Shown: positions 1-64,000 of the stretch, in pieces
Layout of the letters: each line of letters opens with the position of its first letter
How positions within the stretch are numbered: position 1 is the stretch's first letter
Origin: Simiduia sp. 21SJ11W-1
GTDB taxonomy: Bacteria; Pseudomonadota; Gammaproteobacteria; Pseudomonadales; Cellvibrionaceae
Assembly: GCF_024138675.1 (NCBI RefSeq)
Contig: NZ_CP090959.1
Coordinates: forward strand, 434,001 to 498,000
Length of the DNA: 64,000 nt
Direction of reading: 5' to 3'
Made by a program: the position numbers and the translations under genes
The notes under the pieces: model-generated
The model's database searches: none
What the model was told of the DNA's origin: nothing
The model's input: the letters and a program-made list of their open reading frames with translations, nothing else

Positions 1-575
1 AACGGCTTGGATTTATCGCGCTTTTTGTCCAGCCAGTTGATGGTCACATCGGTAATCAAATCGGTGACATAACCCTCAAGCCTCTGGGTGCCGGTGGGCG
101 TGATGAAATCGGGATTAATGTATTCCCCCTGGCCCGGCAAAATCATGAAGTCGTCTACGCCCTTGGGGTTGTTGCCAAAGTGGAGCTTGCCAAACATGGC
201 GGTTTGGTAGCCTGCACGCTGCAGCAATTGCGGGAAGGTGGTTTGGCTGTCGTCGAATGGCTGCACGTTATCTACCTTGCCGTTCACATGGCTGTGCTTG
301 CCCGTGAGAATGGTTGCCCGCGAAGGCGCGCAAATGGCATTGGCCACAGTGGCCTGGGTGAAGCGCATGCCTTCAGCGGCAAGCTGGTCAATATTGGGGG
401 TATCTATCAACTGGCTGCCGTAGGCGCTGATGGCTTGATAGGCGTGATCATCAGACATCATAAATATGATGTTCGGGCGAGAATCTGGCGTGGCAGCAGG
501 CGCATCTGCAGAGGTGGTGCTGGCGGTGACAATGCTTGCTAACAGGCAGGCCACGGCCTTTGCTGCTTGCTTCAT
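1..575 (-). CDS. Sulfatase (arylsulfatase family), 3' end outside window
   Basis: Reading the minus strand from an ATG at 575-573 gives 191 codons open to the window edge. A signal peptide of about 24 residues ends near TSADA. The motif IIFMMSDDHAYQAIS carries the metal-binding Asp pair of type I sulfatases, and CAPSR (about residues 82-86) is the formylglycine site, with Cys as the residue to be converted. GKLHFG takes the place of the usual GKWHLG. The enzyme would remove sulfate esters from glycans in the periplasm or outside. It diverges from the GH74-like gene at 807, with a phased-repeat operator between them. Family membership is clear from the motifs; substrate and S1 subfamily cannot be told from this fragment. 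Confidence 0.93.
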   Translation of the reverse strand, partial: MKQAAKAVACLLASIVTASTTSADAPAATPDSRPNIIFMMSDDHAYQAISAYGSQLIDTPNIDQLAAEGMRFTQATVANAICAPSRATILTGKHSHVNGKVDNVQPFDDSQTTFPQLLQRAGYQTAMFGKLHFGNNPKGVDDFMILPGQGEYINPDFITPTGTQRLEGYVTDLITDVTINWLDKKRDKSKP

Positions 576-662
576 GGTTGGCTCCTTGGCGTTTATTTTT
601 CTGACCATGAGCGCACCAAAGTGGTGCAATCATGTGACGCAGTGCCCGAATCGGCGCATTTA

Positions 663-709
663 TGATTGTGTGTGATTGTATATTGATCTAAAGTGATTGG
701 TAAGGATTG
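663..709 (+). promoter_or_regulatory. Putative operator: five phased TGATT-type repeats
   Basis: TGATTG occurs at 663, 673 and 694, TGATC at 684 and GGATTG at 704, so the spacing is 10, 11, 10 and 10 bp in one orientation. The array lies between the divergent sulfatase (start 575) and GH74-like gene (start 807). Similar arrays occur at eight other control regions in this window. That a DeoR-type protein binds here is inference. Confidence 0.6.
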
Positions 710-806
710 ATAATGGTATTTTGCCTGTTGTTCTTCGCTCCTGACTTGCTGGCGGCTTTCATAGGCTGTGTGGCCGCTCAATACAATAAAGATAAAGAGA
801 GCAGTT

Positions 807-3800
807 ATGTTAAAACACCTCATAGGCGGGCTAGCGCTGCTAGGCCTGCAATCTGCAATGGCAGCCACGGTTTGGCAGCCACTTAACCCCGGTGCCGGGG
901 GCCAGGTACAGGATGTGGTGGCAGACCCTAACCAGGCCAACGTTGTGTACATGGCCTCTGATATGGAAGGGGTTTATAAAAGCACCAACAATGGCGAAAG
1001 CTGGCAAATCACCGGCAACCTGGTAAACAACCGGGTATTTGCCGTGGCGGTAGCGCCCGGTAATTCCAGCAAAGTATTGGTGGGCACCCTTTACGGGCTG
1101 CACATTTCCACCAACGGCAGTAACAGCTATACGCTGGTGCCGGAAACCGAAAACAAATCCATCGCCAGCATTGCCTTCAAGCCTGGCAATGCCAATCACA
1201 TTATTGCTGCACCCGGCTGGCGCGATGACGACGATTTCATCGGTAAATTTGGGGAAACCGCCACCGGCCCGGGCCAGGTATTTGTGTCGCAAAACGGCGG
1301 CAGCAGCTGGCAAACGGTCACCTTCGACAGCAACAACAGCACCGATCGCAACGTCTACTCGGTGGAGTTTGATAAAACCAACCCCAGTACCGTGTACCTG
1401 GGCTCCAATAAGGGTGTTTACAAAAGCACCAACGGCGGCCTGAACTGGCAGCGCATTGCCGGCCCCAATGATGGCAGCCGCCCCTGGAACAAGGGCATTG
1501 CCTTAAGCCCTAATGGCAAGGTGCTCTACGCCACCTTTGCCGAGGCCAAGGCCGACTTGCGCTACAACACCAATTTCCTGGTGTACGCCACCCGCACCAA
1601 CGGCATTAACTGGCAGCAGGTTACCGGTGGCGGGCTGGAAGGCAATCGCCGCTATTGGTACCCAGAGGTAGACCCACGTTCAACGGGCAACAGCCACAAG
1701 CTGCTCTTGGGTGCGGTGAAAGACCGCTTTGGTTTGTTCGAGGGCACCTTCAACTGGGACAACAACGGCAACCTCACCAGCTACTACTGGGAAAAAATCT
1801 GGGACAGCTACGACGGCAGCTGGGACATAGGTTGGGATTACGCAACGCCCCCCAATGCCCGTTTTGCCCACTACACACCCGCCACCGGCGGCTGGGCACG
1901 GGGCGTGTGGTCTACCACCAACCAGACCATGTACTACGCCAGCCACAACAGCGGCAACAACAGCTACAGTTGGGCCAACAAGTATTCAACCCCCACCAGC
2001 CAAACCGTTAACTGGTACGGAACTGATTGGCCCACCTACAAGGGCAAAGGCACCGAGAGTACCTACACCTACGATGTGGCCGTGCATGACAACTACGTAA
2101 TTCAAGGCCAGGCCGATAACGGCTTGATGGAAAGCTGGGACGGCGGTGTGTCCTGGTCGAACATGCAGCACCGGCGCGGTGGTGGCTTTAATTTGTCAGA
2201 CGTACAGGCAGTGGACATTGCCGATGCCTGGGGCGTGCCCACGGTGGTGGCGCAGGCCACCTCCGGTTACGGTGGCGCGGCACACAACGGCCGCTTATGG
2301 GCCAAACGGTTGAACACCCATAGCCCCTCTGATCAATGGGTTGAACTTGCCGGTGGCCCCAACGCCAAAGCGGGCTTACCCAAGGGAGTGCTCCGCGATG
2401 TGGCGGTATCACCTGCCAACCCCGCCAAGGTGTTTATGTTCAGCTCGAACTACGGCCTGTACATGTACGAAGACATTGGCCTTGCGCTGGATTACCACGA
2501 TCGCGGCCAAACGCTGCCGGTAACGCTGGTATACGAAGGTTTGGATAACAGCACCGAAGCCCGCATGGCGCGCAAGATTGCCCCGCACCCCACCAATGAA
2601 AAGGTGGTGTTTTTAAGCTCTACCGGCGGTGTGCAAGGTGTATGGCGCGGCGAGCAGCAAAGCAACGGCAGCTGGAACTTCGCCCGGGTTTTGGAGAGTT
2701 CTGGTTGGGATGCGGAAGTAGAAGCCTGGGCCCATAACGGCACCGTGTACCTCATGAGCTTTGCCAAGGGCGGCGGCCCGGATCTTGCCGATGGCAACAA
2801 CTGGCAGATATTGCTCTCTACCGATGAAGGCCAAAGCTGGCAGAAAATTTTCACCCCGGCCAACGCCAAGAGCGTGCGCCCAACCAGTAATCTGGTGTGG
2901 TGGAACGCCGTGGGCGATCGCTTCAAATTTACCGGTAAAGGCGGCTCGGCCGGTGCCGGCAACAAGATTGTGATGAGCTATTACGATCACGACTACCAGC
3001 TGGGTTATGGCGTGTTCCTGGGCACTATCCAGAGCAATGGCCAGGTGAACTGGCAAGACATCACCGACGACCTGCACTTCTCCGGCATGACCAGCTCGCG
3101 CTTTATTAAAGATGCAGGCCAAATGTACCTTTACTCCACTACACCCGGTGCCGGTTTATGGCGCAGGGCTATCAGTGGTATGAGTATGGATCCGGCGCCC
3201 TCCGGCGCACCTGCCAAGCCCACAAACCTCAATGGCCAGTTGCAGTCGTCCACCAACTCTGCGGCCCTTAGTTGGAGTGACGCTTCAAATAACGAAACCG
3301 GCTTTCGCATTGAGCGCTCGGCCAATGGCGGGGCCTACAAGGTAGTGGGGCAGGTGGGGCGCAACGCCACAAGCTTTACCGATGCCAATCTGGCCGGCGA
3401 TACCCAATACACTTACCGCGTTTATGCATTCAATAGCGCGGGCAAGTCTGCCAACTCCAATACCAAAACCCTTACCAGCGGCGACCCGGTAGACCCGCCC
3501 GTTGCCTGTGAGCCTGTAAACCTGACGCCCGATGGTAACTTCACCGGCGGCCAGGGCGCCTGGACTGTGTACGCCAATACCAGTGCCGGTGCATCGGCCA
3601 CGGGCAGCGTGGGCGTAGAGGGTGGATTTGGCAACGGCAACTCGTTGAAGGTAAACATCGGCGCGGCCTTTAGCACTAACGACGTGCAGGTTCAGCGCAG
3701 CTTCGGCAAGCTTGAGCCAGGCAACACCTACATGCTGAACTTCAACGCCAAGGCGGCCAGCAACCGCACCATGGAAGTGAAAATTCATCAGGCCCAAAGC

Positions 3801-5096
3801 CCTTGGGCCAACATCAAAACGCCCGATGAAATCCAGCTCACCACACAAGATCAATCCTTCACGCTGTTTTATGAGCCGGGTGTGGATTTCGGCAACCTGA
3901 AGCTGGGCTTTTTCCTGGGCAACAGCACCACCGATGTGTGGCTGGATGAAGTGAGCCTGCAACGCTACTGCGATACCGTAGTGCAACTGCCAGCCCCGGC
4001 TTCGGTGACGGCCAGTGCAGTGTCTGCAAGTTCCGCCAGCGTTAGTTGGAGCGCGGTGACCGATGCCGCAGGCTACCAGGTGCAATACCGCCCAGTGGGC
4101 GGCAACTGGGCCACGGCCGAGGCCAACACCCCCGCCACCAGCGCGTCAGTTACCGGTTTAGCCACCGGCGACTACGAGTTCCGCGTGCGGGCGCTGGCCT
4201 CTGTGGGCCAATCTTCCGAGTACCAGTTATCAAACGTGATAACACTCGAAGAAACCGGCGGCCCCTGGGGAGCGCCCGGGTGGATTGCAGTGTCGGTTAG
4301 CTCAGATACCTCAGTGAACGTGCAGTGGGCATCGGTTGAAAGCGCGGTTTCCTACGACGTGCAGCAGCAACTCTCTACCGAAACCACCTGGCGCAAGGCC
4401 GAATACGGTGTTGCGGGTACGTCTGCCTCGGTTACCGGCCTGGATGCCGGCGCAACTTACAAGTTCCGCGTAAAAGCGCGCAATGCCAGCGGCCAGGCCA
4501 CATCCTGGACCACCAGCAGCCAGGTGAACCTCTCTGGTAGCCAGCCTCTGGCCGCGCCCGCCAATGCCGATGCCCTGGCGGTAAGCCATAACCGGGTGGA
4601 TGTGAGCTGGAGTGCCGTAACCGATGCCGACAGCTACAGCCTCCAGCGCAGTGTGGATGGGGGTGCCTGGGCGGGCCTCACTTCCGGTGTTACGGCCACC
4701 AGCTACAGCGACACCAGCGTCAACCCCGATACCCTGTATGACTACCGCATTGCCGCGGTAAACAGCAGCGAGCAATCGGGCTGGACGGAAACCGGCGCCG
4801 TGGCCACACCCTCGGCGCCCAGCGGAAGCTTCGGTGCCCCTACGGGCGTGAGCGCCAGTAAATCGGGCAGCACCAGTGTGACCGTGAGCTGGAACCCCGT
4901 GGTGGACGCCGTCACCTACGACATCCAGAAGTTCAAAGCCGGCGATGCCTGGCGCAAGGCCGAGTACGATGTCACCGGCACCAGCGCCACCATCACCGGG
5001 CTGGATGCCGGCGCCACTTACACCTTCCGGGTAAAAGCGCGCAACGCCTCGGGTTCTGCCAGCGGCTGGACAGAATCCAATAACGTGGGCCTCTAA
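807..5096 (+). CDS. Secreted GH74-like beta-propeller protein with fibronectin III and CBM-like modules
   Basis: Predicted 1429 residues. The ATG at 807 is preferred over an in-frame ATG at 768 because it places a signal peptide (MLKHLIGGLALLGLQSAMAA) at the N terminus and has GAGAG just upstream. Residues about 21-790 hold repeated Asp-box-like motifs (STNNGESW, SQNGGSSW, STNGGLNW, SWDGGVSW, STDEGQSW), as in GH74 xyloglucanases and other BNR/sortilin-type propellers. A fibronectin III module follows (about 800-890), then a CBM4/9-like module (about 903-1055), then four fibronectin III modules to the end. The product is probably exported and binds or cleaves a polysaccharide. Paralogues lie at 21093 and 58565. 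The fold assignment is good; xyloglucan activity is not shown, and another glycan is likely given the mannose/rhamnose setting. Confidence 0.85.
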   Translation: MLKHLIGGLALLGLQSAMAATVWQPLNPGAGGQVQDVVADPNQANVVYMASDMEGVYKSTNNGESWQITGNLVNNRVFAVAVAPGNSSKVLVGTLYGLHISTNGSNSYTLVPETENKSIASIAFKPGNANHIIAAPGWRDDDDFIGKFGETATGPGQVFVSQNGGSSWQTVTFDSNNSTDRNVYSVEFDKTNPSTVYLGSNKGVYKSTNGGLNWQRIAGPNDGSRPWNKGIALSPNGKVLYATFAEAKADLRYNTNFLVYATRTNGINWQQVTGGGLEGNRRYWYPEVDPRSTGNSHKLLLGAVKDRFGLFEGTFNWDNNGNLTSYYWEKIWDSYDGSWDIGWDYATPPNARFAHYTPATGGWARGVWSTTNQTMYYASHNSGNNSYSWANKYSTPTSQTVNWYGTDWPTYKGKGTESTYTYDVAVHDNYVIQGQADNGLMESWDGGVSWSNMQHRRGGGFNLSDVQAVDIADAWGVPTVVAQATSGYGGAAHNGRLWAKRLNTHSPSDQWVELAGGPNAKAGLPKGVLRDVAVSPANPAKVFMFSSNYGLYMYEDIGLALDYHDRGQTLPVTLVYEGLDNSTEARMARKIAPHPTNEKVVFLSSTGGVQGVWRGEQQSNGSWNFARVLESSGWDAEVEAWAHNGTVYLMSFAKGGGPDLADGNNWQILLSTDEGQSWQKIFTPANAKSVRPTSNLVWWNAVGDRFKFTGKGGSAGAGNKIVMSYYDHDYQLGYGVFLGTIQSNGQVNWQDITDDLHFSGMTSSRFIKDAGQMYLYSTTPGAGLWRRAISGMSMDPAPSGAPAKPTNLNGQLQSSTNSAALSWSDASNNETGFRIERSANGGAYKVVGQVGRNATSFTDANLAGDTQYTYRVYAFNSAGKSANSNTKTLTSGDPVDPPVACEPVNLTPDGNFTGGQGAWTVYANTSAGASATGSVGVEGGFGNGNSLKVNIGAAFSTNDVQVQRSFGKLEPGNTYMLNFNAKAASNRTMEVKIHQAQSPWANIKTPDEIQLTTQDQSFTLFYEPGVDFGNLKLGFFLGNSTTDVWLDEVSLQRYCDTVVQLPAPASVTASAVSASSASVSWSAVTDAAGYQVQYRPVGGNWATAEANTPATSASVTGLATGDYEFRVRALASVGQSSEYQLSNVITLEETGGPWGAPGWIAVSVSSDTSVNVQWASVESAVSYDVQQQLSTETTWRKAEYGVAGTSASVTGLDAGATYKFRVKARNASGQATSWTTSSQVNLSGSQPLAAPANADALAVSHNRVDVSWSAVTDADSYSLQRSVDGGAWAGLTSGVTATSYSDTSVNPDTLYDYRIAAVNSSEQSGWTETGAVATPSAPSGSFGAPTGVSASKSGSTSVTVSWNPVVDAVTYDIQKFKAGDAWRKAEYDVTGTSATITGLDAGATYTFRVKARNASGSASGWTESNNVGL

Positions 5097-5137
5097 CATT
5101 GGTTGGTAAATTGTAAGTAAGTGCTTCTTCTCTCCGT

Positions 5138-5190
5138 CCGGGGCGTGCGTAAACCCCGGAGCCTGCCCCGCCACTGGCGGGGCTTTTTTT
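5138..5190 (+). terminator. Rho-independent terminator after the GH74-like gene
   Basis: The arms GCCCCGCC (5165-5172) and GGCGGGGC (5176-5183) enclose a 3-nt loop and are followed by seven T. A second hairpin without a T run (CCGGGG at 5138, CCCCGG at 5154) lies just upstream. Confidence 0.85.
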
Positions 5191-5255
5191 GTGCTGTGTG
5201 ATCAGGTCTCGGGCCTTGTTGATCGTTGACCGGAGTTGACTAATGGGTAACCCTA

Positions 5256-5702
5256 GTGATTCTTGATTGGGGAATTCAAACCGTGGCATTTATCCTCGAA
5301 AAAATAACCGAAGACATCAAACAATCAATAGTGTCGGACGCGGCCTCTGACGCAAATCTGCAGTCTCTGATGCAGTATGCCGCGAAAGAAAACCACCTTA
5401 CAAAATCGCGAGCAATAGATTATGAAACAGGATGCTACCTGATGATGTGCCCAACTATTGTCCGAGACGATCGCTGCGACATTGGCTATTTATTTTATTG
5501 CATCGGCACTTGGTATGAGTTTTATCTGAACACCCCGTTTTCAGTCGATGCCCGATTTCGCAAAGAGGTGAACCTTACCGGTGAGGACTTTGAGGCCCTT
5601 ACCCGTCGTATAAAAAATGCGTTCTCAGTGCATGGCTACTTTGGACTAGAAGATGACCGTGAACAGGCTGTAGTTCTTAATTTCCAAGAGGAAAATAATT
5701 GA
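5256..5702 (+). CDS. Hypothetical cytosolic protein, unknown family
   Basis: An open frame of 148 codons starting at GTG 5256; a second GTG at 5283 is an equally possible start. The product is acidic, has no signal peptide or membrane segment, and mixes helical stretches with aromatic-rich ones (for example YLFYCIGTWYEFYLNT). I do not recognise a domain. It follows a terminator on the same strand and is followed directly by MITE-like repeats that begin two bases after its stop, so it stands alone. Its codon use resembles an ordinary gene, but I cannot assign a role. Confidence 0.6.
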   Translation: MILDWGIQTVAFILEKITEDIKQSIVSDAASDANLQSLMQYAAKENHLTKSRAIDYETGCYLMMCPTIVRDDRCDIGYLFYCIGTWYEFYLNTPFSVDARFRKEVNLTGEDFEALTRRIKNAFSVHGYFGLEDDREQAVVLNFQEENN

Positions 5703-5717
5703 GCATCAATAGGGTGT

Positions 5718-5737
5718 ATCAATAGGGTCAGAGTCAT
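5718..5737 (+). repeat. Extra copy of the MITE terminal repeat
   Basis: The 20-bp end sequence ATCAATAGGGTCAGAGTCAT occurs here, 31 bp before the identical end of the first MITE, making a short tandem duplication. A partial copy (ATCAATAGGGT) is at 5704. Confidence 0.8.
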
Positions 5738-5748
5738 TTGATTTCTGT

Positions 5749-5935
5749 ATCAATAGGGTCAGAGTCATTTGATTTCTGTGATGCCACCAATAAAGCTCGG
5801 GCTCCGGGGGTAATCGATTGAAGACGCATATCGAAGCCAGGGCCGGGCGCAGAGCCGTTCTTGCCCGCAGAGGTGGCGTCAGTAAATCGGCCGCGTGCAG
5901 AAATGGGTAGGATCAATGACTCTGACCCTATTGAT
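5749..5935. mobile_element. MITE-like element, copy 1
   Basis: A 187-bp element with perfect 20-bp terminal inverted repeats (ATCAATAGGGTCAGAGTCAT at 5749-5768, its reverse complement at 5916-5935). It has no transposase; the short reverse reading frame inside shows no known motif. Sequences with this GGGTCAGAGTCAT end are familiar from small dispersed elements in gammaproteobacteria, which is recollection and not a search result. Confidence 0.7.
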
Positions 5936-6147
5936 TTTGATTCCTATTGATTTGACCCGCTCCCGATTATCCGCTCATGCGTTGATCAGACTGCTCAAGC
6001 GTTGGTTAAAAATTCACCGAAAACCGAAGTTTTCACTGCAAAATTGTTCGATTTTAGAAAAACCGAAGAGAATTTGGTGTGTTTTATGGTCGGGTGATCG
6101 ATTATAAGTGTCTGTTATTTATATGTTTTTGTTGTTATTGGTACTCT

Positions 6148-6334
6148 ATCAATAGGGTCAGAGTCATTTGATTTCTGTGATGCCACCAATAAAGCTCGGG
6201 CTCCGGGGGTAATCGATTGAAGACGCATATCGAAGCCAGGGCCGGGCGCAGAGCCGTTCTTGCCCGCAGAGGTGGCGTCAGTAAATCGGCCGCGTGCAGA
6301 AATGGGTAGGATCAATGACTCTGACCCTATTGAT
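6148..6334. mobile_element. MITE-like element, copy 2
   Basis: Same length (187 bp) and essentially the same sequence as copy 1, with ends at 6148-6167 and 6315-6334. One extra right-end copy follows at 6337-6356. It belongs to a larger tandem duplication (see the repeat entry). Confidence 0.7.
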
Positions 6335-6680
6335 TCATGACTCTGACCCTATTGATTCCTATTGATTTGACCCGCTCCCGATTATCCGCTCATGCGTTGA
6401 TCAGACTGCTCAAGCGTCGGTTAAAAATTCACCGAAAACCGAAGTTTTCACTGCAAAATCGTTCGATTTTAGAAAATCAGAAGAGAATTTGGTGTGTTTT
6501 ATGGTCGGGTGATCGATTATAAGTGTCTGTTATTTATATGTTTTTGTTGTTATTGGTGCTCAGTGTACTCAACTTTAATCAAAACTGAGAAATAGTTTCT
6601 TCGGATTCGTAAATGCAAAGTTTTTAGAGCAATTGCACCGATATAGTGACCCCAAACGATAACCATAATTGGGCAATGAT

Positions 6681-7937
6681 ATGTCGGTACCTCCTAGCAG
6701 TGCGGCCAGTGCGGCCGGCCTTGCATCAACGGATGCAAATTCCTCCAACTCCTACGTATTCCCGCTGTTGGTGATGACCAGCCTGTTTTTCATCTGGGGC
6801 TTTATTACCAGCCTGAACGACATTCTGATTCCGCACCTGAAAAGTGCCTTCGACCTCACCTACGTGCAGGCCATGCTGATCCAGTTCACCTTTTTTGGCG
6901 CCTACTTTTTGGTATCCATACCCGCCGGTGCGCTCATTCGCCGCATCGGCTACCAGAACGGGGTTTCGGTGGGGCTGGGTGTGGCTGCGCTCGGCTGCAT
7001 CCTGTTTTACCCGGCGGCGGCCATTCAGCAGTATTGGCTGTTTCTGGCGGCGCTGTTTGTGATGGCCTCGGGCATCACCCTGCTGCAGGTCTCGGCCAAC
7101 CCGTACGTGGCGGTGCTGGGCAACCCCGATACCGCCTCCAGCCGGCTGAATTTCTCACAGGCGATCAACTCTGTAGGCCACACCGTTGGCCCTTTGTTTG
7201 GTGCGCTGTTGATCATGACCGGCGATCACACCCAGGTGGCCGAAACCGCCAACCCCGAAGCCGTACAAATTCCCTATTTGATGATTGCAGGCTTTCTGCT
7301 GTTGGTTGCTGCCATTTTCAAATTCCTGAAGTTGCCCTCCATTGAAGGCGATGCCATGGCGCTTGGCGCCAGTGGTCAAACCAGCGCCTGGCAGTACCCG
7401 CACCTGGTGTTGGGTGCAGTGGCCATTTTTCTGTATGTGGGCGCAGAAGTATCCATTGGCAGCTTCATCATCAACTTTATTTCGCTGCCTGAAATCGGCC
7501 AGATAGACGAGCGCACCGCCGCCCAATACCTCACCTTTTATTGGGGTGGCGCCATGGTTGGCCGTTTCATCGGCTCGGCCGCGTTGCAATTTATCAAGCC
7601 GACGAGTGCACTGTTTTTTAACGCCGTTGTTGCCGGTGCGCTGCTGATGCTGGTGGTGGCTGTTGATGGCGCGCTGGCCATGTGGGCGGTACTGGCCATT
7701 GGCCTGTTTAACTCCATTATGTTCCCCACCATTTTCACGCTGGGTATTCGCGGCCTGGGTTCGCTCACAAGCCAGGGCTCGGGCATTTTGTGCCTGGCCA
7801 TTGTGGGTGGTGCCGTGGTGCCTATGGCGCAGGGTTTTGTGGCCGATGGCGTGTCTTTGTCTGCAAGCTTTGCCGTGCCCTTGCTGTGCTATGCCTTCAT
7901 CGCCTGGTATGCGCTGGTGGGTGCGAAAAAGCACTGA
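6681..7937 (+). CDS. FucP-like MFS sugar permease, probably for mannose
   Basis: 418 residues from ATG 6681; an in-frame TTG at 6669 would add four residues. The family signature is clear: FFIWGFITSLNDILIPHLK in helix 1, then the RRIGYQNG loop and SRLNFSQAINSVG, as in fucose/glucose/galactose:H+ symporters. About 12 hydrophobic segments are visible. It heads a tight operon with fructokinase (10-bp gap), an AGE-family isomerase and alpha-mannosidases, so mannose or short mannosides are the likely cargo (inference). A homologue lies at 45198. No phased TGATT operator was found upstream, in contrast to the rhamnose-side genes. Confidence 0.9.
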   Translation: MSVPPSSAASAAGLASTDANSSNSYVFPLLVMTSLFFIWGFITSLNDILIPHLKSAFDLTYVQAMLIQFTFFGAYFLVSIPAGALIRRIGYQNGVSVGLGVAALGCILFYPAAAIQQYWLFLAALFVMASGITLLQVSANPYVAVLGNPDTASSRLNFSQAINSVGHTVGPLFGALLIMTGDHTQVAETANPEAVQIPYLMIAGFLLLVAAIFKFLKLPSIEGDAMALGASGQTSAWQYPHLVLGAVAIFLYVGAEVSIGSFIINFISLPEIGQIDERTAAQYLTFYWGGAMVGRFIGSAALQFIKPTSALFFNAVVAGALLMLVVAVDGALAMWAVLAIGLFNSIMFPTIFTLGIRGLGSLTSQGSGILCLAIVGGAVVPMAQGFVADGVSLSASFAVPLLCYAFIAWYALVGAKKH

Positions 7938-7947
7938 GGGTAAATAC

Positions 7948-8910
7948 ATGGCTAAAAATATTATTTGCTTCGGCGAGGCGCTAATCGATTTTCTGAACGT
8001 AGGCAGCCAAGATTTACAGGGCGTGCCTATCAACCGGTTCGATCAATACCCGGGTGGGGCGCCTGCCAATGTGGCGGTGGCGCTGGCCAAGCTGGGTGCA
8101 CCGGTGCAGTTTTTGGGGCAGGTGGGGCAAGATGCCTTCGGCAACTTTCTGATTGATTGCCTGAACACCTACGGGGTAGATACCCGCCTTACCTTGCAAC
8201 ACCCCAGTGCCCCCACGGCACTGGCGTTTGTGTTTTTGGATGCATCCGGCGATCGCAGCTTCTCTTTCTATCGCGATGCCAGTGCCGACCTGCTGCTGAC
8301 ACCGGCACAGTGCCCGGCAACTCTCTTTGAAGGTTGTGGCATTTTTCACTTTTGCTCTAACACCTTGACCGATGAATCCATCACCAAAACCACAGAGGCG
8401 GCGCTGGCCAATGCCCGTGCCCAGGGCGCGGTGGTGAGCTTTGATGTGAATTTGCGCCACAACCTGTGGGCCAAAGGCGCCGCAGATATTGCGCGCGTGA
8501 ATCGCTTGGTACACGCGGCAGAGGTGGTGAAATTCTCCCGCGATGAGTTGGATTATCTGGCCGGCAGTGGCAATGCCAGCAGTTACTTGCAGGCGTGTTT
8601 TGCAGCCGGTGTAAAGCTCGTGTTGGTTACAGATGGCGGCCAGCCCGTGCATGCCTATACCGCGCAGTTTGATGTGGTGGCCGGCATTCCTGATGTTGAC
8701 GTGGTGGATACCACCGCCGGCGGCGATGGCTTCACCGGTGGCATGTTGTGCGCCGTCAATGCGCTGGGTTTAAGCGCATTAACTGCAGATGCGGACCTTC
8801 TTACGCGGGCGGTGGGATTTGCTGTTTCCTGCGGTGCTGTGGCGGTATCACGTCCGGGCGCTTTTCCTGCATTGCCCACGCTTGATGATGTAAAACCTTT
8901 CTGGAACTGA
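7948..8910 (+). CDS. PfkB-family fructokinase
   Basis: 320 residues from ATG 7948 (MAKNIICFGEALIDF), 10 bp after the permease stop. The first PfkB signature is the run GGAPANVAVALAKLGAPVQF with the following GQVGQDAFG; the second, near the C terminus, reads DTTAGGDGFTGG. The catalytic Asp is retained but the anion-hole GAGD is AGGD, a shifted variant. The enzyme would phosphorylate fructose to fructose-6-phosphate in the cytosol. Next to a mannose isomerase/epimerase it completes the route mannose to fructose to fructose-6-phosphate. The stop is followed one base later by the next gene, indicating translational coupling. Confidence 0.9.
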   Translation: MAKNIICFGEALIDFLNVGSQDLQGVPINRFDQYPGGAPANVAVALAKLGAPVQFLGQVGQDAFGNFLIDCLNTYGVDTRLTLQHPSAPTALAFVFLDASGDRSFSFYRDASADLLLTPAQCPATLFEGCGIFHFCSNTLTDESITKTTEAALANARAQGAVVSFDVNLRHNLWAKGAADIARVNRLVHAAEVVKFSRDELDYLAGSGNASSYLQACFAAGVKLVLVTDGGQPVHAYTAQFDVVAGIPDVDVVDTTAGGDGFTGGMLCAVNALGLSALTADADLLTRAVGFAVSCGAVAVSRPGAFPALPTLDDVKPFWN

Positions 8911-8911
8911 T

Positions 8912-10105
8912 ATGGCCGACTACCCGAATTTCCGAAGCGCCGCGTTTTTGCGCGACCACATGCAATCCATCCTGGATTTTTACGAGCCCAATGTAGACGA
9001 CGCCGTACAGGGTGGATTTCACCAAAATTTTTATGATGACGGCACGGTATTCGAGCCGGGCCGCAAGCAGCTCGTAAGTTCAACACGCATGGTGTTTAAC
9101 TATTGCACGGCGTTCGCTGCCTTCGGGCGCGATGCGTATTTAGCGCGCGCAGTACGGGGGTTGGATTACGTCAAGCAACATCATTGGGATGCCGCGCGTA
9201 ACGGCTATCAGTGGGTGTTGGAAAATAACTCGCCCGTCGATCAAACCAATCAATGCTACGGCTTGGCGTTTGTCATGTTGGGCTATGCCAGCGCCCACAT
9301 GCGCGGCATTGAAGGTGCAGCGCAAGGCATTGCTCACACCTGGGAAATTATGGAGTCGCGCTTTTGGGTACCCGCTCACAATCTCTATGCCGATGAAGCC
9401 AGCCCCGACTGGTCTGAGGTGAGCGACTACCGCGGTCAAAACGCCAATATGCATTGCTGTGAGGCCTTGCTGATGGCCTATGAAGCCACAGGTGATGCAC
9501 TGTATCTGGATCGTGCCTATCTATTGGCAAAAACCGTGGCCGTTGAGCTGGCGGCAAAAGGCAATGGCCTGATCTGGGAACATTTCACATCGAGCCTTGA
9601 GCCGGATTGGGAATTCAACAAAGACGATCCGAAAAATTTGTACAAGCCCTGGGGCTTTCAGCCCGGCCATCAAACCGAGTGGACCAAGCTTTTACTTACC
9701 CTACACCAATTCCGCCCGGAACAATGGATGCTGGATCGTGCACGCGCACTCTTCGATGCCGCCTGGGAAAACTGCTGGGATGCCGAGCGCGGCGGCCTCT
9801 ACTACGGCCACGCGCCAGACGGGCGCATTTGTGATGACGAAAAATATTTCTGGGTGCAGGCGGAATCCTTTGCTGCGGCTGCCATGTTGGCAAAAGCCCT
9901 GGGCGAGGAATCCTACTGGGAAAAATACGATGCGCTCTGGCGTTACAGCTGGGATCACATGATCGATCACAAGCACGGCGCCTGGTACCGCGTGTTGTCG
10001 GCCGACAACAAGCCCCTGTCAAACATTAAAAGCGCCGCTGGCGCCAAGTGCGACTACCACACACTGGGTGCTTGCTGGCAAGTGCTTCAGACTTTGAATA
10101 AATAG
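8912..10105 (+). CDS. D-mannose isomerase / AGE-family 2-epimerase
   Basis: 397 residues, an alpha/alpha-barrel protein of the N-acylglucosamine 2-epimerase family. Conserved catalytic-site motifs are NANMHCCEALL, PGHQTEWTKLL and CDYHTLGACW near the C terminus, providing the active-site histidines. The length fits characterised D-mannose isomerases and YihS-type enzymes (about 400). Together with the fructokinase just upstream, the likely reaction is mannose to fructose; mannose 2-epimerisation to glucose or cellobiose epimerase activity are alternatives that the sequence alone does not exclude. It starts one base after the kinase stop. Confidence 0.88.
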   Translation: MADYPNFRSAAFLRDHMQSILDFYEPNVDDAVQGGFHQNFYDDGTVFEPGRKQLVSSTRMVFNYCTAFAAFGRDAYLARAVRGLDYVKQHHWDAARNGYQWVLENNSPVDQTNQCYGLAFVMLGYASAHMRGIEGAAQGIAHTWEIMESRFWVPAHNLYADEASPDWSEVSDYRGQNANMHCCEALLMAYEATGDALYLDRAYLLAKTVAVELAAKGNGLIWEHFTSSLEPDWEFNKDDPKNLYKPWGFQPGHQTEWTKLLLTLHQFRPEQWMLDRARALFDAAWENCWDAERGGLYYGHAPDGRICDDEKYFWVQAESFAAAAMLAKALGEESYWEKYDALWRYSWDHMIDHKHGAWYRVLSADNKPLSNIKSAAGAKCDYHTLGACWQVLQTLNK

Positions 10106-10122
10106 CTAGCAGAGGAAATAAC

Positions 10123-12429
10123 ATGCTTCGCTCGAACTACATAATAAAACCGGCGGCCTTGTTGCTTGCAACCGGCAGCTTGCTGCTTGGCGCTTGTGGC
10201 GCCGATAAAGCAGAAATCAAACAAGGGGCTAAGCCCAGCGCTGAAGTGCAGGCGGCTGCCGGTGTTACCCAGTGGGTAGACCCGTTCATCGGAACCGCCA
10301 ATGAAGGCAATACTTACCCGGGCGCAGTACTGCCTTGGGGTATGGCCTCGGTTGTTCCGCAAAATATTGACTTCAGTAACCGTAAAAACTCTGCAGCCTA
10401 TGTTTTTGGTGAGCCCTACATTTATGGTTTTGGCCATATGCAGCTTTCAGGCGTGGGCTGCCCAAGTTCGGGCGCGCTGCCTGTAAAAGTCACCACAGGC
10501 GAGCTGTTGCTTGGCCAACAGGATACCCGTAGCCGATACTCGCGCGAAATGGCCGAGCCAGGTTACTACCGCGTATTTTTAGATACCTTTGGCGTGCTGG
10601 CTGAAATGTCGGCCACAACCCGCTCGGGCATTAGCCGCTACCAGCTGCCAGCTGGCCAAACCAACTTTATTTTTGATTTGGCGCTCAACCAAGGTGAAAC
10701 CAAAGGCGGCACGATTACCCATGTGAGCGAAAACCGCGTTGAAGGTTTTCAGGCAGAAGGTAACTTCTGTGATGCAGGCCAAATGCGGAAAATATTTTTC
10801 GCAGCCGAGTTCAGCAAGCCTGCAGCCAGCTTTGAGAAGTTCGAATCGCCGGAGTTCTTAAAAGAAGCCAAGCGCGTTGATGGCGGTAACTATGAAGGTG
10901 TGCACTTAAGTTACGAGTTCGCAGAGCCCACTGAAATTGAATTGCGTGTAGGCATCTCATTTGTGTCGGTTGAAAACGCACGCGAAAACCTGAAGGTGGA
11001 ACAAGGCAATAAATCCTTTGCCGAAATTCGCAAAAATGCTAAAGCCGCCTGGGAAAAAGAGCTGTCTGTTGTAAAGGTTAAAGGTGGCACCAGCGAGAAC
11101 AATACCAAGTTTTATACCGCGTTTTACCACTCACTGATCATGCCGCAGACCTACAATGATGTGAACGGCGAATACCTGGGTATGGACGGGAAAACCGTTC
11201 GCAAGGCCGAGGGGTTCACCCGCTATTCCACCTTCAGCCTGTGGGATACCTACCGCACAGTGCACCCGTTGATCACGTTAACCCACCCCAAGCAGCAAAC
11301 CGACATGTTGAAATCCATGGCGGATATGGTGCACGACAGTGGCTGGCTACCAAAGTGGGAACTATTGGGAATGGAGGCGGCCACCATGGTGGGCGACCCG
11401 GCAGTGCCGGTAGTAGTAGACAGCTACCGCAAAGGCTTGACCGACTTTGACGCAGAAGCCGTTTACGGCGCCATGGTAAAAGCGGCAACCCAAACCGAGC
11501 CCTTTAACCACATGCGCCCGGGTTTGAAGCACTACCGTGAGCTGGGTTACATCCCGCAGGATGATCGCGGCGGTGAAGGCAAAGATTTCGGTTGGTTCAA
11601 CGGCATTGTATGGGGCACGGTTTCAACCACCCTGGAATACAACCTGGCGGATTGGAACATCGCCAAAATGGCCGAGGCATTGGGTAAAACCGAAGATGCC
11701 AAGGCATTTCATGAGCAAAGCCTAAGCTACAAAAAACTCTACGATGAAGAAACCGGATTTTTGCGCCCGCGCAATAAAGACGGCTCCTGGATGACGCCGT
11801 TTGATCCGCTCGATCGCCACTGGGATATCCGCTGGAAAATGAGCGGCGGCGCCGGCTACGTAGAAGGTACTGCATGGCAATACCTGTTCTTTGTGCCACA
11901 CGATATGCCAGGCCTGATTGATATCATGGGTGAAGAGCAGTTTATTACGCGCCTGGATGAAAGTTTTGACGAATTTTATTTCGACATGACCAACGAGCCA
12001 GATATCCAGTACCCCTTCCTGTACAACTATGTGGCCGGTAAGGAATACCGCACCCAGGAAGAAGTGCGCTACGCCGTTGATAAGTACTTCACCACCTCGC
12101 CCTGGGGTATTCCCGGCAACGATGACGCCGGCACCTTGTCTGCCTGGTTAGTGTTTGCCATGATGGGCTTCTATCCGGATTTGGTGGGCGAGCCCAGCTA
12201 CCAGCTAGCGCTGCCAAGTTTTGCACGGGTAGATATCGCCCTTGACCAAAACTATTACCCGGGTGAAAGTTTTTCCATTGTTGTGGAAAACTTTGAAGAT
12301 ACGCACCGTTACATCAACAGCAAAAAGGTTAATGGCCAGGCGCACGCAGCCTTCCAGTTGAGCCACGATACCATCGTAAAGGGTGGCGCAATGTCGCTCA
12401 CTTCATCACTCTACCGCGAGGTTAAGTGA
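10123..12429 (+). CDS. GH92 alpha-mannosidase lipoprotein
   Basis: 768 residues. The N terminus has a lipoprotein signal with lipobox LLGAC (Cys near residue 25). Family motifs run in order: WVDPFIGTANEGNTYPGAVLPW, GFGHMQLSGVGCPSSG, GMEAATMVGDPAVPVV, GYVEGTAWQY with the candidate acid Glu, and GIPGNDDAGTLSAW with the Asp pair that acts as base. The family is calcium-dependent, inverting and exo-acting on alpha-mannosides, mostly alpha-1,2. As a lipoprotein it would trim mannose on the periplasmic side or at the surface. An RBS (GAGG) lies before the start, 17 bp after the isomerase stop; it belongs to the mannose operon. Confidence 0.95.
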   Translation: MLRSNYIIKPAALLLATGSLLLGACGADKAEIKQGAKPSAEVQAAAGVTQWVDPFIGTANEGNTYPGAVLPWGMASVVPQNIDFSNRKNSAAYVFGEPYIYGFGHMQLSGVGCPSSGALPVKVTTGELLLGQQDTRSRYSREMAEPGYYRVFLDTFGVLAEMSATTRSGISRYQLPAGQTNFIFDLALNQGETKGGTITHVSENRVEGFQAEGNFCDAGQMRKIFFAAEFSKPAASFEKFESPEFLKEAKRVDGGNYEGVHLSYEFAEPTEIELRVGISFVSVENARENLKVEQGNKSFAEIRKNAKAAWEKELSVVKVKGGTSENNTKFYTAFYHSLIMPQTYNDVNGEYLGMDGKTVRKAEGFTRYSTFSLWDTYRTVHPLITLTHPKQQTDMLKSMADMVHDSGWLPKWELLGMEAATMVGDPAVPVVVDSYRKGLTDFDAEAVYGAMVKAATQTEPFNHMRPGLKHYRELGYIPQDDRGGEGKDFGWFNGIVWGTVSTTLEYNLADWNIAKMAEALGKTEDAKAFHEQSLSYKKLYDEETGFLRPRNKDGSWMTPFDPLDRHWDIRWKMSGGAGYVEGTAWQYLFFVPHDMPGLIDIMGEEQFITRLDESFDEFYFDMTNEPDIQYPFLYNYVAGKEYRTQEEVRYAVDKYFTTSPWGIPGNDDAGTLSAWLVFAMMGFYPDLVGEPSYQLALPSFARVDIALDQNYYPGESFSIVVENFEDTHRYINSKKVNGQAHAAFQLSHDTIVKGGAMSLTSSLYREVK

Positions 12430-12430
12430 T

Positions 12431-13852
12431 ATGAGCGTGGCAGAAAGGTTGTCTGAAAATCTGGATGCGGTGAATGAATACGAACGTGAACCGGTACCAG
12501 AAAAAAAGGTTAAAGGCTTTAAGAGTTTTCTTGGCCTTGTATCGGGCGAGCACATCGCCGGAACAGAATTTGTTATAGGGCCGTTGTTTGTTTTGCACGG
12601 CACGGCCTGGAGCGATCTGTTTTGGGGTTTGCTTGTAGGCAACATTCTCGCCACGCTAAGCTGGGTGTGCCTGTGCGCACCCACGGCCGTTAAAACCCGG
12701 CTTACCATCTATTACCAGTTGGAAAAAATAGCCGGGTTTAATTTGGTCAGTATATTTAATGTATTAAACGGGCTGCTATTTTGCGTGGCCGCGGCCGCCA
12801 TGATTGGCGTATCCGGCACGGCCATTGGCTACATGCTGGGTGTGGATATGCCCGGGCTCACAGATCTGATGCCGGGCAGCCTTGAGGCCATGGCAATAGT
12901 GTTTGTTATTGGCACTGTAATGGCGCTGGTGTCTACCTGGGGTTATGACTTCGTTAGTAAGTTCTCGCTGATTTTCGCCCCCTGGATGCCGTTTATTTTT
13001 CTTGGGGCGGGGATAGCAATGTTGCCCCAGCTGGGGTTAACCCAGTGGTCAGACTTCTGGACCATTGCCGAAACCAAAATCTGGACAGGCATTCCCGTTG
13101 AGGGCCAATCCAAGTACGGTTTTTGGCATGTATTAATTTTTGCCTGGCTATGTAACAGCGCAATGCATATCGGTTTGTCTGATATGACGATCTACCGCTA
13201 CGCCAAAAAACCGCACTACGGCATTGCCTCTGCGGCGGGTATGTTTATCGGCCACTTTATGGCGTGGGTTGCCTCGGGCATTTTATGTGCTGTGGCCATT
13301 CAGGCGGGCAACAATAACCCAAGCTCCGGTGAAATTGCGGTAATGAGTATTGGTATTGCAGGTGGCATTTGCGTACTGATTGCAGGCTGGACTACCGCCA
13401 ACCCCACGGTCTATCGCGCAGGCATTGCCGTGCAGGCCCTGTTTCCGAACTCCAAACGCTGGAAAATCACACTGGGCATTGGCCTCTTGGCAACCGCGCT
13501 TGCGTGCTTCCCGTGGATTATTTCCAAGCTCGATCAATTTTTAGGCTTTTATGCATTGGTGGCGGCACCGGTTGGTGCGATGGTATTGGCCGATGTCTGG
13601 TTGTTTCCAAGGCTTGGGTTGGTGCAAAACTTTGCCGATTTCCGAAAGCTTAAATTCAATTACGCCGTAGCGCTTGCGTGGGTGCTTTCAATCGCGGTGA
13701 GCTATGGGCTTTATCTGGCATTCCAGGCGGACTTCTTTTTCTTTATGGCGTTGCCTGCCTGGCTTATTGCGGGCGTGTTGTATGTGGGCTTTGCAAAATT
13801 GATGCAAAACGGGCTGCAAGCAAGTACCGCAACGCTGCAAGTGGAGGCCTGA
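12431..13852 (+). CDS. NCS1-family (purine/cytosine permease-like) transporter
   Basis: 473 residues from ATG 12431; an upstream in-frame start at 12383 would overlap the GH92 gene and is less likely. The protein is highly hydrophobic with about 12 segments. GEHIAGTEFVIGPLFV near residue 35, GLSDMTIYRYAK and GWTTANPTVYRAG match the nucleobase:cation symporter-1 family (CodB-like). It starts one base after the GH92 stop, so it is co-translated with mannosidase genes. Members usually carry nucleobases, allantoin or hydantoins; a nitrogen-base carrier inside a mannan operon is unexpected, and the real substrate is unknown. Confidence 0.85.
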   Translation: MSVAERLSENLDAVNEYEREPVPEKKVKGFKSFLGLVSGEHIAGTEFVIGPLFVLHGTAWSDLFWGLLVGNILATLSWVCLCAPTAVKTRLTIYYQLEKIAGFNLVSIFNVLNGLLFCVAAAAMIGVSGTAIGYMLGVDMPGLTDLMPGSLEAMAIVFVIGTVMALVSTWGYDFVSKFSLIFAPWMPFIFLGAGIAMLPQLGLTQWSDFWTIAETKIWTGIPVEGQSKYGFWHVLIFAWLCNSAMHIGLSDMTIYRYAKKPHYGIASAAGMFIGHFMAWVASGILCAVAIQAGNNNPSSGEIAVMSIGIAGGICVLIAGWTTANPTVYRAGIAVQALFPNSKRWKITLGIGLLATALACFPWIISKLDQFLGFYALVAAPVGAMVLADVWLFPRLGLVQNFADFRKLKFNYAVALAWVLSIAVSYGLYLAFQADFFFFMALPAWLIAGVLYVGFAKLMQNGLQASTATLQVEA

Positions 13853-13855
13853 AAT

Positions 13856-14047
13856 ATGAACCGTTTACTACCCTTAAAGCTTTTTTCTTATTCTGGCCTT
13901 GCCTGTATTTTGATCAGTGCCCTGCTGGTGTTCTACCAGCAGCTTACGCTTGATGAATTCAAATCGTGGGCGCTGGCCGGTACGTTAATCTGGATTGCAA
14001 CGGCACCTTTTTGGATTAACAAAAAGCCTGTGGAGGGCGCTGAATAA
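13856..14047 (+). CDS. Small two-helix membrane protein
   Basis: 63 residues (MNRLLPLKLFSYSGLACILI...). Two hydrophobic helices, about residues 8-26 and 38-55, are separated by a short acidic loop, and the C-terminal tail is charged. It begins three bases after the NCS1 permease stop, so it is probably a small partner subunit or accessory protein of that permease; this is inferred from position only. No named family was recognised. Confidence 0.65.
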   Translation: MNRLLPLKLFSYSGLACILISALLVFYQQLTLDEFKSWALAGTLIWIATAPFWINKKPVEGAE

Positions 14048-14254
14048 CGCAGGCGTCTTTAAAAGTCTACCGGTTTTCAGGCTTAGGCTGCTGTTTACTT
14101 TAAAGCCTGCCGTTGCAGATTTCTTAAGCGCCCCTTTAGCGCTGGGCCAATCAATGATACACGGCTTAAAAATGTAAAGGCCTAAAATATGAAAGCCGCA
14201 GACAAAGCCCCGGCCTGTTACGCCAAAACAATAATCAGTGAGCGTGAGAGCACC

Positions 14255-17200
14255 ATGAAAATCACATCAATTTTTGTTCAGTCTGTACCGCGCCGCCTGG
14301 CACTTGCCTTGGCAGTTGCCAGCGCTGCATCAGCAAGCATTGCCGCTACCGCGCAAGATGCCCGCGCGCCCCAGTATGTACCTGTGCCAGAGGTTACGCG
14401 CGATTACATTCGCCGTGCTGCAGAAGGTGATCACCTGGCGCTCGAAGGGGGCCACATGGCACTGGATGGGCATGTTATGCCCTACATGTATTTTCAGCCC
14501 CACGAAATATTGTTTTTGGAGCGCCTTGGGCGGCTGCGCCACAAAACCGTGTGGGAGCTCGATGCCATCGCAAGGGTAGATGAGTGGCGCGATGCTTTCA
14601 TTACCCAGGGGCTACCGGCTGATGCTGTAAAGGCCTCGCCCGGTGAATTGGTGGGGGGGCGCCACTCGCAAATTGGTTATGAATTTACATTGCCCGAGCT
14701 TGCACCATCTGCCACGGGGTGGGAGCGATTCTTTACCCTGAAGCCCATGGACATGAGCGTGCCCGGCTGGCCGGAAACCACCATTTATATTAACGGCGAG
14801 CCAAAGGCTGCACTGCAGCGCAAACACTTTTATTGGTCGCTCGATAAACTTGTGACCACAAGTGGCCCCCAGCGTATCACCATGAAAAGCTTTGGCGTAT
14901 TTGAGAGCCCACGCGGCTACCGCCAAGTGGCCGTGGTAGAGCGCGACCCGCTAGCGGATGACCTCTACTGGAAAATGCGCGTGTTGGTTGAGGCAGGCAG
15001 CATTTTATCGGATCAATCCGAGGCAGGCAGCCGTATTCGCCCTCTCATAGACAAGGTGGTCGCGCAGGTAAATCTTGAAACGCCCCACACGCCTGTGTAT
15101 CGCCAGCAATTAAAAGCGGCAATAGCGCTGTTGGATAAAGGCTTTGCCGAGCTTGCCAGCTTGCCAAAAAATGAAGAGCGCCTGCGTGTACTTTTGCATG
15201 GCCACCTGGACAGCGCCTGGCGCTGGACGCTCGATCACACAGACGACAAATTGCTGCGGCTTGCACTTAACAACCTCTACTTGATGGATCGCTTTCCCGA
15301 GTACCGTTACGTATTTACCACGCCTTTTCACTATGAGCGAATTCAGGCGCTCTACCCAGAAGTATTTGAGCGCATTAAAGCCAAAATCAAAGCCGGTCAG
15401 TGGATCGCAAACGGTGCAACCTATGTGGAAACCGATCTCAACTTGCCTGGCGGTGAAAGTGTGGTGCGGCAGTTTTTGTACGGGTTGGATTACTACAAAA
15501 ACACCCTGGGCGTTGAAAAAAACACCCTGTTTTTACCGGATACCTTCGGCTACCCGCCGTTTTTCCCGCAGGTGGTTAACAGCTTCGGCCTGGATAGCCT
15601 GATTGCCATGCGCACCAATACCCCAGAAATAGACAGCAGTATTTATCGCTGGCGGGGGCTTGATGGCAGCGAGCTGTTGGTAAACAGCCTGACCACGCCC
15701 GCCTGGGAATACCCCTATGAAGAGGCGATTCACAAGCGCCCCGTTGAAGATGGCGAACGTATCACCACCTATAACGCACCCGATGCCGGGCCACGCCGGC
15801 TGGCAGGCACCTGGGAGCAATTTAAAAATAAGGAAGACACCAAGCAACAACTGCTACTGGTTGGCTGGGGCGATGGCGGTGCCGGTGGAACGGAAGATCA
15901 TGTTGAGTTGATCCGCCGCGTAACCGGCCTGCCGGGGTTCCCGCAGGTGGAGTGGACAACCCTCTACGGGTATGTGCAGGAACAAAACCAGGCCCGAGAT
16001 AAATTCCCCGTTTACGATGGCAGAATTTTGCCGCGCGACTGGATTCAGCGCACCTTTATGATGGCCAACGGTATTAAGGCGGCCAACCGCGACGTAGAGC
16101 AGCGCCTGCAGGAAGCCGAAGCGCTGGCGGTTTATGCCGGAAAAAGTGGCTACCCCTACCCGGCAGATGCGCTTGAGAAATCCTGGAAGACGCTGCTGCT
16201 AAATCATTTTCACGACATAGTTACCGGCATGGCGGTGCCCGAAGTATTGGCGCGCGCAGCGCGCGATTTAACCGGGCTTGAGCAATCGGTGAGGGGCATG
16301 CGCGACAGCGCGCTAAAGCACATTGTGGCAGAGGCAGGCCTTAAAGAGGCGGGCCTTGTGATCTACAACCCGGCACCCTCTGTGGCAGGCGGGCTTGTGA
16401 ATTTGGGTAAGGTTGATACGGGCAACAAAGTACTTGTAGATGCAGGCGGTGTGCAAATTTCCACGGCCCCTGATGCAGAAGGTAATCTCTGGGCCGATTT
16501 GCCAAAACTTGGGCCGCAACAGTTTATGCATCTGGCTTTACACAACAAGGTACTGCAGAAAGCCGCAAAAAAACCTGCAGATTCTGGCCTGGTTGCAAAA
16601 AAATACAGCCTGGAAAACGCACTGGTTAAAATCACTTTTAACAAGTCTGGGCAAATAAGCTCTTATTACGATAAAGCTCAAGCACGCGAGCTGGTGCCGG
16701 CGGGGCGCGTGTGGAACCAGTTTATACGGGTAGATCACGCCACCGTAACTGACGATCCTTTCAGTGCCAAAGCAAAGGTTTCTGACGTATTTTCAGATAA
16801 CCTGCGTGCAGGCCTTACCCTGAATTGGAAAGTAGGTGAGAGCCGCATAGAGCAGCGCGTGTGGCTTGGGCACAATTCTCGCAAGTTACAATTTGATACA
16901 CAGCTCGACTGGCGAGAGCAACACAGGCTTGAAGTGGATTTCCCGCTTAACCTCAATGCCCGAGTTGCCAATTACGGCATTCCCTTTGGCTACGTGCCCA
17001 TGGCACGCAGCAACTTTGGCCCTCACGATCACATCCAAACCCCTATCGCAGTGCATGAATGGGCCGATGTATCCGAGGCCGGTTACGGTGTAGCACTCAT
17101 TAACCGCACGCGCTACGCCTATAACCTTAAATCCGGCGGCCTGCGCATGAACATCGCCTGGGGCCAACGCAAGCACGACTACCAGGAAATGAAAGACCTC

Positions 17201-17599
17201 AACTGGAGCCTGGATGGCAGTGGCGATGCCGGCGGCATGAACTTCAGTTTTGCAATTTTGCCCCACGAAGGTGATCTGGCTGCCAGCGATGTAATTACCG
17301 AGGCCAAGGCGTTTAATCACCCGCTGGTTGTGCACCCCAATCAAGCCGCCACCGAGCCTGGGGTGGGCTTACCTGCACCGCTGATTACAGATCTGCCCGG
17401 TAACATTTTATTTCCCACAATCAAGCGGGCTGAATCCGGCCAGGGAACAGTATTGCGCCTTTATGAAACCCAAAACCGGCGCACCTCCTGGCAGGGGCCG
17501 GCTGGGGCATCGGTTATCACGATGAATGAAGTGCCTCAAAACGATAGTGCGAACCTGTTTACGCCCTTTGAAATCAAAACGCTGATTGTTAATGATTGA
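14255..17599 (+). CDS. GH38 alpha-mannosidase, secreted
   Basis: 1114 residues from ATG 14255, chosen over ATG 14189 because it is directly followed by a basic, then hydrophobic signal peptide ending near AATAQDA. The GH38 catalytic domain begins near residue 310 with HGHLDSAWRW (zinc-binding His and Asp), then TTPFHYERIQALYPE, NLPGGESVVRQF and LPDTFGYP with the nucleophile Asp. The C-terminal beta-rich domains typical of the family follow. About 280 extra N-terminal residues precede the catalytic domain. The enzyme is retaining and zinc-dependent and cleaves alpha-mannosides, probably in the periplasm. The 207-bp gap upstream shows no clear promoter or operator, so it may be the last gene of the mannose operon. 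Confidence 0.93.
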   Translation: MKITSIFVQSVPRRLALALAVASAASASIAATAQDARAPQYVPVPEVTRDYIRRAAEGDHLALEGGHMALDGHVMPYMYFQPHEILFLERLGRLRHKTVWELDAIARVDEWRDAFITQGLPADAVKASPGELVGGRHSQIGYEFTLPELAPSATGWERFFTLKPMDMSVPGWPETTIYINGEPKAALQRKHFYWSLDKLVTTSGPQRITMKSFGVFESPRGYRQVAVVERDPLADDLYWKMRVLVEAGSILSDQSEAGSRIRPLIDKVVAQVNLETPHTPVYRQQLKAAIALLDKGFAELASLPKNEERLRVLLHGHLDSAWRWTLDHTDDKLLRLALNNLYLMDRFPEYRYVFTTPFHYERIQALYPEVFERIKAKIKAGQWIANGATYVETDLNLPGGESVVRQFLYGLDYYKNTLGVEKNTLFLPDTFGYPPFFPQVVNSFGLDSLIAMRTNTPEIDSSIYRWRGLDGSELLVNSLTTPAWEYPYEEAIHKRPVEDGERITTYNAPDAGPRRLAGTWEQFKNKEDTKQQLLLVGWGDGGAGGTEDHVELIRRVTGLPGFPQVEWTTLYGYVQEQNQARDKFPVYDGRILPRDWIQRTFMMANGIKAANRDVEQRLQEAEALAVYAGKSGYPYPADALEKSWKTLLLNHFHDIVTGMAVPEVLARAARDLTGLEQSVRGMRDSALKHIVAEAGLKEAGLVIYNPAPSVAGGLVNLGKVDTGNKVLVDAGGVQISTAPDAEGNLWADLPKLGPQQFMHLALHNKVLQKAAKKPADSGLVAKKYSLENALVKITFNKSGQISSYYDKAQARELVPAGRVWNQFIRVDHATVTDDPFSAKAKVSDVFSDNLRAGLTLNWKVGESRIEQRVWLGHNSRKLQFDTQLDWREQHRLEVDFPLNLNARVANYGIPFGYVPMARSNFGPHDHIQTPIAVHEWADVSEAGYGVALINRTRYAYNLKSGGLRMNIAWGQRKHDYQEMKDLNWSLDGSGDAGGMNFSFAILPHEGDLAASDVITEAKAFNHPLVVHPNQAATEPGVGLPAPLITDLPGNILFPTIKRAESGQGTVLRLYETQNRRTSWQGPAGASVITMNEVPQNDSANLFTPFEIKTLIVND

Positions 17600-17623
17600 A
17601 TATGATGCTTGAAGGTAATTGAA

Positions 17624-17647
17624 GGCGCCAATATCAAAATTGGCGCC
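17624..17647 (+). terminator. Hairpin after GH38 gene
   Basis: A perfect 9-bp stem, GGCGCCAAT / ATTGGCGCC, with a 6-nt loop. There is no T run after it, so termination is possible but not certain; it could also stabilise the mRNA end. Confidence 0.5.
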
Positions 17648-17729
17648 TATAAAAACTTGGTCAACCAGTCAAATAAAGGGGGGGGTCAAAATGCCTAAGT
17701 ACTTGAAGATAAGCACTATTACACTGATT

Positions 17730-17759
17730 TTGACACTTTTGGTAACAGCGAGCTAAAGG
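17730..17759 (+). promoter_or_regulatory. Candidate promoter of the TonB receptor gene
   Basis: TTGACA at 17730-17735 is a perfect -35 box; TAAAGG at 17754-17759 (18-bp spacer) is a poor -10. The phased repeats at 17781 lie just downstream, a position suited to repression. Confidence 0.35.
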
Positions 17760-17780
17760 CTAAAATCACATTTCTAAAAA

Positions 17781-17815
17781 TGATTGCAATTGATTTTATA
17801 TGATTCATAATGGCT
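17781..17815 (+). promoter_or_regulatory. Putative operator: phased TGATT repeats upstream of TonB receptor
   Basis: TGATTG, TGATTT and TGATTC begin at 17781, 17791 and 17801, exactly 10 bp apart, with TGGCT at 17811 as a weak fourth unit. The array is 100 bp before the receptor start. It matches the arrays at 663, 25457, 53356 and elsewhere. Confidence 0.6.
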
Positions 17816-17914
17816 GCATGTTGCTTTTTGGGTGAACGCTTCTGAGAGCAGAGAAGGCAGGACAAAGGCAGCAGTCACAAGTTAGAGCATTTAAAATAAC
17901 TAAAGGTAAGAGAT

Positions 17915-20900
17915 ATGCTGAAACACAATGCGTTTAATCGCACCCTCCTATCCACCGCTATCATTGCGGCTATGGCTGGCACCTCCGGCTATGCGCTTGC
18001 GCAGGAAGCGCCTGAAGATGAATCTGCACTTGAAGTAATTGAAGTTGTTGGTATTCGTCGCAGCTTAATGCAGTCTGCGGATATCAAACGCGACTCTATG
18101 GGCATTACCGACGCCATTTCTGCAGAAGACATGGGTAAATTCCCCGACTCTAACCTGGCGGAATCACTGCAGCGCATCACGGGTGTGTCTATCGACCGAA
18201 AAGACGGTGAAGGCAGCAGCATCACCGTACGTGGCCTTGGCCCAGCATTTAACCTAGTGCAGTTGAATGGTCGTCAGTTGGCTTCGGCTGCTGGCAACCG
18301 CAGCTTCGATTTCTCTACCATTTCTGCAGACATGATTCGCGGCATTGAGGTATACAAAACCTCTGCTGCTGAGCGTGAAACCGGTGGCATGGGCGCGACT
18401 GTCAATGTTAAAACCCTGCGTCCGCTGAATGAGCCAGGTGAGCGTTTGGTGTTGGTGGGTAAAGGTATTTCTGACAATTCTGCAGATGATGCCAGTATCA
18501 CGCCAGAAATTGCAGGTATCTACTCAACCACCTTTGATGACGACAAGTTTGGTGTGGCTGTATCTTTGAACTACCAGGAGCGGCAGAACGGTCGCAGCGA
18601 AGCCAAAGAAGAAGTGTTCTGGATGTCTAACATCTGGGGTGAGGGCGCGCGTCCTGGCTTTGGCTGGATGAACTCTGAAAGTGCTGTAGACAATGACTAC
18701 CAGGTAAACAAGCCTCAGGATGGTGAACTATACGCGCTGGGCCGTATGGCGGCATTCAATGCTGTTGAACAAGAGCACGAGCGTTTGAACGGCCAGGTGG
18801 TTTTTCAGTGGCGCCCAAGCGACAACATCACAACTACTGTTGATTATAACTACTTTAAAAAAGATGTGCAGACTCACACCAATCGCGCATCAATTTGGTA
18901 TGACTGGGCTGGCCGAAACTCTACTGCAGTTTGGAGCGACGACACCATCAAGGCACCTTTGGTTTACGGTGAAGTCCGGCCGAATGCTGGTTTTGGTGAA
19001 ACCACTTTCTACGCGCAAGAAGATAACGTGCAGAATGAATTGCAAGCCTTCGGCTTGAATGTTGAGTGGGATGTAAATGATAGTTTGGTTCTAGGCTTTG
19101 ACGCGAATACTTCAAAGTCCGACATCACGCCAACTGGCGGTACCATGGGTTCGCGCGCGGCAATTGAAATGGCAGCTCTTACCCGTCAGGCAGTGGGTGT
19201 TGACTACACTGGCGACATTCCCGCTGTGTACTTGAATAATCCCAACGTAAATCCAGCTGACGTTGTGCCACTGAACCACTTCATTGAAAGCCGTTTTGAT
19301 GAATCTGAAGTGACTCAGGCCAAGTTTGACGGCACCTGGTCATTAAATGAAGAGCACAGCTTTGACTTTGGTTTGCAGTACAACCAGGTGAGTTACGGCA
19401 CGGGTGACATCCGCGTTGAACGTAAACGTAAGTACTACGAACAGTTTGTAGGTGACTTTGCAGCCTTTGAAGGTTTTGAAGCATTCAACTTCATGAACCG
19501 CTTTGATGCAGATTACGGTGATTTTGAAACAATTGCCCAGCAGTTGCCCAACGGGAATACCCTGAACGACTATGATAACAACGGCAACGTTGTTTCTTCT
19601 CATACACTGACAAAAGACAGCCTCTATGCAAGTGCGTTGAAGTTTGATTTGCGTGACATGTATGCCTTCCTTTCTGGTAACCCTGTTTGGGGTCAACACA
19701 TCCCTGCAGGTGGTCTAGATTCAGCAGCACCTTCTCTAGGTTCGTGCGCTACGGTTTTCTGTGCTTCTAACAAATACGCACAGGGTAACCTGCAAGAAGT
19801 TGAGGAAGTTACCAATGTTGCGTTTGTACAGTGGAATTGGTCAAGCGAAGTATTGAGCATGCCTTTCGATATGCACCTAGGCTATCGCTACGAAGAAACT
19901 ACTGTTGAATCTGCCTCCGCAATTCAGCAGTGGGGTGGTAGTGTATGGAGTACATACAGCCAGGTAGAGCTAATTCCTCAATTGGATTCAGATGGTAACG
20001 CCATTATTGGCCTGGGTTCACGTACTGGTGAATACAGCTACGGTTTGCCAAGCTTCAACCTGAACGTAAATGTTACCGAAAACATCATTGTACGTGCTGC
20101 ATATAGTGAATCAATTGCGCGCCCTAACTACGGTGTGCTGAAAGGTGGTGTACGTATTGGTGCCAAGCAAAACCCTGGCATTGGTAACGGCAGCTCCGGT
20201 AACCCAGGTCTTGAGCCACTGGAGTCTGAGAACTACGATGTGTCTGCTGAGTGGTACTACAGCGACGACAGCTACGCATCTATTGCCTACTTCGACAAAA
20301 AGATCACCAACTTCGTTGGTGGAAACACCAACGTCAACACCATCCTTGATGGCGTGTACCAGCCAAGCGATGGTCAGTATGCACAAGAAGCAATGGCGGC
20401 AGGTATGACATCCACTCAGGAAATCTTCGATTGGATTATTGCCAACCGTGCTGGCTTCCCAGGCGTTGATAGCAGCAGTCAATCTGTGCTGGGTGATGTT
20501 GCACGTGACCCTGCGATGGAATTCCGTGTAAACGTTCCTAGCAATGGTGACCTAGTAAATGGTGTTGCTGGTTGGGAATTCAACGTTCAGCACCTGTTTG
20601 GCGAGTCTGGTTTTGGTGTGATTGCTAACTACACCATTGTAGATTCCGATTACAGCTACAAAAATGAGGACTTGAGCGGCTCGAACGCGCTGGTTGGTGT
20701 AAGCGATACCGCCAACCTTGTTGGCTTCTATGAAAAACACGGTGTTTCTGCCCGCTTGGCCTACAACTGGCGTGACAAGTTCCTCAAGAGCCACAACCAA
20801 TCGTTTGGTCTTCAGGAGCCGGTGTACGATCGCGCGTTCGGTACGCTAGACCTGAACTTAAGCTACGATATCAACGATAATGCACAGGTGTTCCTGCAAG

Positions 20901-21013
20901 GTGTAAACATCCTTAATGAAGCTAATGTGAGCGTTGGTCGTGCTGACCACCTAATTCTGAATCATGCTGAAACGGGTGCGCGTTGGACATTGGGCGCTCG
21001 TTACCAGCTCTAA
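17915..21013 (+). CDS. TonB-dependent outer-membrane receptor
   Basis: 1032 residues with a signal peptide ending near YALAQ. The plug domain (about 45-170) has SAEDMGKFPDSNLAESLQRI and TVRGLGPAFNLVQLNGRQLA; a long beta-barrel follows and ends in the aromatic-rich strand GARWTLGARYQL. This form is the TonB-dependent receptor type common in carbohydrate loci of Xanthomonas, Caulobacter and Cellvibrionales. It would import a glycan oligomer across the outer membrane. A phased-repeat operator and a candidate promoter lie upstream and a strong terminator lies downstream, so it is a single-gene unit. The substrate is unknown; oligosaccharides of the mannose/rhamnose glycan degraded by neighbours are the natural guess. 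Confidence 0.93.
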   Translation: MLKHNAFNRTLLSTAIIAAMAGTSGYALAQEAPEDESALEVIEVVGIRRSLMQSADIKRDSMGITDAISAEDMGKFPDSNLAESLQRITGVSIDRKDGEGSSITVRGLGPAFNLVQLNGRQLASAAGNRSFDFSTISADMIRGIEVYKTSAAERETGGMGATVNVKTLRPLNEPGERLVLVGKGISDNSADDASITPEIAGIYSTTFDDDKFGVAVSLNYQERQNGRSEAKEEVFWMSNIWGEGARPGFGWMNSESAVDNDYQVNKPQDGELYALGRMAAFNAVEQEHERLNGQVVFQWRPSDNITTTVDYNYFKKDVQTHTNRASIWYDWAGRNSTAVWSDDTIKAPLVYGEVRPNAGFGETTFYAQEDNVQNELQAFGLNVEWDVNDSLVLGFDANTSKSDITPTGGTMGSRAAIEMAALTRQAVGVDYTGDIPAVYLNNPNVNPADVVPLNHFIESRFDESEVTQAKFDGTWSLNEEHSFDFGLQYNQVSYGTGDIRVERKRKYYEQFVGDFAAFEGFEAFNFMNRFDADYGDFETIAQQLPNGNTLNDYDNNGNVVSSHTLTKDSLYASALKFDLRDMYAFLSGNPVWGQHIPAGGLDSAAPSLGSCATVFCASNKYAQGNLQEVEEVTNVAFVQWNWSSEVLSMPFDMHLGYRYEETTVESASAIQQWGGSVWSTYSQVELIPQLDSDGNAIIGLGSRTGEYSYGLPSFNLNVNVTENIIVRAAYSESIARPNYGVLKGGVRIGAKQNPGIGNGSSGNPGLEPLESENYDVSAEWYYSDDSYASIAYFDKKITNFVGGNTNVNTILDGVYQPSDGQYAQEAMAAGMTSTQEIFDWIIANRAGFPGVDSSSQSVLGDVARDPAMEFRVNVPSNGDLVNGVAGWEFNVQHLFGESGFGVIANYTIVDSDYSYKNEDLSGSNALVGVSDTANLVGFYEKHGVSARLAYNWRDKFLKSHNQSFGLQEPVYDRAFGTLDLNLSYDINDNAQVFLQGVNILNEANVSVGRADHLILNHAETGARWTLGARYQL

Positions 21014-21042
21014 TTTGATTCATTGTAAATTGATGCTCAATA

Positions 21043-21067
21043 AGCCCTCTGTATAGAGGGCTTTTTT
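21043..21067 (+). terminator. Rho-independent terminator after TonB receptor
   Basis: AGCCCTCT (21043-21050), loop GTAT, AGAGGGCT (21055-21062) and a run of T to 21067. Confidence 0.9.
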
Positions 21068-21092
21068 CTTTGGTTTTTGACGGAATTCTATA

Positions 21093-23633
21093 GTGCGGTT
21101 TCTTAAAGTAGTAATGCTACTGGTAGTAGGTGGCGTTTTATTGGCGAGCTGTAAAGATGATCAGGCGCGAATCGTTGCGCTAGATTGGCAATACTGGGCG
21201 CCTGGCGGAGGTGGTGAAATTCAAAGCATCTATTTGGATCCTGCGGTAAAAGATCGCTTTTACGTAATGAGCGATATGGAGGGCTTGTACCGAACGGATG
21301 ATGGCGGCAAGCACTACTCGCTGCTGGCGGAAGACCTTGCGCAACTGAATGTATTTGGCCTTGCGAGCGACCCAACTAACCCTGATCGCCTGTATTTGGG
21401 AACCCATCGCATGGCGCTTTTGTCTGATGATGCGGGTGAAACCTGGAACGCAATTGCTGAAACGCTCACTTACCCCGTGCAGCTTATTGGCGTTAACCCG
21501 AATAATTCGAGCCACATAGTGATGGCGCTAAGTTCGCCAGACATTACCGACCTCAATGACCAGCCCAAGCAGGTACCTGAATACGCAACAGGAGAAAAAC
21601 ACCCAGGGCTCGTGTTTGTATCAACTGATAGCGGTAAAACATTTACTAAGCACTATTACGATCAGGCGTTGCTAAAAGAAAAAAACGCCTGGGACTTGGT
21701 GTTCGATTCTGTTCACGATCTCGTTTATTTGGCCACCGAGCGCGGCTTGTATCACTCGCGTGATGGCGGCAAACAATGGGCGGCGGTTGCCGCACCCGAG
21801 GGCTTTAGTGCCGCGTTGGGTTTTGCACTCTCTCCGGCCGGTGATTTTGCCTTTGCCATTTTTGCCAAAGATGAAAAAATCTCAACGGTGTTTACTACCC
21901 GCGCTAAGGCCTTGGCCAACGGTACGCCCACTTGGGTGCAGGTTGATCAATTGTACCAACCTAACCGCAAAGGTGAGCCCGAACGCTTGGCGCAGCCCGG
22001 TGAAACCCGGGTGGAGTTTGATGGCGAAACCTATACCAACCCGGGCCAGCGCTACGCACGCCTGAAGGTAGACCCGCGCAGCCAAAGTGCTGAGTTCGGG
22101 CTGGCAAACACCGTGAGGCTGCTTATGGGTAAAACCATGAAACACCACAACAGCTCGCTTTTTTACTCAACCTTTGATGTAAGCCAAGGTGTGCCATCGC
22201 GCGGCAATTGGCAGCGCATCTATTACGAGGGCGGTAAAAAAGGGTGGGGTACCACCCAGGGTTCAGATAATTATGTTCAGGTAGACAGCTTCGATTTCGT
22301 ACCCATTGCCTGGGGCCGCAACAACGAAATTATTCTTGAAAACGGCCACGGTATTAGCCTGCTGGATATAACTGCACCGGGGTTTCCAAAGCAGGGCGCT
22401 GAAACCATGCTTTACCAAACGCCCGTAACCGAAAATAACGGCGCCGCTCCCCATACTACCTGGGCCAATCGTGGTTTCGTAAATACCTACAACGGTGATT
22501 TTGCAACCAGTAAAAACTATTTTGTTGCCGCGCTCAGTGATCAGGGCCTGCATGAAAGTTGGGATTACGGTAAAAGCTGGATTCGCGATCTGCGCCCGAT
22601 TCCGCAAATTACGGCCTCTAAATCTGTAGAAATTCTTGAAACAGACCCGCCCATTGTGGTGTTGGGCACGGGTTACGGCTATGGCGCAAGCGACATACCC
22701 ATGGGGCTTTATGCCAAAGCGCTGGTGCATCACTCGCCCAAAGATACGTGGGTGCATCTGGCCGGCGGCATTGCAGAGTGGAACGGAGAGGGCAGTGAAA
22801 ATGCCAACGGCTTGCCCTCGGTGCCAGAGGCGTTGCGCGTGCACGGCCACCCGGATGCCTGGGATTACCGCATATGGGCTATGGCTGCCGACAGCCAATC
22901 GCCGGGGCGCCTGTTTGTTGGTTTCAAAGGCCGCGGCATTTATGTTTGCGACGATGTGGGCGCCTTGTTGCGTGGTGACGGTGCAGGTTTCAGGCAATTG
23001 GATTTGGGCGAGGTTGAACTCCCGAAAACTGCGCTGGTTGCACACCCGCTAAAAGAAAATACCATTTTCTACCCCACGGCGAGCAGCTTGTACCGCTACC
23101 AAAATGGCCAGGTGGAAAAGGTGCAAACCTTCACGGGGCTAATTGAAGACGTGCACGCCTGGCAGCATCAGGGCAAAACGCTTTTGGCAGTGGCCGCGCA
23201 AACCCCGGCCGATGCCAGCCACAATACATATGTGAGTGCTGATGAAGGCAAAACCTGGCACACAGTGCTGGATAGAGCCGCAATGCGAAAGGCCGGTGTG
23301 CCGAGCTTCTTCGAAACCCCGGCCTACCCACGCAATGATCCGCTCATGCCCTTTATGGGTGGCTTTGCGGGGCTTGAAAACTGGTTAATTGTGCCGGTGG
23401 GTTCTATTCGCAACAGCATTGGTGTGTATGCCCTTGAATTGAACCTCAACAACCTTTCGGATGTGCGGGTGACAAATGTGGCCGGCACTGGCGCCAATCG
23501 CCACGGCTATACGCGCGTAAATGAAGGGGAGGTGCGCTGGATAAAGGGCAAGCCCTGGCTGGTGCACAGCACCCGTGGTGCAGGAGTGGTAGCCGCAGAC
23601 TTATCGCCCTTGTTGGCGCGGGGAGCCGAATAA
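21093..23633 (+). CDS. GH74-like beta-propeller lipoprotein
   Basis: 846 residues from GTG 21093; ATG 21114 is an alternative start still leaving a lipobox. LLASC places the lipidated Cys near residue 20. The mature start WQYWAPGGGGEIQSIYLDP and the motif SDMEGLYRTDDGGKHY parallel the protein at 807 (SDMEGVYKSTNNGESW), and Asp-box-like repeats continue (SDDAGETW, STDSGKTF, SRDGGKQW, SADEGKTW). There is no fibronectin tail. It is likely a surface or periplasmic glycoside hydrolase or binding protein of the GH74/BNR type. Its stop overlaps the start of the next gene (TAATG), so the two are translationally coupled. The substrate is not known. Confidence 0.8.
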   Translation: MRFLKVVMLLVVGGVLLASCKDDQARIVALDWQYWAPGGGGEIQSIYLDPAVKDRFYVMSDMEGLYRTDDGGKHYSLLAEDLAQLNVFGLASDPTNPDRLYLGTHRMALLSDDAGETWNAIAETLTYPVQLIGVNPNNSSHIVMALSSPDITDLNDQPKQVPEYATGEKHPGLVFVSTDSGKTFTKHYYDQALLKEKNAWDLVFDSVHDLVYLATERGLYHSRDGGKQWAAVAAPEGFSAALGFALSPAGDFAFAIFAKDEKISTVFTTRAKALANGTPTWVQVDQLYQPNRKGEPERLAQPGETRVEFDGETYTNPGQRYARLKVDPRSQSAEFGLANTVRLLMGKTMKHHNSSLFYSTFDVSQGVPSRGNWQRIYYEGGKKGWGTTQGSDNYVQVDSFDFVPIAWGRNNEIILENGHGISLLDITAPGFPKQGAETMLYQTPVTENNGAAPHTTWANRGFVNTYNGDFATSKNYFVAALSDQGLHESWDYGKSWIRDLRPIPQITASKSVEILETDPPIVVLGTGYGYGASDIPMGLYAKALVHHSPKDTWVHLAGGIAEWNGEGSENANGLPSVPEALRVHGHPDAWDYRIWAMAADSQSPGRLFVGFKGRGIYVCDDVGALLRGDGAGFRQLDLGEVELPKTALVAHPLKENTIFYPTASSLYRYQNGQVEKVQTFTGLIEDVHAWQHQGKTLLAVAAQTPADASHNTYVSADEGKTWHTVLDRAAMRKAGVPSFFETPAYPRNDPLMPFMGGFAGLENWLIVPVGSIRNSIGVYALELNLNNLSDVRVTNVAGTGANRHGYTRVNEGEVRWIKGKPWLVHSTRGAGVVAADLSPLLARGAE

Positions 23634-24487
23634 TGGACATCGCCTTCCTGTGCCCCTTGTGGGGTTCTGAGCAGCTGCCCTTTGAAACCTTTTTGGCCAA
23701 TGCAAAGCACGCGGGGTATGAAGGCGTTGAAGTGGCGTTTCCGAAAGATCCTGTTCAATGTGCAGAGATGGTAGCGGCCATAAAGCACTACAACCTCGTT
23801 TTTGTGGCGCAGCATTGGGACACGCTAACCACAGATTTTACCGAGCACCAGCGCGCCTACTTGGCGCGCTTATCGCAGCTTGCAGAAACTGGCCCATTGT
23901 TTGTTAACTCCCACTCCGGGCGCGATCACTTCAGCTTCGAACAAAATAAAGCGCTGTTGGACGCGGCCGAAGCCTTATCGCAATCGCTGGGTTTGCCCAT
24001 TTATCATGAAACACACCGGGGCCGCTTTAACTTTGCGGCCCATGTTACTCAGCAATTTTTACAGGCCATGCCCGGCTTGCAGTTAACGGCAGATTTCAGC
24101 CATTGGTGCTGTGTGGCCGAATCATTATTGGAAGACCAGCAAGAGGCTGTGAATGCAGCCATTGCGCGGAGTTTTCACGTGCATTGCCGTGTGGGCCACA
24201 GCCAGGGTGCGCAGGTGGTAGCTACCGGGTTGCCAGAATATGCCGAAGCCCTTGAGCGGCACCTTGGCTGGTGGGTGGCCATTGCACAAGCAGCCCTTGC
24301 CCGTGGGCAAAGGTTACTGACTTTCACCGCCGAGTTTGGGCCTGCGCCCTATATGCTGCCCAACCCTGCAACGGGTGCGCCCATTGCAAATCAGTGGGCG
24401 CAAAATGTAGATATTATGCGCCGTGTGCGTGCTCGCGTTCAGCAAACGTTAGCAAAATCTCCCGTTGGTAGCGCTGCCCGGGGCTAA
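23633..24487 (+). CDS. Sugar-phosphate isomerase/epimerase-like TIM barrel
   Basis: 284 residues of the xylose-isomerase-like/AP-endonuclease-2 superfamily. Candidate metal ligands are Glu in YHETHRGR, Asp in TADFSHW, His in HVHCRVGH and Glu in TAEFGPAPY, in the order expected for the family. There is no signal peptide, so it acts in the cytosol. It is coupled to the GH74-like lipoprotein by a one-base overlap and probably converts the sugar released or imported by that system. Its 3' end overlaps the mutarotase gene on the other strand by 74 bp. The exact reaction (ketose 3-epimerase, isomerase or lyase) cannot be read from the sequence. Confidence 0.75.
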   Translation: MDIAFLCPLWGSEQLPFETFLANAKHAGYEGVEVAFPKDPVQCAEMVAAIKHYNLVFVAQHWDTLTTDFTEHQRAYLARLSQLAETGPLFVNSHSGRDHFSFEQNKALLDAAEALSQSLGLPIYHETHRGRFNFAAHVTQQFLQAMPGLQLTADFSHWCCVAESLLEDQQEAVNAAIARSFHVHCRVGHSQGAQVVATGLPEYAEALERHLGWWVAIAQAALARGQRLLTFTAEFGPAPYMLPNPATGAPIANQWAQNVDIMRRVRARVQQTLAKSPVGSAARG

Positions 24488-25436
24488 CCAGCGGGCTTGG
24501 AAATTCAGGCCGGTTTACGGCGTTGGGGTAGCCTTGGGCCTCCAGGCACACGCCGCTAAACGGGCTGAATTCTCCGCTCAAATGGCCTGCGGTGTATAAC
24601 AATATGCCGGGCTGGTTGGTGTGTAGTGTCATTTTCAGCTTATTGCCAAGCAGCACCGCCGCTGGCTGCAGTTGCGCCTTTGGCAACCCGCATTGCTCGC
24701 TTTTGGCTAGCGGGAAGTAATGATCAAAACCGTGTGCATCTACCCGCTTTTTTTGGCGCCAGCGCTCGATGTGCTGGCCGATGTTGTGATCAAAACTCAA
24801 GTTCAATTCATTTAATGGCAGTGCCTTGCCGGTGGGTAAGTCTGCGTGTTTCTCCAGCACCTCCTGTGCGCGCAGGCTTAATCGCAGGTTGCGGCAGTCG
24901 GGCTCGCCAAGCGTGAAGTAAGCGTGATGGGTGAGATCTATGGGTGTGGTGGCATCGGTGGTGGCACTCAAGGTGATGCGCATTTGATTGCCTTCAAGCA
25001 GCGCGTAGTGCACTTGCGCATGAACCCGCCCCGGAAAGCCCTGATCGCCATCGGGCGAGTGAATTTCAAACCCGGCCTCGCACGCCCCGCGCTCTGCGGT
25101 GGCCCAACTTTGGTTGCTGAAATTGCGCGCGCCGCCGTGCAATGTGTGTTCACCTAAATTGCGTGAAAGCGCATATTGGCGCCCCCCCAAACTGAATGTA
25201 GCGCCACCAATGCGGTTGGCAACCCGCCCGCATACAGCATTTACCGCGTAGATATCTTCAAGCCAAAGCGCTGCACTGGGGTAGGCAAGCAGTAGGGGTT
25301 GATCGTCGAAGTAGAGCTGCAACAAGCGCGCGCCGTGAGCACTTACTTCGGCCCGGAGCCGCCCGTGCTCTAGTGTGTGATAACCGGGCAGGCTTCCAAG
25401 GGGGGTGGATTGCGAGCAAAATTTTGTGGCTGTCAT
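24414..25436 (-). CDS. galM: Aldose 1-epimerase (mutarotase)
   Basis: 340 residues from ATG 25436; an upstream in-frame start at 25478 would run through the operator and is rejected. Family motifs are CGRVANRIGGATFSL, LHGG, LTHHAYF with the catalytic His, HGFDHYF, and CLEAQGYPNAVN with the catalytic Glu. It interconverts alpha and beta anomers of free hexoses in the cytosol or periplasm; no export signal is evident. It diverges from the desaturase fusion at 25550, and the two share a 113-bp control region with phased repeats. Its last 74 bp overlap the converging isomerase gene. Confidence 0.9.
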   Translation of the reverse strand: MTATKFCSQSTPLGSLPGYHTLEHGRLRAEVSAHGARLLQLYFDDQPLLLAYPSAALWLEDIYAVNAVCGRVANRIGGATFSLGGRQYALSRNLGEHTLHGGARNFSNQSWATAERGACEAGFEIHSPDGDQGFPGRVHAQVHYALLEGNQMRITLSATTDATTPIDLTHHAYFTLGEPDCRNLRLSLRAQEVLEKHADLPTGKALPLNELNLSFDHNIGQHIERWRQKKRVDAHGFDHYFPLAKSEQCGLPKAQLQPAAVLLGNKLKMTLHTNQPGILLYTAGHLSGEFSPFSGVCLEAQGYPNAVNRPEFPSPLVSPGQRYQREILLTFAEREHAHGA

Positions 25437-25456
25437 TGCTAACTTCCTGTTGTTAT

Positions 25457-25503
25457 TGATTGAAATTATAATTATCATGATCGCAAATGACTAATAATGA
25501 TTT
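25457..25503 (+). promoter_or_regulatory. Putative operator between mutarotase and desaturase fusion
   Basis: TGATTG at 25457, TGATCG at 25478, TGACTA at 25488 and TGATTT at 25498: spacing 21, 10 and 10 bp, so all are on one face of the helix. It lies 21 bp before the minus-strand mutarotase start and 47 bp before the fusion-gene start, and could control both. Confidence 0.55.
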
Positions 25504-25549
25504 GTAAGCGCCGCTACCGTTCGGCCGCTTACGTAGGGGGGGGCAGGCA

Positions 25550-27790
25550 ATGCAGCCGCGGGATTATCGTCTCACAGGCCCAGAGGGCGCGCACGCGCAA
25601 CAGCGTGGCCTTGCTGATGCACGCTGGTATCAAAGCCCGGTAAACAAAGCCGCCATGCGCGCACTGCTGGTGCGCCGCAATTGGCCTGCCCTGCGCGATA
25701 CATGCATTTGGTTTGCGCTGCTTGGCGCCTCAGGTTACGCCATGTATGCCACCTGGGGTACGGCGTGGTTCCCGCTGCCTTTTCTGGTTTATGCGGTGCT
25801 CTATGCATCTGTTTCAGACTCCCGTTGGCACGAGTGCAGCCACGGCACAGCCTTTAAATCTGATTGGCTTAACATCCTGGTTTACGAAATTTCCTCGTTT
25901 CTGGTATTTCGTGAATCCACCACATGGCGCTGGAGCCACGTGCGCCACCACACAGATACCATCATCGTGGGGCGCGATCCGGAAATTGCGAGCCCGCGCC
26001 CGGTAAGCCTGTGGCAAATGGTGTTGTCTTTTTTTAAGCCGCAAGCCATGTGGGCCGAAGCCAAGCGCATTGTGTTACATGCGTTTGGCGGGCGCGATTC
26101 GCAAGCAGCCACCTATGTACCTGAAAGCGAGTGGCCAAAAATTCACTGGAAGGCGCGTATTTACCTGCTGATTTATTGCAGCGTGATTGCCCTGGCAGTG
26201 GCTGGCCAAAGCTTGTTGCCGCTGATGTACGTGGGCATGCCTACCGTATTTGGTTCATGGCTGATCAGCATTTACGGCTACACCCAACATGCAGGGCTTG
26301 CTGAAGATGTAACAGACCATCGCCGCAACAGCCGTACGGTGTACATGAATTTCCTTAACCGTTTTCTCTACTGGAACATGAATTACCATGTAGAGCACCA
26401 CATGTACCCATTGGTGCCCTACCACGCGCTGCCAAAATTGCATGCCCTTATTAAAGACGATTGCCCGCCAGCCTACCCGGGCCTGTGGGCTGCCTGGAAA
26501 GAAATTATTACTGCGTGGCGCCGCCAAGCGAAAGATCCGGCGTTTTACATAGAACGCCCGCTGCCAAATTCAGATGCCACCTATGAGCGTGCAACTGCAT
26601 CGGTAAAAGCTGCAGATGCGCAAGGCTTTGTGGACATCAGCGAAGCCCGCACACTTGCCCCTGAAGACGTTATGCGCGTAGATGTGGGCGGCCATACCTT
26701 TGCCGTATACCGCACCGCCAATGGCGAGCTTGCCGCCACAGAAGGCATATGTACCCACGGCAATGCACATCTGGCCAATGGCTTAGTGCTGGGTGATGAA
26801 ATCGAATGCCCAAAGCACAACGGCCGCTTTAATGTGCACGATGGCAGCGCCAGGCGTGCACCGGCGTGCGTGGCACTTGAACGCTACGCCATAGAATCGC
26901 GTGCAGAGGGGCTGTTTTTAAACACCCGGCCGCTGCCCCGCACAGATGCAATAAAACGTTGGGCGCTGCGTGTTGTGGCAGTTAAGAATTTGTCTACCTT
27001 TATTCGTGAAATAGAGCTCGCGCCCGAACAGCTTACCCCGCAGTTTACCTATAAGCCGGGCGACTACCTGCGGCTGTGCATACCCGCCTATGAGGCGCGC
27101 AGCCTGTATCTTGCAGTGCCCACCGTATCGCAAGCCGCCACCTGGGAGGCGCTAGGCTTAACGCACGCCAAGGCCTGCAATGTGCAGCCCTGCATGAGAA
27201 ATTACTCGCTTGCAACTAACCCTGTTAAAGATGAAACCCTAAAGCTTAATGTGCGGCTTGCTTTCAATGGCGCAGACGAACAGACCATGCACCTGGGTGT
27301 GGGCTCGGCTTACATGTACAGCCTAAAACCCGGTGATGTGGTTGAGGCAATGGGCCCGCAGGGTGATTTCCGAATCAAGCCTGCCAACACAGATATGGTT
27401 TACTTAGGGGGCGGTGCCGGTATGGCGCCACTAAAATCGCACCTTTCGTTTTTGCTGGAAACCGAAAAAACCGCCCGCTCCATCAGTTTTTGGTATGGCG
27501 CACGTAATCGTCACGAAGCGCTGTACAGGGAATACTTTGAAAACCTGGCAAAACAGCACCAAAACTTCACCTTCAACCTTGTGCTTTCCGAGCCGCAAGA
27601 TGAAGAAGATAAACAGCTCAACATCGGTTTTGTGCATCAGGCAATGTACGATCAATTTTTAAAAGGTGCCGCCAACTCGCGCGCATTTGAATACTACCTC
27701 TGCGGCCCCCCGCCAATGATGGCCGCTGCCCGCACTATGCTGAAAAAGCATGGCGTGCCAGATAAGCAGGTAGCCTTCGACGAATTCTAG
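25550..27790 (+). CDS. Membrane desaturase/hydroxylase fused to Rieske ferredoxin and NqrF-like reductase
   Basis: 746 residues, three parts in one chain. (1) Residues about 45-320: membrane fatty-acid-desaturase-type domain with three His boxes, HECSH (94-98), HVRHH (130-134) and HVEHH (280-284), plus hydrophobic segments. (2) About 365-460: Rieske [2Fe-2S] domain with CTH (401-403) and CPKH (420-423). (3) About 470-746: FAD/NAD(P) reductase resembling the NqrF C terminus, with CMRNYSLATNP, YLGGGAGMAPLKSHL and YYLCGPPPMM. All key residues are present, so it looks like a self-sufficient NAD(P)H- and O2-dependent di-iron oxygenase or desaturase at the inner membrane. It shares a phased-repeat control region with the mutarotase and ends at its own terminator. 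The substrate is unknown; a lipid or a sugar-linked group are both possible. Confidence 0.9.
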   Translation: MQPRDYRLTGPEGAHAQQRGLADARWYQSPVNKAAMRALLVRRNWPALRDTCIWFALLGASGYAMYATWGTAWFPLPFLVYAVLYASVSDSRWHECSHGTAFKSDWLNILVYEISSFLVFRESTTWRWSHVRHHTDTIIVGRDPEIASPRPVSLWQMVLSFFKPQAMWAEAKRIVLHAFGGRDSQAATYVPESEWPKIHWKARIYLLIYCSVIALAVAGQSLLPLMYVGMPTVFGSWLISIYGYTQHAGLAEDVTDHRRNSRTVYMNFLNRFLYWNMNYHVEHHMYPLVPYHALPKLHALIKDDCPPAYPGLWAAWKEIITAWRRQAKDPAFYIERPLPNSDATYERATASVKAADAQGFVDISEARTLAPEDVMRVDVGGHTFAVYRTANGELAATEGICTHGNAHLANGLVLGDEIECPKHNGRFNVHDGSARRAPACVALERYAIESRAEGLFLNTRPLPRTDAIKRWALRVVAVKNLSTFIREIELAPEQLTPQFTYKPGDYLRLCIPAYEARSLYLAVPTVSQAATWEALGLTHAKACNVQPCMRNYSLATNPVKDETLKLNVRLAFNGADEQTMHLGVGSAYMYSLKPGDVVEAMGPQGDFRIKPANTDMVYLGGGAGMAPLKSHLSFLLETEKTARSISFWYGARNRHEALYREYFENLAKQHQNFTFNLVLSEPQDEEDKQLNIGFVHQAMYDQFLKGAANSRAFEYYLCGPPPMMAAARTMLKKHGVPDKQVAFDEF

Positions 27791-27836
27791 ATGCCTCGTG
27801 TTCATGCTTAGGGTTTTCTCTCGGCCCTCGTTTTAG

Positions 27837-27859
27837 CCGCCCCTTGGGGCGGTTTTTTT
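27837..27859 (+). terminator. Rho-independent terminator after the fusion gene
   Basis: CCGCCCC (27837-27843), 2-nt loop, GGGGCGG (27846-27852) and seven T. Confidence 0.9.
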
Positions 27860-27964
27860 ATGGCCGGCCAGGTAGAAGGGCATAGCTCTGGGCTAACGCT
27901 TTAGGGGGGGAGTGCCTTTTATGTTGCGGGGTGAGGGTATGTTCAGCTTGGCTAAATAAATATG

Positions 27965-28203
27965 CGAGTCTATATATGGCTGGCTAATTTTTGTGCATGT
28001 CTAAATATGGACTGCAGTTAAGGTCATGCGCTAGCCATTAGCCATATCTAGACAATAAGGTGCCATATGTAGACATATTAGCAGCCAAATATAGACACAT
28101 TTGAAAAATGTTGTGGCATTATTTGGAAGCGCGATCGTTGGTGCCTAAATGTGGACATATACGATCTATATATAGACACGGTGCGTCTAGATTTAGACTC
28201 GCC
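27965..28203. repeat. Block of TAGACA-type repeats, possible transposon end
   Basis: At least eight variants of an A/T-rich motif around TAGACA occur in 240 bp: GTCTATATAT (27968), TGTCTAAATATGGAC (27998), ATCTAGACA (28046), ATGTAGACATA (28067), ATATAGACACA (28089), ATGTGGACATA (28149), ATATAGACACG (28170) and GTCTAGATTTAGAC (28185). Several are preceded by GCC. Multiple short repeats like this are typical of transposon ends that bind several transposase molecules, such as IS21 or Tn7-like elements. No transposase lies next to them here. Confidence 0.45.
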
Positions 28204-28416
28204 ATTGAATAAGCTGTTATGCGGAAATAGAGCGAATGAGAAGGTGGAAGATCGAGCAAGTCCAGATGAGATTTGTTCGCTCGTTTCTCTGGTAGAGTAC
28301 GAATAATATTGGGTGGACTTGTTAGCTTGGGCTGAGCCGGTATTAAAATTTCCTGCCAGTTTCAGGGCCATCAACATGCTGCGCAAGTTGCTTGCGGTAT
28401 GTTCGCTCAAAACCAA
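28078..28416 (-). other. Doubtful reverse reading frame before the cassette array
   Basis: 112 codons on the minus strand. The first ~70 residues look like ordinary protein but match nothing I know; the rest reads through the TAGACA repeat block, so the real gene, if any, is truncated there. It lies antisense to the cassettes. A GTTATGCGGAAA at 28216, identical to the start of the array's repeated cassettes, suggests this stretch is a damaged first cassette. Confidence 0.25.
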
Positions 28417-28432
28417 CGCAGTTTCGTTGCCC

Positions 28433-28461
28433 GCCCAACTTCAGCTTCGCACATGTTGGGC
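28433..28461. other. Inverted repeat GCCCAAC / GTTGGGC
   Basis: The arms exactly fit the attC core consensus (RYYYAAC and GTTRRRY) but enclose only 15 nt, too short for a normal attC. It may be a chance hairpin or a degenerate recombination site. Confidence 0.3.
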
Positions 28462-28559
28462 TAGTACACTGCCAAATTAATCAAAGTGCGGGTATCTGCT
28501 TTCTACCTTCTGGCCTTTTTACGTAATTCAAAGCTGGTCAAGGTTGTTCTAGCAGGTTC

Positions 28560-28633
28560 GCATAACAAGCCAAAGCAGCAAGGGCCTGCGGCCGGGACGC
28601 GCTAAACGCGCGCCCCTGTTTGCGGCGTTAAGT
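28560..28633 (+). repeat. attC site 1
   Basis: Runs from core GCATAAC to GTTAAGT with inverted arms around GGACGCGC / GCGCGCCCC. It is almost identical to attC 18 at the other end of the array. Confidence 0.85.
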
Positions 28634-28645
28634 ATATCGGTAGAA

Positions 28646-28927
28646 ATGAAAATTCCGACGGAAGAAGATAAGCTTCTAGCAAAGAAGGCCAACGAATTAG
28701 CAAAGAAAATTTCTGCTGGAGACAAAGATGCAAAGGTGCAGCTAGTTAATATCATCCAAACAAATTGGTATGTAGCTAAACTGGTGGCTCGATTAAGAAA
28801 AAAAGCAAGTAGGCTGAATATGAAATGTCCAAAGTATAAAAAGCGGAGCAAGGTTAGGCTTCAGGGCAGTGTAATGCATGGACTGGCCGGGCATACCAGT
28901 AGCAAAAACTGGAAAAAAACAAAATAA
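28646..28927 (+). CDS. Cassette gene: small basic hypothetical protein
   Basis: 93 residues, lysine-rich, helical in the first half (KKANELAKKISAG), with a strongly basic C terminus (CPKYKKRSKVRLQG). It starts 13 bp after the attC 1 core and stops just before attC 2, the normal layout of an integron cassette. No signal peptide. No family recognised; the charge would suit nucleic-acid binding, but that is a guess. Confidence 0.65.
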   Translation: MKIPTEEDKLLAKKANELAKKISAGDKDAKVQLVNIIQTNWYVAKLVARLRKKASRLNMKCPKYKKRSKVRLQGSVMHGLAGHTSSKNWKKTK

Positions 28928-28928
28928 T

Positions 28929-28990
28929 ACTTAACAAGCAAAGGCAAGCCGACGCGCAAAATGCGCGCGCGGTTGCTTTGGGCGTTATGC
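28929..28990 (+). repeat. attC site 2
   Basis: Core ACTTAAC to GTTATGC, 62 bp, with arms around GACGCGCAAAATGCGCGCGC. It directly precedes the first repeated cassette. Confidence 0.8.
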
Positions 28991-29383
28991 GGAAAAGCGA
29001 AACACTGAGAATGATGGCGAACAAATTACTTCGTAGTCATGATCAGCGCGGTGTCAAAGTGAAGTGGCTCAAAGTAGTAAGAATGCAAATGGAATTGATT
29101 AGGCTAGCCCATTGTTGGTAATTTCGTAGTCAAGAAAATCTTGGTACCAAAGATCAGTCTAAGAAAATAGTGTTGTATGCTCACATTTTCTAAGTGTATT
29201 TTCTTGCTCTGCTAGGTAGTGGCAATGTTGGTAGAAAAATAGTGGGCCAAAAGTAAATTAATATTAACAAAGGGCGGTGCGTAACTAGGTCGCGCATAAC
29301 AAGCGGTTCTAGGGTCGCCGCAAAAAACGCGGCTGGGACGGCCTACGCTGACGCTCCGGCCGCCCCTAAACCGGGCGTTATGC
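28984..29383 (+). repeat. Repeated cassette R1
   Basis: First of six ~400-bp cassettes without a normal gene. From the ATG inside the core (28987) a 44-codon frame runs to TAA at 29121 (MRKSETLRMMANKLLRS...). Downstream, CAAGAAAAT (29131) and ATTTTCTTG (29198) form an inverted repeat enclosing a second one, AGAAAAT (29162) / ATTTTCT (29185). It ends with attC 3. Nearly identical to R6. Confidence 0.85.
29294..29383 (+). repeat. attC site 3 (R type)
   Basis: GCATAAC to GTTATGC, 90 bp. It has the same sequence type as attC 4, 6, 8, 10 and 12, which close all copies of the repeated cassette. Confidence 0.9.
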
Positions 29384-29782
29384 GGAAAAGCGAAATCCTG
29401 AGTTTGGTTGCGCAACAAGCACTTCGTAGCGATGATCGGCAGGGCATCAAAGTAGGGTGCCTCCAAGTAGTACGGATCAAATCAAGATTGATTAGTGGCG
29501 TCCATCGCTGGTAACTTCGTAGTCAAGAAAAGTTTGGCGTCAAAGCGAACTCTTTGAAATAAACATTGTTGTAAACTCCGTTTTCTTAAGGGGTTTTTCT
29601 CGCACTGCGAAGTATTAGCGATGTTGGTTCAAGAATAATCGGCCTGTAAGTTGGGCAAAATAAACAAAGGGCGGTGCGTAACTAGGTCGCGCATAACAAG
29701 CGGTTCTAGTCACCGCACAAAAAACGTGCGGCTGGGACGGCCTACGCTGACGCTCCGGCCGCCCCTAAACCGGGCGTTATAT
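29377..29782 (+). repeat. Repeated cassette R2
   Basis: Same organisation as R1: ATG in the core at 29380, 44 codons to TAA at 29514 (MRKSEILSLVAQQALRS...), and a CTTCGTAG motif twice. The frame length is identical to R1 despite many base changes. Closed by attC 4 with core GTTATAT. Confidence 0.85.
29691..29782 (+). repeat. attC site 4 (R type)
   Basis: GCATAAC to GTTATAT, 92 bp, R-type arms with a small variation in the loop (TCACCGCACAAAAAACGTGCG). Confidence 0.88.
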
Positions 29783-29798
29783 TTACCAAGGAAGTCCA

Positions 29799-30254
29799 GT
29801 GGTCATTACCAGAATAAGTTTATTAATTACTTTACTGTTTAGTCTCAATGTTTATTCCGAAGAAACAACGTCTTGTCTTGAAACGGCAATGAGTCAGCGA
29901 GATATGAATCAATGTGCAGGAATTGATTACAAAAAAGCTGAGTTCGAAATGCATCGAGTAATTAAAGAGATTCGAAGGCTATATAAAGGTGAGGTGAAAT
30001 TTTTAACCAACCTAGAGAAATCGCAACAAAACTGGGAAACTCAACTTGAGTTAGATCTGGATTTGAAATACCCAAAAGCAGATGAGCCCATGTATTACGG
30101 AAGTGTTTTTCCAATGTGTTACTCTGGTTATAAAACAAGACTTACGCTTCAACGAATTGCCTTTTTGAAAGAGTGGTTAAAGGGTAGTACAGAGGGTGAG
30201 GTTTGTTCTGGTTCAGTAATGCACGAATACTATTTAAAGAATGGCAAAGGGTAA
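29799..30254 (+). CDS. Cassette gene: LprI/DUF1311-like secreted protein
   Basis: 151 residues from GTG 29799, with a good ribosome site (AAGGAAG) six bases before. A signal peptide ends near NVYSEE. The mature part has the pattern of the lysozyme-inhibitor LprI-type domain: Cys near the start, TAMSQRDMNQCAGIDYKKAE, a central QNW helix, then GSVF..C and a Cys-containing tail (about residues 25-145). Such proteins are periplasmic, and some inhibit lysozyme. The cassette is preceded by R2 and followed by attC 5. The family call is by pattern; inhibition is not established here. Confidence 0.7.
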   Translation: MVITRISLLITLLFSLNVYSEETTSCLETAMSQRDMNQCAGIDYKKAEFEMHRVIKEIRRLYKGEVKFLTNLEKSQQNWETQLELDLDLKYPKADEPMYYGSVFPMCYSGYKTRLTLQRIAFLKEWLKGSTEGEVCSGSVMHEYYLKNGKG

Positions 30255-30354
30255 ATATAACAAGCTGTTCAAGCGGGACAAATTACAGTTGGCTGGTTCC
30301 GCTTCGCTTCACATTTTAGCCAACTACAATTTGCCCCTTAACAGGGCGTTATGC
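30255..30354 (+). repeat. attC site 5
   Basis: ATATAAC to GTTATGC, 100 bp, with arms TTGGCT / AGCCAA near the middle. Similar in type to attC 14. Confidence 0.8.
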
Positions 30355-30750
30355 GGAAAAGCGAAATCCGGAGTTTGGTTGTGCAACAAGCACTTCGTAG
30401 TGATGATCGGCAGGGCATCAAAGCAGGGTGCCTCCAAGTAGTACGGATAAAATCAAGATTGATTAGTGGCGCCCATCGCTGGTAACTTCGTAGTCAAGAA
30501 AAGTTTGGCGTCAAAGAGAACTCTTTTTAAAAAATATTGTTTTAAGGCCACCTTTATTAGGGGCTTTTCTTGCGCTGCCAGGTTTTGGCGGTGTTGGTTA
30601 AAGAATAATGTGCCTGTAAATTGGGCAAAATAAACGAAGGGCGGTGCGTAACTAGGTCGCGCATAACAAGCGGTTCTAGGGTCGCCGCAAAAAACGCGGC
30701 TGGGACGGCCTACGCTGACGCTCCGGCCGCCCCTAAACCGGGCGTTAAGG
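30348..30750 (+). repeat. Repeated cassette R3
   Basis: ATG in the core at 30351 and 44 codons to TAA at 30485. The inverted repeat is CAAGAAAAG (30495) with CTTTTCTTG (30564): compared with R1, both sides have changed so that pairing is kept. Closed by attC 6. Confidence 0.85.
30661..30750 (+). repeat. attC site 6 (R type)
   Basis: GCATAAC to GTTAAGG, 90 bp, R-type arms. Confidence 0.88.
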
Positions 30751-30755
30751 CACCT

Positions 30756-31253
30756 ATGAATCGAGCAATATTCATATTATCGATCCCACTACTTCTAGCT
30801 GCGGTATCAAGGGCTTGGTGGGTTGATTACGTCTATGAGCCACTATCCGAGACTGAGAAATATGGCTCTGAATTTAGTGCCGTCGAGATCTACACGTGTG
30901 AAAGTGATAGATACTTCACGCATGAACAATGTAAAGGAATCCAAATTAATGGCGGTAAATTTTCAGTGGTATCAGATCTTAACAACGATGGGGTAAAGGA
31001 GCTTTGGTCTGTAGGGGTTGCAAGGTACAAATCTGGCAAGTATCCCTACGCGAATGTCGTTGTTGTATCTGATCCAGTTAGCAAAACAATTCAACAGGTT
31101 CTAACTGTTGAACTGAAATCTCCAGGGTTTGCTATATTCTTTGGAAAAGAAAATGAATTGTCCCTGTTTTTCTGCATGGAGTGTGGCAGCTATGCTGATA
31201 TACAATGGAAAAACAATAAATGGGCTTTGGTTTGGCCAGAGCCGTATGGGTAA
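30756..31253 (+). CDS. Cassette gene: secreted protein with FG-GAP-like strand
   Basis: 165 residues from ATG 30756, five bases after the attC 6 core. A hydrophobic N terminus (about residues 4-20) looks like a signal peptide or anchor. The central DLNNDGVKELWSVGV resembles the calcium-loop motif of FG-GAP/VCBS repeats, but only one repeat is present. Four Cys in the chain would suit an exported protein. An upstream in-frame extension would run through attC 6 and is rejected. Function unknown. Confidence 0.65.
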   Translation: MNRAIFILSIPLLLAAVSRAWWVDYVYEPLSETEKYGSEFSAVEIYTCESDRYFTHEQCKGIQINGGKFSVVSDLNNDGVKELWSVGVARYKSGKYPYANVVVVSDPVSKTIQQVLTVELKSPGFAIFFGKENELSLFFCMECGSYADIQWKNNKWALVWPEPYG

Positions 31254-31255
31254 AT

Positions 31256-31346
31256 GCCTTAACAAGGCCATCAAAAATCGCTCCACTTCGTTCCGCTGGA
31301 CCTCCTTACGCTGCGCTCCAGTCGGCCCTTTATGGCGGCGTTATGC
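31256..31346 (+). repeat. attC site 7
   Basis: CCTTAAC to GTTATGC, about 91 bp, with arms built around TCCGCTGGACC / GCGCTCCAGTCGG. Confidence 0.8.
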
Positions 31347-31745
31347 GGAAAAGCGAAATCCGGAGATTAGTGGCGCACCTAGTACTTCGTAGCGATGATC
31401 AGTAGGACATCAAAGTAGGGTGCCTCCAAGTAGTACGGATAAAATCAAGATTGATTAGTGGCGCCCATCGCTGGTAACTTCGTAGTCAAGAAAAGTTTGG
31501 GGTCAAAGCGAACTCTTTGAAAAAACATTGTTGTAAACTCCGTTTTCTTAAGGGGTTCTTCTCGCACTGCTATGTAGTGGCAATGTTAGCTCAAAAGTAG
31601 TAAGCCAAAGGTAAGTCAATATTAACAAAGGGCGGTGCGTAACTAGGTCGCGCATAACAAGCGGTTCTAGTCACCGCACAAAAAAAACGTGCGGCTGGGA
31701 CGGCCTACGCTGGCGCTGCGGCCGCCCCTAAGCCGGGCGTTATGC
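31340..31745 (+). repeat. Repeated cassette R4
   Basis: ATG in the core at 31343. The 44-codon frame has a TAG at codon 21 (ends 31405) where R2 has CAG; otherwise the frame would run to TAA at 31477. This copy speaks against an essential protein product. Closed by attC 8. Confidence 0.85.
31652..31745 (+). repeat. attC site 8 (R type)
   Basis: GCATAAC to GTTATGC, 94 bp, R-type arms. Confidence 0.88.
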
Positions 31746-31771
31746 AGTCGGTTGATGAGTGATTTCAATCC

Positions 31772-32044
31772 ATGAAGAAAGTAACAGATTTCATATTTTA
31801 TGATTCGTGGCATGTGAAAGAGATTGGTCTAACGGTAGGCTCTTTTTATCTAGCTAAAAATGATTTGAGAGAACTTAAGGTTGGTGAAGTTATAAAGTTC
31901 GCAGGCTTTGAAGATGTGGATAATCATTACGGCAGATTTGTTTTCACCAATCAAAGTGGGCAAGTAGTCGTAGTTGATGGTGATTTCTGCACAAAAGACC
32001 ATCCTGACTTCAAACAACTAAAAGAGACGCTATCAAATGCATAA
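31772..32044 (+). CDS. Cassette gene: small hypothetical protein
   Basis: 90 residues, start ATG 31772. No signal peptide. It looks beta-rich: SFYLAKNDLRELKVGEVIKFAGFEDV then GRFVFTNQSGQVVVVDGDFC, ending in a helix. The pattern suggests a small barrel or SH3-like fold, but no family was recognised. The stop TAA lies inside the left core of attC 9, as is common in cassettes. It follows R4. Confidence 0.6.
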   Translation: MKKVTDFIFYDSWHVKEIGLTVGSFYLAKNDLRELKVGEVIKFAGFEDVDNHYGRFVFTNQSGQVVVVDGDFCTKDHPDFKQLKETLSNA

Positions 32045-32110
32045 CAAACGCAGCCACACCGGCCTATCGGCCTCGACTCGCTACGCTCGCGTGTGCTGCG
32101 GGCGTTATGC
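32039..32110 (+). repeat. attC site 9
   Basis: GCATAAC to GTTATGC, 72 bp, arms GGCC/GGCC and CTCGACTCG. Same type as attC 11. Confidence 0.85.
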
Positions 32111-32502
32111 GGAAAAGCGAAATCCTAAGATTGGTGGCGCACAAATTCCTTCGTAGTCATGAACAAAAAGGCGTCGAAGTGGTGTGGCTCCAAGAAGTGC
32201 GGATAAAGAATTGGTTAAGGGAGTTCATCGCTGGTAACTTCGTAGCCAAGATAAGCTCGGCGTCAATGAAAATTTTTTTTAAAAAATATTGTCGTAAGGC
32301 CACCTTTGTTAGGGGCTTTTCTCGCGCTGCCAGGCAATGGCAGTGTTAATTTAAGAATAATTGGCCTGTAAGTTTGGCTAAATAAACAAAGGGCGGTGCG
32401 TAACTAGGACGCGCATAACAAGCGGTTCTAGGGTCGCCGCAAAAAACGCGGCTGGGACGGCCTACGCTGACGCTCCGGCCGCCCCTAAACCGGGCGTTAT
32501 GC
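32104..32502 (+). repeat. Repeated cassette R5
   Basis: The most diverged copy. ATG at 32107, but a one-base loss near codon 38 removes the usual TAA, so the frame runs on to 32349 (80 codons). Inverted repeat weaker (CAAGATAAG / CTTTTCTCG). Closed by attC 10. Confidence 0.82.
32413..32502 (+). repeat. attC site 10 (R type)
   Basis: GCATAAC to GTTATGC, 90 bp, R-type arms. Confidence 0.88.
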
Positions 32503-32505
32503 AAA

Positions 32506-32991
32506 ATGAAGAAACTATTACAGATATCTATAGCCCTGATATTTTCTGCAGCAGTCAATGCTAATGAATATCCAGAACAAATTGAGTTCAAGGAATGGAT
32601 TATCGAAAATTTTGATCAGCTGAAATCGCTAGATATTAAGCTGCAGCAGGATGATAGGTTTGATTATATATGGAATATCGTGCCGCCGAGATTTAGGTCT
32701 AGGAGTCAAAATGGGAAAAGTGTAGATATTCAAGATAAAGAAGAGTACATAAAACTCCTACCCAAAAATGCAAATGTTCTCATATCTAGTGACAACAAGA
32801 AGTTTTTAATAGAAAACGGCGTTTCGTCGGTTTGCGGAAAGAAAATGTGTATAGTCTCTGCTGTTATGTTCAGATCAGACTTCGATGGCTCTACCTGTCA
32901 AGAGGCTGCGGAGCCAGCACCAGGAGTTTGCTTTATAAGAATGTTTGAGAATTGGTACTTAAGGTATCTTATCTTTGATGTTGATGCATAA
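32506..32991 (+). CDS. Cassette gene: exported hypothetical protein
   Basis: 161 residues with start ATG 32506, only three bases after the attC 10 core, so translation initiates almost inside the recombination site. A clear signal peptide (MKKLLQISIALIFSAAVNA) is followed by an acidic helix and a Cys-containing C-terminal half (SVCGKKMCIVSAVMF, then PGVCFIRMFENWYLRYLIF). Four Cys suggest disulfides in the periplasm. No family recognised. The stop overlaps attC 11. It follows R5. Confidence 0.65.
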   Translation: MKKLLQISIALIFSAAVNANEYPEQIEFKEWIIENFDQLKSLDIKLQQDDRFDYIWNIVPPRFRSRSQNGKSVDIQDKEEYIKLLPKNANVLISSDNKKFLIENGVSSVCGKKMCIVSAVMFRSDFDGSTCQEAAEPAPGVCFIRMFENWYLRYLIFDVDA

Positions 32992-33057
32992 CAAACGCAA
33001 TCAAACCGGCCTGTCGGCCTCGACTCGCTACGCTCGCGTTTGTTGCGGGCGTTATGC
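32986..33057 (+). repeat. attC site 11
   Basis: GCATAAC to GTTATGC, 72 bp. Close sister of attC 9. Confidence 0.85.
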
Positions 33058-33450
33058 GGAAAAGCGAAATCCTGAGAACGATGGAGCACAAATTACTTCG
33101 TAGTCATGATCAGCGCGGTGTCAAAGTGAAGTGGCTCAAAGTAGTAAGAATGCAAATAGAATTGAGTAGGCTAGCCCATTGTTGGTAACTTCGTAGTCAA
33201 GAAAATCTTGGTACCAAAGATCAGCCTGAGAAAATAGTGTTGTATGCTCACATTTTCTAAGTGTATTTTCTTGCTCTGCTAGGTAGTGGCAATGTTGGTA
33301 CAAAAATAGTGGGCCAAAAGTAAATTAATATTAACAAAGGGCGGTGCGTAACTAGGTCGCGCATAACAAGCGGTTCTAGGGTCGCCGCAAAAAAACGCGG
33401 CTGGACGGCCTACGCTGGCGCTCCGGCCGCCCCTAAACCAGGCGTTATGT
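33051..33450 (+). repeat. Repeated cassette R6
   Basis: ATG at 33054 and 44 codons to TAA 33188 (MRKSEILRTMEHKLLRS...). Nearly identical to R1 including the perfect CAAGAAAAT / ATTTTCTTG pair. Closed by attC 12. Confidence 0.85.
33361..33450 (+). repeat. attC site 12 (R type)
   Basis: GCATAAC to GTTATGT, 90 bp, R-type arms. Confidence 0.88.
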
Positions 33451-33467
33451 GAAATCAAAGATCATCT

Positions 33468-33746
33468 ATGGATAAGCCACGAATAAAGGTAGATTTTAAT
33501 GAGCTTTTAGATAAAGACTTGGTTTTATTATCTAAAACAGACACGAGGGAAGATTCAGATGGGAATGTTGTCATTCTATCAGAGGGCTTACATTTTTCTT
33601 TGTATGAACATAATGAATACAGCGACGGAGAGATAGAATATCTGTATGCGGAAGGGGTTGTTGTGCCTAATGTCATACAGGAAAATCCGATAGCTATTTG
33701 GTGTTGCAAAATTAACGAAAAAGGAATTACCGTTGTCAACGAGTAG
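33468..33746 (+). CDS. Cassette gene: small acidic hypothetical protein
   Basis: 92 residues, acidic, no signal peptide. DSDGNVVILSEGLHFSLYEHNEYSDG and IAIWCCKINEKGIT suggest a small beta-rich cytosolic protein. It is the fifth coding cassette preceded by a copy of R. A longer reading frame on the opposite strand overlaps it entirely, but the plus frame fits the cassette layout (start 17 bp after a core, stop before attC 13). No family recognised. Confidence 0.6.
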   Translation: MDKPRIKVDFNELLDKDLVLLSKTDTREDSDGNVVILSEGLHFSLYEHNEYSDGEIEYLYAEGVVVPNVIQENPIAIWCCKINEKGITVVNE

Positions 33747-33774
33747 TATATAGGTTTTTTAAGAGTGTCGTTGC

Positions 33775-33881
33775 ACATAACAAAGCTATCCACCAGACCC
33801 CATTTCCGTCGCTTGGTTTTTGTGCTTGGATAGCACAAAAATCCAATCAACTCCAATTTGCCGGTGATAGCGGCGTTATGC
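33775..33881 (+). repeat. attC site 13, target of IS copy 1
   Basis: ACATAAC to GTTATGC, 107 bp. The last two core bases are part of the GCGG target duplication of the insertion that follows. Confidence 0.8.
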
Positions 33882-33946
33882 GGCCAAGTTACCCACGAAA
33901 AGTAGACACCCTGTATAGTTGTATTTGACTGATATGGAGGTGTCGA

Positions 33947-34255
33947 ATGGCACGTAAAAAACACCAGCATTACACCGAAGAGTTTCGAAAAGAAGCGGTC
34001 AAGCGCTCTGAGCAGCCGGGCGTTACCCAGGCTCAGGTGGCCAAAGAGCTCGGCATTAGCGCCCAGCAGATATCAAACTGGAAGCGTCAGTTCACTCGCT
34101 TGTCAGACAAGCAATTTAATACGGTTGATGGCGTGGACTATTCCAAGCAGGAGAGCGAAGAGCTCCGTAAGTTGAAGCGCGAGAATAAACGCCTGCGAGA
34201 GGAGATGGAATTCTTAAAAAAGGTTTCTGCGTACTTCGCGAAAGACCAAGAGTGA
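33947..34255 (+). CDS. IS3-family OrfA (helix-turn-helix protein)
   Basis: 102 residues. An HTH_Tnp_1-type domain covers residues 1-60 (EEFRKEAVKRSEQPGVTQAQ, then LGISAQQISNWKRQF), followed by a leucine-zipper-like helix (ESEELRKLKRENKRLREEME). It would bind the terminal repeats. The stop overlaps OrfB, and an A6G slippery run lies about 35 bases before it, the usual means of making OrfAB. Confidence 0.93.
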   Translation: MARKKHQHYTEEFRKEAVKRSEQPGVTQAQVAKELGISAQQISNWKRQFTRLSDKQFNTVDGVDYSKQESEELRKLKRENKRLREEMEFLKKVSAYFAKDQE

Positions 34256-35118
34256 AGTACGAGCTGATAGAACAGCATGCCGATCAATATGACATAAGAT
34301 TGATGTGTCGAGTGTTGGTGGTCCACCCATCAGGCTTTTATCGCTGGCGGGATTGTCCATCTAGCCCGAGAGAGCAGCGGCGAGACCAGATCACTAGCTT
34401 GGTTAGAGATACCTACGAAGAGTTTGAGGCCGCTTATGGCGCCCCCAGAATCGCACGGGAGCTTAACGAGCAAGGGTATAAGTGTTCGATCAACTATATT
34501 GCCAAAATCATGCAGGAGCAGCGGATAGTCGCCCGTAACGGGAAGGCTTTCAATTATGGCGGGCATGCTTTGACGATGCATAACGTCGCAGATAATCTGC
34601 TGTGGAGGGATTTCACTACAGAGAGGCCTAATCAGAAGTGGGTAACGGATATCACCTATATCTGGGTTGAAAACCAATGGTTGTACTTGGCAACGGTAAT
34701 GGATCTTTACTCGCGCAAAATCATCGGCTGGAGCTTCGATGAGAGTATGACAGTGGAGCTGATTACCGAGGCGATGCAAATGGCGATTGATGCCCGAGGT
34801 GTAAGCCCAGGCCTAATCGTTCACTCTGACCGTGGAACCCAGTACCGCTCGAACGAGTATGTAGGGTACCTTGAGCGACACGGAATCAAGCGTAGCATGA
34901 GCCGAAAAGGTAACTGCTGGGACAATGCGGTGATGGAATCATTCTACGCTCGGTTAAAGGTAGAGCTGATCTACGCCAAGAACTACCAGTCGATAGAGGC
35001 TGCACGTTCAGGTATATTTAGCTACATTGAAATATTTTATAACCGCAAGAGAAGGCATTCTGCAAACGACGGGGTTAGCCCTGTTGAGTTTGAGGAGAGG
35101 GCAGCGATTGCTGCATAA
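34252..35118 (+). CDS. IS3-family OrfB transposase (DDE integrase core)
   Basis: 288 residues from GTG 34252, overlapping OrfA by four bases; the functional product is probably the frameshifted OrfAB. HTH_21 region about residues 35-95, rve integrase core from about 115. The catalytic triad is visible: Asp in WVTDITYIW, Asp in HSDRGTQY, Glu in NAVMESFYARLK. It ends with KRRHSANDGVSPVEF, typical of the group. Differs from copy 2 by very few residues (VLVVHPSG here, VLGVHPSG there; CSINYI and CSVNYI). Confidence 0.95.
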   Translation: MKYELIEQHADQYDIRLMCRVLVVHPSGFYRWRDCPSSPREQRRDQITSLVRDTYEEFEAAYGAPRIARELNEQGYKCSINYIAKIMQEQRIVARNGKAFNYGGHALTMHNVADNLLWRDFTTERPNQKWVTDITYIWVENQWLYLATVMDLYSRKIIGWSFDESMTVELITEAMQMAIDARGVSPGLIVHSDRGTQYRSNEYVGYLERHGIKRSMSRKGNCWDNAVMESFYARLKVELIYAKNYQSIEAARSGIFSYIEIFYNRKRRHSANDGVSPVEFEERAAIAA

Positions 35119-35166
35119 GTGAGGTGTCTACTTTTTGTGGGGAACACCAGCGGTAATGGAGATTAT

Positions 35167-35508
35167 ATGAAACTTGTAAAGTTAGCATTGATAGTAGGAG
35201 CCTTTTTTCTTATGTGTAATCAAGCTAATGCACTGTCTATTGTTAATTATAAGCAGTTAAAAAAAGAAGATTATAGCTCGCTCAAGTTATACGTTAGTGG
35301 CTTAGGTCAAGGCTATGATTGGAGTAATTCAATTGTAGCCAATAAATTAAAACAGAATTTATATTGCCCTCCTCAAAAAATAGCCTTAAATGCAGAAAAT
35401 TTTTTATCAATAATTGATACAGAAATTGAATCAGGTCTATGGAAAGATGAAGATCCAATTGAGATGATTTTATTCTTTGGTTTAGAAAAAACGTTTGCTT
35501 GCGAATAA
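35167..35508 (+). CDS. Cassette gene: Rap1a/Tai-like immunity protein
   Basis: 113 residues from ATG 35167, chosen because it opens with a signal peptide (LALIVGAFFLMCNQANA); an upstream start would lie in the IS. The mature pattern YVSGLGQGYDW, LYCPPQ, a middle helix and a final EKTFAC matches the Rap1a/Tai immunity fold: helical, with two conserved Cys. Such proteins protect against type VI amidase effectors in the periplasm. The IS sits between attC 13 and this gene, so the cassette has been cut from any upstream promoter, though the IS may supply one. Confidence 0.6.
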   Translation: MKLVKLALIVGAFFLMCNQANALSIVNYKQLKKEDYSSLKLYVSGLGQGYDWSNSIVANKLKQNLYCPPQKIALNAENFLSIIDTEIESGLWKDEDPIEMILFFGLEKTFACE

Positions 35509-35512
35509 AACT

Positions 35513-35613
35513 GCATAACAAGTCATTCAAAAGGACAAATAACAGTTGGCTGTTTGCTCCTTCGTCGCTTATTTTAGCCAACATATTATTTGCCTCTTAA
35601 CGAGGCGTTAAGG
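35513..35613 (+). repeat. attC site 14
   Basis: GCATAAC to GTTAAGG, 101 bp with TTGGCT / AGCCAA arms. Relative of attC 5. Confidence 0.82.
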
Positions 35614-35622
35614 AAAAATAGA

Positions 35623-36054
35623 ATGTTCTATATAAATATGGGTCTTGCCATTTTGCTATCTAAGGTTCTTCCAGTGAGTGCTTTTATAATGCCGATTTTG
35701 ATTCTTGTTAAATCAAACATAAAAAGCATAAAAATTCCAAACTCAGTTATTATTGCAATGCTGTTAATAATTAGTATTGGTGTTCTTTATTTGGTTGCGC
35801 ATATCTTTACTAAACATCAAAAATTTGCTGAACGGCTCCCTTCAAAAAAGCCTGGCACAGCTTTCATAGTTGCTGGGTTGATTTTTTATGCCCTCTATTT
35901 TTTCGTGCTAATTATTGCTTCGAGTGTAGTGGGTGGTGGTGCTTCATTCGCTGTTCTTCAGCTGGGTGTTTATGTTGTATATCCATCATACGTTTTAATT
36001 TGTGTGGGACTTTACAAGTCATACAAGGCTCTTTCTCCCAAGGAAATTCCTTAA
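35623..36054 (+). CDS. Cassette gene: four-helix membrane protein
   Basis: 143 residues from ATG 35623 with AGGA nine bases before. Hydrophobic segments lie at about residues 4-25, 35-55, 78-100 and 108-130, with a basic loop (KHQKFAERLPSKKPGT) between the second and third. No family recognised. The stop lies next to the left core of attC 15. An in-frame extension into attC 14 is rejected. Confidence 0.65.
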   Translation: MFYINMGLAILLSKVLPVSAFIMPILILVKSNIKSIKIPNSVIIAMLLIISIGVLYLVAHIFTKHQKFAERLPSKKPGTAFIVAGLIFYALYFFVLIIASSVVGGGASFAVLQLGVYVVYPSYVLICVGLYKSYKALSPKEIP

Positions 36055-36132
36055 CAAGGGTGGTCATGTCGCAGCTAGCGCTGCTGGACTGCCTCCGCTG
36101 CGCTGCGGCCGCCCATGCCACCGGCGTTAGAT
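36049..36132 (+). repeat. attC site 15
   Basis: CCTTAAC to GTTAGAT, 84 bp; arms around GCCTCCGCTGCGCTGCGGCCGC. Confidence 0.82.
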
Positions 36133-36136
36133 TTCT

Positions 36137-36589
36137 ATGAACAAAATACAGTCCTTCGTTCTTACACTTTTTATCAATTTCTTTATTTCGATGGATGCTT
36201 TTGCCTGTTCGTGTTTTAGCGATGCGAAGAGCATGTCTGAGGTAATCGATAGTCAAGTAGCCGTTTTTTCTGGGGTGATTCTTCAGACCGAACTCATTGA
36301 GAATGAATGGAATGAAGCTTATTACAAAAGTCGCCTAAAGCTTACAGCGGTATGGAAGTTGGAAAGCGATGAGAAAGTAGTAACTATACGCAGCGCAACC
36401 GAGATTAGCTCCTGTGGAGGACCGCCCCCTAAAGTTGGTGATGAATATGTTGTATTTTCTCACGCTATATTAGGTGGTGCACATTCCACTGGAGCTTGCT
36501 CTCAATTTTCAAATATCGAGAACAGAAACGAGGCCGTATTGGAGTTTATTCAAGAGCTTGGTTCACCTATGAGAGTATATGAAAACTAA
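36137..36589 (+). CDS. Cassette gene: secreted NTR/TIMP-like protein
   Basis: 150 residues. A signal peptide ends at DAFA and the mature protein starts CSCF, followed by AVFSGVILQTEL, a central strand pair and SSCGGPPPKVGDEYVVFS. This is the layout of bacterial netrin/TIMP-like domains, where the N-terminal Cys-x-Cys is joined by disulfides. Role unknown; proteinase inhibition is known for the eukaryotic relatives but is not shown for bacterial ones. It starts four bases after the attC 15 core. Confidence 0.65.
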   Translation: MNKIQSFVLTLFINFFISMDAFACSCFSDAKSMSEVIDSQVAVFSGVILQTELIENEWNEAYYKSRLKLTAVWKLESDEKVVTIRSATEISSCGGPPPKVGDEYVVFSHAILGGAHSTGACSQFSNIENRNEAVLEFIQELGSPMRVYEN

Positions 36590-36688
36590 ATCTAACAAGT
36601 TGCTTAAGTACACTCCGGCCGCAAAAGGCGCGGCCTCCGCGGGACAACCTACACTGCGTTTCGGTTGCCCCTTAGCAAGGCGTTAAAT
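36590..36688 (+). repeat. attC site 16, target of IS copy 2
   Basis: ATCTAAC to GTTAAAT, 99 bp. The last two core bases belong to the ATGC target duplication of the IS that follows. Confidence 0.82.
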
Positions 36689-36753
36689 GCCCAAGTTACC
36701 CACGAAAAGTAGACACCCTGTATAGTTGTATTTGACAGATATGGAGGTGCCGA

Positions 36754-37062
36754 ATGACACGCAAAAAACACCAGCATTACACTGAAGAGTTTCGAAAAGA
36801 GGCCGTAAAGCGCTCGGAGCAGCCGGGCGTTACCCAGGCTCAGGTGGCCAAAGAGCTCGGCATTAGCGCCCAGCAGATATCAAACTGGAAGCGTCAGTTC
36901 ACTCGCTTGTCAGACAAGCAATTTAATACGGTTGATGGCGTGGACTATTCCAAGCAGGAGAGCGAAGAGCTCCGTAAGTTGAAGCGCGAGAATAAACGCC
37001 TGCGAGAGGAGATGGAATTCTTAAAAAAGGTTTCTGCGTACTTCGCGAAAGACCAAGAGTGA
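36754..37062 (+). CDS. IS3-family OrfA, copy 2
   Basis: 102 residues, one residue different from copy 1 at position 2 (T instead of A). Same helix-turn-helix, leucine-rich helix and A6G slippery run near the end, so it should also produce OrfAB by a -1 frameshift. Confidence 0.93.
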   Translation: MTRKKHQHYTEEFRKEAVKRSEQPGVTQAQVAKELGISAQQISNWKRQFTRLSDKQFNTVDGVDYSKQESEELRKLKRENKRLREEMEFLKKVSAYFAKDQE

Positions 37063-37925
37063 AGTACGAGCTGATAGAACAGCATGCCGATCAATATGAC
37101 ATAAGATTGATGTGTCGAGTGTTGGGGGTCCACCCATCAGGCTTTTATCGCTGGCGGGATTGTCCATCTAGCCCGAGAGAGCAGCGGCGAGACCAGATCA
37201 CTAGCTTGGTTAGAGATACCTACGAAGAGTTTGAGGCCGCTTATGGCGCCCCCAGAATCGCACGGGAGCTTAACGAGCAAGGGTATAAGTGTTCGGTCAA
37301 CTATATTGCCAAAATCATGCAGGAGCAGCGGATAGTCGCCCGTAACGGGAAGGCTTTCAATTATGGCGGGCATGCTTTGACGATGCATAACGTCGCAGAT
37401 AATCTGCTGTGGAGGGATTTCACTACAGAGAGGCCTAATCAGAAGTGGGTAACGGATATCACCTATATCTGGGTTGAAAACCAATGGTTGTACTTGGCAA
37501 CGGTAATGGATCTTTACTCGCGCAAAATCATCGGCTGGAGCTTCGATGAGAGTATGACAGTGGAGCTGATTACCGAGGCGATGCAAATGGCGATTGATGC
37601 CCGAGGTGTAAGCCCAGGCCTAATCGTTCACTCTGACCGTGGAACCCAGTACCGCTCGAACGAGTATGTAGGGTACCTTGAGCGACACGGAATCAAGCGT
37701 AGCATGAGCCGAAAAGGTAACTGCTGGGACAATGCGGTGATGGAATCATTCTACGCTCGGTTAAAGGTAGAGCTGATCTACGCCAAGAACTACCAGTCGA
37801 TAGAGGCTGCACGTTCAGGTATATTTAGCTACATTGAAATATTTTATAACCGCAAGAGAAGGCATTCTGCAAACGACGGGGTTAGCCCTGTTGAGTTTGA
37901 GGAGAGGGCAGCGATTGCTGCATAA
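37059..37925 (+). CDS. IS3-family OrfB transposase, copy 2
   Basis: 288 residues from GTG 37059, intact, with the same DDE residues as copy 1 (WVTDITYIW, HSDRGTQY, NAVMESFYARLK). It overlaps OrfA by four bases. Near identity with copy 1 points to recent transposition. Confidence 0.95.
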   Translation: MKYELIEQHADQYDIRLMCRVLGVHPSGFYRWRDCPSSPREQRRDQITSLVRDTYEEFEAAYGAPRIARELNEQGYKCSVNYIAKIMQEQRIVARNGKAFNYGGHALTMHNVADNLLWRDFTTERPNQKWVTDITYIWVENQWLYLATVMDLYSRKIIGWSFDESMTVELITEAMQMAIDARGVSPGLIVHSDRGTQYRSNEYVGYLERHGIKRSMSRKGNCWDNAVMESFYARLKVELIYAKNYQSIEAARSGIFSYIEIFYNRKRRHSANDGVSPVEFEERAAIAA

Positions 37926-37963
37926 GTGAGGTGTCTACTTTTTGTGGGGAACACCAATGCACA

Positions 37964-38368
37964 ATGAATAGATACATCGTCACACTGTTAATAGCGTTTG
38001 CTTCGCCTGCTTTTTCTGGGGGAGATCACTTCCCTATACATGTTACTGAAATAGAAATTGATGGCAGCAATTTTTCATTTAATGCAATCCCAGTGACAGA
38101 AGAAAGGAAGTGGATGGAAGAAGAATGCACAAGTGTAAAAGTTAGTGGGACATATGGTGTATTGAAATGGTTGAATTACAAGGCACCAATTAGCAAAGAT
38201 GAGCATGCATTAGCATTAGCCACATTACAGAAGTCTTATGAATCAGAAAAGAAAATCTATTTTGGCTACATCGGCGGTGGCTTGCATAAAGTTTCGAGCT
38301 GCAGCTACCTAAGCAAAGGGCTTCTCTATGAAAACGGCAATGTCTATTCTATCTACCACAGCATTTAA
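37964..38368 (+). CDS. Cassette gene: exported hypothetical protein
   Basis: 134 residues from ATG 37964, only three bases after the IS target duplication. Signal peptide MNRYIVTLLIAFASPAFSG. The mature part mixes strands and a helix (HALALATLQKSYESEK) and has two Cys (EEECTSVKV and VSSCSYLS) that may pair. No family recognised. An upstream in-frame start falls within the IS end and is rejected. The stop overlaps attC 17. Confidence 0.62.
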   Translation: MNRYIVTLLIAFASPAFSGGDHFPIHVTEIEIDGSNFSFNAIPVTEERKWMEEECTSVKVSGTYGVLKWLNYKAPISKDEHALALATLQKSYESEKKIYFGYIGGGLHKVSSCSYLSKGLLYENGNVYSIYHSI

Positions 38369-38434
38369 CAAATCGGGGTTGTCGCCGTTGGCTGGGACGC
38401 TCCTGACGTCGCGCCCCAACCCGAGGCGTTACAT
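38363..38434 (+). repeat. attC site 17
   Basis: ATTTAAC to GTTACAT, 72 bp; arms GGGTTG / CAACCC type (CGGGGTTG and CCCCAACCCG). Confidence 0.82.
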
Positions 38435-38448
38435 GATCAATACAATCT

Positions 38449-38868
38449 ATGCTCTACAAACTTGATTTAGAATTATTACGCAAGAAGCAAAAATTGATAT
38501 TTTTCGCCACATGTGCAATGTGGACAGTTTTGTTCGGACTAGCTTTTATTTGGGGGGCATTGTTTGTATTGGTACTTGCTTTGCCTAGATTGATCTGGTC
38601 CATATATAAAAAGAGTAAGGAACTAGACTGTATAGAAAATAACTACAAGCTAGCTTCGCACATCATGATCAATAAAGATCACCTTTTTTATAGTAAAGGG
38701 GAAGGATCATATCAGGTTGAATTACCTTACGAGGACATTCAGTCTGTATCTTTATCCTCAATATTTGGATTCAATCGATTGCGAATCCAATTGAGTGGTG
38801 CAAGACAGTTAGATATTTGGAATATAGAAGGCTCAGCAGAGTTGTGTGAGAAGCTAAATGGCATGTAA
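38449..38868 (+). CDS. Cassette gene: membrane protein with PH-like domain
   Basis: 139 residues. Two hydrophobic segments (about residues 16-33 and 34-52), then a soluble part (about 68-139) with strands such as HIMINKDHLFYSKGEG, LPYEDIQSVSLSSIFGFNRL and a closing helix SAELCEKLNGM. The arrangement resembles small bacterial PH-domain membrane proteins, by pattern only. It is the last coding cassette before attC 18. Confidence 0.6.
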   Translation: MLYKLDLELLRKKQKLIFFATCAMWTVLFGLAFIWGALFVLVLALPRLIWSIYKKSKELDCIENNYKLASHIMINKDHLFYSKGEGSYQVELPYEDIQSVSLSSIFGFNRLRIQLSGARQLDIWNIEGSAELCEKLNGM

Positions 38869-38936
38869 CAAGCCAAAGCAGCAAGGGCCTACGGCCGGGA
38901 CGCGCTAAACGCGCGCCCCTGTTTGAGGCGTTAAAG
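38863..38936 (+). repeat. attC site 18, last in the array
   Basis: ATGTAAC to GTTAAAG, 74 bp, nearly identical to attC 1. The next ~220 bp (to 39159) hold no gene I can support. Confidence 0.85.
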
Positions 38937-39159
38937 CAATATGGAATTAATCCTGATGAGAAATTAGTAAAGCTAGTTTTTCTAACCCTATTTAGATTGA
39001 AAAAGGAATTTTGTGGCTAGGCATGCGGCGGAGGTTGCTGTTCGATTGCCACGGCAGCGGCCAAGTGCGTGATCGCTTTGCAGTTTGGCAGGCACCAAGT
39101 GCAAGGGTACCTGCAAGAACTGGCGCCTGACCATGAGTAGGGTATCTATCCTGTGCAGC

Positions 39160-39684
39160 CTAGCTGGTTTGCCATATGCGGCGCCATAAGCGAGTCACTG
39201 CGTTGTCTTGTTGTTTTGGGGCTTCGGTGCCCAACTCTGCAATTGGGTCTTTTCCTTCCACGCAGGCCTTCAGCAGCCCGTTGATCATGTCATCATTGAG
39301 AAAGTAGGGGTTAAAGTTTACCTGCCCTATCTGTTTCAGCAGGGCGCTCAGATTTTCTTCCAATGGCAGGTACTTCATAGACCAGCGGTCAAAAAGCCGC
39401 GCGCTAATTGTAACCATCGACAATACCTGAACGTTCTTATGGCGCGGGTCTTCAGAGATTTTTTGATACAGCGCATTAACCCGATCCCGTGGGCCTTCCA
39501 GGCATTGAAAAAAGTAACCATTGCCGTAATGCAGTACGCCGCCCACACCAACATGGCTGTTATTTTTTCGCGATTGCAGCAAAATGCGCGCAACATCAGA
39601 TTCTATGCCCCCACGGCTATTGGTGGCGAATGTAGCGGTACTGGCATAGGTAAGCCGGGTGTATATCTGGGTCATAATCTTCAA
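39160..39684 (-). CDS. BLUF-domain blue-light sensor protein
   Basis: 174 residues (ATG 39684; ATG 39675 is an alternative start). Residues about 5-100 form a BLUF domain: flavin-site Tyr in YTRLTYAS, Asn in RKNNSHVGVGGVLHYGNG, Gln in YFFQCLEG, then DPRHKNVQV and DRWSMKY. The remaining ~70 residues have no known output domain, so it is a short single-domain BLUF protein that probably signals through a partner. It sits just past the end of the cassette array on the opposite strand. No functional link to the sugar genes is visible. Confidence 0.9.
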   Translation of the reverse strand: MKIMTQIYTRLTYASTATFATNSRGGIESDVARILLQSRKNNSHVGVGGVLHYGNGYFFQCLEGPRDRVNALYQKISEDPRHKNVQVLSMVTISARLFDRWSMKYLPLEENLSALLKQIGQVNFNPYFLNDDMINGLLKACVEGKDPIAELGTEAPKQQDNAVTRLWRRIWQTS

Positions 39685-39951
39685 CTGCGTGTAGTGTTGT
39701 ACGATTGTTACGGCGGGTTGTGTAAATCAGATCACGATAACCGGGCGGAGCGGAATATCTCATGTATAAAGTGCGGTAGCGCCGCCTTAATTTCTAGCTA
39801 ACCATTTCAGGCGGGTAACCACTGCTTTTAATCTGGGCCATACAACCAAATAGCCTTTAAATGACAAGCTTTGACTTGGTGCTATCTTCAATGGAGTAGT
39901 GTTCACTAATCGCGAAACACCGCGTCAGCTACCTAGGTTTTTCAGCGGCGC

Positions 39952-41883
39952 TCATCTAGGTTTGACTTCGCTTGCTGCCCAGTTGTCGGTTCTAAAGGGT
40001 ATGGCGGGCAGTTTTTCCTTGTTTACCAGATTTACCTGTGGGTAGTCTGCCCAGGCGTAGCGCGCGGCAACGGGCATGCTTACTTCGGGATGGCTTAATA
40101 CCAGGGTTGCGCCCTCTATGCGTGCATTGGCCACGTAAAACGCTTTATCAGCGCCTGCAATAATGAAACCTAGCGGTGGGGTGTTGTCCAGGGTTGTTAG
40201 GCCTTGTGCGTAGTTAAAGTGTATGCGCATGTGGCTGCCCTCCACGGTTGCGTGCGTGAAATCTGGGCCGCTGGGTGTAATTTGATTGCCGTATACCAAC
40301 GAGGCTGCTTGTCGCCAGAGGCGGTGGCCAACAGCGTACTTGTTGGCGGGGTGTACATTGTGTATTTCGCCAACGTCTATGGCAGTGGCCATTGCCGTGT
40401 GGGGCAGTGATGTGGTTTTTCTTTGTGCATCCCGCAGGTATGCCCAGCCACTTGCAGGTTGAAGTGTTTGGGGAAGCTTGAAAGCTGCAAGTTGAACAAA
40501 CAGAAAGGGTAATTGAGGGTTGCCCGCCCGGGCTCGCCAGTTGTTGATCATGGCGGTGAAGAGTTCGTGGTAGCGCGTGTGTGTGCCTACGTTACTTTCA
40601 CCCTGGTACCAGATGACGCCGCGTGCCGTGTAGGGCAGTAGTGGGTGAATCATGGCGTTGTATAAAAAGCTTGGTGTTTCGTTCAAGCGTTCAACCTTTG
40701 GCAGTGGTGGTTGCAGTTGGTTGTTGTGGTGCCAGTGGCCTGTGAGATCTACAGTGTGTTCTGGTGTTTTCAGCCACATCGCATCTGTGCGGGCACCTAC
40801 GAACACGCGGTTATCCCAATCGTTAGCGGCCCTTAATGTAATTTGATTGGGGCCCTTTCTCAGCAGCTCGGCGGGAATTTTGTGCCTGGATTCACTGTGG
40901 CGCCAATCTTCTTTGGCGATGAATTGGCCGTTCACAAAAATAAAGGCATTCTGCACTATGTCGCCAAGAAATAGCTCTGCGTTATCCGTGGGTTTGTTGG
41001 CCAGTGTGAAGGTTTTCCGCAGCCAGTTTAAGTCACTAAGGGGCTCACTGTTCGGAAGTGTTACCAAGTTCCAGTGTGCAACATCTGTAGTTGATTTGTG
41101 TGCGCCGGTTTCTATAGCGAGTGCGAGGTCGTCTATTAGCCGGTATTTTTCTTTGCGGCGGGCGTCGTTTTGCGCAATGCGCTCGGCCCAGTTTTTCGTG
41201 GCGAGTACGGCGTGGGCCTTTTCGGCATAGCCGTTCACAGCGCTGAGTTTGTGGATGTCCATCCAGGCCTCAGCGGGCGTGCCGCCCCAATTGGATTCAA
41301 TAATGCCCACAGCAACGGCTTGGTTTTCATGCAGATGTTTGGCAAAAAACCAGGCGACCGCAGAGAAATATTGCACCGATTCTGTGCTTGCCTTTACCCA
41401 TTTGGATGGTGGCAGTTGTTGCTGTAGCGTAATGCCAATGGTATTGGGTACCTCAAAAAAGCGGATAGTGGGGTAGTTGGCATCAGCGAGGGCGGCTTTC
41501 TGATTGGTGATGCCCGCGTTCATTTTCCATTCCATGTTGGATTGGCCGCCGGCAATCCACACATCGCCAAAGTACACATCATTCAGGGTTCGGGTTTGAT
41601 CTGCGCTTACCGTCAGCTGATAAGGCCCGCCTGCGGGCCGCGGCGGGAGTTTTAATTCCCAATAGCCGCGTTCGTTTGCCTGGGTTGTATATTCATTTTC
41701 GTTTACTTCTACTGTCACTGTGTGCAGTGCCGGTGCCTGCCCCCAAATCCTTGCGGGTTGATCGCGCTGTAATACCATGTGATCTGAAAACAGCGAGGGC
41801 AGCTCCAGTGCATGGGCGCTGAGTGCACAGAGCGTTAGCCAACAAAGCGTGAGACCGCAGAGGTATTTGGAGTGCTTGTTCAT
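39952..41883 (-). CDS. CE20-like carbohydrate acetylesterase (sialate O-acetylesterase family)
   Basis: 643 residues with a signal peptide ending near ALSAHA. SGNH-type blocks are visible: GQSNMEWKM (about residue 115) with the nucleophile Ser, GVIWYQGESNVG, and VHPANKYAVGHRL with the catalytic His region. A beta-sandwich insert lies between them. Enzymes of this type remove acetyl groups from hemicellulose or other glycans outside the inner membrane. It follows the GH127-like gene on the minus strand and is separated from it by a terminator-like hairpin, so it may be transcribed on its own. Confidence 0.88.
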   Translation of the reverse strand: MNKHSKYLCGLTLCWLTLCALSAHALELPSLFSDHMVLQRDQPARIWGQAPALHTVTVEVNENEYTTQANERGYWELKLPPRPAGGPYQLTVSADQTRTLNDVYFGDVWIAGGQSNMEWKMNAGITNQKAALADANYPTIRFFEVPNTIGITLQQQLPPSKWVKASTESVQYFSAVAWFFAKHLHENQAVAVGIIESNWGGTPAEAWMDIHKLSAVNGYAEKAHAVLATKNWAERIAQNDARRKEKYRLIDDLALAIETGAHKSTTDVAHWNLVTLPNSEPLSDLNWLRKTFTLANKPTDNAELFLGDIVQNAFIFVNGQFIAKEDWRHSESRHKIPAELLRKGPNQITLRAANDWDNRVFVGARTDAMWLKTPEHTVDLTGHWHHNNQLQPPLPKVERLNETPSFLYNAMIHPLLPYTARGVIWYQGESNVGTHTRYHELFTAMINNWRARAGNPQLPFLFVQLAAFKLPQTLQPASGWAYLRDAQRKTTSLPHTAMATAIDVGEIHNVHPANKYAVGHRLWRQAASLVYGNQITPSGPDFTHATVEGSHMRIHFNYAQGLTTLDNTPPLGFIIAGADKAFYVANARIEGATLVLSHPEVSMPVAARYAWADYPQVNLVNKEKLPAIPFRTDNWAASEVKPR

Positions 41884-41925
41884 AGATGGCCGCGCCTGGT
41901 TGCAGTGTGGTGTGGCTAAGTTTTT

Positions 41926-41950
41926 AAAAAAAGGAGGGCCTTCGCCCCCC
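41926..41950 (-). terminator. Terminator of the GH127-like gene
   Basis: On the minus strand GGGGGGC (41950-41944), loop GAAG, GCCCTCC (41939-41933) with one wobble pair, then seven T. It lies between the GH127-like stop and the CE20-like start. Confidence 0.75.
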
Positions 41951-41957
41951 GGTTTTG

Positions 41958-43652
41958 TTACTTGGCTTTAAACCAGGTTTTCATATTGTCTGGTGATTCT
42001 TTGTCTTTCAGTGGGTACAGCATGATTTGATTTCCCGGCTGGTTGGGCCATGAGAACACATCGTACTGGTTGATTTGTACATCACTGGGCGCCACGGCCA
42101 TGAGCGTTTTGCTGCTTTGTGGCATGCCTTTCATGGCGCGGATTTCAAGGCCTTCAACCGGCTCGCCTTGTGCCATTTGTTGTGCAGGCAGTGTGGGGAT
42201 GTCTACATTTTGTGCAGCGCGTGCGGCCAGCATCCAGGGCCCTAGAAACTGGGTGTATACCTTGCCGCTTTCGGGCTTCACGGGCTCCGGTGCGCGCCCG
42301 GGAGTGGCGTTCCAGAATTTCCACTGCGCCATAAAGTGGTGTGTGGTGGTGCTCTGCTCTACTTGCCAGCTGGCCCAGCTGGGTTCTCGCAAGCAAACGT
42401 GTTTAATCTCGGGAGCCTCGGAAAGGTCTACGCTAAATTGCTGGTAATCCTGGCTCCACGCCAGGCTTACGGTTTGATTGCCAAAGGTAAAGGTGCCTTC
42501 TATAGGGTGCAGTATTTCCAGTGTGTCTTGGTGGCGTTGCACAAAGTAACTGGCGGCTTCCAGCATTACTGAGGGGCCATAGAGCGAGCAGCACCAATAG
42601 CCTTCTTTGCCCATTTGCAAATAGCGGTTTTGGTAAATAAGGCGTGCGCCAAAGCCGCCGTTAATGGTTTGGTTGTAGTAGAACTGGTTTTCCAGGCACA
42701 AAATGCCACGCTCCAGCCATTGGGCTTTGCCCGTGAGTTTGTGCAGTTTGAAACACAAGAGCATCCAGTCGGCGTGTGAGCAGGCTTCATCGTCGTGCAC
42801 ATGGTCGCCGTCGAACTTCACAAAGCGCTCGGGAATGCCGCCGGATTCCATCACAAATTCGTGCCACACTTGCTCCAGCTCTTGTTCGATATTGGCAACG
42901 AGATCTGTATCTTGATTGTACTCGGCAAACTCCAGGCAGCCGCGGCGCACGGTAAGGTAGGAGTGGGAGTGGTCAGCTTCGGCCAGCGATGCCACGTTGG
43001 GCAAGAACTGTTTGGCCAGGGTGAGAATACGTTCGTCTTGGGTGATCTGGTAGGCACTGGCAAGGCCTGCCAACCCGTGGAAGTAACCGCTGGGTGTAAC
43101 GGCATAGTATTCGGTATCGCGCTCGCGAATGTTGCGGGCCACTTCTTCCCAGTAGGGGTACTGGTCTATGTACCACTGCACATGCTGACGCACTGCGGTT
43201 TGCAGTTTTTCGCCGGGAAACAGGCTCGCCAATACCGATAGGCCTTTTAGCATCCAGCCATTGCCATAGGCGCCAAGCATGGTTTCAACGCCGGGGGTGA
43301 TGGTTTCGTTGCCAAAATGGCCGTCGGCCTGTTGGTGGGCGATGGCTTTATGGGCCAAATCCAGTACATCTTTCGGAGCTTCAGTGCAATCAGAGTGCGC
43401 CAATGCCTGGGCCCACAGCCAGCGGCCTGCTACGTCGCCATGGCAACAGGGGAAGTTTGTCCAGGTGTTTGGGTCTGTTTTGATTTGCTTTAGCAGGTAC
43501 TCTTCGCTAAAGGGCGCCTCGTGGCTGATGCGGTGAATGGCGCGTGCCAGGCGTTCGCCCAGCTCGCCTGCCAGTTGCACACTGTCTGCCGAAAAATCAT
43601 AGCGATTAATTTTCTTCGGGCTGAAATGTACGGGTGCGGGTATTTGGTACAT
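41958..43652 (-). CDS. GH127-like (DUF1680) glycoside hydrolase
   Basis: 564 residues with no signal peptide, so probably cytosolic. The alpha/alpha-barrel pattern and the metal site of the GH127/GH146 superfamily are visible: DDEACSHADWM supplies Glu and Cys, and GYWCCSLYGP supplies the Cys pair of the zinc-thiolate centre. The known members are retaining and mostly act on beta-L-arabinofuranosides. The gene is 21 bp downstream of a GPH-type symporter, so it likely cleaves the oligosaccharide imported by it. The sequence is shorter and diverged from classical GH127, so the true substrate is open. Confidence 0.75.
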   Translation of the reverse strand: MYQIPAPVHFSPKKINRYDFSADSVQLAGELGERLARAIHRISHEAPFSEEYLLKQIKTDPNTWTNFPCCHGDVAGRWLWAQALAHSDCTEAPKDVLDLAHKAIAHQQADGHFGNETITPGVETMLGAYGNGWMLKGLSVLASLFPGEKLQTAVRQHVQWYIDQYPYWEEVARNIRERDTEYYAVTPSGYFHGLAGLASAYQITQDERILTLAKQFLPNVASLAEADHSHSYLTVRRGCLEFAEYNQDTDLVANIEQELEQVWHEFVMESGGIPERFVKFDGDHVHDDEACSHADWMLLCFKLHKLTGKAQWLERGILCLENQFYYNQTINGGFGARLIYQNRYLQMGKEGYWCCSLYGPSVMLEAASYFVQRHQDTLEILHPIEGTFTFGNQTVSLAWSQDYQQFSVDLSEAPEIKHVCLREPSWASWQVEQSTTTHHFMAQWKFWNATPGRAPEPVKPESGKVYTQFLGPWMLAARAAQNVDIPTLPAQQMAQGEPVEGLEIRAMKGMPQSSKTLMAVAPSDVQINQYDVFSWPNQPGNQIMLYPLKDKESPDNMKTWFKAK

Positions 43653-43673
43653 AAAATTCTACCGTTAATAAGT

Positions 43674-45149
43674 TTATGCGTTTGATTGTGCTGCCGCGTC
43701 TTCACTGCCAGCTTGTTTGTATTGGGCCAGCGTGTGGCGGTTAATGCCGTAGCGCCAAATGAACACAAGCGCTAGTGCAATAATGATGGGGCCACCCAGG
43801 AATGAGAAGTTGGCAATGGCGCGCGCCGTTTCCGGTGCCTGGGTAGTAACGCCTTCAGCGTAGCCCAGCCACTCCAGTGTGAAGCCGCTGATTAAAATGC
43901 CCACAGAGGTGGCGGCTTTAATTACGAAGCTGAAAATGGCCGAGTAGCTGCCGTCTTTCAGTTCCCCGGTTTTGTGGAAGTTCACTTCCGAGGCATCGGC
44001 AATCATTGAAATGGTGAGGGGAATAATTATCCCGCAACCAAGCCAGAACAGCGCTTGGGGCAGCGCAAAGAGTACGGTAGTGTACCACTCGCCCATGTCT
44101 GCCACAGCGGCGCGCAGCGCAGACTGGCCAAAGGTGGCAAACATAACCACGCCCATCGCCAAAGAAAATAAAGTCGCGCCGGTGCAGATGCTGCGTTTTT
44201 CAAAGTGTTTCACCAGCCACACAATCAGCAGCGAGCCCAGGGTAAAGCCCACCATGGTTGAGCTGTGCACCACGGTTTTTTGAAAGGCCGAAAGCTGCAT
44301 ATAGTCGATAAAGGTGTAAATCTGCATTTGTGCGGTTAAGCCAATACCGATTTGGGCAACAAAGTAGAAAAGAAAAACCTTGTTAGCCTGCGGATCCCGG
44401 AATATCTGCACAATGCTTTGAAAAAACGCCTTAAGGCCTGCGTTTGCCGACTTCATTGCCCGCGAGTCTACAATGTAGTGGCGGGTTAAATAGCAGCACA
44501 AGAGGGTGAGGCACAGGGTGGCAATGGCGATGGTGAGGCCCATGGTTTCGTAGTTGGCCACTATGTTGGTGCCATCAAGCCTTGAACCATCGGGGTTCAC
44601 CCCGTCTTTGAAAAACAGCGTCCAGGCCATGGCGCCAAAGGTAAAGTTAATGGCCATGTTCACCACGTAGCGAACCGACTGCAGGCTTGCGCGCGATTCA
44701 TAGTTGGTACAGATTTCAAACCCAAGGGCGGTAAAGGGAATCACAAAAATGGTGACGGCGGTGCGCAATAAAATGTTTACCAGCAGCAGGTAGGTAAATA
44801 GCAAGCCATGGTCGCCCAACACAGAGTCGGGCACAAACCATACGAAATACAGCGACAGCGCCACCAATATGCCACCAATTAATAAATAGGGGTGGCGGCG
44901 GCCATAGCGGCTTTTGGTGTTGTCTGTTACGTGGCCCATGATCGGGTCGGTAATGGCATCCCACAGGGTGGTAATGCTCAGTGCCAGTGCGGCCATGGTG
45001 GCGGGCAGGCCCAGTGCCTGGGTGTAAAACACCATGGCGAAGTTGCCAATTGTGAGTAGTGGAATGGCGGTGCCGCCTTCTCCCAACGCGTAGTACCACA
45101 TGTCGCGGCGGGGCGCGCGCGTTGGGGTTGTTACTTCTGATGCTTGCAT
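43674..45149 (-). CDS. GPH-family sugar:cation symporter (MelB-like)
   Basis: 491 residues, about 12 hydrophobic segments. The start YYALGEGGTAIPL, DAITDPIMGHVTDNTKSRYGRRHPY in the first half, and the IVPLTISMIADASE-like stretch (IIIPLTISMIADASEVN) identify the glycoside-pentoside-hexuronide symporter family. It would carry a glycoside or pentoside with Na+ or H+ across the inner membrane. It is followed by the GH127-like gene after 21 bp, a typical symporter/hydrolase pair. The gap of 48 bp to the upstream permease suggests co-transcription. Confidence 0.9.
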   Translation of the reverse strand: MQASEVTTPTRAPRRDMWYYALGEGGTAIPLLTIGNFAMVFYTQALGLPATMAALALSITTLWDAITDPIMGHVTDNTKSRYGRRHPYLLIGGILVALSLYFVWFVPDSVLGDHGLLFTYLLLVNILLRTAVTIFVIPFTALGFEICTNYESRASLQSVRYVVNMAINFTFGAMAWTLFFKDGVNPDGSRLDGTNIVANYETMGLTIAIATLCLTLLCCYLTRHYIVDSRAMKSANAGLKAFFQSIVQIFRDPQANKVFLFYFVAQIGIGLTAQMQIYTFIDYMQLSAFQKTVVHSSTMVGFTLGSLLIVWLVKHFEKRSICTGATLFSLAMGVVMFATFGQSALRAAVADMGEWYTTVLFALPQALFWLGCGIIIPLTISMIADASEVNFHKTGELKDGSYSAIFSFVIKAATSVGILISGFTLEWLGYAEGVTTQAPETARAIANFSFLGGPIIIALALVFIWRYGINRHTLAQYKQAGSEDAAAQSNA

Positions 45150-45197
45150 GGTGATTCTGTGCTCTCGTTATTGAATCGGTGTTTTGTTGTTGGGTCT

Positions 45198-46607
45198 TTA
45201 AGGTTTTACTTGGCGATAACCGTGCAGGCCGTAGTAGATTACGTACAGGTAACAGGCCAAGGGCACAATGAGTGACATTTCCATATTCACAAGATCTGCA
45301 ACCAGCCCCATAAGTGGCGGCACAAGGGCCGCGCCGAGAATGGCCATAATTAACATGGAAGACCCTTGGCTGGTGAAGCGGCCAAGATTATTGATGGCCA
45401 GCGTAAATACGTTTGACCACATAATGGAATTAAACAGGCCCACTGCCACAACACACCACATGGCAACCTGCGCGCCCATGAGCATAGCGATGGCAAGCAG
45501 CAGCACAATGACACTGGCAAAGGCCATGAGCGTGCGATTGGGGCTGAATTTGCAAGCAAACATCAGTGCAATGTTAATACCAATAAAGCCTGCCCAAATA
45601 CTTGCGGCTACCCAGTCAACCAAAATACCGCAAATGCCAAAGGCCAGTAGCCACACCAGCGCAAACAGGGCCACCAATGTGCCGCGCTTTAAGCCATCCG
45701 AAAAGGCAATGGCACCGAGAAACCGGCCGACCATGAGCCCTGCCCAGTAAAGTGACAGGTAAACACTGGCTTCAAGTTCGCCAAGCCCTGCAATTTCAGG
45801 TAGGCCAAGGTATTTAATGAGGATGCTGCCCAGTGCAACTTCTGCGCCCACATACATAAAAATGCATACGGCTCCCAAAGTAAGGTGCCGGAATTGCCAA
45901 ACATTGCCTTGGGTGTTGTGTTTAAGGCTGACATCTTCAAAGGCGGGCAATTTGATAACTTTAAAAAATACCGCCATCAGCAGCAGTGTGGCGGCCATGA
46001 AAGTATAAGGTGGCGCAACGCTGTTGACGTCGGCACTGAGGCCTGAGTGGCTGAATATGAGAATGCCGCCAATTATCGGGGCGAGGGTTGTACCGAGTGA
46101 ATTAAGCGCCTGCGATAAGTTGAGCCGCCCAGAGGCTGTTTCGGGGCGGCCCAGAATAGATACATAGGGGTTGGCTGCAATTTGCAGAATGGCCATGCCA
46201 CCGGCCAGTACAAACAATGCAAATAAAAATAATCCGTAGCTGGCCAGGCTTGCCGCCGGCCTAAACAACAGGCAACCGGCAGCCATCACAAAAAGCCCAA
46301 GGCTCAAGCCATTTTGGTAGCCAATGATGTTAAGCAAGTCTTTGCCTTTTTGGGCAAAGAGAAAGTACACCAGAGATACCACAAAATAGGCGATAAAAAA
46401 TGCAAACTGCACCAACATGGCCTGGGTGTTGCTCAGAGTAAAAACATCTTGCAGGTGGGGAATTAAAATATCGTTCAGCGCGGTGATAAACCCCCACAGG
46501 AAAAACAAAATGGTGAGAAAGCACAGCGGCAGCAAGTAGCGGTTGCCTTCTGCGAGGGCGCCGGGTGCCGGGTTTTCTGCATCTGTATTGAGGGAGTTGA
46601 TGGTCAT
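45198..46607 (-). CDS. FucP-like MFS sugar permease
   Basis: 469 residues. FFLWGFITALNDILIPHL, the NIIGYQNGLSLG loop and SGRLNLSQALNSLG match the fucose/glucose/galactose permease family; the protein is longer than the one at 6681 because of extra residues at the N terminus and in the loop before NIIGYQNG. It stands 48 bp downstream of a ROK kinase on the same strand. The best guess is an inner-membrane importer for L-rhamnose or another monosaccharide released by the neighbouring enzymes, which would fill the lack of a RhaT-type transporter in this window. Confidence 0.9.
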   Translation of the reverse strand: MTINSLNTDAENPAPGALAEGNRYLLPLCFLTILFFLWGFITALNDILIPHLQDVFTLSNTQAMLVQFAFFIAYFVVSLVYFLFAQKGKDLLNIIGYQNGLSLGLFVMAAGCLLFRPAASLASYGLFLFALFVLAGGMAILQIAANPYVSILGRPETASGRLNLSQALNSLGTTLAPIIGGILIFSHSGLSADVNSVAPPYTFMAATLLLMAVFFKVIKLPAFEDVSLKHNTQGNVWQFRHLTLGAVCIFMYVGAEVALGSILIKYLGLPEIAGLGELEASVYLSLYWAGLMVGRFLGAIAFSDGLKRGTLVALFALVWLLAFGICGILVDWVAASIWAGFIGINIALMFACKFSPNRTLMAFASVIVLLLAIAMLMGAQVAMWCVVAVGLFNSIMWSNVFTLAINNLGRFTSQGSSMLIMAILGAALVPPLMGLVADLVNMEMSLIVPLACYLYVIYYGLHGYRQVKP

Positions 46608-46655
46608 GGCGGTGTGCTCGTTATGATTGTGGATTGCGCTACAGCAATATGAGTT

Positions 46656-47636
46656 TTACAAGCGCTGCGCTTGCTTTAAGGCAAGTTGGGCAACACCAAT
46701 GGCTGCGTAATCGCCAATGGTTTCCCCCAACGCTGCGGGCACTATTTCACACGCGGCTGCGGCGCCGGGCAGTGCTTCGCGGGCGATCACTGCCTGCGCG
46801 GCCGGAGCAATCAGCGATTCACAGCGGGCGAAAACGCTGCCAATAATGATGCGCTGGGGGTTAAGCAGATCTATCACTATGCTGAGCCCTTGGCCCAAGC
46901 GGCGGCCGGATTCTGCAAACACACTTTGGGCCAATGCGTCGCCGTTGGCGGCATGGTGAGCCAGGTGTTTGGTGGTAAGTTCAGCTAATTCTTTTTCTGT
47001 GCGGCACCAGGTAGGCGCCTGATTTTTCTGCCAGGCAGCCTTTACCGCTGCCTGGCCAAGCAGGCGAATGCCAGCGCCGCTACAAAAGCCTTCAAACGAT
47101 CCGTGTTTACCAAAGGCCAAAGGGCCTTCCTCTGCCAGCCGAATATGGCCTAGCTCGCCGGCCAGATCATTGGTGCCGCTATAGAGTTCCCCATTGAGAA
47201 TGAGGCCCGCGCCTAAACCGGTACCAAAGGTTAAAAACACCATGTTGCGCGTGCCGCGGCCTGCGCCAAAACGCCACTCGGCCAAGGCGCCTGCATTGGC
47301 ATCGTTTTGCAGTGCCGCCGGCACGCCGAAGGTGCGGCTAAAAAAGTCGGTAATGGGTACTTCATCCCAGCCTGGCAAATTGGGGGGCGAGAGAATCAGC
47401 CCTCTTTGGCTGTCGAGCGGGCCACCACAGCTGATTCCGATGGCGAGCAGTTCGGCTAAATGGCTTGGCGAAAAGCGTTCGCGTGCCAGTGCCGCTAATT
47501 GCCTTAGGGTTTCTAGCGGTGGCTGATGTGTATTGGTGGGCAGGGCTTCCCGGCGCAGTAGTTGGCCTTCTGCCGAGGCCAGCACCAGGGCGCACTTGGT
47601 GCCGCCAATATCCACGCCCAGCAGGAAACCGCCCAT
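46656..47636 (-). CDS. ROK-family sugar kinase
   Basis: 326 residues. The ATP loop GVDIGGTKCALVL, NDANAGALAEWRFGAG with the catalytic Asp, and GELGHIRL are typical ROK motifs. The zinc-binding Cys cluster (CxCGxxGC) is replaced by FGKHGSFEGFCSG, keeping the glycines and Glu but losing the Cys, as in a ROK subgroup without the classical zinc site. It would phosphorylate a hexose in the cytosol; glucose, mannose or fructose are candidates. The putative operator at 47709 lies 73 bp before its start. No DNA-binding domain, so it is a kinase and not a repressor. Confidence 0.9.
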   Translation of the reverse strand: MGGFLLGVDIGGTKCALVLASAEGQLLRREALPTNTHQPPLETLRQLAALARERFSPSHLAELLAIGISCGGPLDSQRGLILSPPNLPGWDEVPITDFFSRTFGVPAALQNDANAGALAEWRFGAGRGTRNMVFLTFGTGLGAGLILNGELYSGTNDLAGELGHIRLAEEGPLAFGKHGSFEGFCSGAGIRLLGQAAVKAAWQKNQAPTWCRTEKELAELTTKHLAHHAANGDALAQSVFAESGRRLGQGLSIVIDLLNPQRIIIGSVFARCESLIAPAAQAVIAREALPGAAAACEIVPAALGETIGDYAAIGVAQLALKQAQRL

Positions 47637-47708
47637 ACATTGTTGCTCTATCAGGTGTTGTTTATTCGTTATTTGCGGGGCGGGTTACACCCCGTTTCTG
47701 ATCGAATT

Positions 47709-47744
47709 AGATTACTATTGATTGTTTATGCTTGCAATCATTGA
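47709..47744. promoter_or_regulatory. Putative operator upstream of ROK kinase
   Basis: On the plus strand AGATT, TGATT and TGCTT begin at 47709, 47719 and 47729, 10 bp apart. The stretch also holds a perfect inverted pair, TGATTG (47719) and CAATCA (47735). It overlaps the 3' end of the upstream gene (stop at 47738). Less regular than the arrays at 663 or 63799. Confidence 0.45.
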
Positions 47745-49342
47745 TGAGTGCTTAATTCGAACAGCGAGAGGCTGTGTGCAGGCAGCTGCACTGCCTGGCC
47801 TGCGGGGTAGGTGTGCTCGCGCAGGGGCAGCGGCCCTTGTGCCCAAACAGGGCCACGGCCTTGGTAGTGAACTGTTGTTGCAGCAGGTGCATCTTCTACT
47901 GCGGGGTATACCCACTGGCTCGCCGGGCCGTTACCGGCTGGAAGTTGCAAGGTGAGCGGGTGCTCACTTCTGTTGATGATCCAGTATGATTGCCCGGCCT
48001 TGCCCGTGAGTGCTGCGCCATAGAGTGCGGCCTGGTTGGCGTCGCCCTCAATGGCTACGCCGAGCGCCGGGTTGTTGGCAAAGTGCAGCGGGTGCATCTG
48101 TTCATAGCGCAACGCGAGGCTTGTGAGGTGGGCGTATAGCTGCCCCATTTTGGTGATGGTGCCCGAGTGGGTATCAATGGGGTGGCCAAGGCCCCAGCCG
48201 TGATCCAGGTTGCCAATGCTGTGGTGGTTTAATACCTCTATGGCGTCTGGATTGTTCATTCCGTTGATAATGAAACTTGCCTGGTAAATGGCATTCCAGC
48301 CGGTGTCGCGGGTAGCCAACATCCACTCGGCCGACTCGCCCGTGCCATGAAACTGTTTGTAATAGGCGATCACATTGTATTCGGTGATCCACATGGGGTA
48401 GTTGCCGAAACGTTTTTTGATCAAGCCGGCGGCCCGGTCCAGGGTGGCCGTAGGGTAGGCCAGAAACGCTTTGCCGCGCGCGGCGTCTGTTGTGTAAGGG
48501 TCGAGCTTTTGCCGCTTCATTACATAGTGGTGCAAAATCAAGGCATCAAAATGCGGCCTGAACTCAGGGCGCATGATGTGCGTATTCCAGTTCACCATGG
48601 CTGGCGAGTCGTCTTGGTGATCAGTTTCAAACAGGTCGTCTTCGCGGGTCACAATGCCAATGCGTGCCTGTGGGTAGAGTGCCCGGATTTGCGGGCTGAG
48701 CTTGGCTACGCGCTTGGCGTAATTCAGCCCCCGTTCGGCTTCGCCGAATTCCTCGCCCCAGAAATAGGTTTCGTTATCCATTTCCACGTAGCGAATGTCG
48801 GCACCGGCGGCCTTGAGTTTTTGCAGCGCGGCTAATTGCTCGTCTTCACGGGTGGTGAGGTTAAGCATCCATTGAATTTCCGCATTGATGGCCTGGCCAA
48901 ACTCCAGAAACTTTACCGGCCCCAGGGCACCCTCTGGCATGTTGCGGGTATCTTCAACCAGCTCCAGCATCCAGTTGAATGCACCCGCAGGCCAGATGGC
49001 GGTGATTTCCTGCTCGGGAATAAAATGCCCGCGGTGCCAATCCCAAAATGATGCCGGGCTGCCGGAGGGGTAGCGAATACCCTGCGCGTTCAGCGCCCGC
49101 AACATGGCCCGGTAGGCAGGGCTTGCCGCCGGATCATCGCTTGTTTCATGCACGCCATTTACGCCAAAAAGGCGTGGATTAATTGGGCTACCTGCGCCGA
49201 GGCTGGCCGATAGGGCTGTGGTTTGATTAACGCTTTGTGCAATTGATGTTTGCGCGGGCTCTGTATTGTCTGTACAGGCCCAAAGTGCGAGCAGACTAAA
49301 AATTGCGATGATGATGTAGATTTCGAGCTTTTGTTTTTTCAT
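47738..49342 (-). CDS. Clan GH-A glycoside hydrolase lipoprotein, family uncertain
   Basis: 534 residues. Lipoprotein signal with ALWAC (Cys near residue 23). The TIM-barrel part (about 50-390) has GIRYPSGSPASFWDW, YVEMDNETYFW with Asn-Glu as the clan GH-A acid/base, and MWITEYNV with the nucleophile Glu. A beta-sandwich (about 400-534) follows. This is the architecture of GH51, GH39 and GH79, but I cannot place it in one of them. As a periplasmic or surface lipoprotein between GH125 and a ROK kinase, it probably cleaves a side chain of the same glycan. It may be a member of an undescribed or small GH family. Confidence 0.75.
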   Translation of the reverse strand: MKKQKLEIYIIIAIFSLLALWACTDNTEPAQTSIAQSVNQTTALSASLGAGSPINPRLFGVNGVHETSDDPAASPAYRAMLRALNAQGIRYPSGSPASFWDWHRGHFIPEQEITAIWPAGAFNWMLELVEDTRNMPEGALGPVKFLEFGQAINAEIQWMLNLTTREDEQLAALQKLKAAGADIRYVEMDNETYFWGEEFGEAERGLNYAKRVAKLSPQIRALYPQARIGIVTREDDLFETDHQDDSPAMVNWNTHIMRPEFRPHFDALILHHYVMKRQKLDPYTTDAARGKAFLAYPTATLDRAAGLIKKRFGNYPMWITEYNVIAYYKQFHGTGESAEWMLATRDTGWNAIYQASFIINGMNNPDAIEVLNHHSIGNLDHGWGLGHPIDTHSGTITKMGQLYAHLTSLALRYEQMHPLHFANNPALGVAIEGDANQAALYGAALTGKAGQSYWIINRSEHPLTLQLPAGNGPASQWVYPAVEDAPAATTVHYQGRGPVWAQGPLPLREHTYPAGQAVQLPAHSLSLFELSTHQ

Positions 49343-49409
49343 TTTATTATTTTTTTTAATCTGTTTTTTAATTTGATTAGCGCCGAAAATCCGACACTAT
49401 TGGCCCGGG

Positions 49410-50837
49410 TTAAAGGGCCAGTTTCAACAGTGCTGGCCGCTCTGCTTGCAGCTTTAATATAAGTTCGCCAAACAACGTATTGGCCCAGGCAAACCAGTCG
49501 CGCGAGTATTGGCTGGGGTCGTCTTTGTCGAACCCCTCGTGCATCAAGCCTGTGTTGGCATCGGTTGTACACAGCCACTGCAGGCACTGGGTAATTTCTT
49601 CGTCACTTTGGCTGGTCATGGCGCGCAAGATTATGCCCATGGGCCAGATGCGGTGTTTGCCAGTGTGCGGGCTGCCCTGGCCCTCTGCGGCGGTGCCGCG
49701 CAAGTAGTAGGGGTTGTTGTCGCTCAATAAAAATGCGCGGGTATTTTGGTAAACCGGGCTTTGTGCAAAGGCAGGGTTTAAGTAGGCCAGCGACATCAGC
49801 GAGGGCACGTTGGCGTCGTCCATAAATAGCGCGTTGCCAAAGCCGTCTACTTCATAGGCGTAAATTTTGCCAAAGCCTTCGTGCTCTTTAATGGCGCAGG
49901 CTTTAATGGCGGCGTCTACCTGCGTGGCCATTTTGTCACAGCGGCGTGCAAAGTCCTGGTCGTTAAAAATCTGGCTGGCCATTTCACTGAGCTGGCGCAA
50001 ACTGATTACCGCAAAAATGTTGCTGGGAATCAAAAACGGGAAGAGGGTGGCATCGTCTGATGGGCGAAAGGCGCTGGCGATAAGCCCGTTGGGTTTTACG
50101 GGCCGCCCGGTGCCCTCAAATACCGGGGCATCTATCATGCGCGGTGAGCTGCGTACAAACCGGTAGTCGGATTCGCCCGACCAGCGCTGCTCGGCTTCAA
50201 AGGTATCCACTGCGGCTATCATGGCGGTGCGCCAGCGCACATCGAAGGGGCTGTTGTTACCCGTGGCTTTCCAGTAGTGGTAGCCCAGGCGTACGGCGTA
50301 GCATAGAGAATCGATTTCCCATTTGCGTTCGTGAATGCCGGGCTCTGGTGTGGGTTCATCAGAGGCCCATTTCGATGGCCTGCTCAAATCTTTGTAAAAG
50401 GCGTTGGCGTAAGGGTCTTTAAGTATGCAGGTGGTTTGGCGGTTGATGAGCCCTTGAATCAGTAAGTCAATTTTTTCATCGTTGTGCACAAAGGGCAGGT
50501 AGGGCCACACCTGTGCCGTGCTGTCGCGCAGCCACATGGCGTCTATGTCGCCGGTAATGATGAAGGTGTCTGGCCGGTTGTTGATGAATTCGAAATCGAC
50601 GGTGGTATCAAGGGTGTTGGGGAAGCAGTTAACAAACAGCTGCTTGAGTTTGGGCGATTCTATTTCTTTAGCCACCTTGTGTAGCGTATCTTCCACGGCC
50701 TGGCTGTGATAGGTGCGGGCCTTTACAGGTGGGCGTTTTAGGCTGAGTGTGGGTGCGGGGCTGGCTGCGCGCAACGGGGTGGCTGCCAGGGCTGTGCCCA
50801 TGGCGGCAAGGTTCAAAAAGTGGCGGCGCTTAATCAT
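49410..50837 (-). CDS. GH125 exo-alpha-1,6-mannosidase with Tat signal
   Basis: 475 residues. The N terminus MIKRRHFLNLAAMGTALAA has the twin-arginine motif, so export would be by Tat. GH125 motifs are TGDIDAMWLRDSTAQVWPY, HERKWEIDSLCYAVRLGYHY and GLMHEGFDKDDPS. The family is inverting and removes alpha-1,6-linked mannose. It complements GH92 and GH38 on the other side of the window, showing that alpha-mannan or a mannose-rich glycan is a target. A TTTTTGC tandem repeat lies just upstream of its ribosome site (GGAG). Confidence 0.93.
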   Translation of the reverse strand: MIKRRHFLNLAAMGTALAATPLRAASPAPTLSLKRPPVKARTYHSQAVEDTLHKVAKEIESPKLKQLFVNCFPNTLDTTVDFEFINNRPDTFIITGDIDAMWLRDSTAQVWPYLPFVHNDEKIDLLIQGLINRQTTCILKDPYANAFYKDLSRPSKWASDEPTPEPGIHERKWEIDSLCYAVRLGYHYWKATGNNSPFDVRWRTAMIAAVDTFEAEQRWSGESDYRFVRSSPRMIDAPVFEGTGRPVKPNGLIASAFRPSDDATLFPFLIPSNIFAVISLRQLSEMASQIFNDQDFARRCDKMATQVDAAIKACAIKEHEGFGKIYAYEVDGFGNALFMDDANVPSLMSLAYLNPAFAQSPVYQNTRAFLLSDNNPYYLRGTAAEGQGSPHTGKHRIWPMGIILRAMTSQSDEEITQCLQWLCTTDANTGLMHEGFDKDDPSQYSRDWFAWANTLFGELILKLQAERPALLKLAL

Positions 50838-50858
50838 GGTGGCTCCTGTATTTTATTA

Positions 50859-50892
50859 TTTTTGCTTTTTGCTTTTTGCTTTTTGCTTTTTG
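50859..50892. repeat. Short tandem repeat (TTTTTGC), 4.9 copies
   Basis: Four full TTTTTGC units and a partial one, 22-55 bp upstream of the GH125 start on the minus strand. Units of seven can change copy number by slippage and so alter promoter or leader spacing. Confidence 0.9.
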
Positions 50893-50912
50893 TAAGGTTT
50901 GTGGGTTTGCGC

Positions 50913-51872
50913 TTAAGGCTTGGAGTGGCCCAGTAGCCATTGGTAGAAATCTCCGCCAGCGTAAACGCGGCGCCACACATCGTGCGCCATGTCTTCATGC
51001 ACGGTGAACCGTGTGGCGTGCGGGTTGGCGTCGCGCAAAATGTTCAGGCCCGGGTAGAAGTGCTCAATGGGGATCACCGGGTCTAGCCCGCCTGCAAAAC
51101 ACCACACCGGCAAGCCGGCCTGTGCGATGGGGCCCATGAGCGACGGGTGGCCCCAACCGGCAACGGGGGCTGCGGCGGCAAAAAGTTCGGGGTGTTGGCT
51201 GGCCATAAACCAGGTGCCAAAGCCGCCATAGCTCAGGCCTGTAATGTAGGTGCGCTTTTGATCACCAGAGAGGTGTTCATGGGCGTGCTTGAGCATTGCC
51301 AGTAAGTCGGCTTCAACGGTTTCCCAGCCTTTCGGTAGCAGTGCGGGCCTGTTTGCCATGTGGGCAGTGGCTTGTTTACCCGTCATGGGCGTGGCGGGCG
51401 TATTGTGTGGCACGCGCGCGGGCACGCCTACTGCGCGCCGCTGCGGTACATCTTCTATACGCCGTTCGTTGAAATAGGCGTTGGTTTCAGGGAAGTCATA
51501 AAGTGGCAGTTGTGGGCTGATAATAATAAAAGGCAGGTCGCGTTTTTGAACCCAGGCTTCGTAGATTGGGCCGTGGGTTAATACAAAGTCCAGGTCCTTC
51601 TTGCCATCACCGCGCTCACCGTTGCCGTGCAAAAACAACAGCACTGGCCAGCGTTGATTGGCATCGCGCCCATAATTTTGGGGCAAGTACACAAAGTATT
51701 CGCGCTCGCTACCATCCTGTGTGCTGATGTAAGCCTGCCGCTTGAGCTGGGCGGGCAAGGTGTCAACACTTGCAGCATTCGTGGGTTTGGTCTCGTGTGT
51801 GAGGCTTGTACAGCCAAGTACCAAAAGGCTTGCCGCACTTAAACCGAGTATATATTTGCCAAGGCTGATCAT
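50913..51872 (-). CDS. Alpha/beta-hydrolase esterase, lipoprotein
   Basis: 319 residues from ATG 51872 (an upstream start at 51920 would bury the signal). Lipobox LVLGC near residue 20. The fold is that of PHB-depolymerase/feruloyl-esterase-like hydrolases: oxyanion region LFLHGNGERG, nucleophile Ser in GLSYGGFGT, Asp in GGLDPVIP and His in EDMAHDVW. It would remove ester-linked groups from glycan on the cell surface or in the periplasm. Its start overlaps the stop of the rhamnulokinase gene by four bases (ATGA), so the two are translationally coupled. Confidence 0.85.
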   Translation of the reverse strand: MISLGKYILGLSAASLLVLGCTSLTHETKPTNAASVDTLPAQLKRQAYISTQDGSEREYFVYLPQNYGRDANQRWPVLLFLHGNGERGDGKKDLDFVLTHGPIYEAWVQKRDLPFIIISPQLPLYDFPETNAYFNERRIEDVPQRRAVGVPARVPHNTPATPMTGKQATAHMANRPALLPKGWETVEADLLAMLKHAHEHLSGDQKRTYITGLSYGGFGTWFMASQHPELFAAAAPVAGWGHPSLMGPIAQAGLPVWCFAGGLDPVIPIEHFYPGLNILRDANPHATRFTVHEDMAHDVWRRVYAGGDFYQWLLGHSKP

Positions 51873-53287
51873 GTGGGCTCCGGGGTGGGGCGCTGCAATT
51901 TTTGAACGCTCAAGCGCCACAAATTTTTGTAGCTTTTCAGATTGCTGAAAGTGGCGGGCTCGCAGCGAATGAGGGCGCTGTTGGGTAGCTGGTTATCCCG
52001 CGCCAGCATGGCGCAACCGGTGACGGTGCCGGTGTCGTCTTCCGATAATAAAATGGGCTGTGGCGCACGCAGCTGGGCCAGCAGTTTGCACAGCAGCGTG
52101 TTTTTCAAAAATGCGCCTTCAATAATGATGTCGCCCTGGCTTTGCAGGGCATCCAGCTGGTAGTCGAGCATGAGTGCACAATAAAGTGATGCCAGGCAAT
52201 TACCGCTGCCTGCGGCAAGCTCGCCTTGAATGCGCCCGCGATGTTGGGTAAACGGGCCGCCGGCCTCGGCAAACGCAGGCAGCGCCAATGTGTTGCTGGC
52301 CAGCAATTGTTGCATGCGCTGATCTACTTCTTCGGGTTCGCTGTTTTGTGCAAGCGGTGCATGGGTGAGCTTGCAGATGGCCTCGTATTCGCGCCCGCCC
52401 ATAAAGCGCGCGCAGGCCACGGGCGTGCCGTTTACATCAACGTTGGCCAGCATGTCGTGTGATTCAATCAGCGAATCGGGCGGCGTGGCCGCCGACATCA
52501 CAATAGACCAGGTGCCCGTTGAAATAACCGTAAAGGGCGCGCCGCCGGCCCCGGCCTTGTGGCGCCAGTAGCTCGCATTGCTGTCGTGAATGCCTGCGAA
52601 AACTTTGCACTCAGGTTTAAGCCCGGCGCTTTGGCAAACCTCTGCCAAAGGTTGGGCAAAATGTTGCGCGCTCTTTACCGGCGGCAGCTTGGCTGCCCAG
52701 CCAAGGCGCTTCACCATGGGGGCGAAGGTGCGGGCCTGGGGTTGCCATAAATCCGTGTGGCAACCCAGAGAAGTTACCTCTGAACAGCACTCACCTGTCA
52801 GGCGCCAAAACCAGTATTGCGGGTACATCAGCAGTGCGTCGGCGCGTTCAAATTCCTGTGGAAACTGCTTTGCCAGCCAGTGCAGTTGGCGGCCAAGGTT
52901 CAGGCCCGCGGGCAGGCTGGGGGAGTGGGTAAGGGCAAAAGGGTCGCGCGTTTGCTGGTAGTGCTCTTCAATGTGGGGCTCGTCTGTAAGGCCTGTGAAC
53001 TCGTAATCCAGCACTGGCAACGCCAGGCGCCCGGTGCGTGTGTCTACACAGGCCGCGGTGGCGCCGTGGGTAGTAATGTTGAGCGAATCAATGGGGTAGA
53101 GCTCATTGAGTTCAAGGGCCTGCTCGCAAAACCATTGCCAGATGCCGTCGGTATCTGCGTGCGGGTAGAGCCCCTGGCTGATTACCCGGTTTTTGGTTTC
53201 GCGGGCGGCAAGTGTTGCAAGGCCGGGGCTGACGACGCACAGCTTCACGTGCGTTTTGCCGATATCGAAAACCAGTGTGTTGGCCAT
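51869..53287 (-). CDS. rhaB: FGGY-family L-rhamnulokinase
   Basis: 472 residues from ATG 53287, preceded by GGAAGAAG; the longer in-frame start at 53332 is rejected. FGGY kinase features: VFDIGKTHVKLCVV at the N terminus, ITTHGATAACVD, GIHDSNASYW with the catalytic Asp, and STGTWSIVM for ATP binding. It would phosphorylate L-rhamnulose to L-rhamnulose-1-phosphate. L-fuculose is an alternative substrate, but divergence from a rhamnulose-1-phosphate aldolase gene and rhamnose isomerase supports rhamnose. Two phased-repeat arrays lie in the shared 267-bp control region. Confidence 0.85.
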   Translation of the reverse strand: MANTLVFDIGKTHVKLCVVSPGLATLAARETKNRVISQGLYPHADTDGIWQWFCEQALELNELYPIDSLNITTHGATAACVDTRTGRLALPVLDYEFTGLTDEPHIEEHYQQTRDPFALTHSPSLPAGLNLGRQLHWLAKQFPQEFERADALLMYPQYWFWRLTGECCSEVTSLGCHTDLWQPQARTFAPMVKRLGWAAKLPPVKSAQHFAQPLAEVCQSAGLKPECKVFAGIHDSNASYWRHKAGAGGAPFTVISTGTWSIVMSAATPPDSLIESHDMLANVDVNGTPVACARFMGGREYEAICKLTHAPLAQNSEPEEVDQRMQQLLASNTLALPAFAEAGGPFTQHRGRIQGELAAGSGNCLASLYCALMLDYQLDALQSQGDIIIEGAFLKNTLLCKLLAQLRAPQPILLSEDDTGTVTGCAMLARDNQLPNSALIRCEPATFSNLKSYKNLWRLSVQKLQRPTPEPT

Positions 53288-53355
53288 GTAGGCTTCTTCC
53301 TTATTCTTAACCGCCCTGCAAGCTACCATCATTAACCCTACAAAACAATCATCTT

Positions 53356-53380
53356 TGATTGGTTATGCTTGGCTATGATT
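53356..53380 (+). promoter_or_regulatory. Putative operator on the rhaB side
   Basis: TGATT, TGCTT and TGATT at 53356, 53366 and 53376, exactly 10 bp apart (TGATTGGTTATGCTTGGCTA is the core). It is 69 bp upstream of the rhamnulokinase start. Confidence 0.6.
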
Positions 53381-53463
53381 TTACGCGCCTTGATTGCAGT
53401 AGTTTATCCATTTAAAAAACAGGGGCTTAAAGGGCTTACGAGGAATTGTTTGTTTTGACAAAT

Positions 53464-53512
53464 AATCATTATAAATCATTTGCGCTCATAAATTATCAGT
53501 GACATAATGATT
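53464..53512 (-). promoter_or_regulatory. Putative operator on the aldolase side, reverse orientation
   Basis: AATCA, AATCA, GCTCA and TATCA begin at 53464, 53474, 53484 and 53494: four units exactly 10 bp apart, read as TGATT-like on the minus strand. A forward TGATT at 53508 follows. TTGACA at 53455 could be a -35 box overlapped by the array; no good -10 was found. It is 57 bp before the aldolase start. Confidence 0.6.
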
Positions 53513-53554
53513 TGACCTTGTACATAAATATCAATAACTAATTCAGAGTCCGCT

Positions 53555-55654
53555 ATGAATCAGCCTCTCCAGAGCCTGTGGGATGACGCCCTGGCCGCCA
53601 CCCTTTCCGAACCTGAAAAGCTGCGTTATCGCTCCAATCTTTTGGGGTCTGATTTGCGCATTACTAATTACGGTGGCGGTAATACCTCCGCAAAAATCGA
53701 GATGGAAGATCCGCTCACCGGCGAGCAAACCCTCGTTTTGTGGGTAAAAGGCTCCGGCGGCGACCTTGGGTCTATCGCGTTGGACGGCTTTTCCACCCTG
53801 TATATGGATAAGCTTGAAATGCTCAAGCAGAAGTACCGCGGCCTTGAGCATGAAGATGAGATGGTAGCCTACCTGTCTCACTGCACCTTTAACCTGAACC
53901 CGCGCGCGGCCAGTATTGACACCCCGCTGCACGCCTATATTCCGCACCCGCATGTGGATCACATGCACCCGGATGCCGCCATTGCCATCGCCTGCACCAA
54001 AGACAGCCGCGCGCTTACCGAAACCATTTTCGGTGGCGACATGGGCTGGCTGCCATGGCAGCGGCCCGGTTACGATCTGGGCCTGAAGCTTGAAGCCATG
54101 GCCAAATCGTCGCCGCACTTGAAGGGCATTGTGCTGGAAGGCCACGGTATTTTTACCTGGGGTGATAGCGCCAAAAGCTGTTACCTGAACACCCTTGAGA
54201 TTATTCAAAAGGCCGCCGATTGGCTGGCAGAAAATAACACCCAACCCGCCTTTGGTGGCGCGCGCATCGCACAAGGTTTGGATGCGGGCGCCCGCGAACG
54301 TGTGGCCTCACATTTGATGCCGTTAGTGCGGGGCAAAATCACCCTGGATCAACCCAAGGTGGGCCACTTTAATGACAGTGACGCCGTGCTGCAGTTTGTT
54401 AATTCCAAAAATTTGCAGCCGCTGGCGGATTTGGGCACCTCTTGCCCGGATCACTTCCTGCGCACCAAAATCAAACCGCTGGTGTTGGATTTCAACCCGC
54501 AAGCCGAAGACCTAGAGGCCGAGCTTGCCCGTTGTGCAGCCAACCTCGATGGCCTGCTGGATGACTACCGCGCTTACTACAAAGCCTATTACGAGCGCTG
54601 CAAGCGCGATAACAGCCCCGCCATGCGCGACCCGAACGCTGTTATTTATTTGGTGCCGGGCGTTGGTATGTTCAGCTTTGCCAAAGATAAATCCACCGCG
54701 CGCATTGCCTCTGAGTTCTACATCAACGCCATTAATGTAATGCGCGAAGCCAGCGGTGTAAGCGAATACGTGGGCCTGGATGAGCAAGAAGCGTTTGATA
54801 TCGAATATTGGTTGCTTGAAGAAGCGAAACTGCAGCGCATGCCCAAGCCAAAAAGTTTGGCGGGCAAAGTGGCTTTTATTACCGGCGGTGCCGGCGGTAT
54901 TGGCCGCGCCACGGCCGAGCGTTTGCTGAGCGAAGGCGCCTGCACCATGCTCGCAGATATCGACGCCGAAGCTCTGGCAGGTGCTGAGCTCGAACTGGCT
55001 GAAAAATTCGGCAAAGATCGCGTGGCCTCTGTGCGCTGTGATGTAACCGATGAAGCCGGTGTTGCTGGCGCGTTTGCGGCCGCGGCGCGCGCCTTTGGTG
55101 GTTTGGATATTCTGGTTTCCAATGCCGGTATCGCCAGTGCTGCCCCCATTGAGGAAACCACGCTCGCGCTGTGGAATCGCAACATAGACATTCTGGCAAC
55201 CGGATATTTCCTGGTGGCGCGCGAAGGTTTTAAAATTCTGAAGCAGCAAAACATTGGTGGCGCCATGGTGTTTGTGGCCAGTAAAAATGGCCTGGTGGCA
55301 TCGCCTAATGCTTCCGCCTATTGCACTGCCAAAGCCGCTGAAGTGCAGCTGGCCCGTTGCCTGGCCCTTGAGGGCGCCCCCATTGGTGTGCGCTGCAACG
55401 TGGTGAACCCCGATGCCGTGCTGCGCGGCTCGAAGATTTGGTCTGGCCAATGGAAGAAAGAGCGCGCCGATGCCTACAATATGAACGAAGAGCAACTGGA
55501 AGAGCACTATCGCCAGCGCAGCCTGCTCAAGCGCAATGTATTCCCTGAAGACATTGCCGAGGCCGTGTACTTCTTGAGTGCCGACGTATCTGCCAAGTCT
55601 ACCGGCAACATCATTAACGTGGACGCGGGTCACGCGCCATCGTTCACGCGCTAA
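53555..55654 (+). CDS. rhaE: Bifunctional rhamnulose-1-phosphate aldolase / lactaldehyde dehydrogenase
   Basis: 699 residues. Residues about 1-410 are a class II aldolase domain: TNYGGGNTSAKIE, DTPLHAYIPHPHVDHMHPDA with metal-binding His, and GIVLEGHGIFTWG. Residues about 430-699 form a short-chain dehydrogenase: GKVAFITGGAGGIGRA for NAD, VSNAGIASA, and SAYCTAKAA with Tyr and Lys of the catalytic set. It splits rhamnulose-1-phosphate into dihydroxyacetone phosphate and L-lactaldehyde and oxidises the latter to lactate. Such fusions occur in many rhamnose loci. The isomerase gene follows after 12 bp. Confidence 0.93.
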   Translation: MNQPLQSLWDDALAATLSEPEKLRYRSNLLGSDLRITNYGGGNTSAKIEMEDPLTGEQTLVLWVKGSGGDLGSIALDGFSTLYMDKLEMLKQKYRGLEHEDEMVAYLSHCTFNLNPRAASIDTPLHAYIPHPHVDHMHPDAAIAIACTKDSRALTETIFGGDMGWLPWQRPGYDLGLKLEAMAKSSPHLKGIVLEGHGIFTWGDSAKSCYLNTLEIIQKAADWLAENNTQPAFGGARIAQGLDAGARERVASHLMPLVRGKITLDQPKVGHFNDSDAVLQFVNSKNLQPLADLGTSCPDHFLRTKIKPLVLDFNPQAEDLEAELARCAANLDGLLDDYRAYYKAYYERCKRDNSPAMRDPNAVIYLVPGVGMFSFAKDKSTARIASEFYINAINVMREASGVSEYVGLDEQEAFDIEYWLLEEAKLQRMPKPKSLAGKVAFITGGAGGIGRATAERLLSEGACTMLADIDAEALAGAELELAEKFGKDRVASVRCDVTDEAGVAGAFAAAARAFGGLDILVSNAGIASAAPIEETTLALWNRNIDILATGYFLVAREGFKILKQQNIGGAMVFVASKNGLVASPNASAYCTAKAAEVQLARCLALEGAPIGVRCNVVNPDAVLRGSKIWSGQWKKERADAYNMNEEQLEEHYRQRSLLKRNVFPEDIAEAVYFLSADVSAKSTGNIINVDAGHAPSFTR

Positions 55655-55666
55655 CAGGATTTCGTC

Positions 55667-56962
55667 ATGACAGAGCTAAGAATTAATGCCGATCTGGTGG
55701 CCGAGCACAACCAGGCCCAAATTGCCCACGTGCAAGAAGATTACGATGCGCTGGCCAACCAGCTGGCGCGACGCGACATAGACATCAATGCCATCACCGA
55801 GCAGGCCATGGCCTTTGAAGTGGCTGTGCCCTCTTGGGGAACCGGCACCGGCGGCACGCGATTCGCGCGTTTTCCGGGCTTGGCCGAGCCGCGCAATATT
55901 TTTGAAAAGCTGCAAGATTGCGCGGTGATCAATCAGCTTACGCGCTGCACCCGTGAAGTTTCGCCGCATTTTCCGTGGGACAAAGTGGACGACTTCACCG
56001 AGCTGCGCCAGTATGCCGACAACCTGGGCCTGGGCTTTACCTGTGTAAACTCCAACACCTTTCAGGATCAGGCGGGCCAGGCGCATTCCTACAAATACGG
56101 CAGCTTGACCAACACGTCAAAGGCCGCACGCGAGCAGGCCATTGCCCACAATATCGAATGCATTCAGTGGGGCCAAACACTCGGCGCCAAGGCGTTAACT
56201 GTATGGGTTGGCGATGGTTCAAACCACCCGGGCCAGCAGCACTTCCAGCACGCTCTTGAGCGCTATCTGGATTCCATGCGCACCATTTACGCAGCCTTGC
56301 CGGACGATTGGCAGGTGTTTATCGAACACAAAATGTTTGAACCTGCGTTTTACTCCACCGTCATTCAAGATTGGGGCACCAATGTGTTGTGCGCCATGGA
56401 GCTGGGCGAGAAGGCCAAATCGCTGGTTGATTTGGGGCACCACGCGCCTAACGTCAATATTGAAATGATTGTGTCGCGTTTGATTCAGTTTAAAAAGCTG
56501 GCCGGTTTCCATTTTAACGACAGCAAATACGGCGACGACGATCTCGACAGTGGCTCGCTTCACCCCTACCAGCAGTTTTTGATTTTCAACGAACTGGTAG
56601 ACGCCGAATACCGCAAACAAGAAGGCTTTGCGCCCTGCTACATGCTGGATCAATCGCACAACGTAACCGACCCTATCGAATCGTTGATGAACTCGGCAGA
56701 AGAAGTGCAGCGCTCTTATGTGAAAGCCTTGTTGGTAGATCGCAGTGCGCTTACTGCCGCACAAGATGGCAACGATGCACTGTTGGCATCACGCACATTG
56801 AAAACTGCCTTCAACACCGATGTGAACCCGATTCTTGCCATGGCGCGCTACCGCGCCCAGGGCGCGATAGACCCGGTGACCGCCTACCGCGCAGCCAACT
56901 ATCGCACGCAAATTGCCGACCAGCGCCCCAGCAGTGGCGTGAGCGGCTCGGGTATTGTGTAA
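55667..56962 (+). CDS. rhaI: L-rhamnose isomerase (RhaI type)
   Basis: 431 residues of the xylose-isomerase-like TIM barrel, the RhaI type and not E. coli RhaA. Visible sites: VPSWGTGTGGTRFARFP, Glu in VFIEHKMFEPAF, LGHHAPNVNIEM, and FHFNDSKYGDDD supplying His and Asp ligands for Mn. It converts L-rhamnose to L-rhamnulose in the cytosol. It is co-transcribed with the aldolase fusion and followed by a strong terminator. Confidence 0.92.
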   Translation: MTELRINADLVAEHNQAQIAHVQEDYDALANQLARRDIDINAITEQAMAFEVAVPSWGTGTGGTRFARFPGLAEPRNIFEKLQDCAVINQLTRCTREVSPHFPWDKVDDFTELRQYADNLGLGFTCVNSNTFQDQAGQAHSYKYGSLTNTSKAAREQAIAHNIECIQWGQTLGAKALTVWVGDGSNHPGQQHFQHALERYLDSMRTIYAALPDDWQVFIEHKMFEPAFYSTVIQDWGTNVLCAMELGEKAKSLVDLGHHAPNVNIEMIVSRLIQFKKLAGFHFNDSKYGDDDLDSGSLHPYQQFLIFNELVDAEYRKQEGFAPCYMLDQSHNVTDPIESLMNSAEEVQRSYVKALLVDRSALTAAQDGNDALLASRTLKTAFNTDVNPILAMARYRAQGAIDPVTAYRAANYRTQIADQRPSSGVSGSGIV

Positions 56963-57005
56963 GTTTTATTCTCCATGTAAGTAAGTACTGTCATTGCACC
57001 GCTTA

Positions 57006-57027
57006 AGCCCCTACCGGGGCTTTTTTT
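57006..57027 (+). terminator. Rho-independent terminator after rhamnose isomerase
   Basis: AGCCCC (57006-57011), loop TACC, GGGGCT (57016-57021) and a run of seven T. Confidence 0.9.
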
Positions 57028-57033
57028 ATGACC

Positions 57034-57222
57034 GCCAGGGATGGCGGGAATGCCGGTATTGCAGGAGCAAATACCGGCGAGCCAGGGATGGCGGGAATGC
57101 CGGTATTGCACGACGGCATGGACGCCGGAGGTAGAGCAACGCAGGAGCAGTTGCCGAGGAGCAAATACCGGCGAGCCAGGGATGGCGGGAATGCCGGTAT
57201 TGCACGACGGCATGGACGCCGG
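57034..57222 (+). repeat. 27-bp repeats (GCCAGGGATGGCGGGAATGC type), three copies
   Basis: GCCAGGGATGGCGGGAATGC followed by CGGTATTG occurs at 57034, 57081 and 57175, 47 and 94 bp apart. A longer block (from GAGCAAATACCGG to GACGGCATGGACGCCGG) is present twice, about 57066-57127 and 57160-57221. The repeats fill the gap between rhaI and the GH43 remnant; reading frames across them are by-products of the repeats. Confidence 0.88.
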
Positions 57223-57306
57223 AATTAAACCCGTAGTTGCTAGCAGCGGCTGTTAGCGACACCTGGCCTTCAGATTCATCTAGCATCATTCGTAAAAGGG
57301 AGCGCC

Positions 57307-58292
57307 ATGAAATACCTGATTGCCTTGTTCATTCTCTGGCTTCCGTTGTTGGGTCACGGTCAGGCGGCACGTGAACTTATTCCGGCCTATCTTGCAGACC
57401 TTTCGTCTTGGAAGCCCATGACGGCTATTACCTTTATGCCACAGGTCCGGCACGCGACGGCTTACAGATTCCTGTTTATCACTCGAAAGATGGCGAGCGC
57501 TGGCGCTATGTGAGTGGCGCTGTAGTACCTGCAGCCACGCCCGAGGCGTGGAACTACAAAAACTTTTGGGCACCGGAAGTGTATGCCTGGAATGGCCGCT
57601 ACTACCTTTACTACACGGCGAGCCCGGGTACTACGCCTGCCAACGATGGCAACCGCGTTGGCCTAGCAATTGCTCACTCGCCTGCCGGGCCTTTTGTGGA
57701 TCATGGGCCGGTAATTGCGCACGGCAGCCTTGATGGCTCAGTGATTGAGTTGCCCAATGGCGAGCGGTACATGTCTTACGCGCTTGAGTTGCGCAACGGC
57801 ACCGGGCTAGGTGAGGGGGTGATTGTAATTGACCGCATGATCTCGCCCGCACAGATGGCGGGCAAACCCACTGTCATTTTAAATAAACACGGCTGGCAGG
57901 AAGCGCCCAACATTGTTCAGCGAGGCGATAAATTTTTTATGTTTTACGCACAGGGTGCCTGGCGTAAACCCGAATACAGCACCCGTGTTGCAGTTGCGTC
58001 TTCGCCTTTGGGCCCTTTTACCGAGCTGCCGGAAAGCCCGGTGCTGATAACCGGGCCTAATACCCAGGGCCCAGGGCACGGCCATTATTTGCGTACCCGG
58101 GCCGGGCGTGAGCTCTTTTACTATCACGCGTGGGATGCTGGCATGCAGCGCCGCTCGCCGAGGGTGGCCGAGGTGCAATGGTCGGCCGATGGCGTTCGCC
58201 TATTGCCGCAGCCCACAGCCCCCGATCCCTATTGCTGTCAGCTTGCGCGTGGGGCTGTGTTCACTGCTTCATACCCTGCATTGGCACGGTAG
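57307..58292 (+). pseudogene. GH43-like glycosidase with a frameshift at the catalytic Asp
   Basis: A signal peptide (MKYLIALFILWLPLLGHG) opens at 57307, but the GH43 body continues in another frame from about 57400. Adding one C at 57399/57400 would give ALADPFVLEAHDGYYLYATG, where ADP holds the catalytic base Asp. The body keeps the rest of the family sites: NFWAPEVYAWNGRYYLYYT, DGSVIEL with the pKa-modulating Asp, and WQEAPNIV with the acid Glu. The intact gene would code for about 328 residues, a secreted arabinosidase/xylosidase-type enzyme. Either a recent mutation or a base missed in the sequence. Confidence 0.8.
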
Positions 58293-58454
58293 TACTCGGT
58301 ATTGGCCCGCGATGCTTACGCGAGGCTCACCTGCCTGGCGTCTGTATGTTTTGGGGTGATCTCAGGCGGCCCTGCGAAAATGGCGGGCCAGGGCCGCGGT
58401 TAAGCACTTATTTTGGGCTGAGTGATCAAAAATAGGTCACATACTGCGGTTTAA

Positions 58455-58480
58455 TGAGTTGATGTGATTGTTAATGCGCT
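58455..58480 (+). promoter_or_regulatory. Putative operator upstream of the GH74-like pseudogene
   Basis: TGAGT, TGATT and TGCGC begin at 58455, 58465 and 58475, 10 bp apart, 85 bp before the start of the broken gene. Confidence 0.5.
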
Positions 58481-58564
58481 CTATTCTTGCATTTGCAGTC
58501 AATAATAATCACTAACGATCGGCTCGGGTACTTGCCCGGCCATCTGCTATGCGAGACAACAATA

Positions 58565-61500
58565 ATGTTTAAAAAGTTAATCAGCGCATTGTTATTGCTG
58601 GTGCCTTTGTGTGCTCAGGCCCAGTGGACATCCATCAACCCCGGCGCCGGCGGCCAAGTGCAGGATGTGGTGGCCGACCCCAATTAACGAACGGTTGATA
58701 TTGGCATCGGATATGGAAGGTATCTACGAAACGCTCGACAATGGGTTGAGCTGGCACCCCAAAGGCGAGCTACACCAGAACCGCGTGTACGCGGTGGCTA
58801 TCCCCAAGCAGCCTAGCAATCAGAAAATGTATGTGGGTACGCTGTTTGGTCTGGAAGTATCCAATGACGGTGGGGAGACTTTCCGTCTTGTGCCTACGGC
58901 CCAAAAGAAATCCATTGGCGCCATCGCCATTCACCCAACCAACAAAAATATTGTGCTCGCTGCAGTGGGTTGGCGTGACGACTACAACGTCAATAATGGC
59001 GTAGACGGGTTTTATAGCAAGTTCGGCCTGACTAAAGAGGGGGCTGTCACCTTGTTTAAATCAACCGATGCCGGTGAGACCTGGACAGAAATTCAAACGT
59101 CCGAGACCTACGGTGATCGCAATGTATTTGCTGTGAAGTTCAATCCGGCAAACGGCAGTGAAGTGTACCTAGCCTCTGATGCGGGTATTTTCAAGTCTGC
59201 CGACACGGGTGAAAGCTGGGTGCGGTTGCCGTCTCCGTCTGACAGCAATGGCCGGGCCAAAGGGGTGGATGTTTCGGCCGATGGCCAGGCAGTCTATGCC
59301 GTTTACCTGACCAATGCAGATATTAATAACAACCGGTTTCAAGGCAATAAGCTTGAAGCGGCAATCTATGTCTCAAGAACCTCCAGCATCGCCTGGCAAA
59401 ACGTCACCGGCAGCCTTGAGAATTACAGCTTTTGGTTACCCGAGGTAGATCCTCGCTCCACCGGTGCCACGCACAAGTTGATTGTCTCTATGGACGCCGA
59501 ACGCAAGGGTTTGTTCGAGGGCAAAGTAACATGGAATAGCAGCTACAACAGTGCCAGTCCAAGCTCGGTCAGCTAGCAGCAAGTGTGGACGGAATCCGAT
59601 GTGGTTGATGGTTGGGACGTAGGTAAGCCCAACGCACGATTTGCACATTACACGCCCAAGGGCAATGGCTGGGTACGTGCTATCTGGTCAACACAGAACC
59701 AAACCATGTATCGCGGGTAATGGGATGGCGTGAGCTACCAGTGGAGCAATCGCTACAGCTATACCACCAATGAGTACTTTGCGGATTACTGGGGTACGCC
59801 GGTTGCCACCTATGGATCCCGCGGAACAGAGAGTACCTACACCTATGATCTTGCCGCCGATAAAAACTATGTGATTCAGGCGATGGCAGATAATGGCCCG
59901 GTGGAAAGCTGGGACGGCGGCGCAACCTGGAGCAATGTGTGGATGCGCCAGAATGGTTTTCTATCGGATGTACAAGCGGTAGAAATTGCTACAGCCAACG
60001 GCAAGAAAATGGTGCTCGCGCAAATGGCGCCCGGTTTTGGTGGCCTTGCCGGTACTGGCAACTTATACATCAAGCATTTGGATGATTATTCACCCAATGA
60101 TCAGTGGGAGTTTTATGCCGGTGGTGCCAACTGGCGAGGCGCTTTGCCAGACGGTTTGTTCAGTGATATTGCCGAATCACCAGCGGCGCCCGGTAGAATA
60201 TTTGTTTTTTCAAGGGGGCATGGCTTGTACCTTCAGCAAAATCTAAACTGGGGGTACAACGAACACATGAAGGGCAAGGACCCTTGGTTCAAAAAAATAA
60301 GTAATGGTGTTGCAGGCGGCATTAACTCCGTTAAAAAAATCTCTCCGCACCCCACTAATGCAGACATCGTATACCTGAGTGCCACCAGTGGCGATCAGGG
60401 TGTATTCAAAGGCGAATATAACGGCGCTGATTGGGTTTGGGAAAAACTCTATGAAGGTGGCGGTTGGGACGCGGAGGTGCAGGCTTGGGATAATGCGGGG
60501 CAACTCATCCTGTTTTATTCTGGAAAAAGCGTTGATGACGGAGAAGGCGATAACTTTGTTGGCGTGATATCTCTGGATGGCGGAACCTCCTGGAAAACCG
60601 TATTGAAAAGCACCGACTCACGGTCTGTGGTGTCGCACGACTGGTTTGATGTTGTGACCAGTGGCCCGGCAGCCTACCAGTATCAATTTCAAAGTAAGGG
60701 CGGCTTGTTGGGCTACGAAGATAAAGTTTTTATGGCCCACTATGATCATACGTTGCAAAAGCATTATGCCATTCTTGAGGGAACTGTAACCGGTAGCAGC
60801 ACCGCCAATGCGGCTGTCACCTGGCAGGATATCAGTGGTGACTTGCACTTTGGCGGGCTAACTTCATCGCATCTAGTCAGTAACGATTCCGGTGCGCTTT
60901 CCCACTATGTATCTACCGCGGGTGCGGGCGCATGGTTCAGGTCAATGCCCGGAGAAGCCGTAGTTCCCGTCAGCGGTGTCTCAATTGGTGCCTGTCCAAC
61001 AGATGCAATGAATATAGATGATCAAGTGCGTTTGCTGGGCTCGGTTTTGCCTGCCAATGCAACAGATAAGGGCATCGTTTGGAAGTCGACAGATTCGGGT
61101 ATTGCCAGCGTTTCAAGCTCGGGTTGGGTCAAGGCCGTGGCGGCGGGAAGTGCGGTTATCAGTGCAACTTCCGCTGATGGCTTGCGCACAAGCAGCTGCG
61201 AGGTTTCGGTGCTTGCTGCCGCTGATGGGCAAGGTTATAGGTATTTGACATTGCGGGCCCATGGCACCGTTGAGTTGCCGTCCACAATTCAGCAAATCCA
61301 TTTTATGCAGCAAGGCGAGTCTTACCCCAGCCCTAAGTTGACATCAGGCACAAAACATTCCGCGTCATCGAGTACTGATGGAAGCAGCGACTATCGTGCC
61401 TTTGACAACAGTAACAGTGGTTGGGTTATTGGTGATAATTTCCCGGCTTGGATTACTATCGATTTAGGCCAGGATACTGCCATCACGCCCGATGCAATAA

Positions 61501-61649
61501 TGATAAAAGCGAGCGCAAATAATCGTGCGCTATCTGGCTTCGATATTCTGGGGTCGGACAACGGAAGTGATTGGACGTTGATCCATAGCCGATCTGGGCT
61601 CTCAACGTCAGATTATTCCGGATTGACCACCTTACATTTTAACCAGTAG
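58565..61649 (+). pseudogene. GH74-like secreted protein, broken by one frameshift and two stops
   Basis: Starts with a signal peptide (MFKKLISALLLLVPLCAQA) and WTSINPGAGGQVQDVVADPN, nearly the same as the gene at 807. At 58683-58684 the frame is lost after ...ADPN (one extra base, or two missing) and resumes as NERLILASDMEGIY. In-frame TAG at 59574 (between SSVS and QQVWTES) and TAA near 59718 (between TMYRG and WDGVSYQW) interrupt it again; both would be CAG/CAA with one C-to-T change. The rest is open to 61649 and includes Asp-box repeats, a bacterial Ig-like (BIG2) module near 60965-61215 and a discoidin-like (F5/8 type C) C terminus. Total about 1027 codons. Confidence 0.85.
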
Positions 61650-61653
61650 CCCG

Positions 61654-61699
61654 ATCGCGCCCTGGAAACAATTTTTTGTAGTGCCAAGGCGCGATTTTT
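61654..61699 (+). terminator. Likely terminator after the GH74-like pseudogene
   Basis: ATCGCGCC (61654-61661) pairs with GGCGCGAT (61688-61695) and is followed by TTTT; the loop is long (26 nt). Confidence 0.6.
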
Positions 61700-61803
61700 G
61701 TTGGAAACTGGTATCTGTTTTGATTGCCGGTAGTTTTACGTTTAACCCCAACTGTGTTGATCTGTGATTGCTGGTTGCGAGTGAGTGTTGCCGTTAAAAT
61801 TTA

Positions 61804-62715
61804 ATGCAGGTACAGGCGCGAATGTCTGATTTATCCAAACACCATGAATTGTTAACAGAGCTTATGCGCAACCATTGGGATGCGTGCGATTGGACGGCCT
61901 ATCGCCTGAGTGACGAGCAGGTTGCGCATTTTCAGGATCAGGGTTACGTGGCCGGTATTCCCATGCTCGATGATGAGTACATTCAGGCCTTGCGCGCAGA
62001 GCTTGCCGAGTTGCAGGACCCAGCGCACTCCGGTAATCACCTGTTTCACGAGTTCCATACCAATGAATCCAGCCTGCCTGATCAGGTGCTGTTTCACTCA
62101 CTGGGCCACTGGCGCATTACGCCCCACTTTCATGATGTGTTGTGGAACCCGCGTTTTTTGGTGCCGGCCTGGCAGCTGTTGGGCCGGCAACCGGTGCGCT
62201 TTTGGCACGACCAGTTGTTTTGCAAGCCTGCAAAACACGGTGGCGTAGTGGCTTGGCATCAGGATTACAGCTACTGGACCCGCACTCAGCCCATGCAGCA
62301 CTTAACCTGCTGGGTTGGCCTGGATGACGCCAATAAAGATAACGGTTGCCTGCATTACATTCCCTGCAGCCACCGTTGGGGGCTATTGGAAAAGCCGGAA
62401 TTGGCCGGTGATATGCAGGGCCTGGCAGAGTATTTAACACCGGCGCAGCAGCGTGAGTTTGAGGGCCAGGTGGCCGTTGAAATGCCCAAGGGCTATGGGA
62501 GTTTTCATCACCCGTTGATGGTGCACGGCTCCTATGAAAACCGCTCGGAACGTGCACGCCGGGCGTTTGTGTTAAATGTGTTTGCCGAGGGTACCCGCTC
62601 TGCAAGCCACGAGCCCTTGCTGCCGGGGGTGCCACCAGTGTTGCCGGGTAACGCGCTGGCGGGGCAGTTTTTCCCACTGCTTTATAAGCCGGGCCTGCTT
62701 GGGCCGGCCATATAA
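61804..62715 (+). CDS. PhyH-family Fe(II)/2-oxoglutarate dioxygenase
   Basis: 303 residues (ATG 61804; ATG 61822 also possible). It has the phytanoyl-CoA dioxygenase fold: WHQDYSYWTR gives the His-x-Asp iron pair (about residues 155-157), GCLHYIPCSHRWG follows, and HHPLMVHGSYENRS provides the distal His and the Arg for 2-oxoglutarate. No signal peptide, so it is cytosolic. It lies just before the DeoR-family regulator and within a sugar regulon. Members hydroxylate or demethylate very diverse small molecules; the substrate here is unknown, and oxidation of a modified sugar is only a hypothesis. Confidence 0.88.
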   Translation: MQVQARMSDLSKHHELLTELMRNHWDACDWTAYRLSDEQVAHFQDQGYVAGIPMLDDEYIQALRAELAELQDPAHSGNHLFHEFHTNESSLPDQVLFHSLGHWRITPHFHDVLWNPRFLVPAWQLLGRQPVRFWHDQLFCKPAKHGGVVAWHQDYSYWTRTQPMQHLTCWVGLDDANKDNGCLHYIPCSHRWGLLEKPELAGDMQGLAEYLTPAQQREFEGQVAVEMPKGYGSFHHPLMVHGSYENRSERARRAFVLNVFAEGTRSASHEPLLPGVPPVLPGNALAGQFFPLLYKPGLLGPAI

Positions 62716-62775
62716 TGGCGGGCCAGATAGCATCTGGCGCTCAAACCGTGAGTTTCAATCGTAAAAGGCCTTTCA

Positions 62776-62800
62776 TGATAGGTAATGAGCGGTTATGATT
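62776..62800 (+). promoter_or_regulatory. Putative autoregulatory operator of the DeoR-family gene
   Basis: TGATA, TGAGC and TGATT at 62776, 62786 and 62796, exactly 10 bp apart, ending 32 bp before the regulator start. Confidence 0.6.
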
Positions 62801-62831
62801 GGTAAAATTTCACGATCTAGGGATTGGACCC

Positions 62832-63641
62832 ATGCTAGAACGCCAGCGGCACCAGTTGTTATTAGAACTTCTCGACGAGCAGCAATTTGCCAGCGTTGCA
62901 GACCTGACCACCCAGTTGAACTCTTCAGAGGCCACCATTCGCCGCGATTTGATCAAACTGCATAAAGAGGGGCGGCTGGAAAAAATCCGTGGCGGTGCGC
63001 AGCGGTTGCAAGGCGCGCCTATGCCCTCTACCAAAACGCATATCACGGGCTCCGCGTTTTTGGTGAACAAAGATAAGGCCACTACCGCCAAGCGGGCCAT
63101 TGCCCAGCGCGCCGTGCAAATGTGTGACGATGGCGAGTTGATTATTGTCAACGGTGGCTCATCCACTTTTATGATGGGCGAGTTTCTGAGCCAGCGCGAT
63201 GTGTCGGTGCTCACTAACTCTTACTACCTGGCCCAGTACCTGTGCGATAACGGGCAAAACCAGGTAACGGTGCCGAGCGGTGAAATCTATCGCAAGCAGG
63301 GCATTATTCTAAGCCCCTTTGAAAACGATTCCATCCAGAATTACCGCAGTAAGCTGATGTTTACCGGTACTGCGGGCATTGGAGAATTCGGTGTTATGGA
63401 AACCGATTCGCTGTTGGTACGGGCCGAGCAAAAACTGCGCAAGCAAGCCGAAAAGCTTGTGGTGCTGGCCGATAGCAGCAAGCTGGGCCACAAGAGCAAC
63501 TTCATTCTCTACCCTATTGATGAGGTGGATGTGCTGATTACCGATGACGGCGCCGATGCCCAAATGGTGGAAAGCATTCGCGCCCACGGAGTAGAGGTGA
63601 TTTTAGTACCGCTGGCCCAAAGTATTGCACAAGCGGTATAG
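62832..63641 (+). CDS. DeoR-family transcriptional regulator, probably of rhamnose/glycan genes
   Basis: 269 residues from ATG 62832; the longer in-frame start (TTG 62799) overlaps the operator and is rejected. N-terminal DeoR winged helix: ERQRHQLLLELLDEQQFASV, ATIRRDLIKLHKEGRLEKIRGG (residues 1-60). The C-terminal sensor domain (about 75-250) has VNGGSSTFMMGEFL, GIGEFGVMETD and KLVVLADSSKLG, the sugar-phosphate-binding pattern of GlpR/AgaR-like proteins. The ligand may be a phosphorylated intermediate such as rhamnulose-1-phosphate. Phased repeats precede it and eight other control regions, making it the prime candidate for their regulator; DeoR-type rhamnose regulators are known in rhizobia. 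Confidence 0.92.
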   Translation: MLERQRHQLLLELLDEQQFASVADLTTQLNSSEATIRRDLIKLHKEGRLEKIRGGAQRLQGAPMPSTKTHITGSAFLVNKDKATTAKRAIAQRAVQMCDDGELIIVNGGSSTFMMGEFLSQRDVSVLTNSYYLAQYLCDNGQNQVTVPSGEIYRKQGIILSPFENDSIQNYRSKLMFTGTAGIGEFGVMETDSLLVRAEQKLRKQAEKLVVLADSSKLGHKSNFILYPIDEVDVLITDDGADAQMVESIRAHGVEVILVPLAQSIAQAV

Positions 63642-63660
63642 CTGACCCGGCTTCTCTTTT

Positions 63661-63685
63661 ATTGCTCACGCGAGGCGTGGGCAAT
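63661..63685. terminator. Strong hairpin downstream of the DeoR-family gene
   Basis: ATTGCTCACGC and GCGTGGGCAAT form an 11-bp stem with one wobble pair and a 3-nt loop. No T run follows on the plus strand, so termination is uncertain. Confidence 0.45.
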
Positions 63686-63798
63686 CGCTATTTCGTCTGA
63701 GAAGGTGCCAGATTTGGTGCCTTTTTCAGGCTTTCGTGTGGTGTTTACTACATTTCCCGCCAGTAATCTTTATATTTCGCTCAAAATTATTCAGTGCT

Positions 63799-63833
63799 TG
63801 ACTGTTTGTGATTGAAAATGCTAATTTTTGCCT
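63799..63833 (+). promoter_or_regulatory. Putative operator upstream of the SapC-like gene
   Basis: TGACT, TGATT, TGCTA and TGCCT at 63799, 63809, 63819 and 63829, all 10 bp apart. TTGACT (63798-63803) and TAATTT (63822-63827), 18 bp apart, could be the promoter, which the array would cover. Confidence 0.6.
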
Positions 63834-63892
63834 TCAAACAATAATCACAACAATAACCCGCCGGTAGTCATGGTGGGCTGAGGGCATGAATT

Positions 63893-64000
63893 ATGGCGAA
63901 TGCCGTACTGCTGAATAATCAAGAGCACCATCAACTCAAGTACCAGCCAACGTTTGGTGAACCCTTTGGCCATAGCGTTGGCCGCATGGTGGTATTTCCC
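63893..64000 (+). CDS. SapC-like protein, 3' end outside window
   Basis: Thirty-six codons from ATG 63893 remain open at the edge. MANAVLLNNQEHHQLKYQPT followed by FGHSVGRMVVFP resembles the start of SapC-family proteins, which often sit beside TonB-dependent receptors in carbohydrate loci of related bacteria. The assignment rests on a short stretch and needs the rest of the gene. The phased-repeat operator and a candidate promoter lie 60-95 bp upstream. Confidence 0.6.
   Translation, partial: MANAVLLNNQEHHQLKYQPTFGEPFGHSVGRMVVFP

Follow-up and report, generated by a model that had tools for sequence, protein, structure and literature searches.

A family of gene-less integron cassettes dispersed over the cassette arrays of the Simiduia sp. 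21SJ11W-1 chromosome

The cassette array in the window

The window, a stretch of 64,000 nucleotides of the closed 3.96 Mb chromosome of Simiduia sp. 21SJ11W-1, contains an array of integron cassettes that runs from a putative attI core at position 28205 to the last attC site at about 38936, a longer extent than the one first described. Its most conspicuous component is a repeated element, here called R, which occurs six times. Each of the six repeats is a complete integron cassette of 392-399 bp with its own attC and without a credible gene, composed of a body of ~300 bp and a 90-bp attC, as delimited by an attC scan and by segmentation at the G^TT crossover points. The homology among the window's copies ends at those points and the copies are exact from cassette to cassette, and these boundaries confirm the six copies that the original prediction had proposed. 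The features of the locus are as follows.

27968-28204, forward strand: leader of type B in front of the array, about 240-270 bp long and conserved, with homologous leaders at the 2.15, 2.63 and 3.06 Mb arrays
28205-28219, forward strand: attI-like core, TTGAATAAGCT G^TTA, found 7 times in the genome, every time where an array begins
28217-28627, forward strand: first cassette, gene-less, with no ORF of note and no match to the R, S or T profiles
28628-28984, forward strand: coding cassette with a 93-aa ORF (28646-28927) and an attC; its Pfam match is sub-threshold
28985-29377, forward strand: R1, gene-less cassette with its own attC
29378-29776, forward strand: R2, gene-less cassette
29777-30348, forward strand: coding cassette for an LprI-like protein (ORF 29799-30254; PF07007, E=6e-13)
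30349-30744, forward strand: R3, gene-less cassette
30745-31340, forward strand: coding cassette, 165 aa (ORF 30756-31253), no Pfam match
31341-31739, forward strand: R4, mosaic copy, its short ORF with an in-frame stop at codon 21
31740-32104, forward strand: coding cassette, ORF of 90 aa
32105-32496, forward strand: R5, with a 4-nt deletion common to three other copies
32497-33051, forward strand: coding cassette, 161 aa, with a 99.3% copy in the 3.55 Mb array
33052-33444, forward strand: R6, gene-less cassette
33445-33875, forward strand: coding cassette, 92 aa, with a 99.1% copy in the 3.55 Mb array

The crossover at this dock would lie between 28216 and 28217. The last 290 bp of the leader contain 8 TAGAC/GTCTA motifs, compared with a mean of 0.6 and a maximum of 4 in shuffled sequences. 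The five cassettes that stand between and after R2-R6 carry ORFs of 90-165 aa, and apart from the LprI-like one they gave nothing above the Pfam cut-off. It is important to note that the attC sites come from a home-made scan in which one overlooked site was added manually, and that a small number of cassettes, all above 700 bp, may each be two. The locus had been read as an integron array with R as one of its cassettes, in the order R1-R2-gene-R3-gene-R4-gene-R5-gene-R6-gene, and both statements were right; the five successive coding cassettes of that description are each directly preceded by a copy of R, but the cassette at 28628-28984 and all of those after 33875 are not.

The R family across the genome and its history

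The genome contains 28 full copies of R, distributed over six of its seven dispersed cassette arrays, of which the array in the window is the one at 0.46 Mb. Every copy is bounded exactly by G^TT and has varied neighbours on both sides; in each, the R'' and R' cores of an attC-type hairpin can pair, and the bottom strand of the 90-nt attC folds with about -42 to -50 kcal/mol. The copies are 74.5-100% identical (mean 83%), the 100% identical pair being located in the arrays at 2.63 and 3.06 Mb, 430 kb apart. Duplicated coding cassettes are 98.6-100% alike, with the exception of one 69% paralogue. Judged by this divergence, the R copies are far older than the duplicated coding cassettes, though recent R copies exist too, and their description as old and diverged was correct.

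Within the window, R1 and R6 are 95% alike and only 75-79% identical to R2-R5. The R1/R6 pair and the R2-R4 group of the original prediction were thus recovered, but R5, which had been singled out as the most diverged copy, is 85% identical to R3. Two lineages are combined in the mosaic copy R4, and one further R copy is also a clear mosaic. A PHI-type test among the copies rejected a history free of recombination (0 of 1000 permutations), which supports recombination between R copies. Two blocks of the body are better conserved than the rest of R: the motif ACTTCGTAGTCA, present twice per R with a spacing of 93 bp (89 in R5), and a 25-bp block directly before attC. On account of these conserved blocks, R may have a function.

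Among 144 genomes of the family, R was found in two: the host and Simiduia aestuariiviva CECT 8571, whose two copies are 89-95% identical to R6. Since R6 itself is only 75-77% identical to R2-R5, the R lineages either predate the split of the two species or have moved between them. No match to R was obtained in plasmids and viral contigs, and a viral scan with one flanking gene also gave no match.

The same arrays also contain two more families without genes: S, with 11 copies of about 355 bp, and T, with 6 of about 370 bp. Their bodies are homologous to each other and, the attC site excepted, not to R, and S/T-like sequence is present in all four Simiduia genomes examined. An attC 87-95% identical to that of R is also carried by 12 non-R cassettes (six T, three of a 3-copy family, and three single ones), so the quality of its attC does not by itself account for how often R occurs.

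Seven putative docks and one intact integrase

The seven arrays lie at about 0.22, 0.36, 0.46, 2.15, 2.63, 3.06 and 3.55 Mb and hold about 14-25 cassettes each. All of them start with the same 15-bp core, TTGAATAAGCT followed by GTTA. The genome contains this core exactly seven times and its reversed pattern 0 times, and at every dock the first attC follows 264-566 bp downstream of it. Its position at the array start and its conservation where the flanking sequences differ suggest that this core is attI-like. An integrase gene adjoins only the 0.22 Mb array: an intact IntI, covering the whole TIGR02249 profile with 397 bits, is encoded at 220.9 kb beside a divergent array, and it is the only intact one in the genome. 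With a functional-looking intI beside the attI-like core and a cassette array, this locus corresponds to a sedentary chromosomal integron. No integrase remnants were found in the stretches examined around the six other arrays.

The leaders upstream of the core fall into two types. Type A, with about 200-280 bp in common, precedes the arrays at 0.22 (with intI), 0.36 and 3.55 Mb; type B precedes those at 0.46, 2.15, 2.63 and 3.06 Mb, with about 140-340 bp in common depending on the pair and with 7-11 TAGAC/GTCTA motifs per 290 bp (0.6 on average in shuffled sequences). The two types are unrelated, and the only part that they have in common is the core next to the crossover. Coding cassettes that are 99.1-100% identical are shared between type-A and type-B arrays, and the simplest reading of near-identical cassettes common to the docks is that one integrase serves all of them. 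A single ancestral array split by chromosome rearrangement was rejected as an origin, since each array starts with an attI-like core of its own.

The gene-less cassettes, in contrast to what free exchange between docks would predict, are divided by leader type: 25 of the 26 in type-B arrays are R, whereas 16 of the 19 in type-A arrays are S or T and three are R (Fisher p=2e-8). When the comparison is counted by array, it amounts to a perfect separation of three and four, with a probability of 1/35. Leader type and chromosomal position are confounded in this comparison because the type-A arrays lie nearer the origin (dnaA is at 3.957 Mb). All seven arrays would point along the direction of replication if the terminus is taken to be opposite dnaA.

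A comparable arrangement appears in S. aestuariiviva, where the core TTGAATAAGGCTGTTA occurs five times, each time with that species' own conserved leader, a palindromic sequence of about 130-150 bp. One of these docks stands beside an intI gene, attC-like ends follow each of them, and a near-identical copy of the 161-aa cassette is the first one after the intI-linked dock. The dock counts of S. aestuariiviva (10 contigs) and of genome G003 (6 contigs) are minima because both assemblies are drafts. In genome G021, which belongs to another genus, the attI core was accompanied by no array in the stretch examined. We lean slightly towards reading these loci as a distributed chromosomal integron, in which one integrase would serve seven attI docks with two leader types around one chromosome (in S. 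aestuariiviva, five docks that have a different leader), the arrays without intI would be active and not decayed relics, and gene-less cassettes, R included, would move among them.

Proposed movement, persistence and possible function of R

In our judgment, R is probably a gene-less integron cassette moved by IntI and multiplied over the seven docked arrays, without being a leader for genes. The integrase, encoded 240 kb away from the window and acting in trans, would cut R out whole and insert it again, and the 28 copies of R would have arisen by repeated cassette insertion into the seven attI-docked arrays and also by homologous recombination and duplication among the copies. R would persist as an efficient cassette and, probably, by giving the arrays weak transcription that does not depend on position, or some other mild benefit, as in Vibrio gene-less cassettes.

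The alternative that survives best is that R is a functionless selfish cassette, kept by cassette copying, shuffling, and recombination between its copies. The lack of coding selection and of a structure signal, together with the random placement described below, the mosaicism and the tandem runs, speaks for this alternative, which we regard as possible but rather doubtful: internal blocks have stayed conserved in old, diverged copies, and excision readily removes useless cassettes, so that the long persistence of R would need explaining.

A small structured RNA produced from R seems unlikely to us. Part of the copies do contain a hairpin that resembles a terminator and has some compensatory pairs; this hairpin is missing from the R1/R6 lineage, the mean fold z-score of the R body is -1.2 (sense strand) vs -0.8 for coding cassettes, and Rfam gave no hit to R at E values up to 1. 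Rfam searches of the window array and of the array with S and T returned nothing credible, and the fold z-scores of the R, S and T bodies gave no consistent signal. An intrinsic terminator was also considered as a feature of R and rejected, being confined to some lineages.

The original prediction had also proposed that R stands preferentially upstream of genes, possibly providing them with a promoter or leader, and had named random placement as the outcome that would speak against it. The run of five successive coding cassettes in the window, each following an R, favours a dedicated promoter or leader cassette held directly upstream of coding cassettes by selection, as does the sense promoter activity of most of the Vibrio gene-less cassettes tested (PMC11014356). 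To evaluate placement, each of the seven arrays was encoded as a row of symbols (R, S, T or coding), whose order was then permuted 20,000 times inside that array. Across the seven arrays, 27 coding cassettes stand directly behind a gene-less one vs 26.2 expected (p=0.45), and the same shuffle applied to the window array alone gave p=0.26; the best block of 11 cassettes reached p=0.013, a value for a block picked after being seen. Tandem runs of up to six copies also exist (R-R-R-R-R-R, in the array at 2.15 Mb).

The same coding cassettes, moreover, occur elsewhere without R upstream. The LprI-like cassette recurs at 99.3-99.5% identity in two other arrays, and in one of these it follows an S; the 161-aa cassette, which follows R5 in the window, follows an S in the 3.55 Mb array; the 92-aa cassette has a different upstream neighbour in that same array; and further duplicated coding cassettes stand behind R at one location and behind T or a coding cassette at a second. 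The placement of R is random, R is probably no dedicated leader of the next gene, and its alternation with genes in the window would be due to chance. A sigma-70 site was searched over the 28 aligned R copies, and none rose above column-shuffled alignments (p=0.47 sense, 0.73 antisense), using a simple matrix averaged over the alignment with frequencies written from general knowledge. This negative result counts against a dedicated leader, yet it is weak because in silico prediction also mismatched the activity measured in Vibrio gene-less cassettes (PMC11014356). Selection for R as a leader therefore appears quite improbable, while some promoter activity in R is possible by analogy with the Vibrio cassettes.

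Finally, a 44-aa protein that starts from an ATG inside the recombination core is already disfavoured and has next to no credibility: an ORF of 43-44 codons exists in 17 of the 28 copies, but the frame is broken in the other 11 (1- and 4-nt deletions, stops), its pN/pS is 1.01 among the 15 gap-free, stop-free copies (0.66 and 0.76 in the other two frames), and neither the 44-aa frame nor an 80-aa one has a Pfam match. ORFs longer than 70 codons are absent from 24 of the 28 copies, and the 80-codon frame of the remaining four is a product of chance, made by the 4-nt deletion. With no gene and no codon-like variation, R belongs among the gene-less cassettes.

Comparison with known integron systems

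Non-coding cassette families have been described in V. vulnificus, with 34-45 members (Boucher et al. 2006, PMC1382264), and the same two explanations were proposed for them, one selfish and the other based on a promoter or RNA. R resembles the Vibrio families in having no gene, tens of diverged copies, a distribution limited to one clade, and similarity over its whole length, and it differs from them in being spread over six separate arrays of one chromosome, whereas the Vibrio families reside in one superintegron. R was evaluated for placement, coding selection and recombination; we found no placement test in the passages of the Vibrio report that were examined.

Promoter activity was detected in most of 30 Vibrio gene-less cassettes tested (Blanco et al. 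2024, PMC11014356). R agrees with the working definition used for those cassettes in having no annotated gene, is shorter than they are (392-399 bp vs 491-666 bp), and is known from its sequence, while their activity was measured. Families of gene-less cassettes in tens of copies are now present in a second genus, far from Vibrio, and a closed genome with seven parallel arrays makes the persistence of such cassettes testable.

Groups of attC sites that have no integron integrase with them are known as CALINs and are described as probably degraded integrons (PMC9024848, PMC12444791). Outside class 1 integrons, attI sites escape IntegronFinder, and arrays without an integrase are treated as CALINs (PMC9024848). 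Six of the seven arrays of our study resemble CALINs in being attC clusters without a neighbouring intI; unlike CALINs, each of them has an attI-like core and a conserved leader, and the description of a CALIN as having no attI of its own and fewer cassettes than a complete integron does not fit them. If these arrays do carry real attI docks, some of the clusters counted as CALINs may be live insertion platforms that the software misses, and the capacity of an integron would not be limited to one array with one promoter. Insertion at attG sites (as cited in PMC12444791) would also put cassettes at scattered chromosomal places; the docks described here differ from such sites in sharing a 15-bp core and a homologous leader of 150-270 bp. 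A search of the open-licence literature found no genome in which one integrase is combined with several attI-like docks that have conserved leaders. R is a new family of a kind already known from Vibrio, and the multi-dock arrangement, as it appears from the sequence, is possibly a new variant.

Array starts and their leaders

All seven cassette arrays of the genome begin at one identical attI-like core, and the integrase gene intI stands beside only one of them. Upstream of this shared core, the seven arrays carry two conserved leaders, type A and type B, that are unrelated to each other.

28205-28219, attI-like core, with six more sites of identical sequence in the genome
27968-28204, type-B leader, also present in L018, L019, and L020 (arrays at 2.15, 2.63, and 3.06 Mb)

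The type-B leader is rich in TAGAC/GTCTA motifs (7-11 per 290 bp), which are possibly protein-binding sites. In Simiduia aestuariiviva, we identified five array starts, or docks, with a different leader (L103, L105, L107, L109, and L111), where a 34-bp palindrome, GCCTCGGAGGCGTAATATATTACGCCTCCGAGGC, adjoins the core in place of these motifs.

Two nearly identical IS3-like insertion sequences, with an HTH_Tnp_1 + rve transposase, sit within cassettes of the window's array, each in the order cassette start, element, ORF.

33947-35118, insertion sequence
36754-37925, insertion sequence

Integrases of the genus

L015 (array at 0.22 Mb) 4905-5846, IntI gene of Simiduia sp. 21SJ11W-1

This IntI is 70% identical to one of the two IntI of the draft genome G003 but only 42-47% identical to the remaining Simiduia IntI compared; therefore, the genus contains at least two integron lineages. 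In G003, a dock core adjoins a broken integron integrase remnant (C6:1051997-1052577); this arrangement may be a transitional form that links integrons with docks lacking intI.

Distribution of gene-less cassettes

Among the seven arrays (L015-L021), type-B arrays are enriched in R and type-A arrays in S/T (Fisher p=2e-8), whereas coding cassettes are common to both types. S and T, which constitute a second gene-less superfamily, were found in all four Simiduia genomes examined, namely in L015, L016, L018, and L021 of this genome and in G001-G003; in G002 and G003, a cassette of this superfamily occupies the first position behind intI-linked docks.
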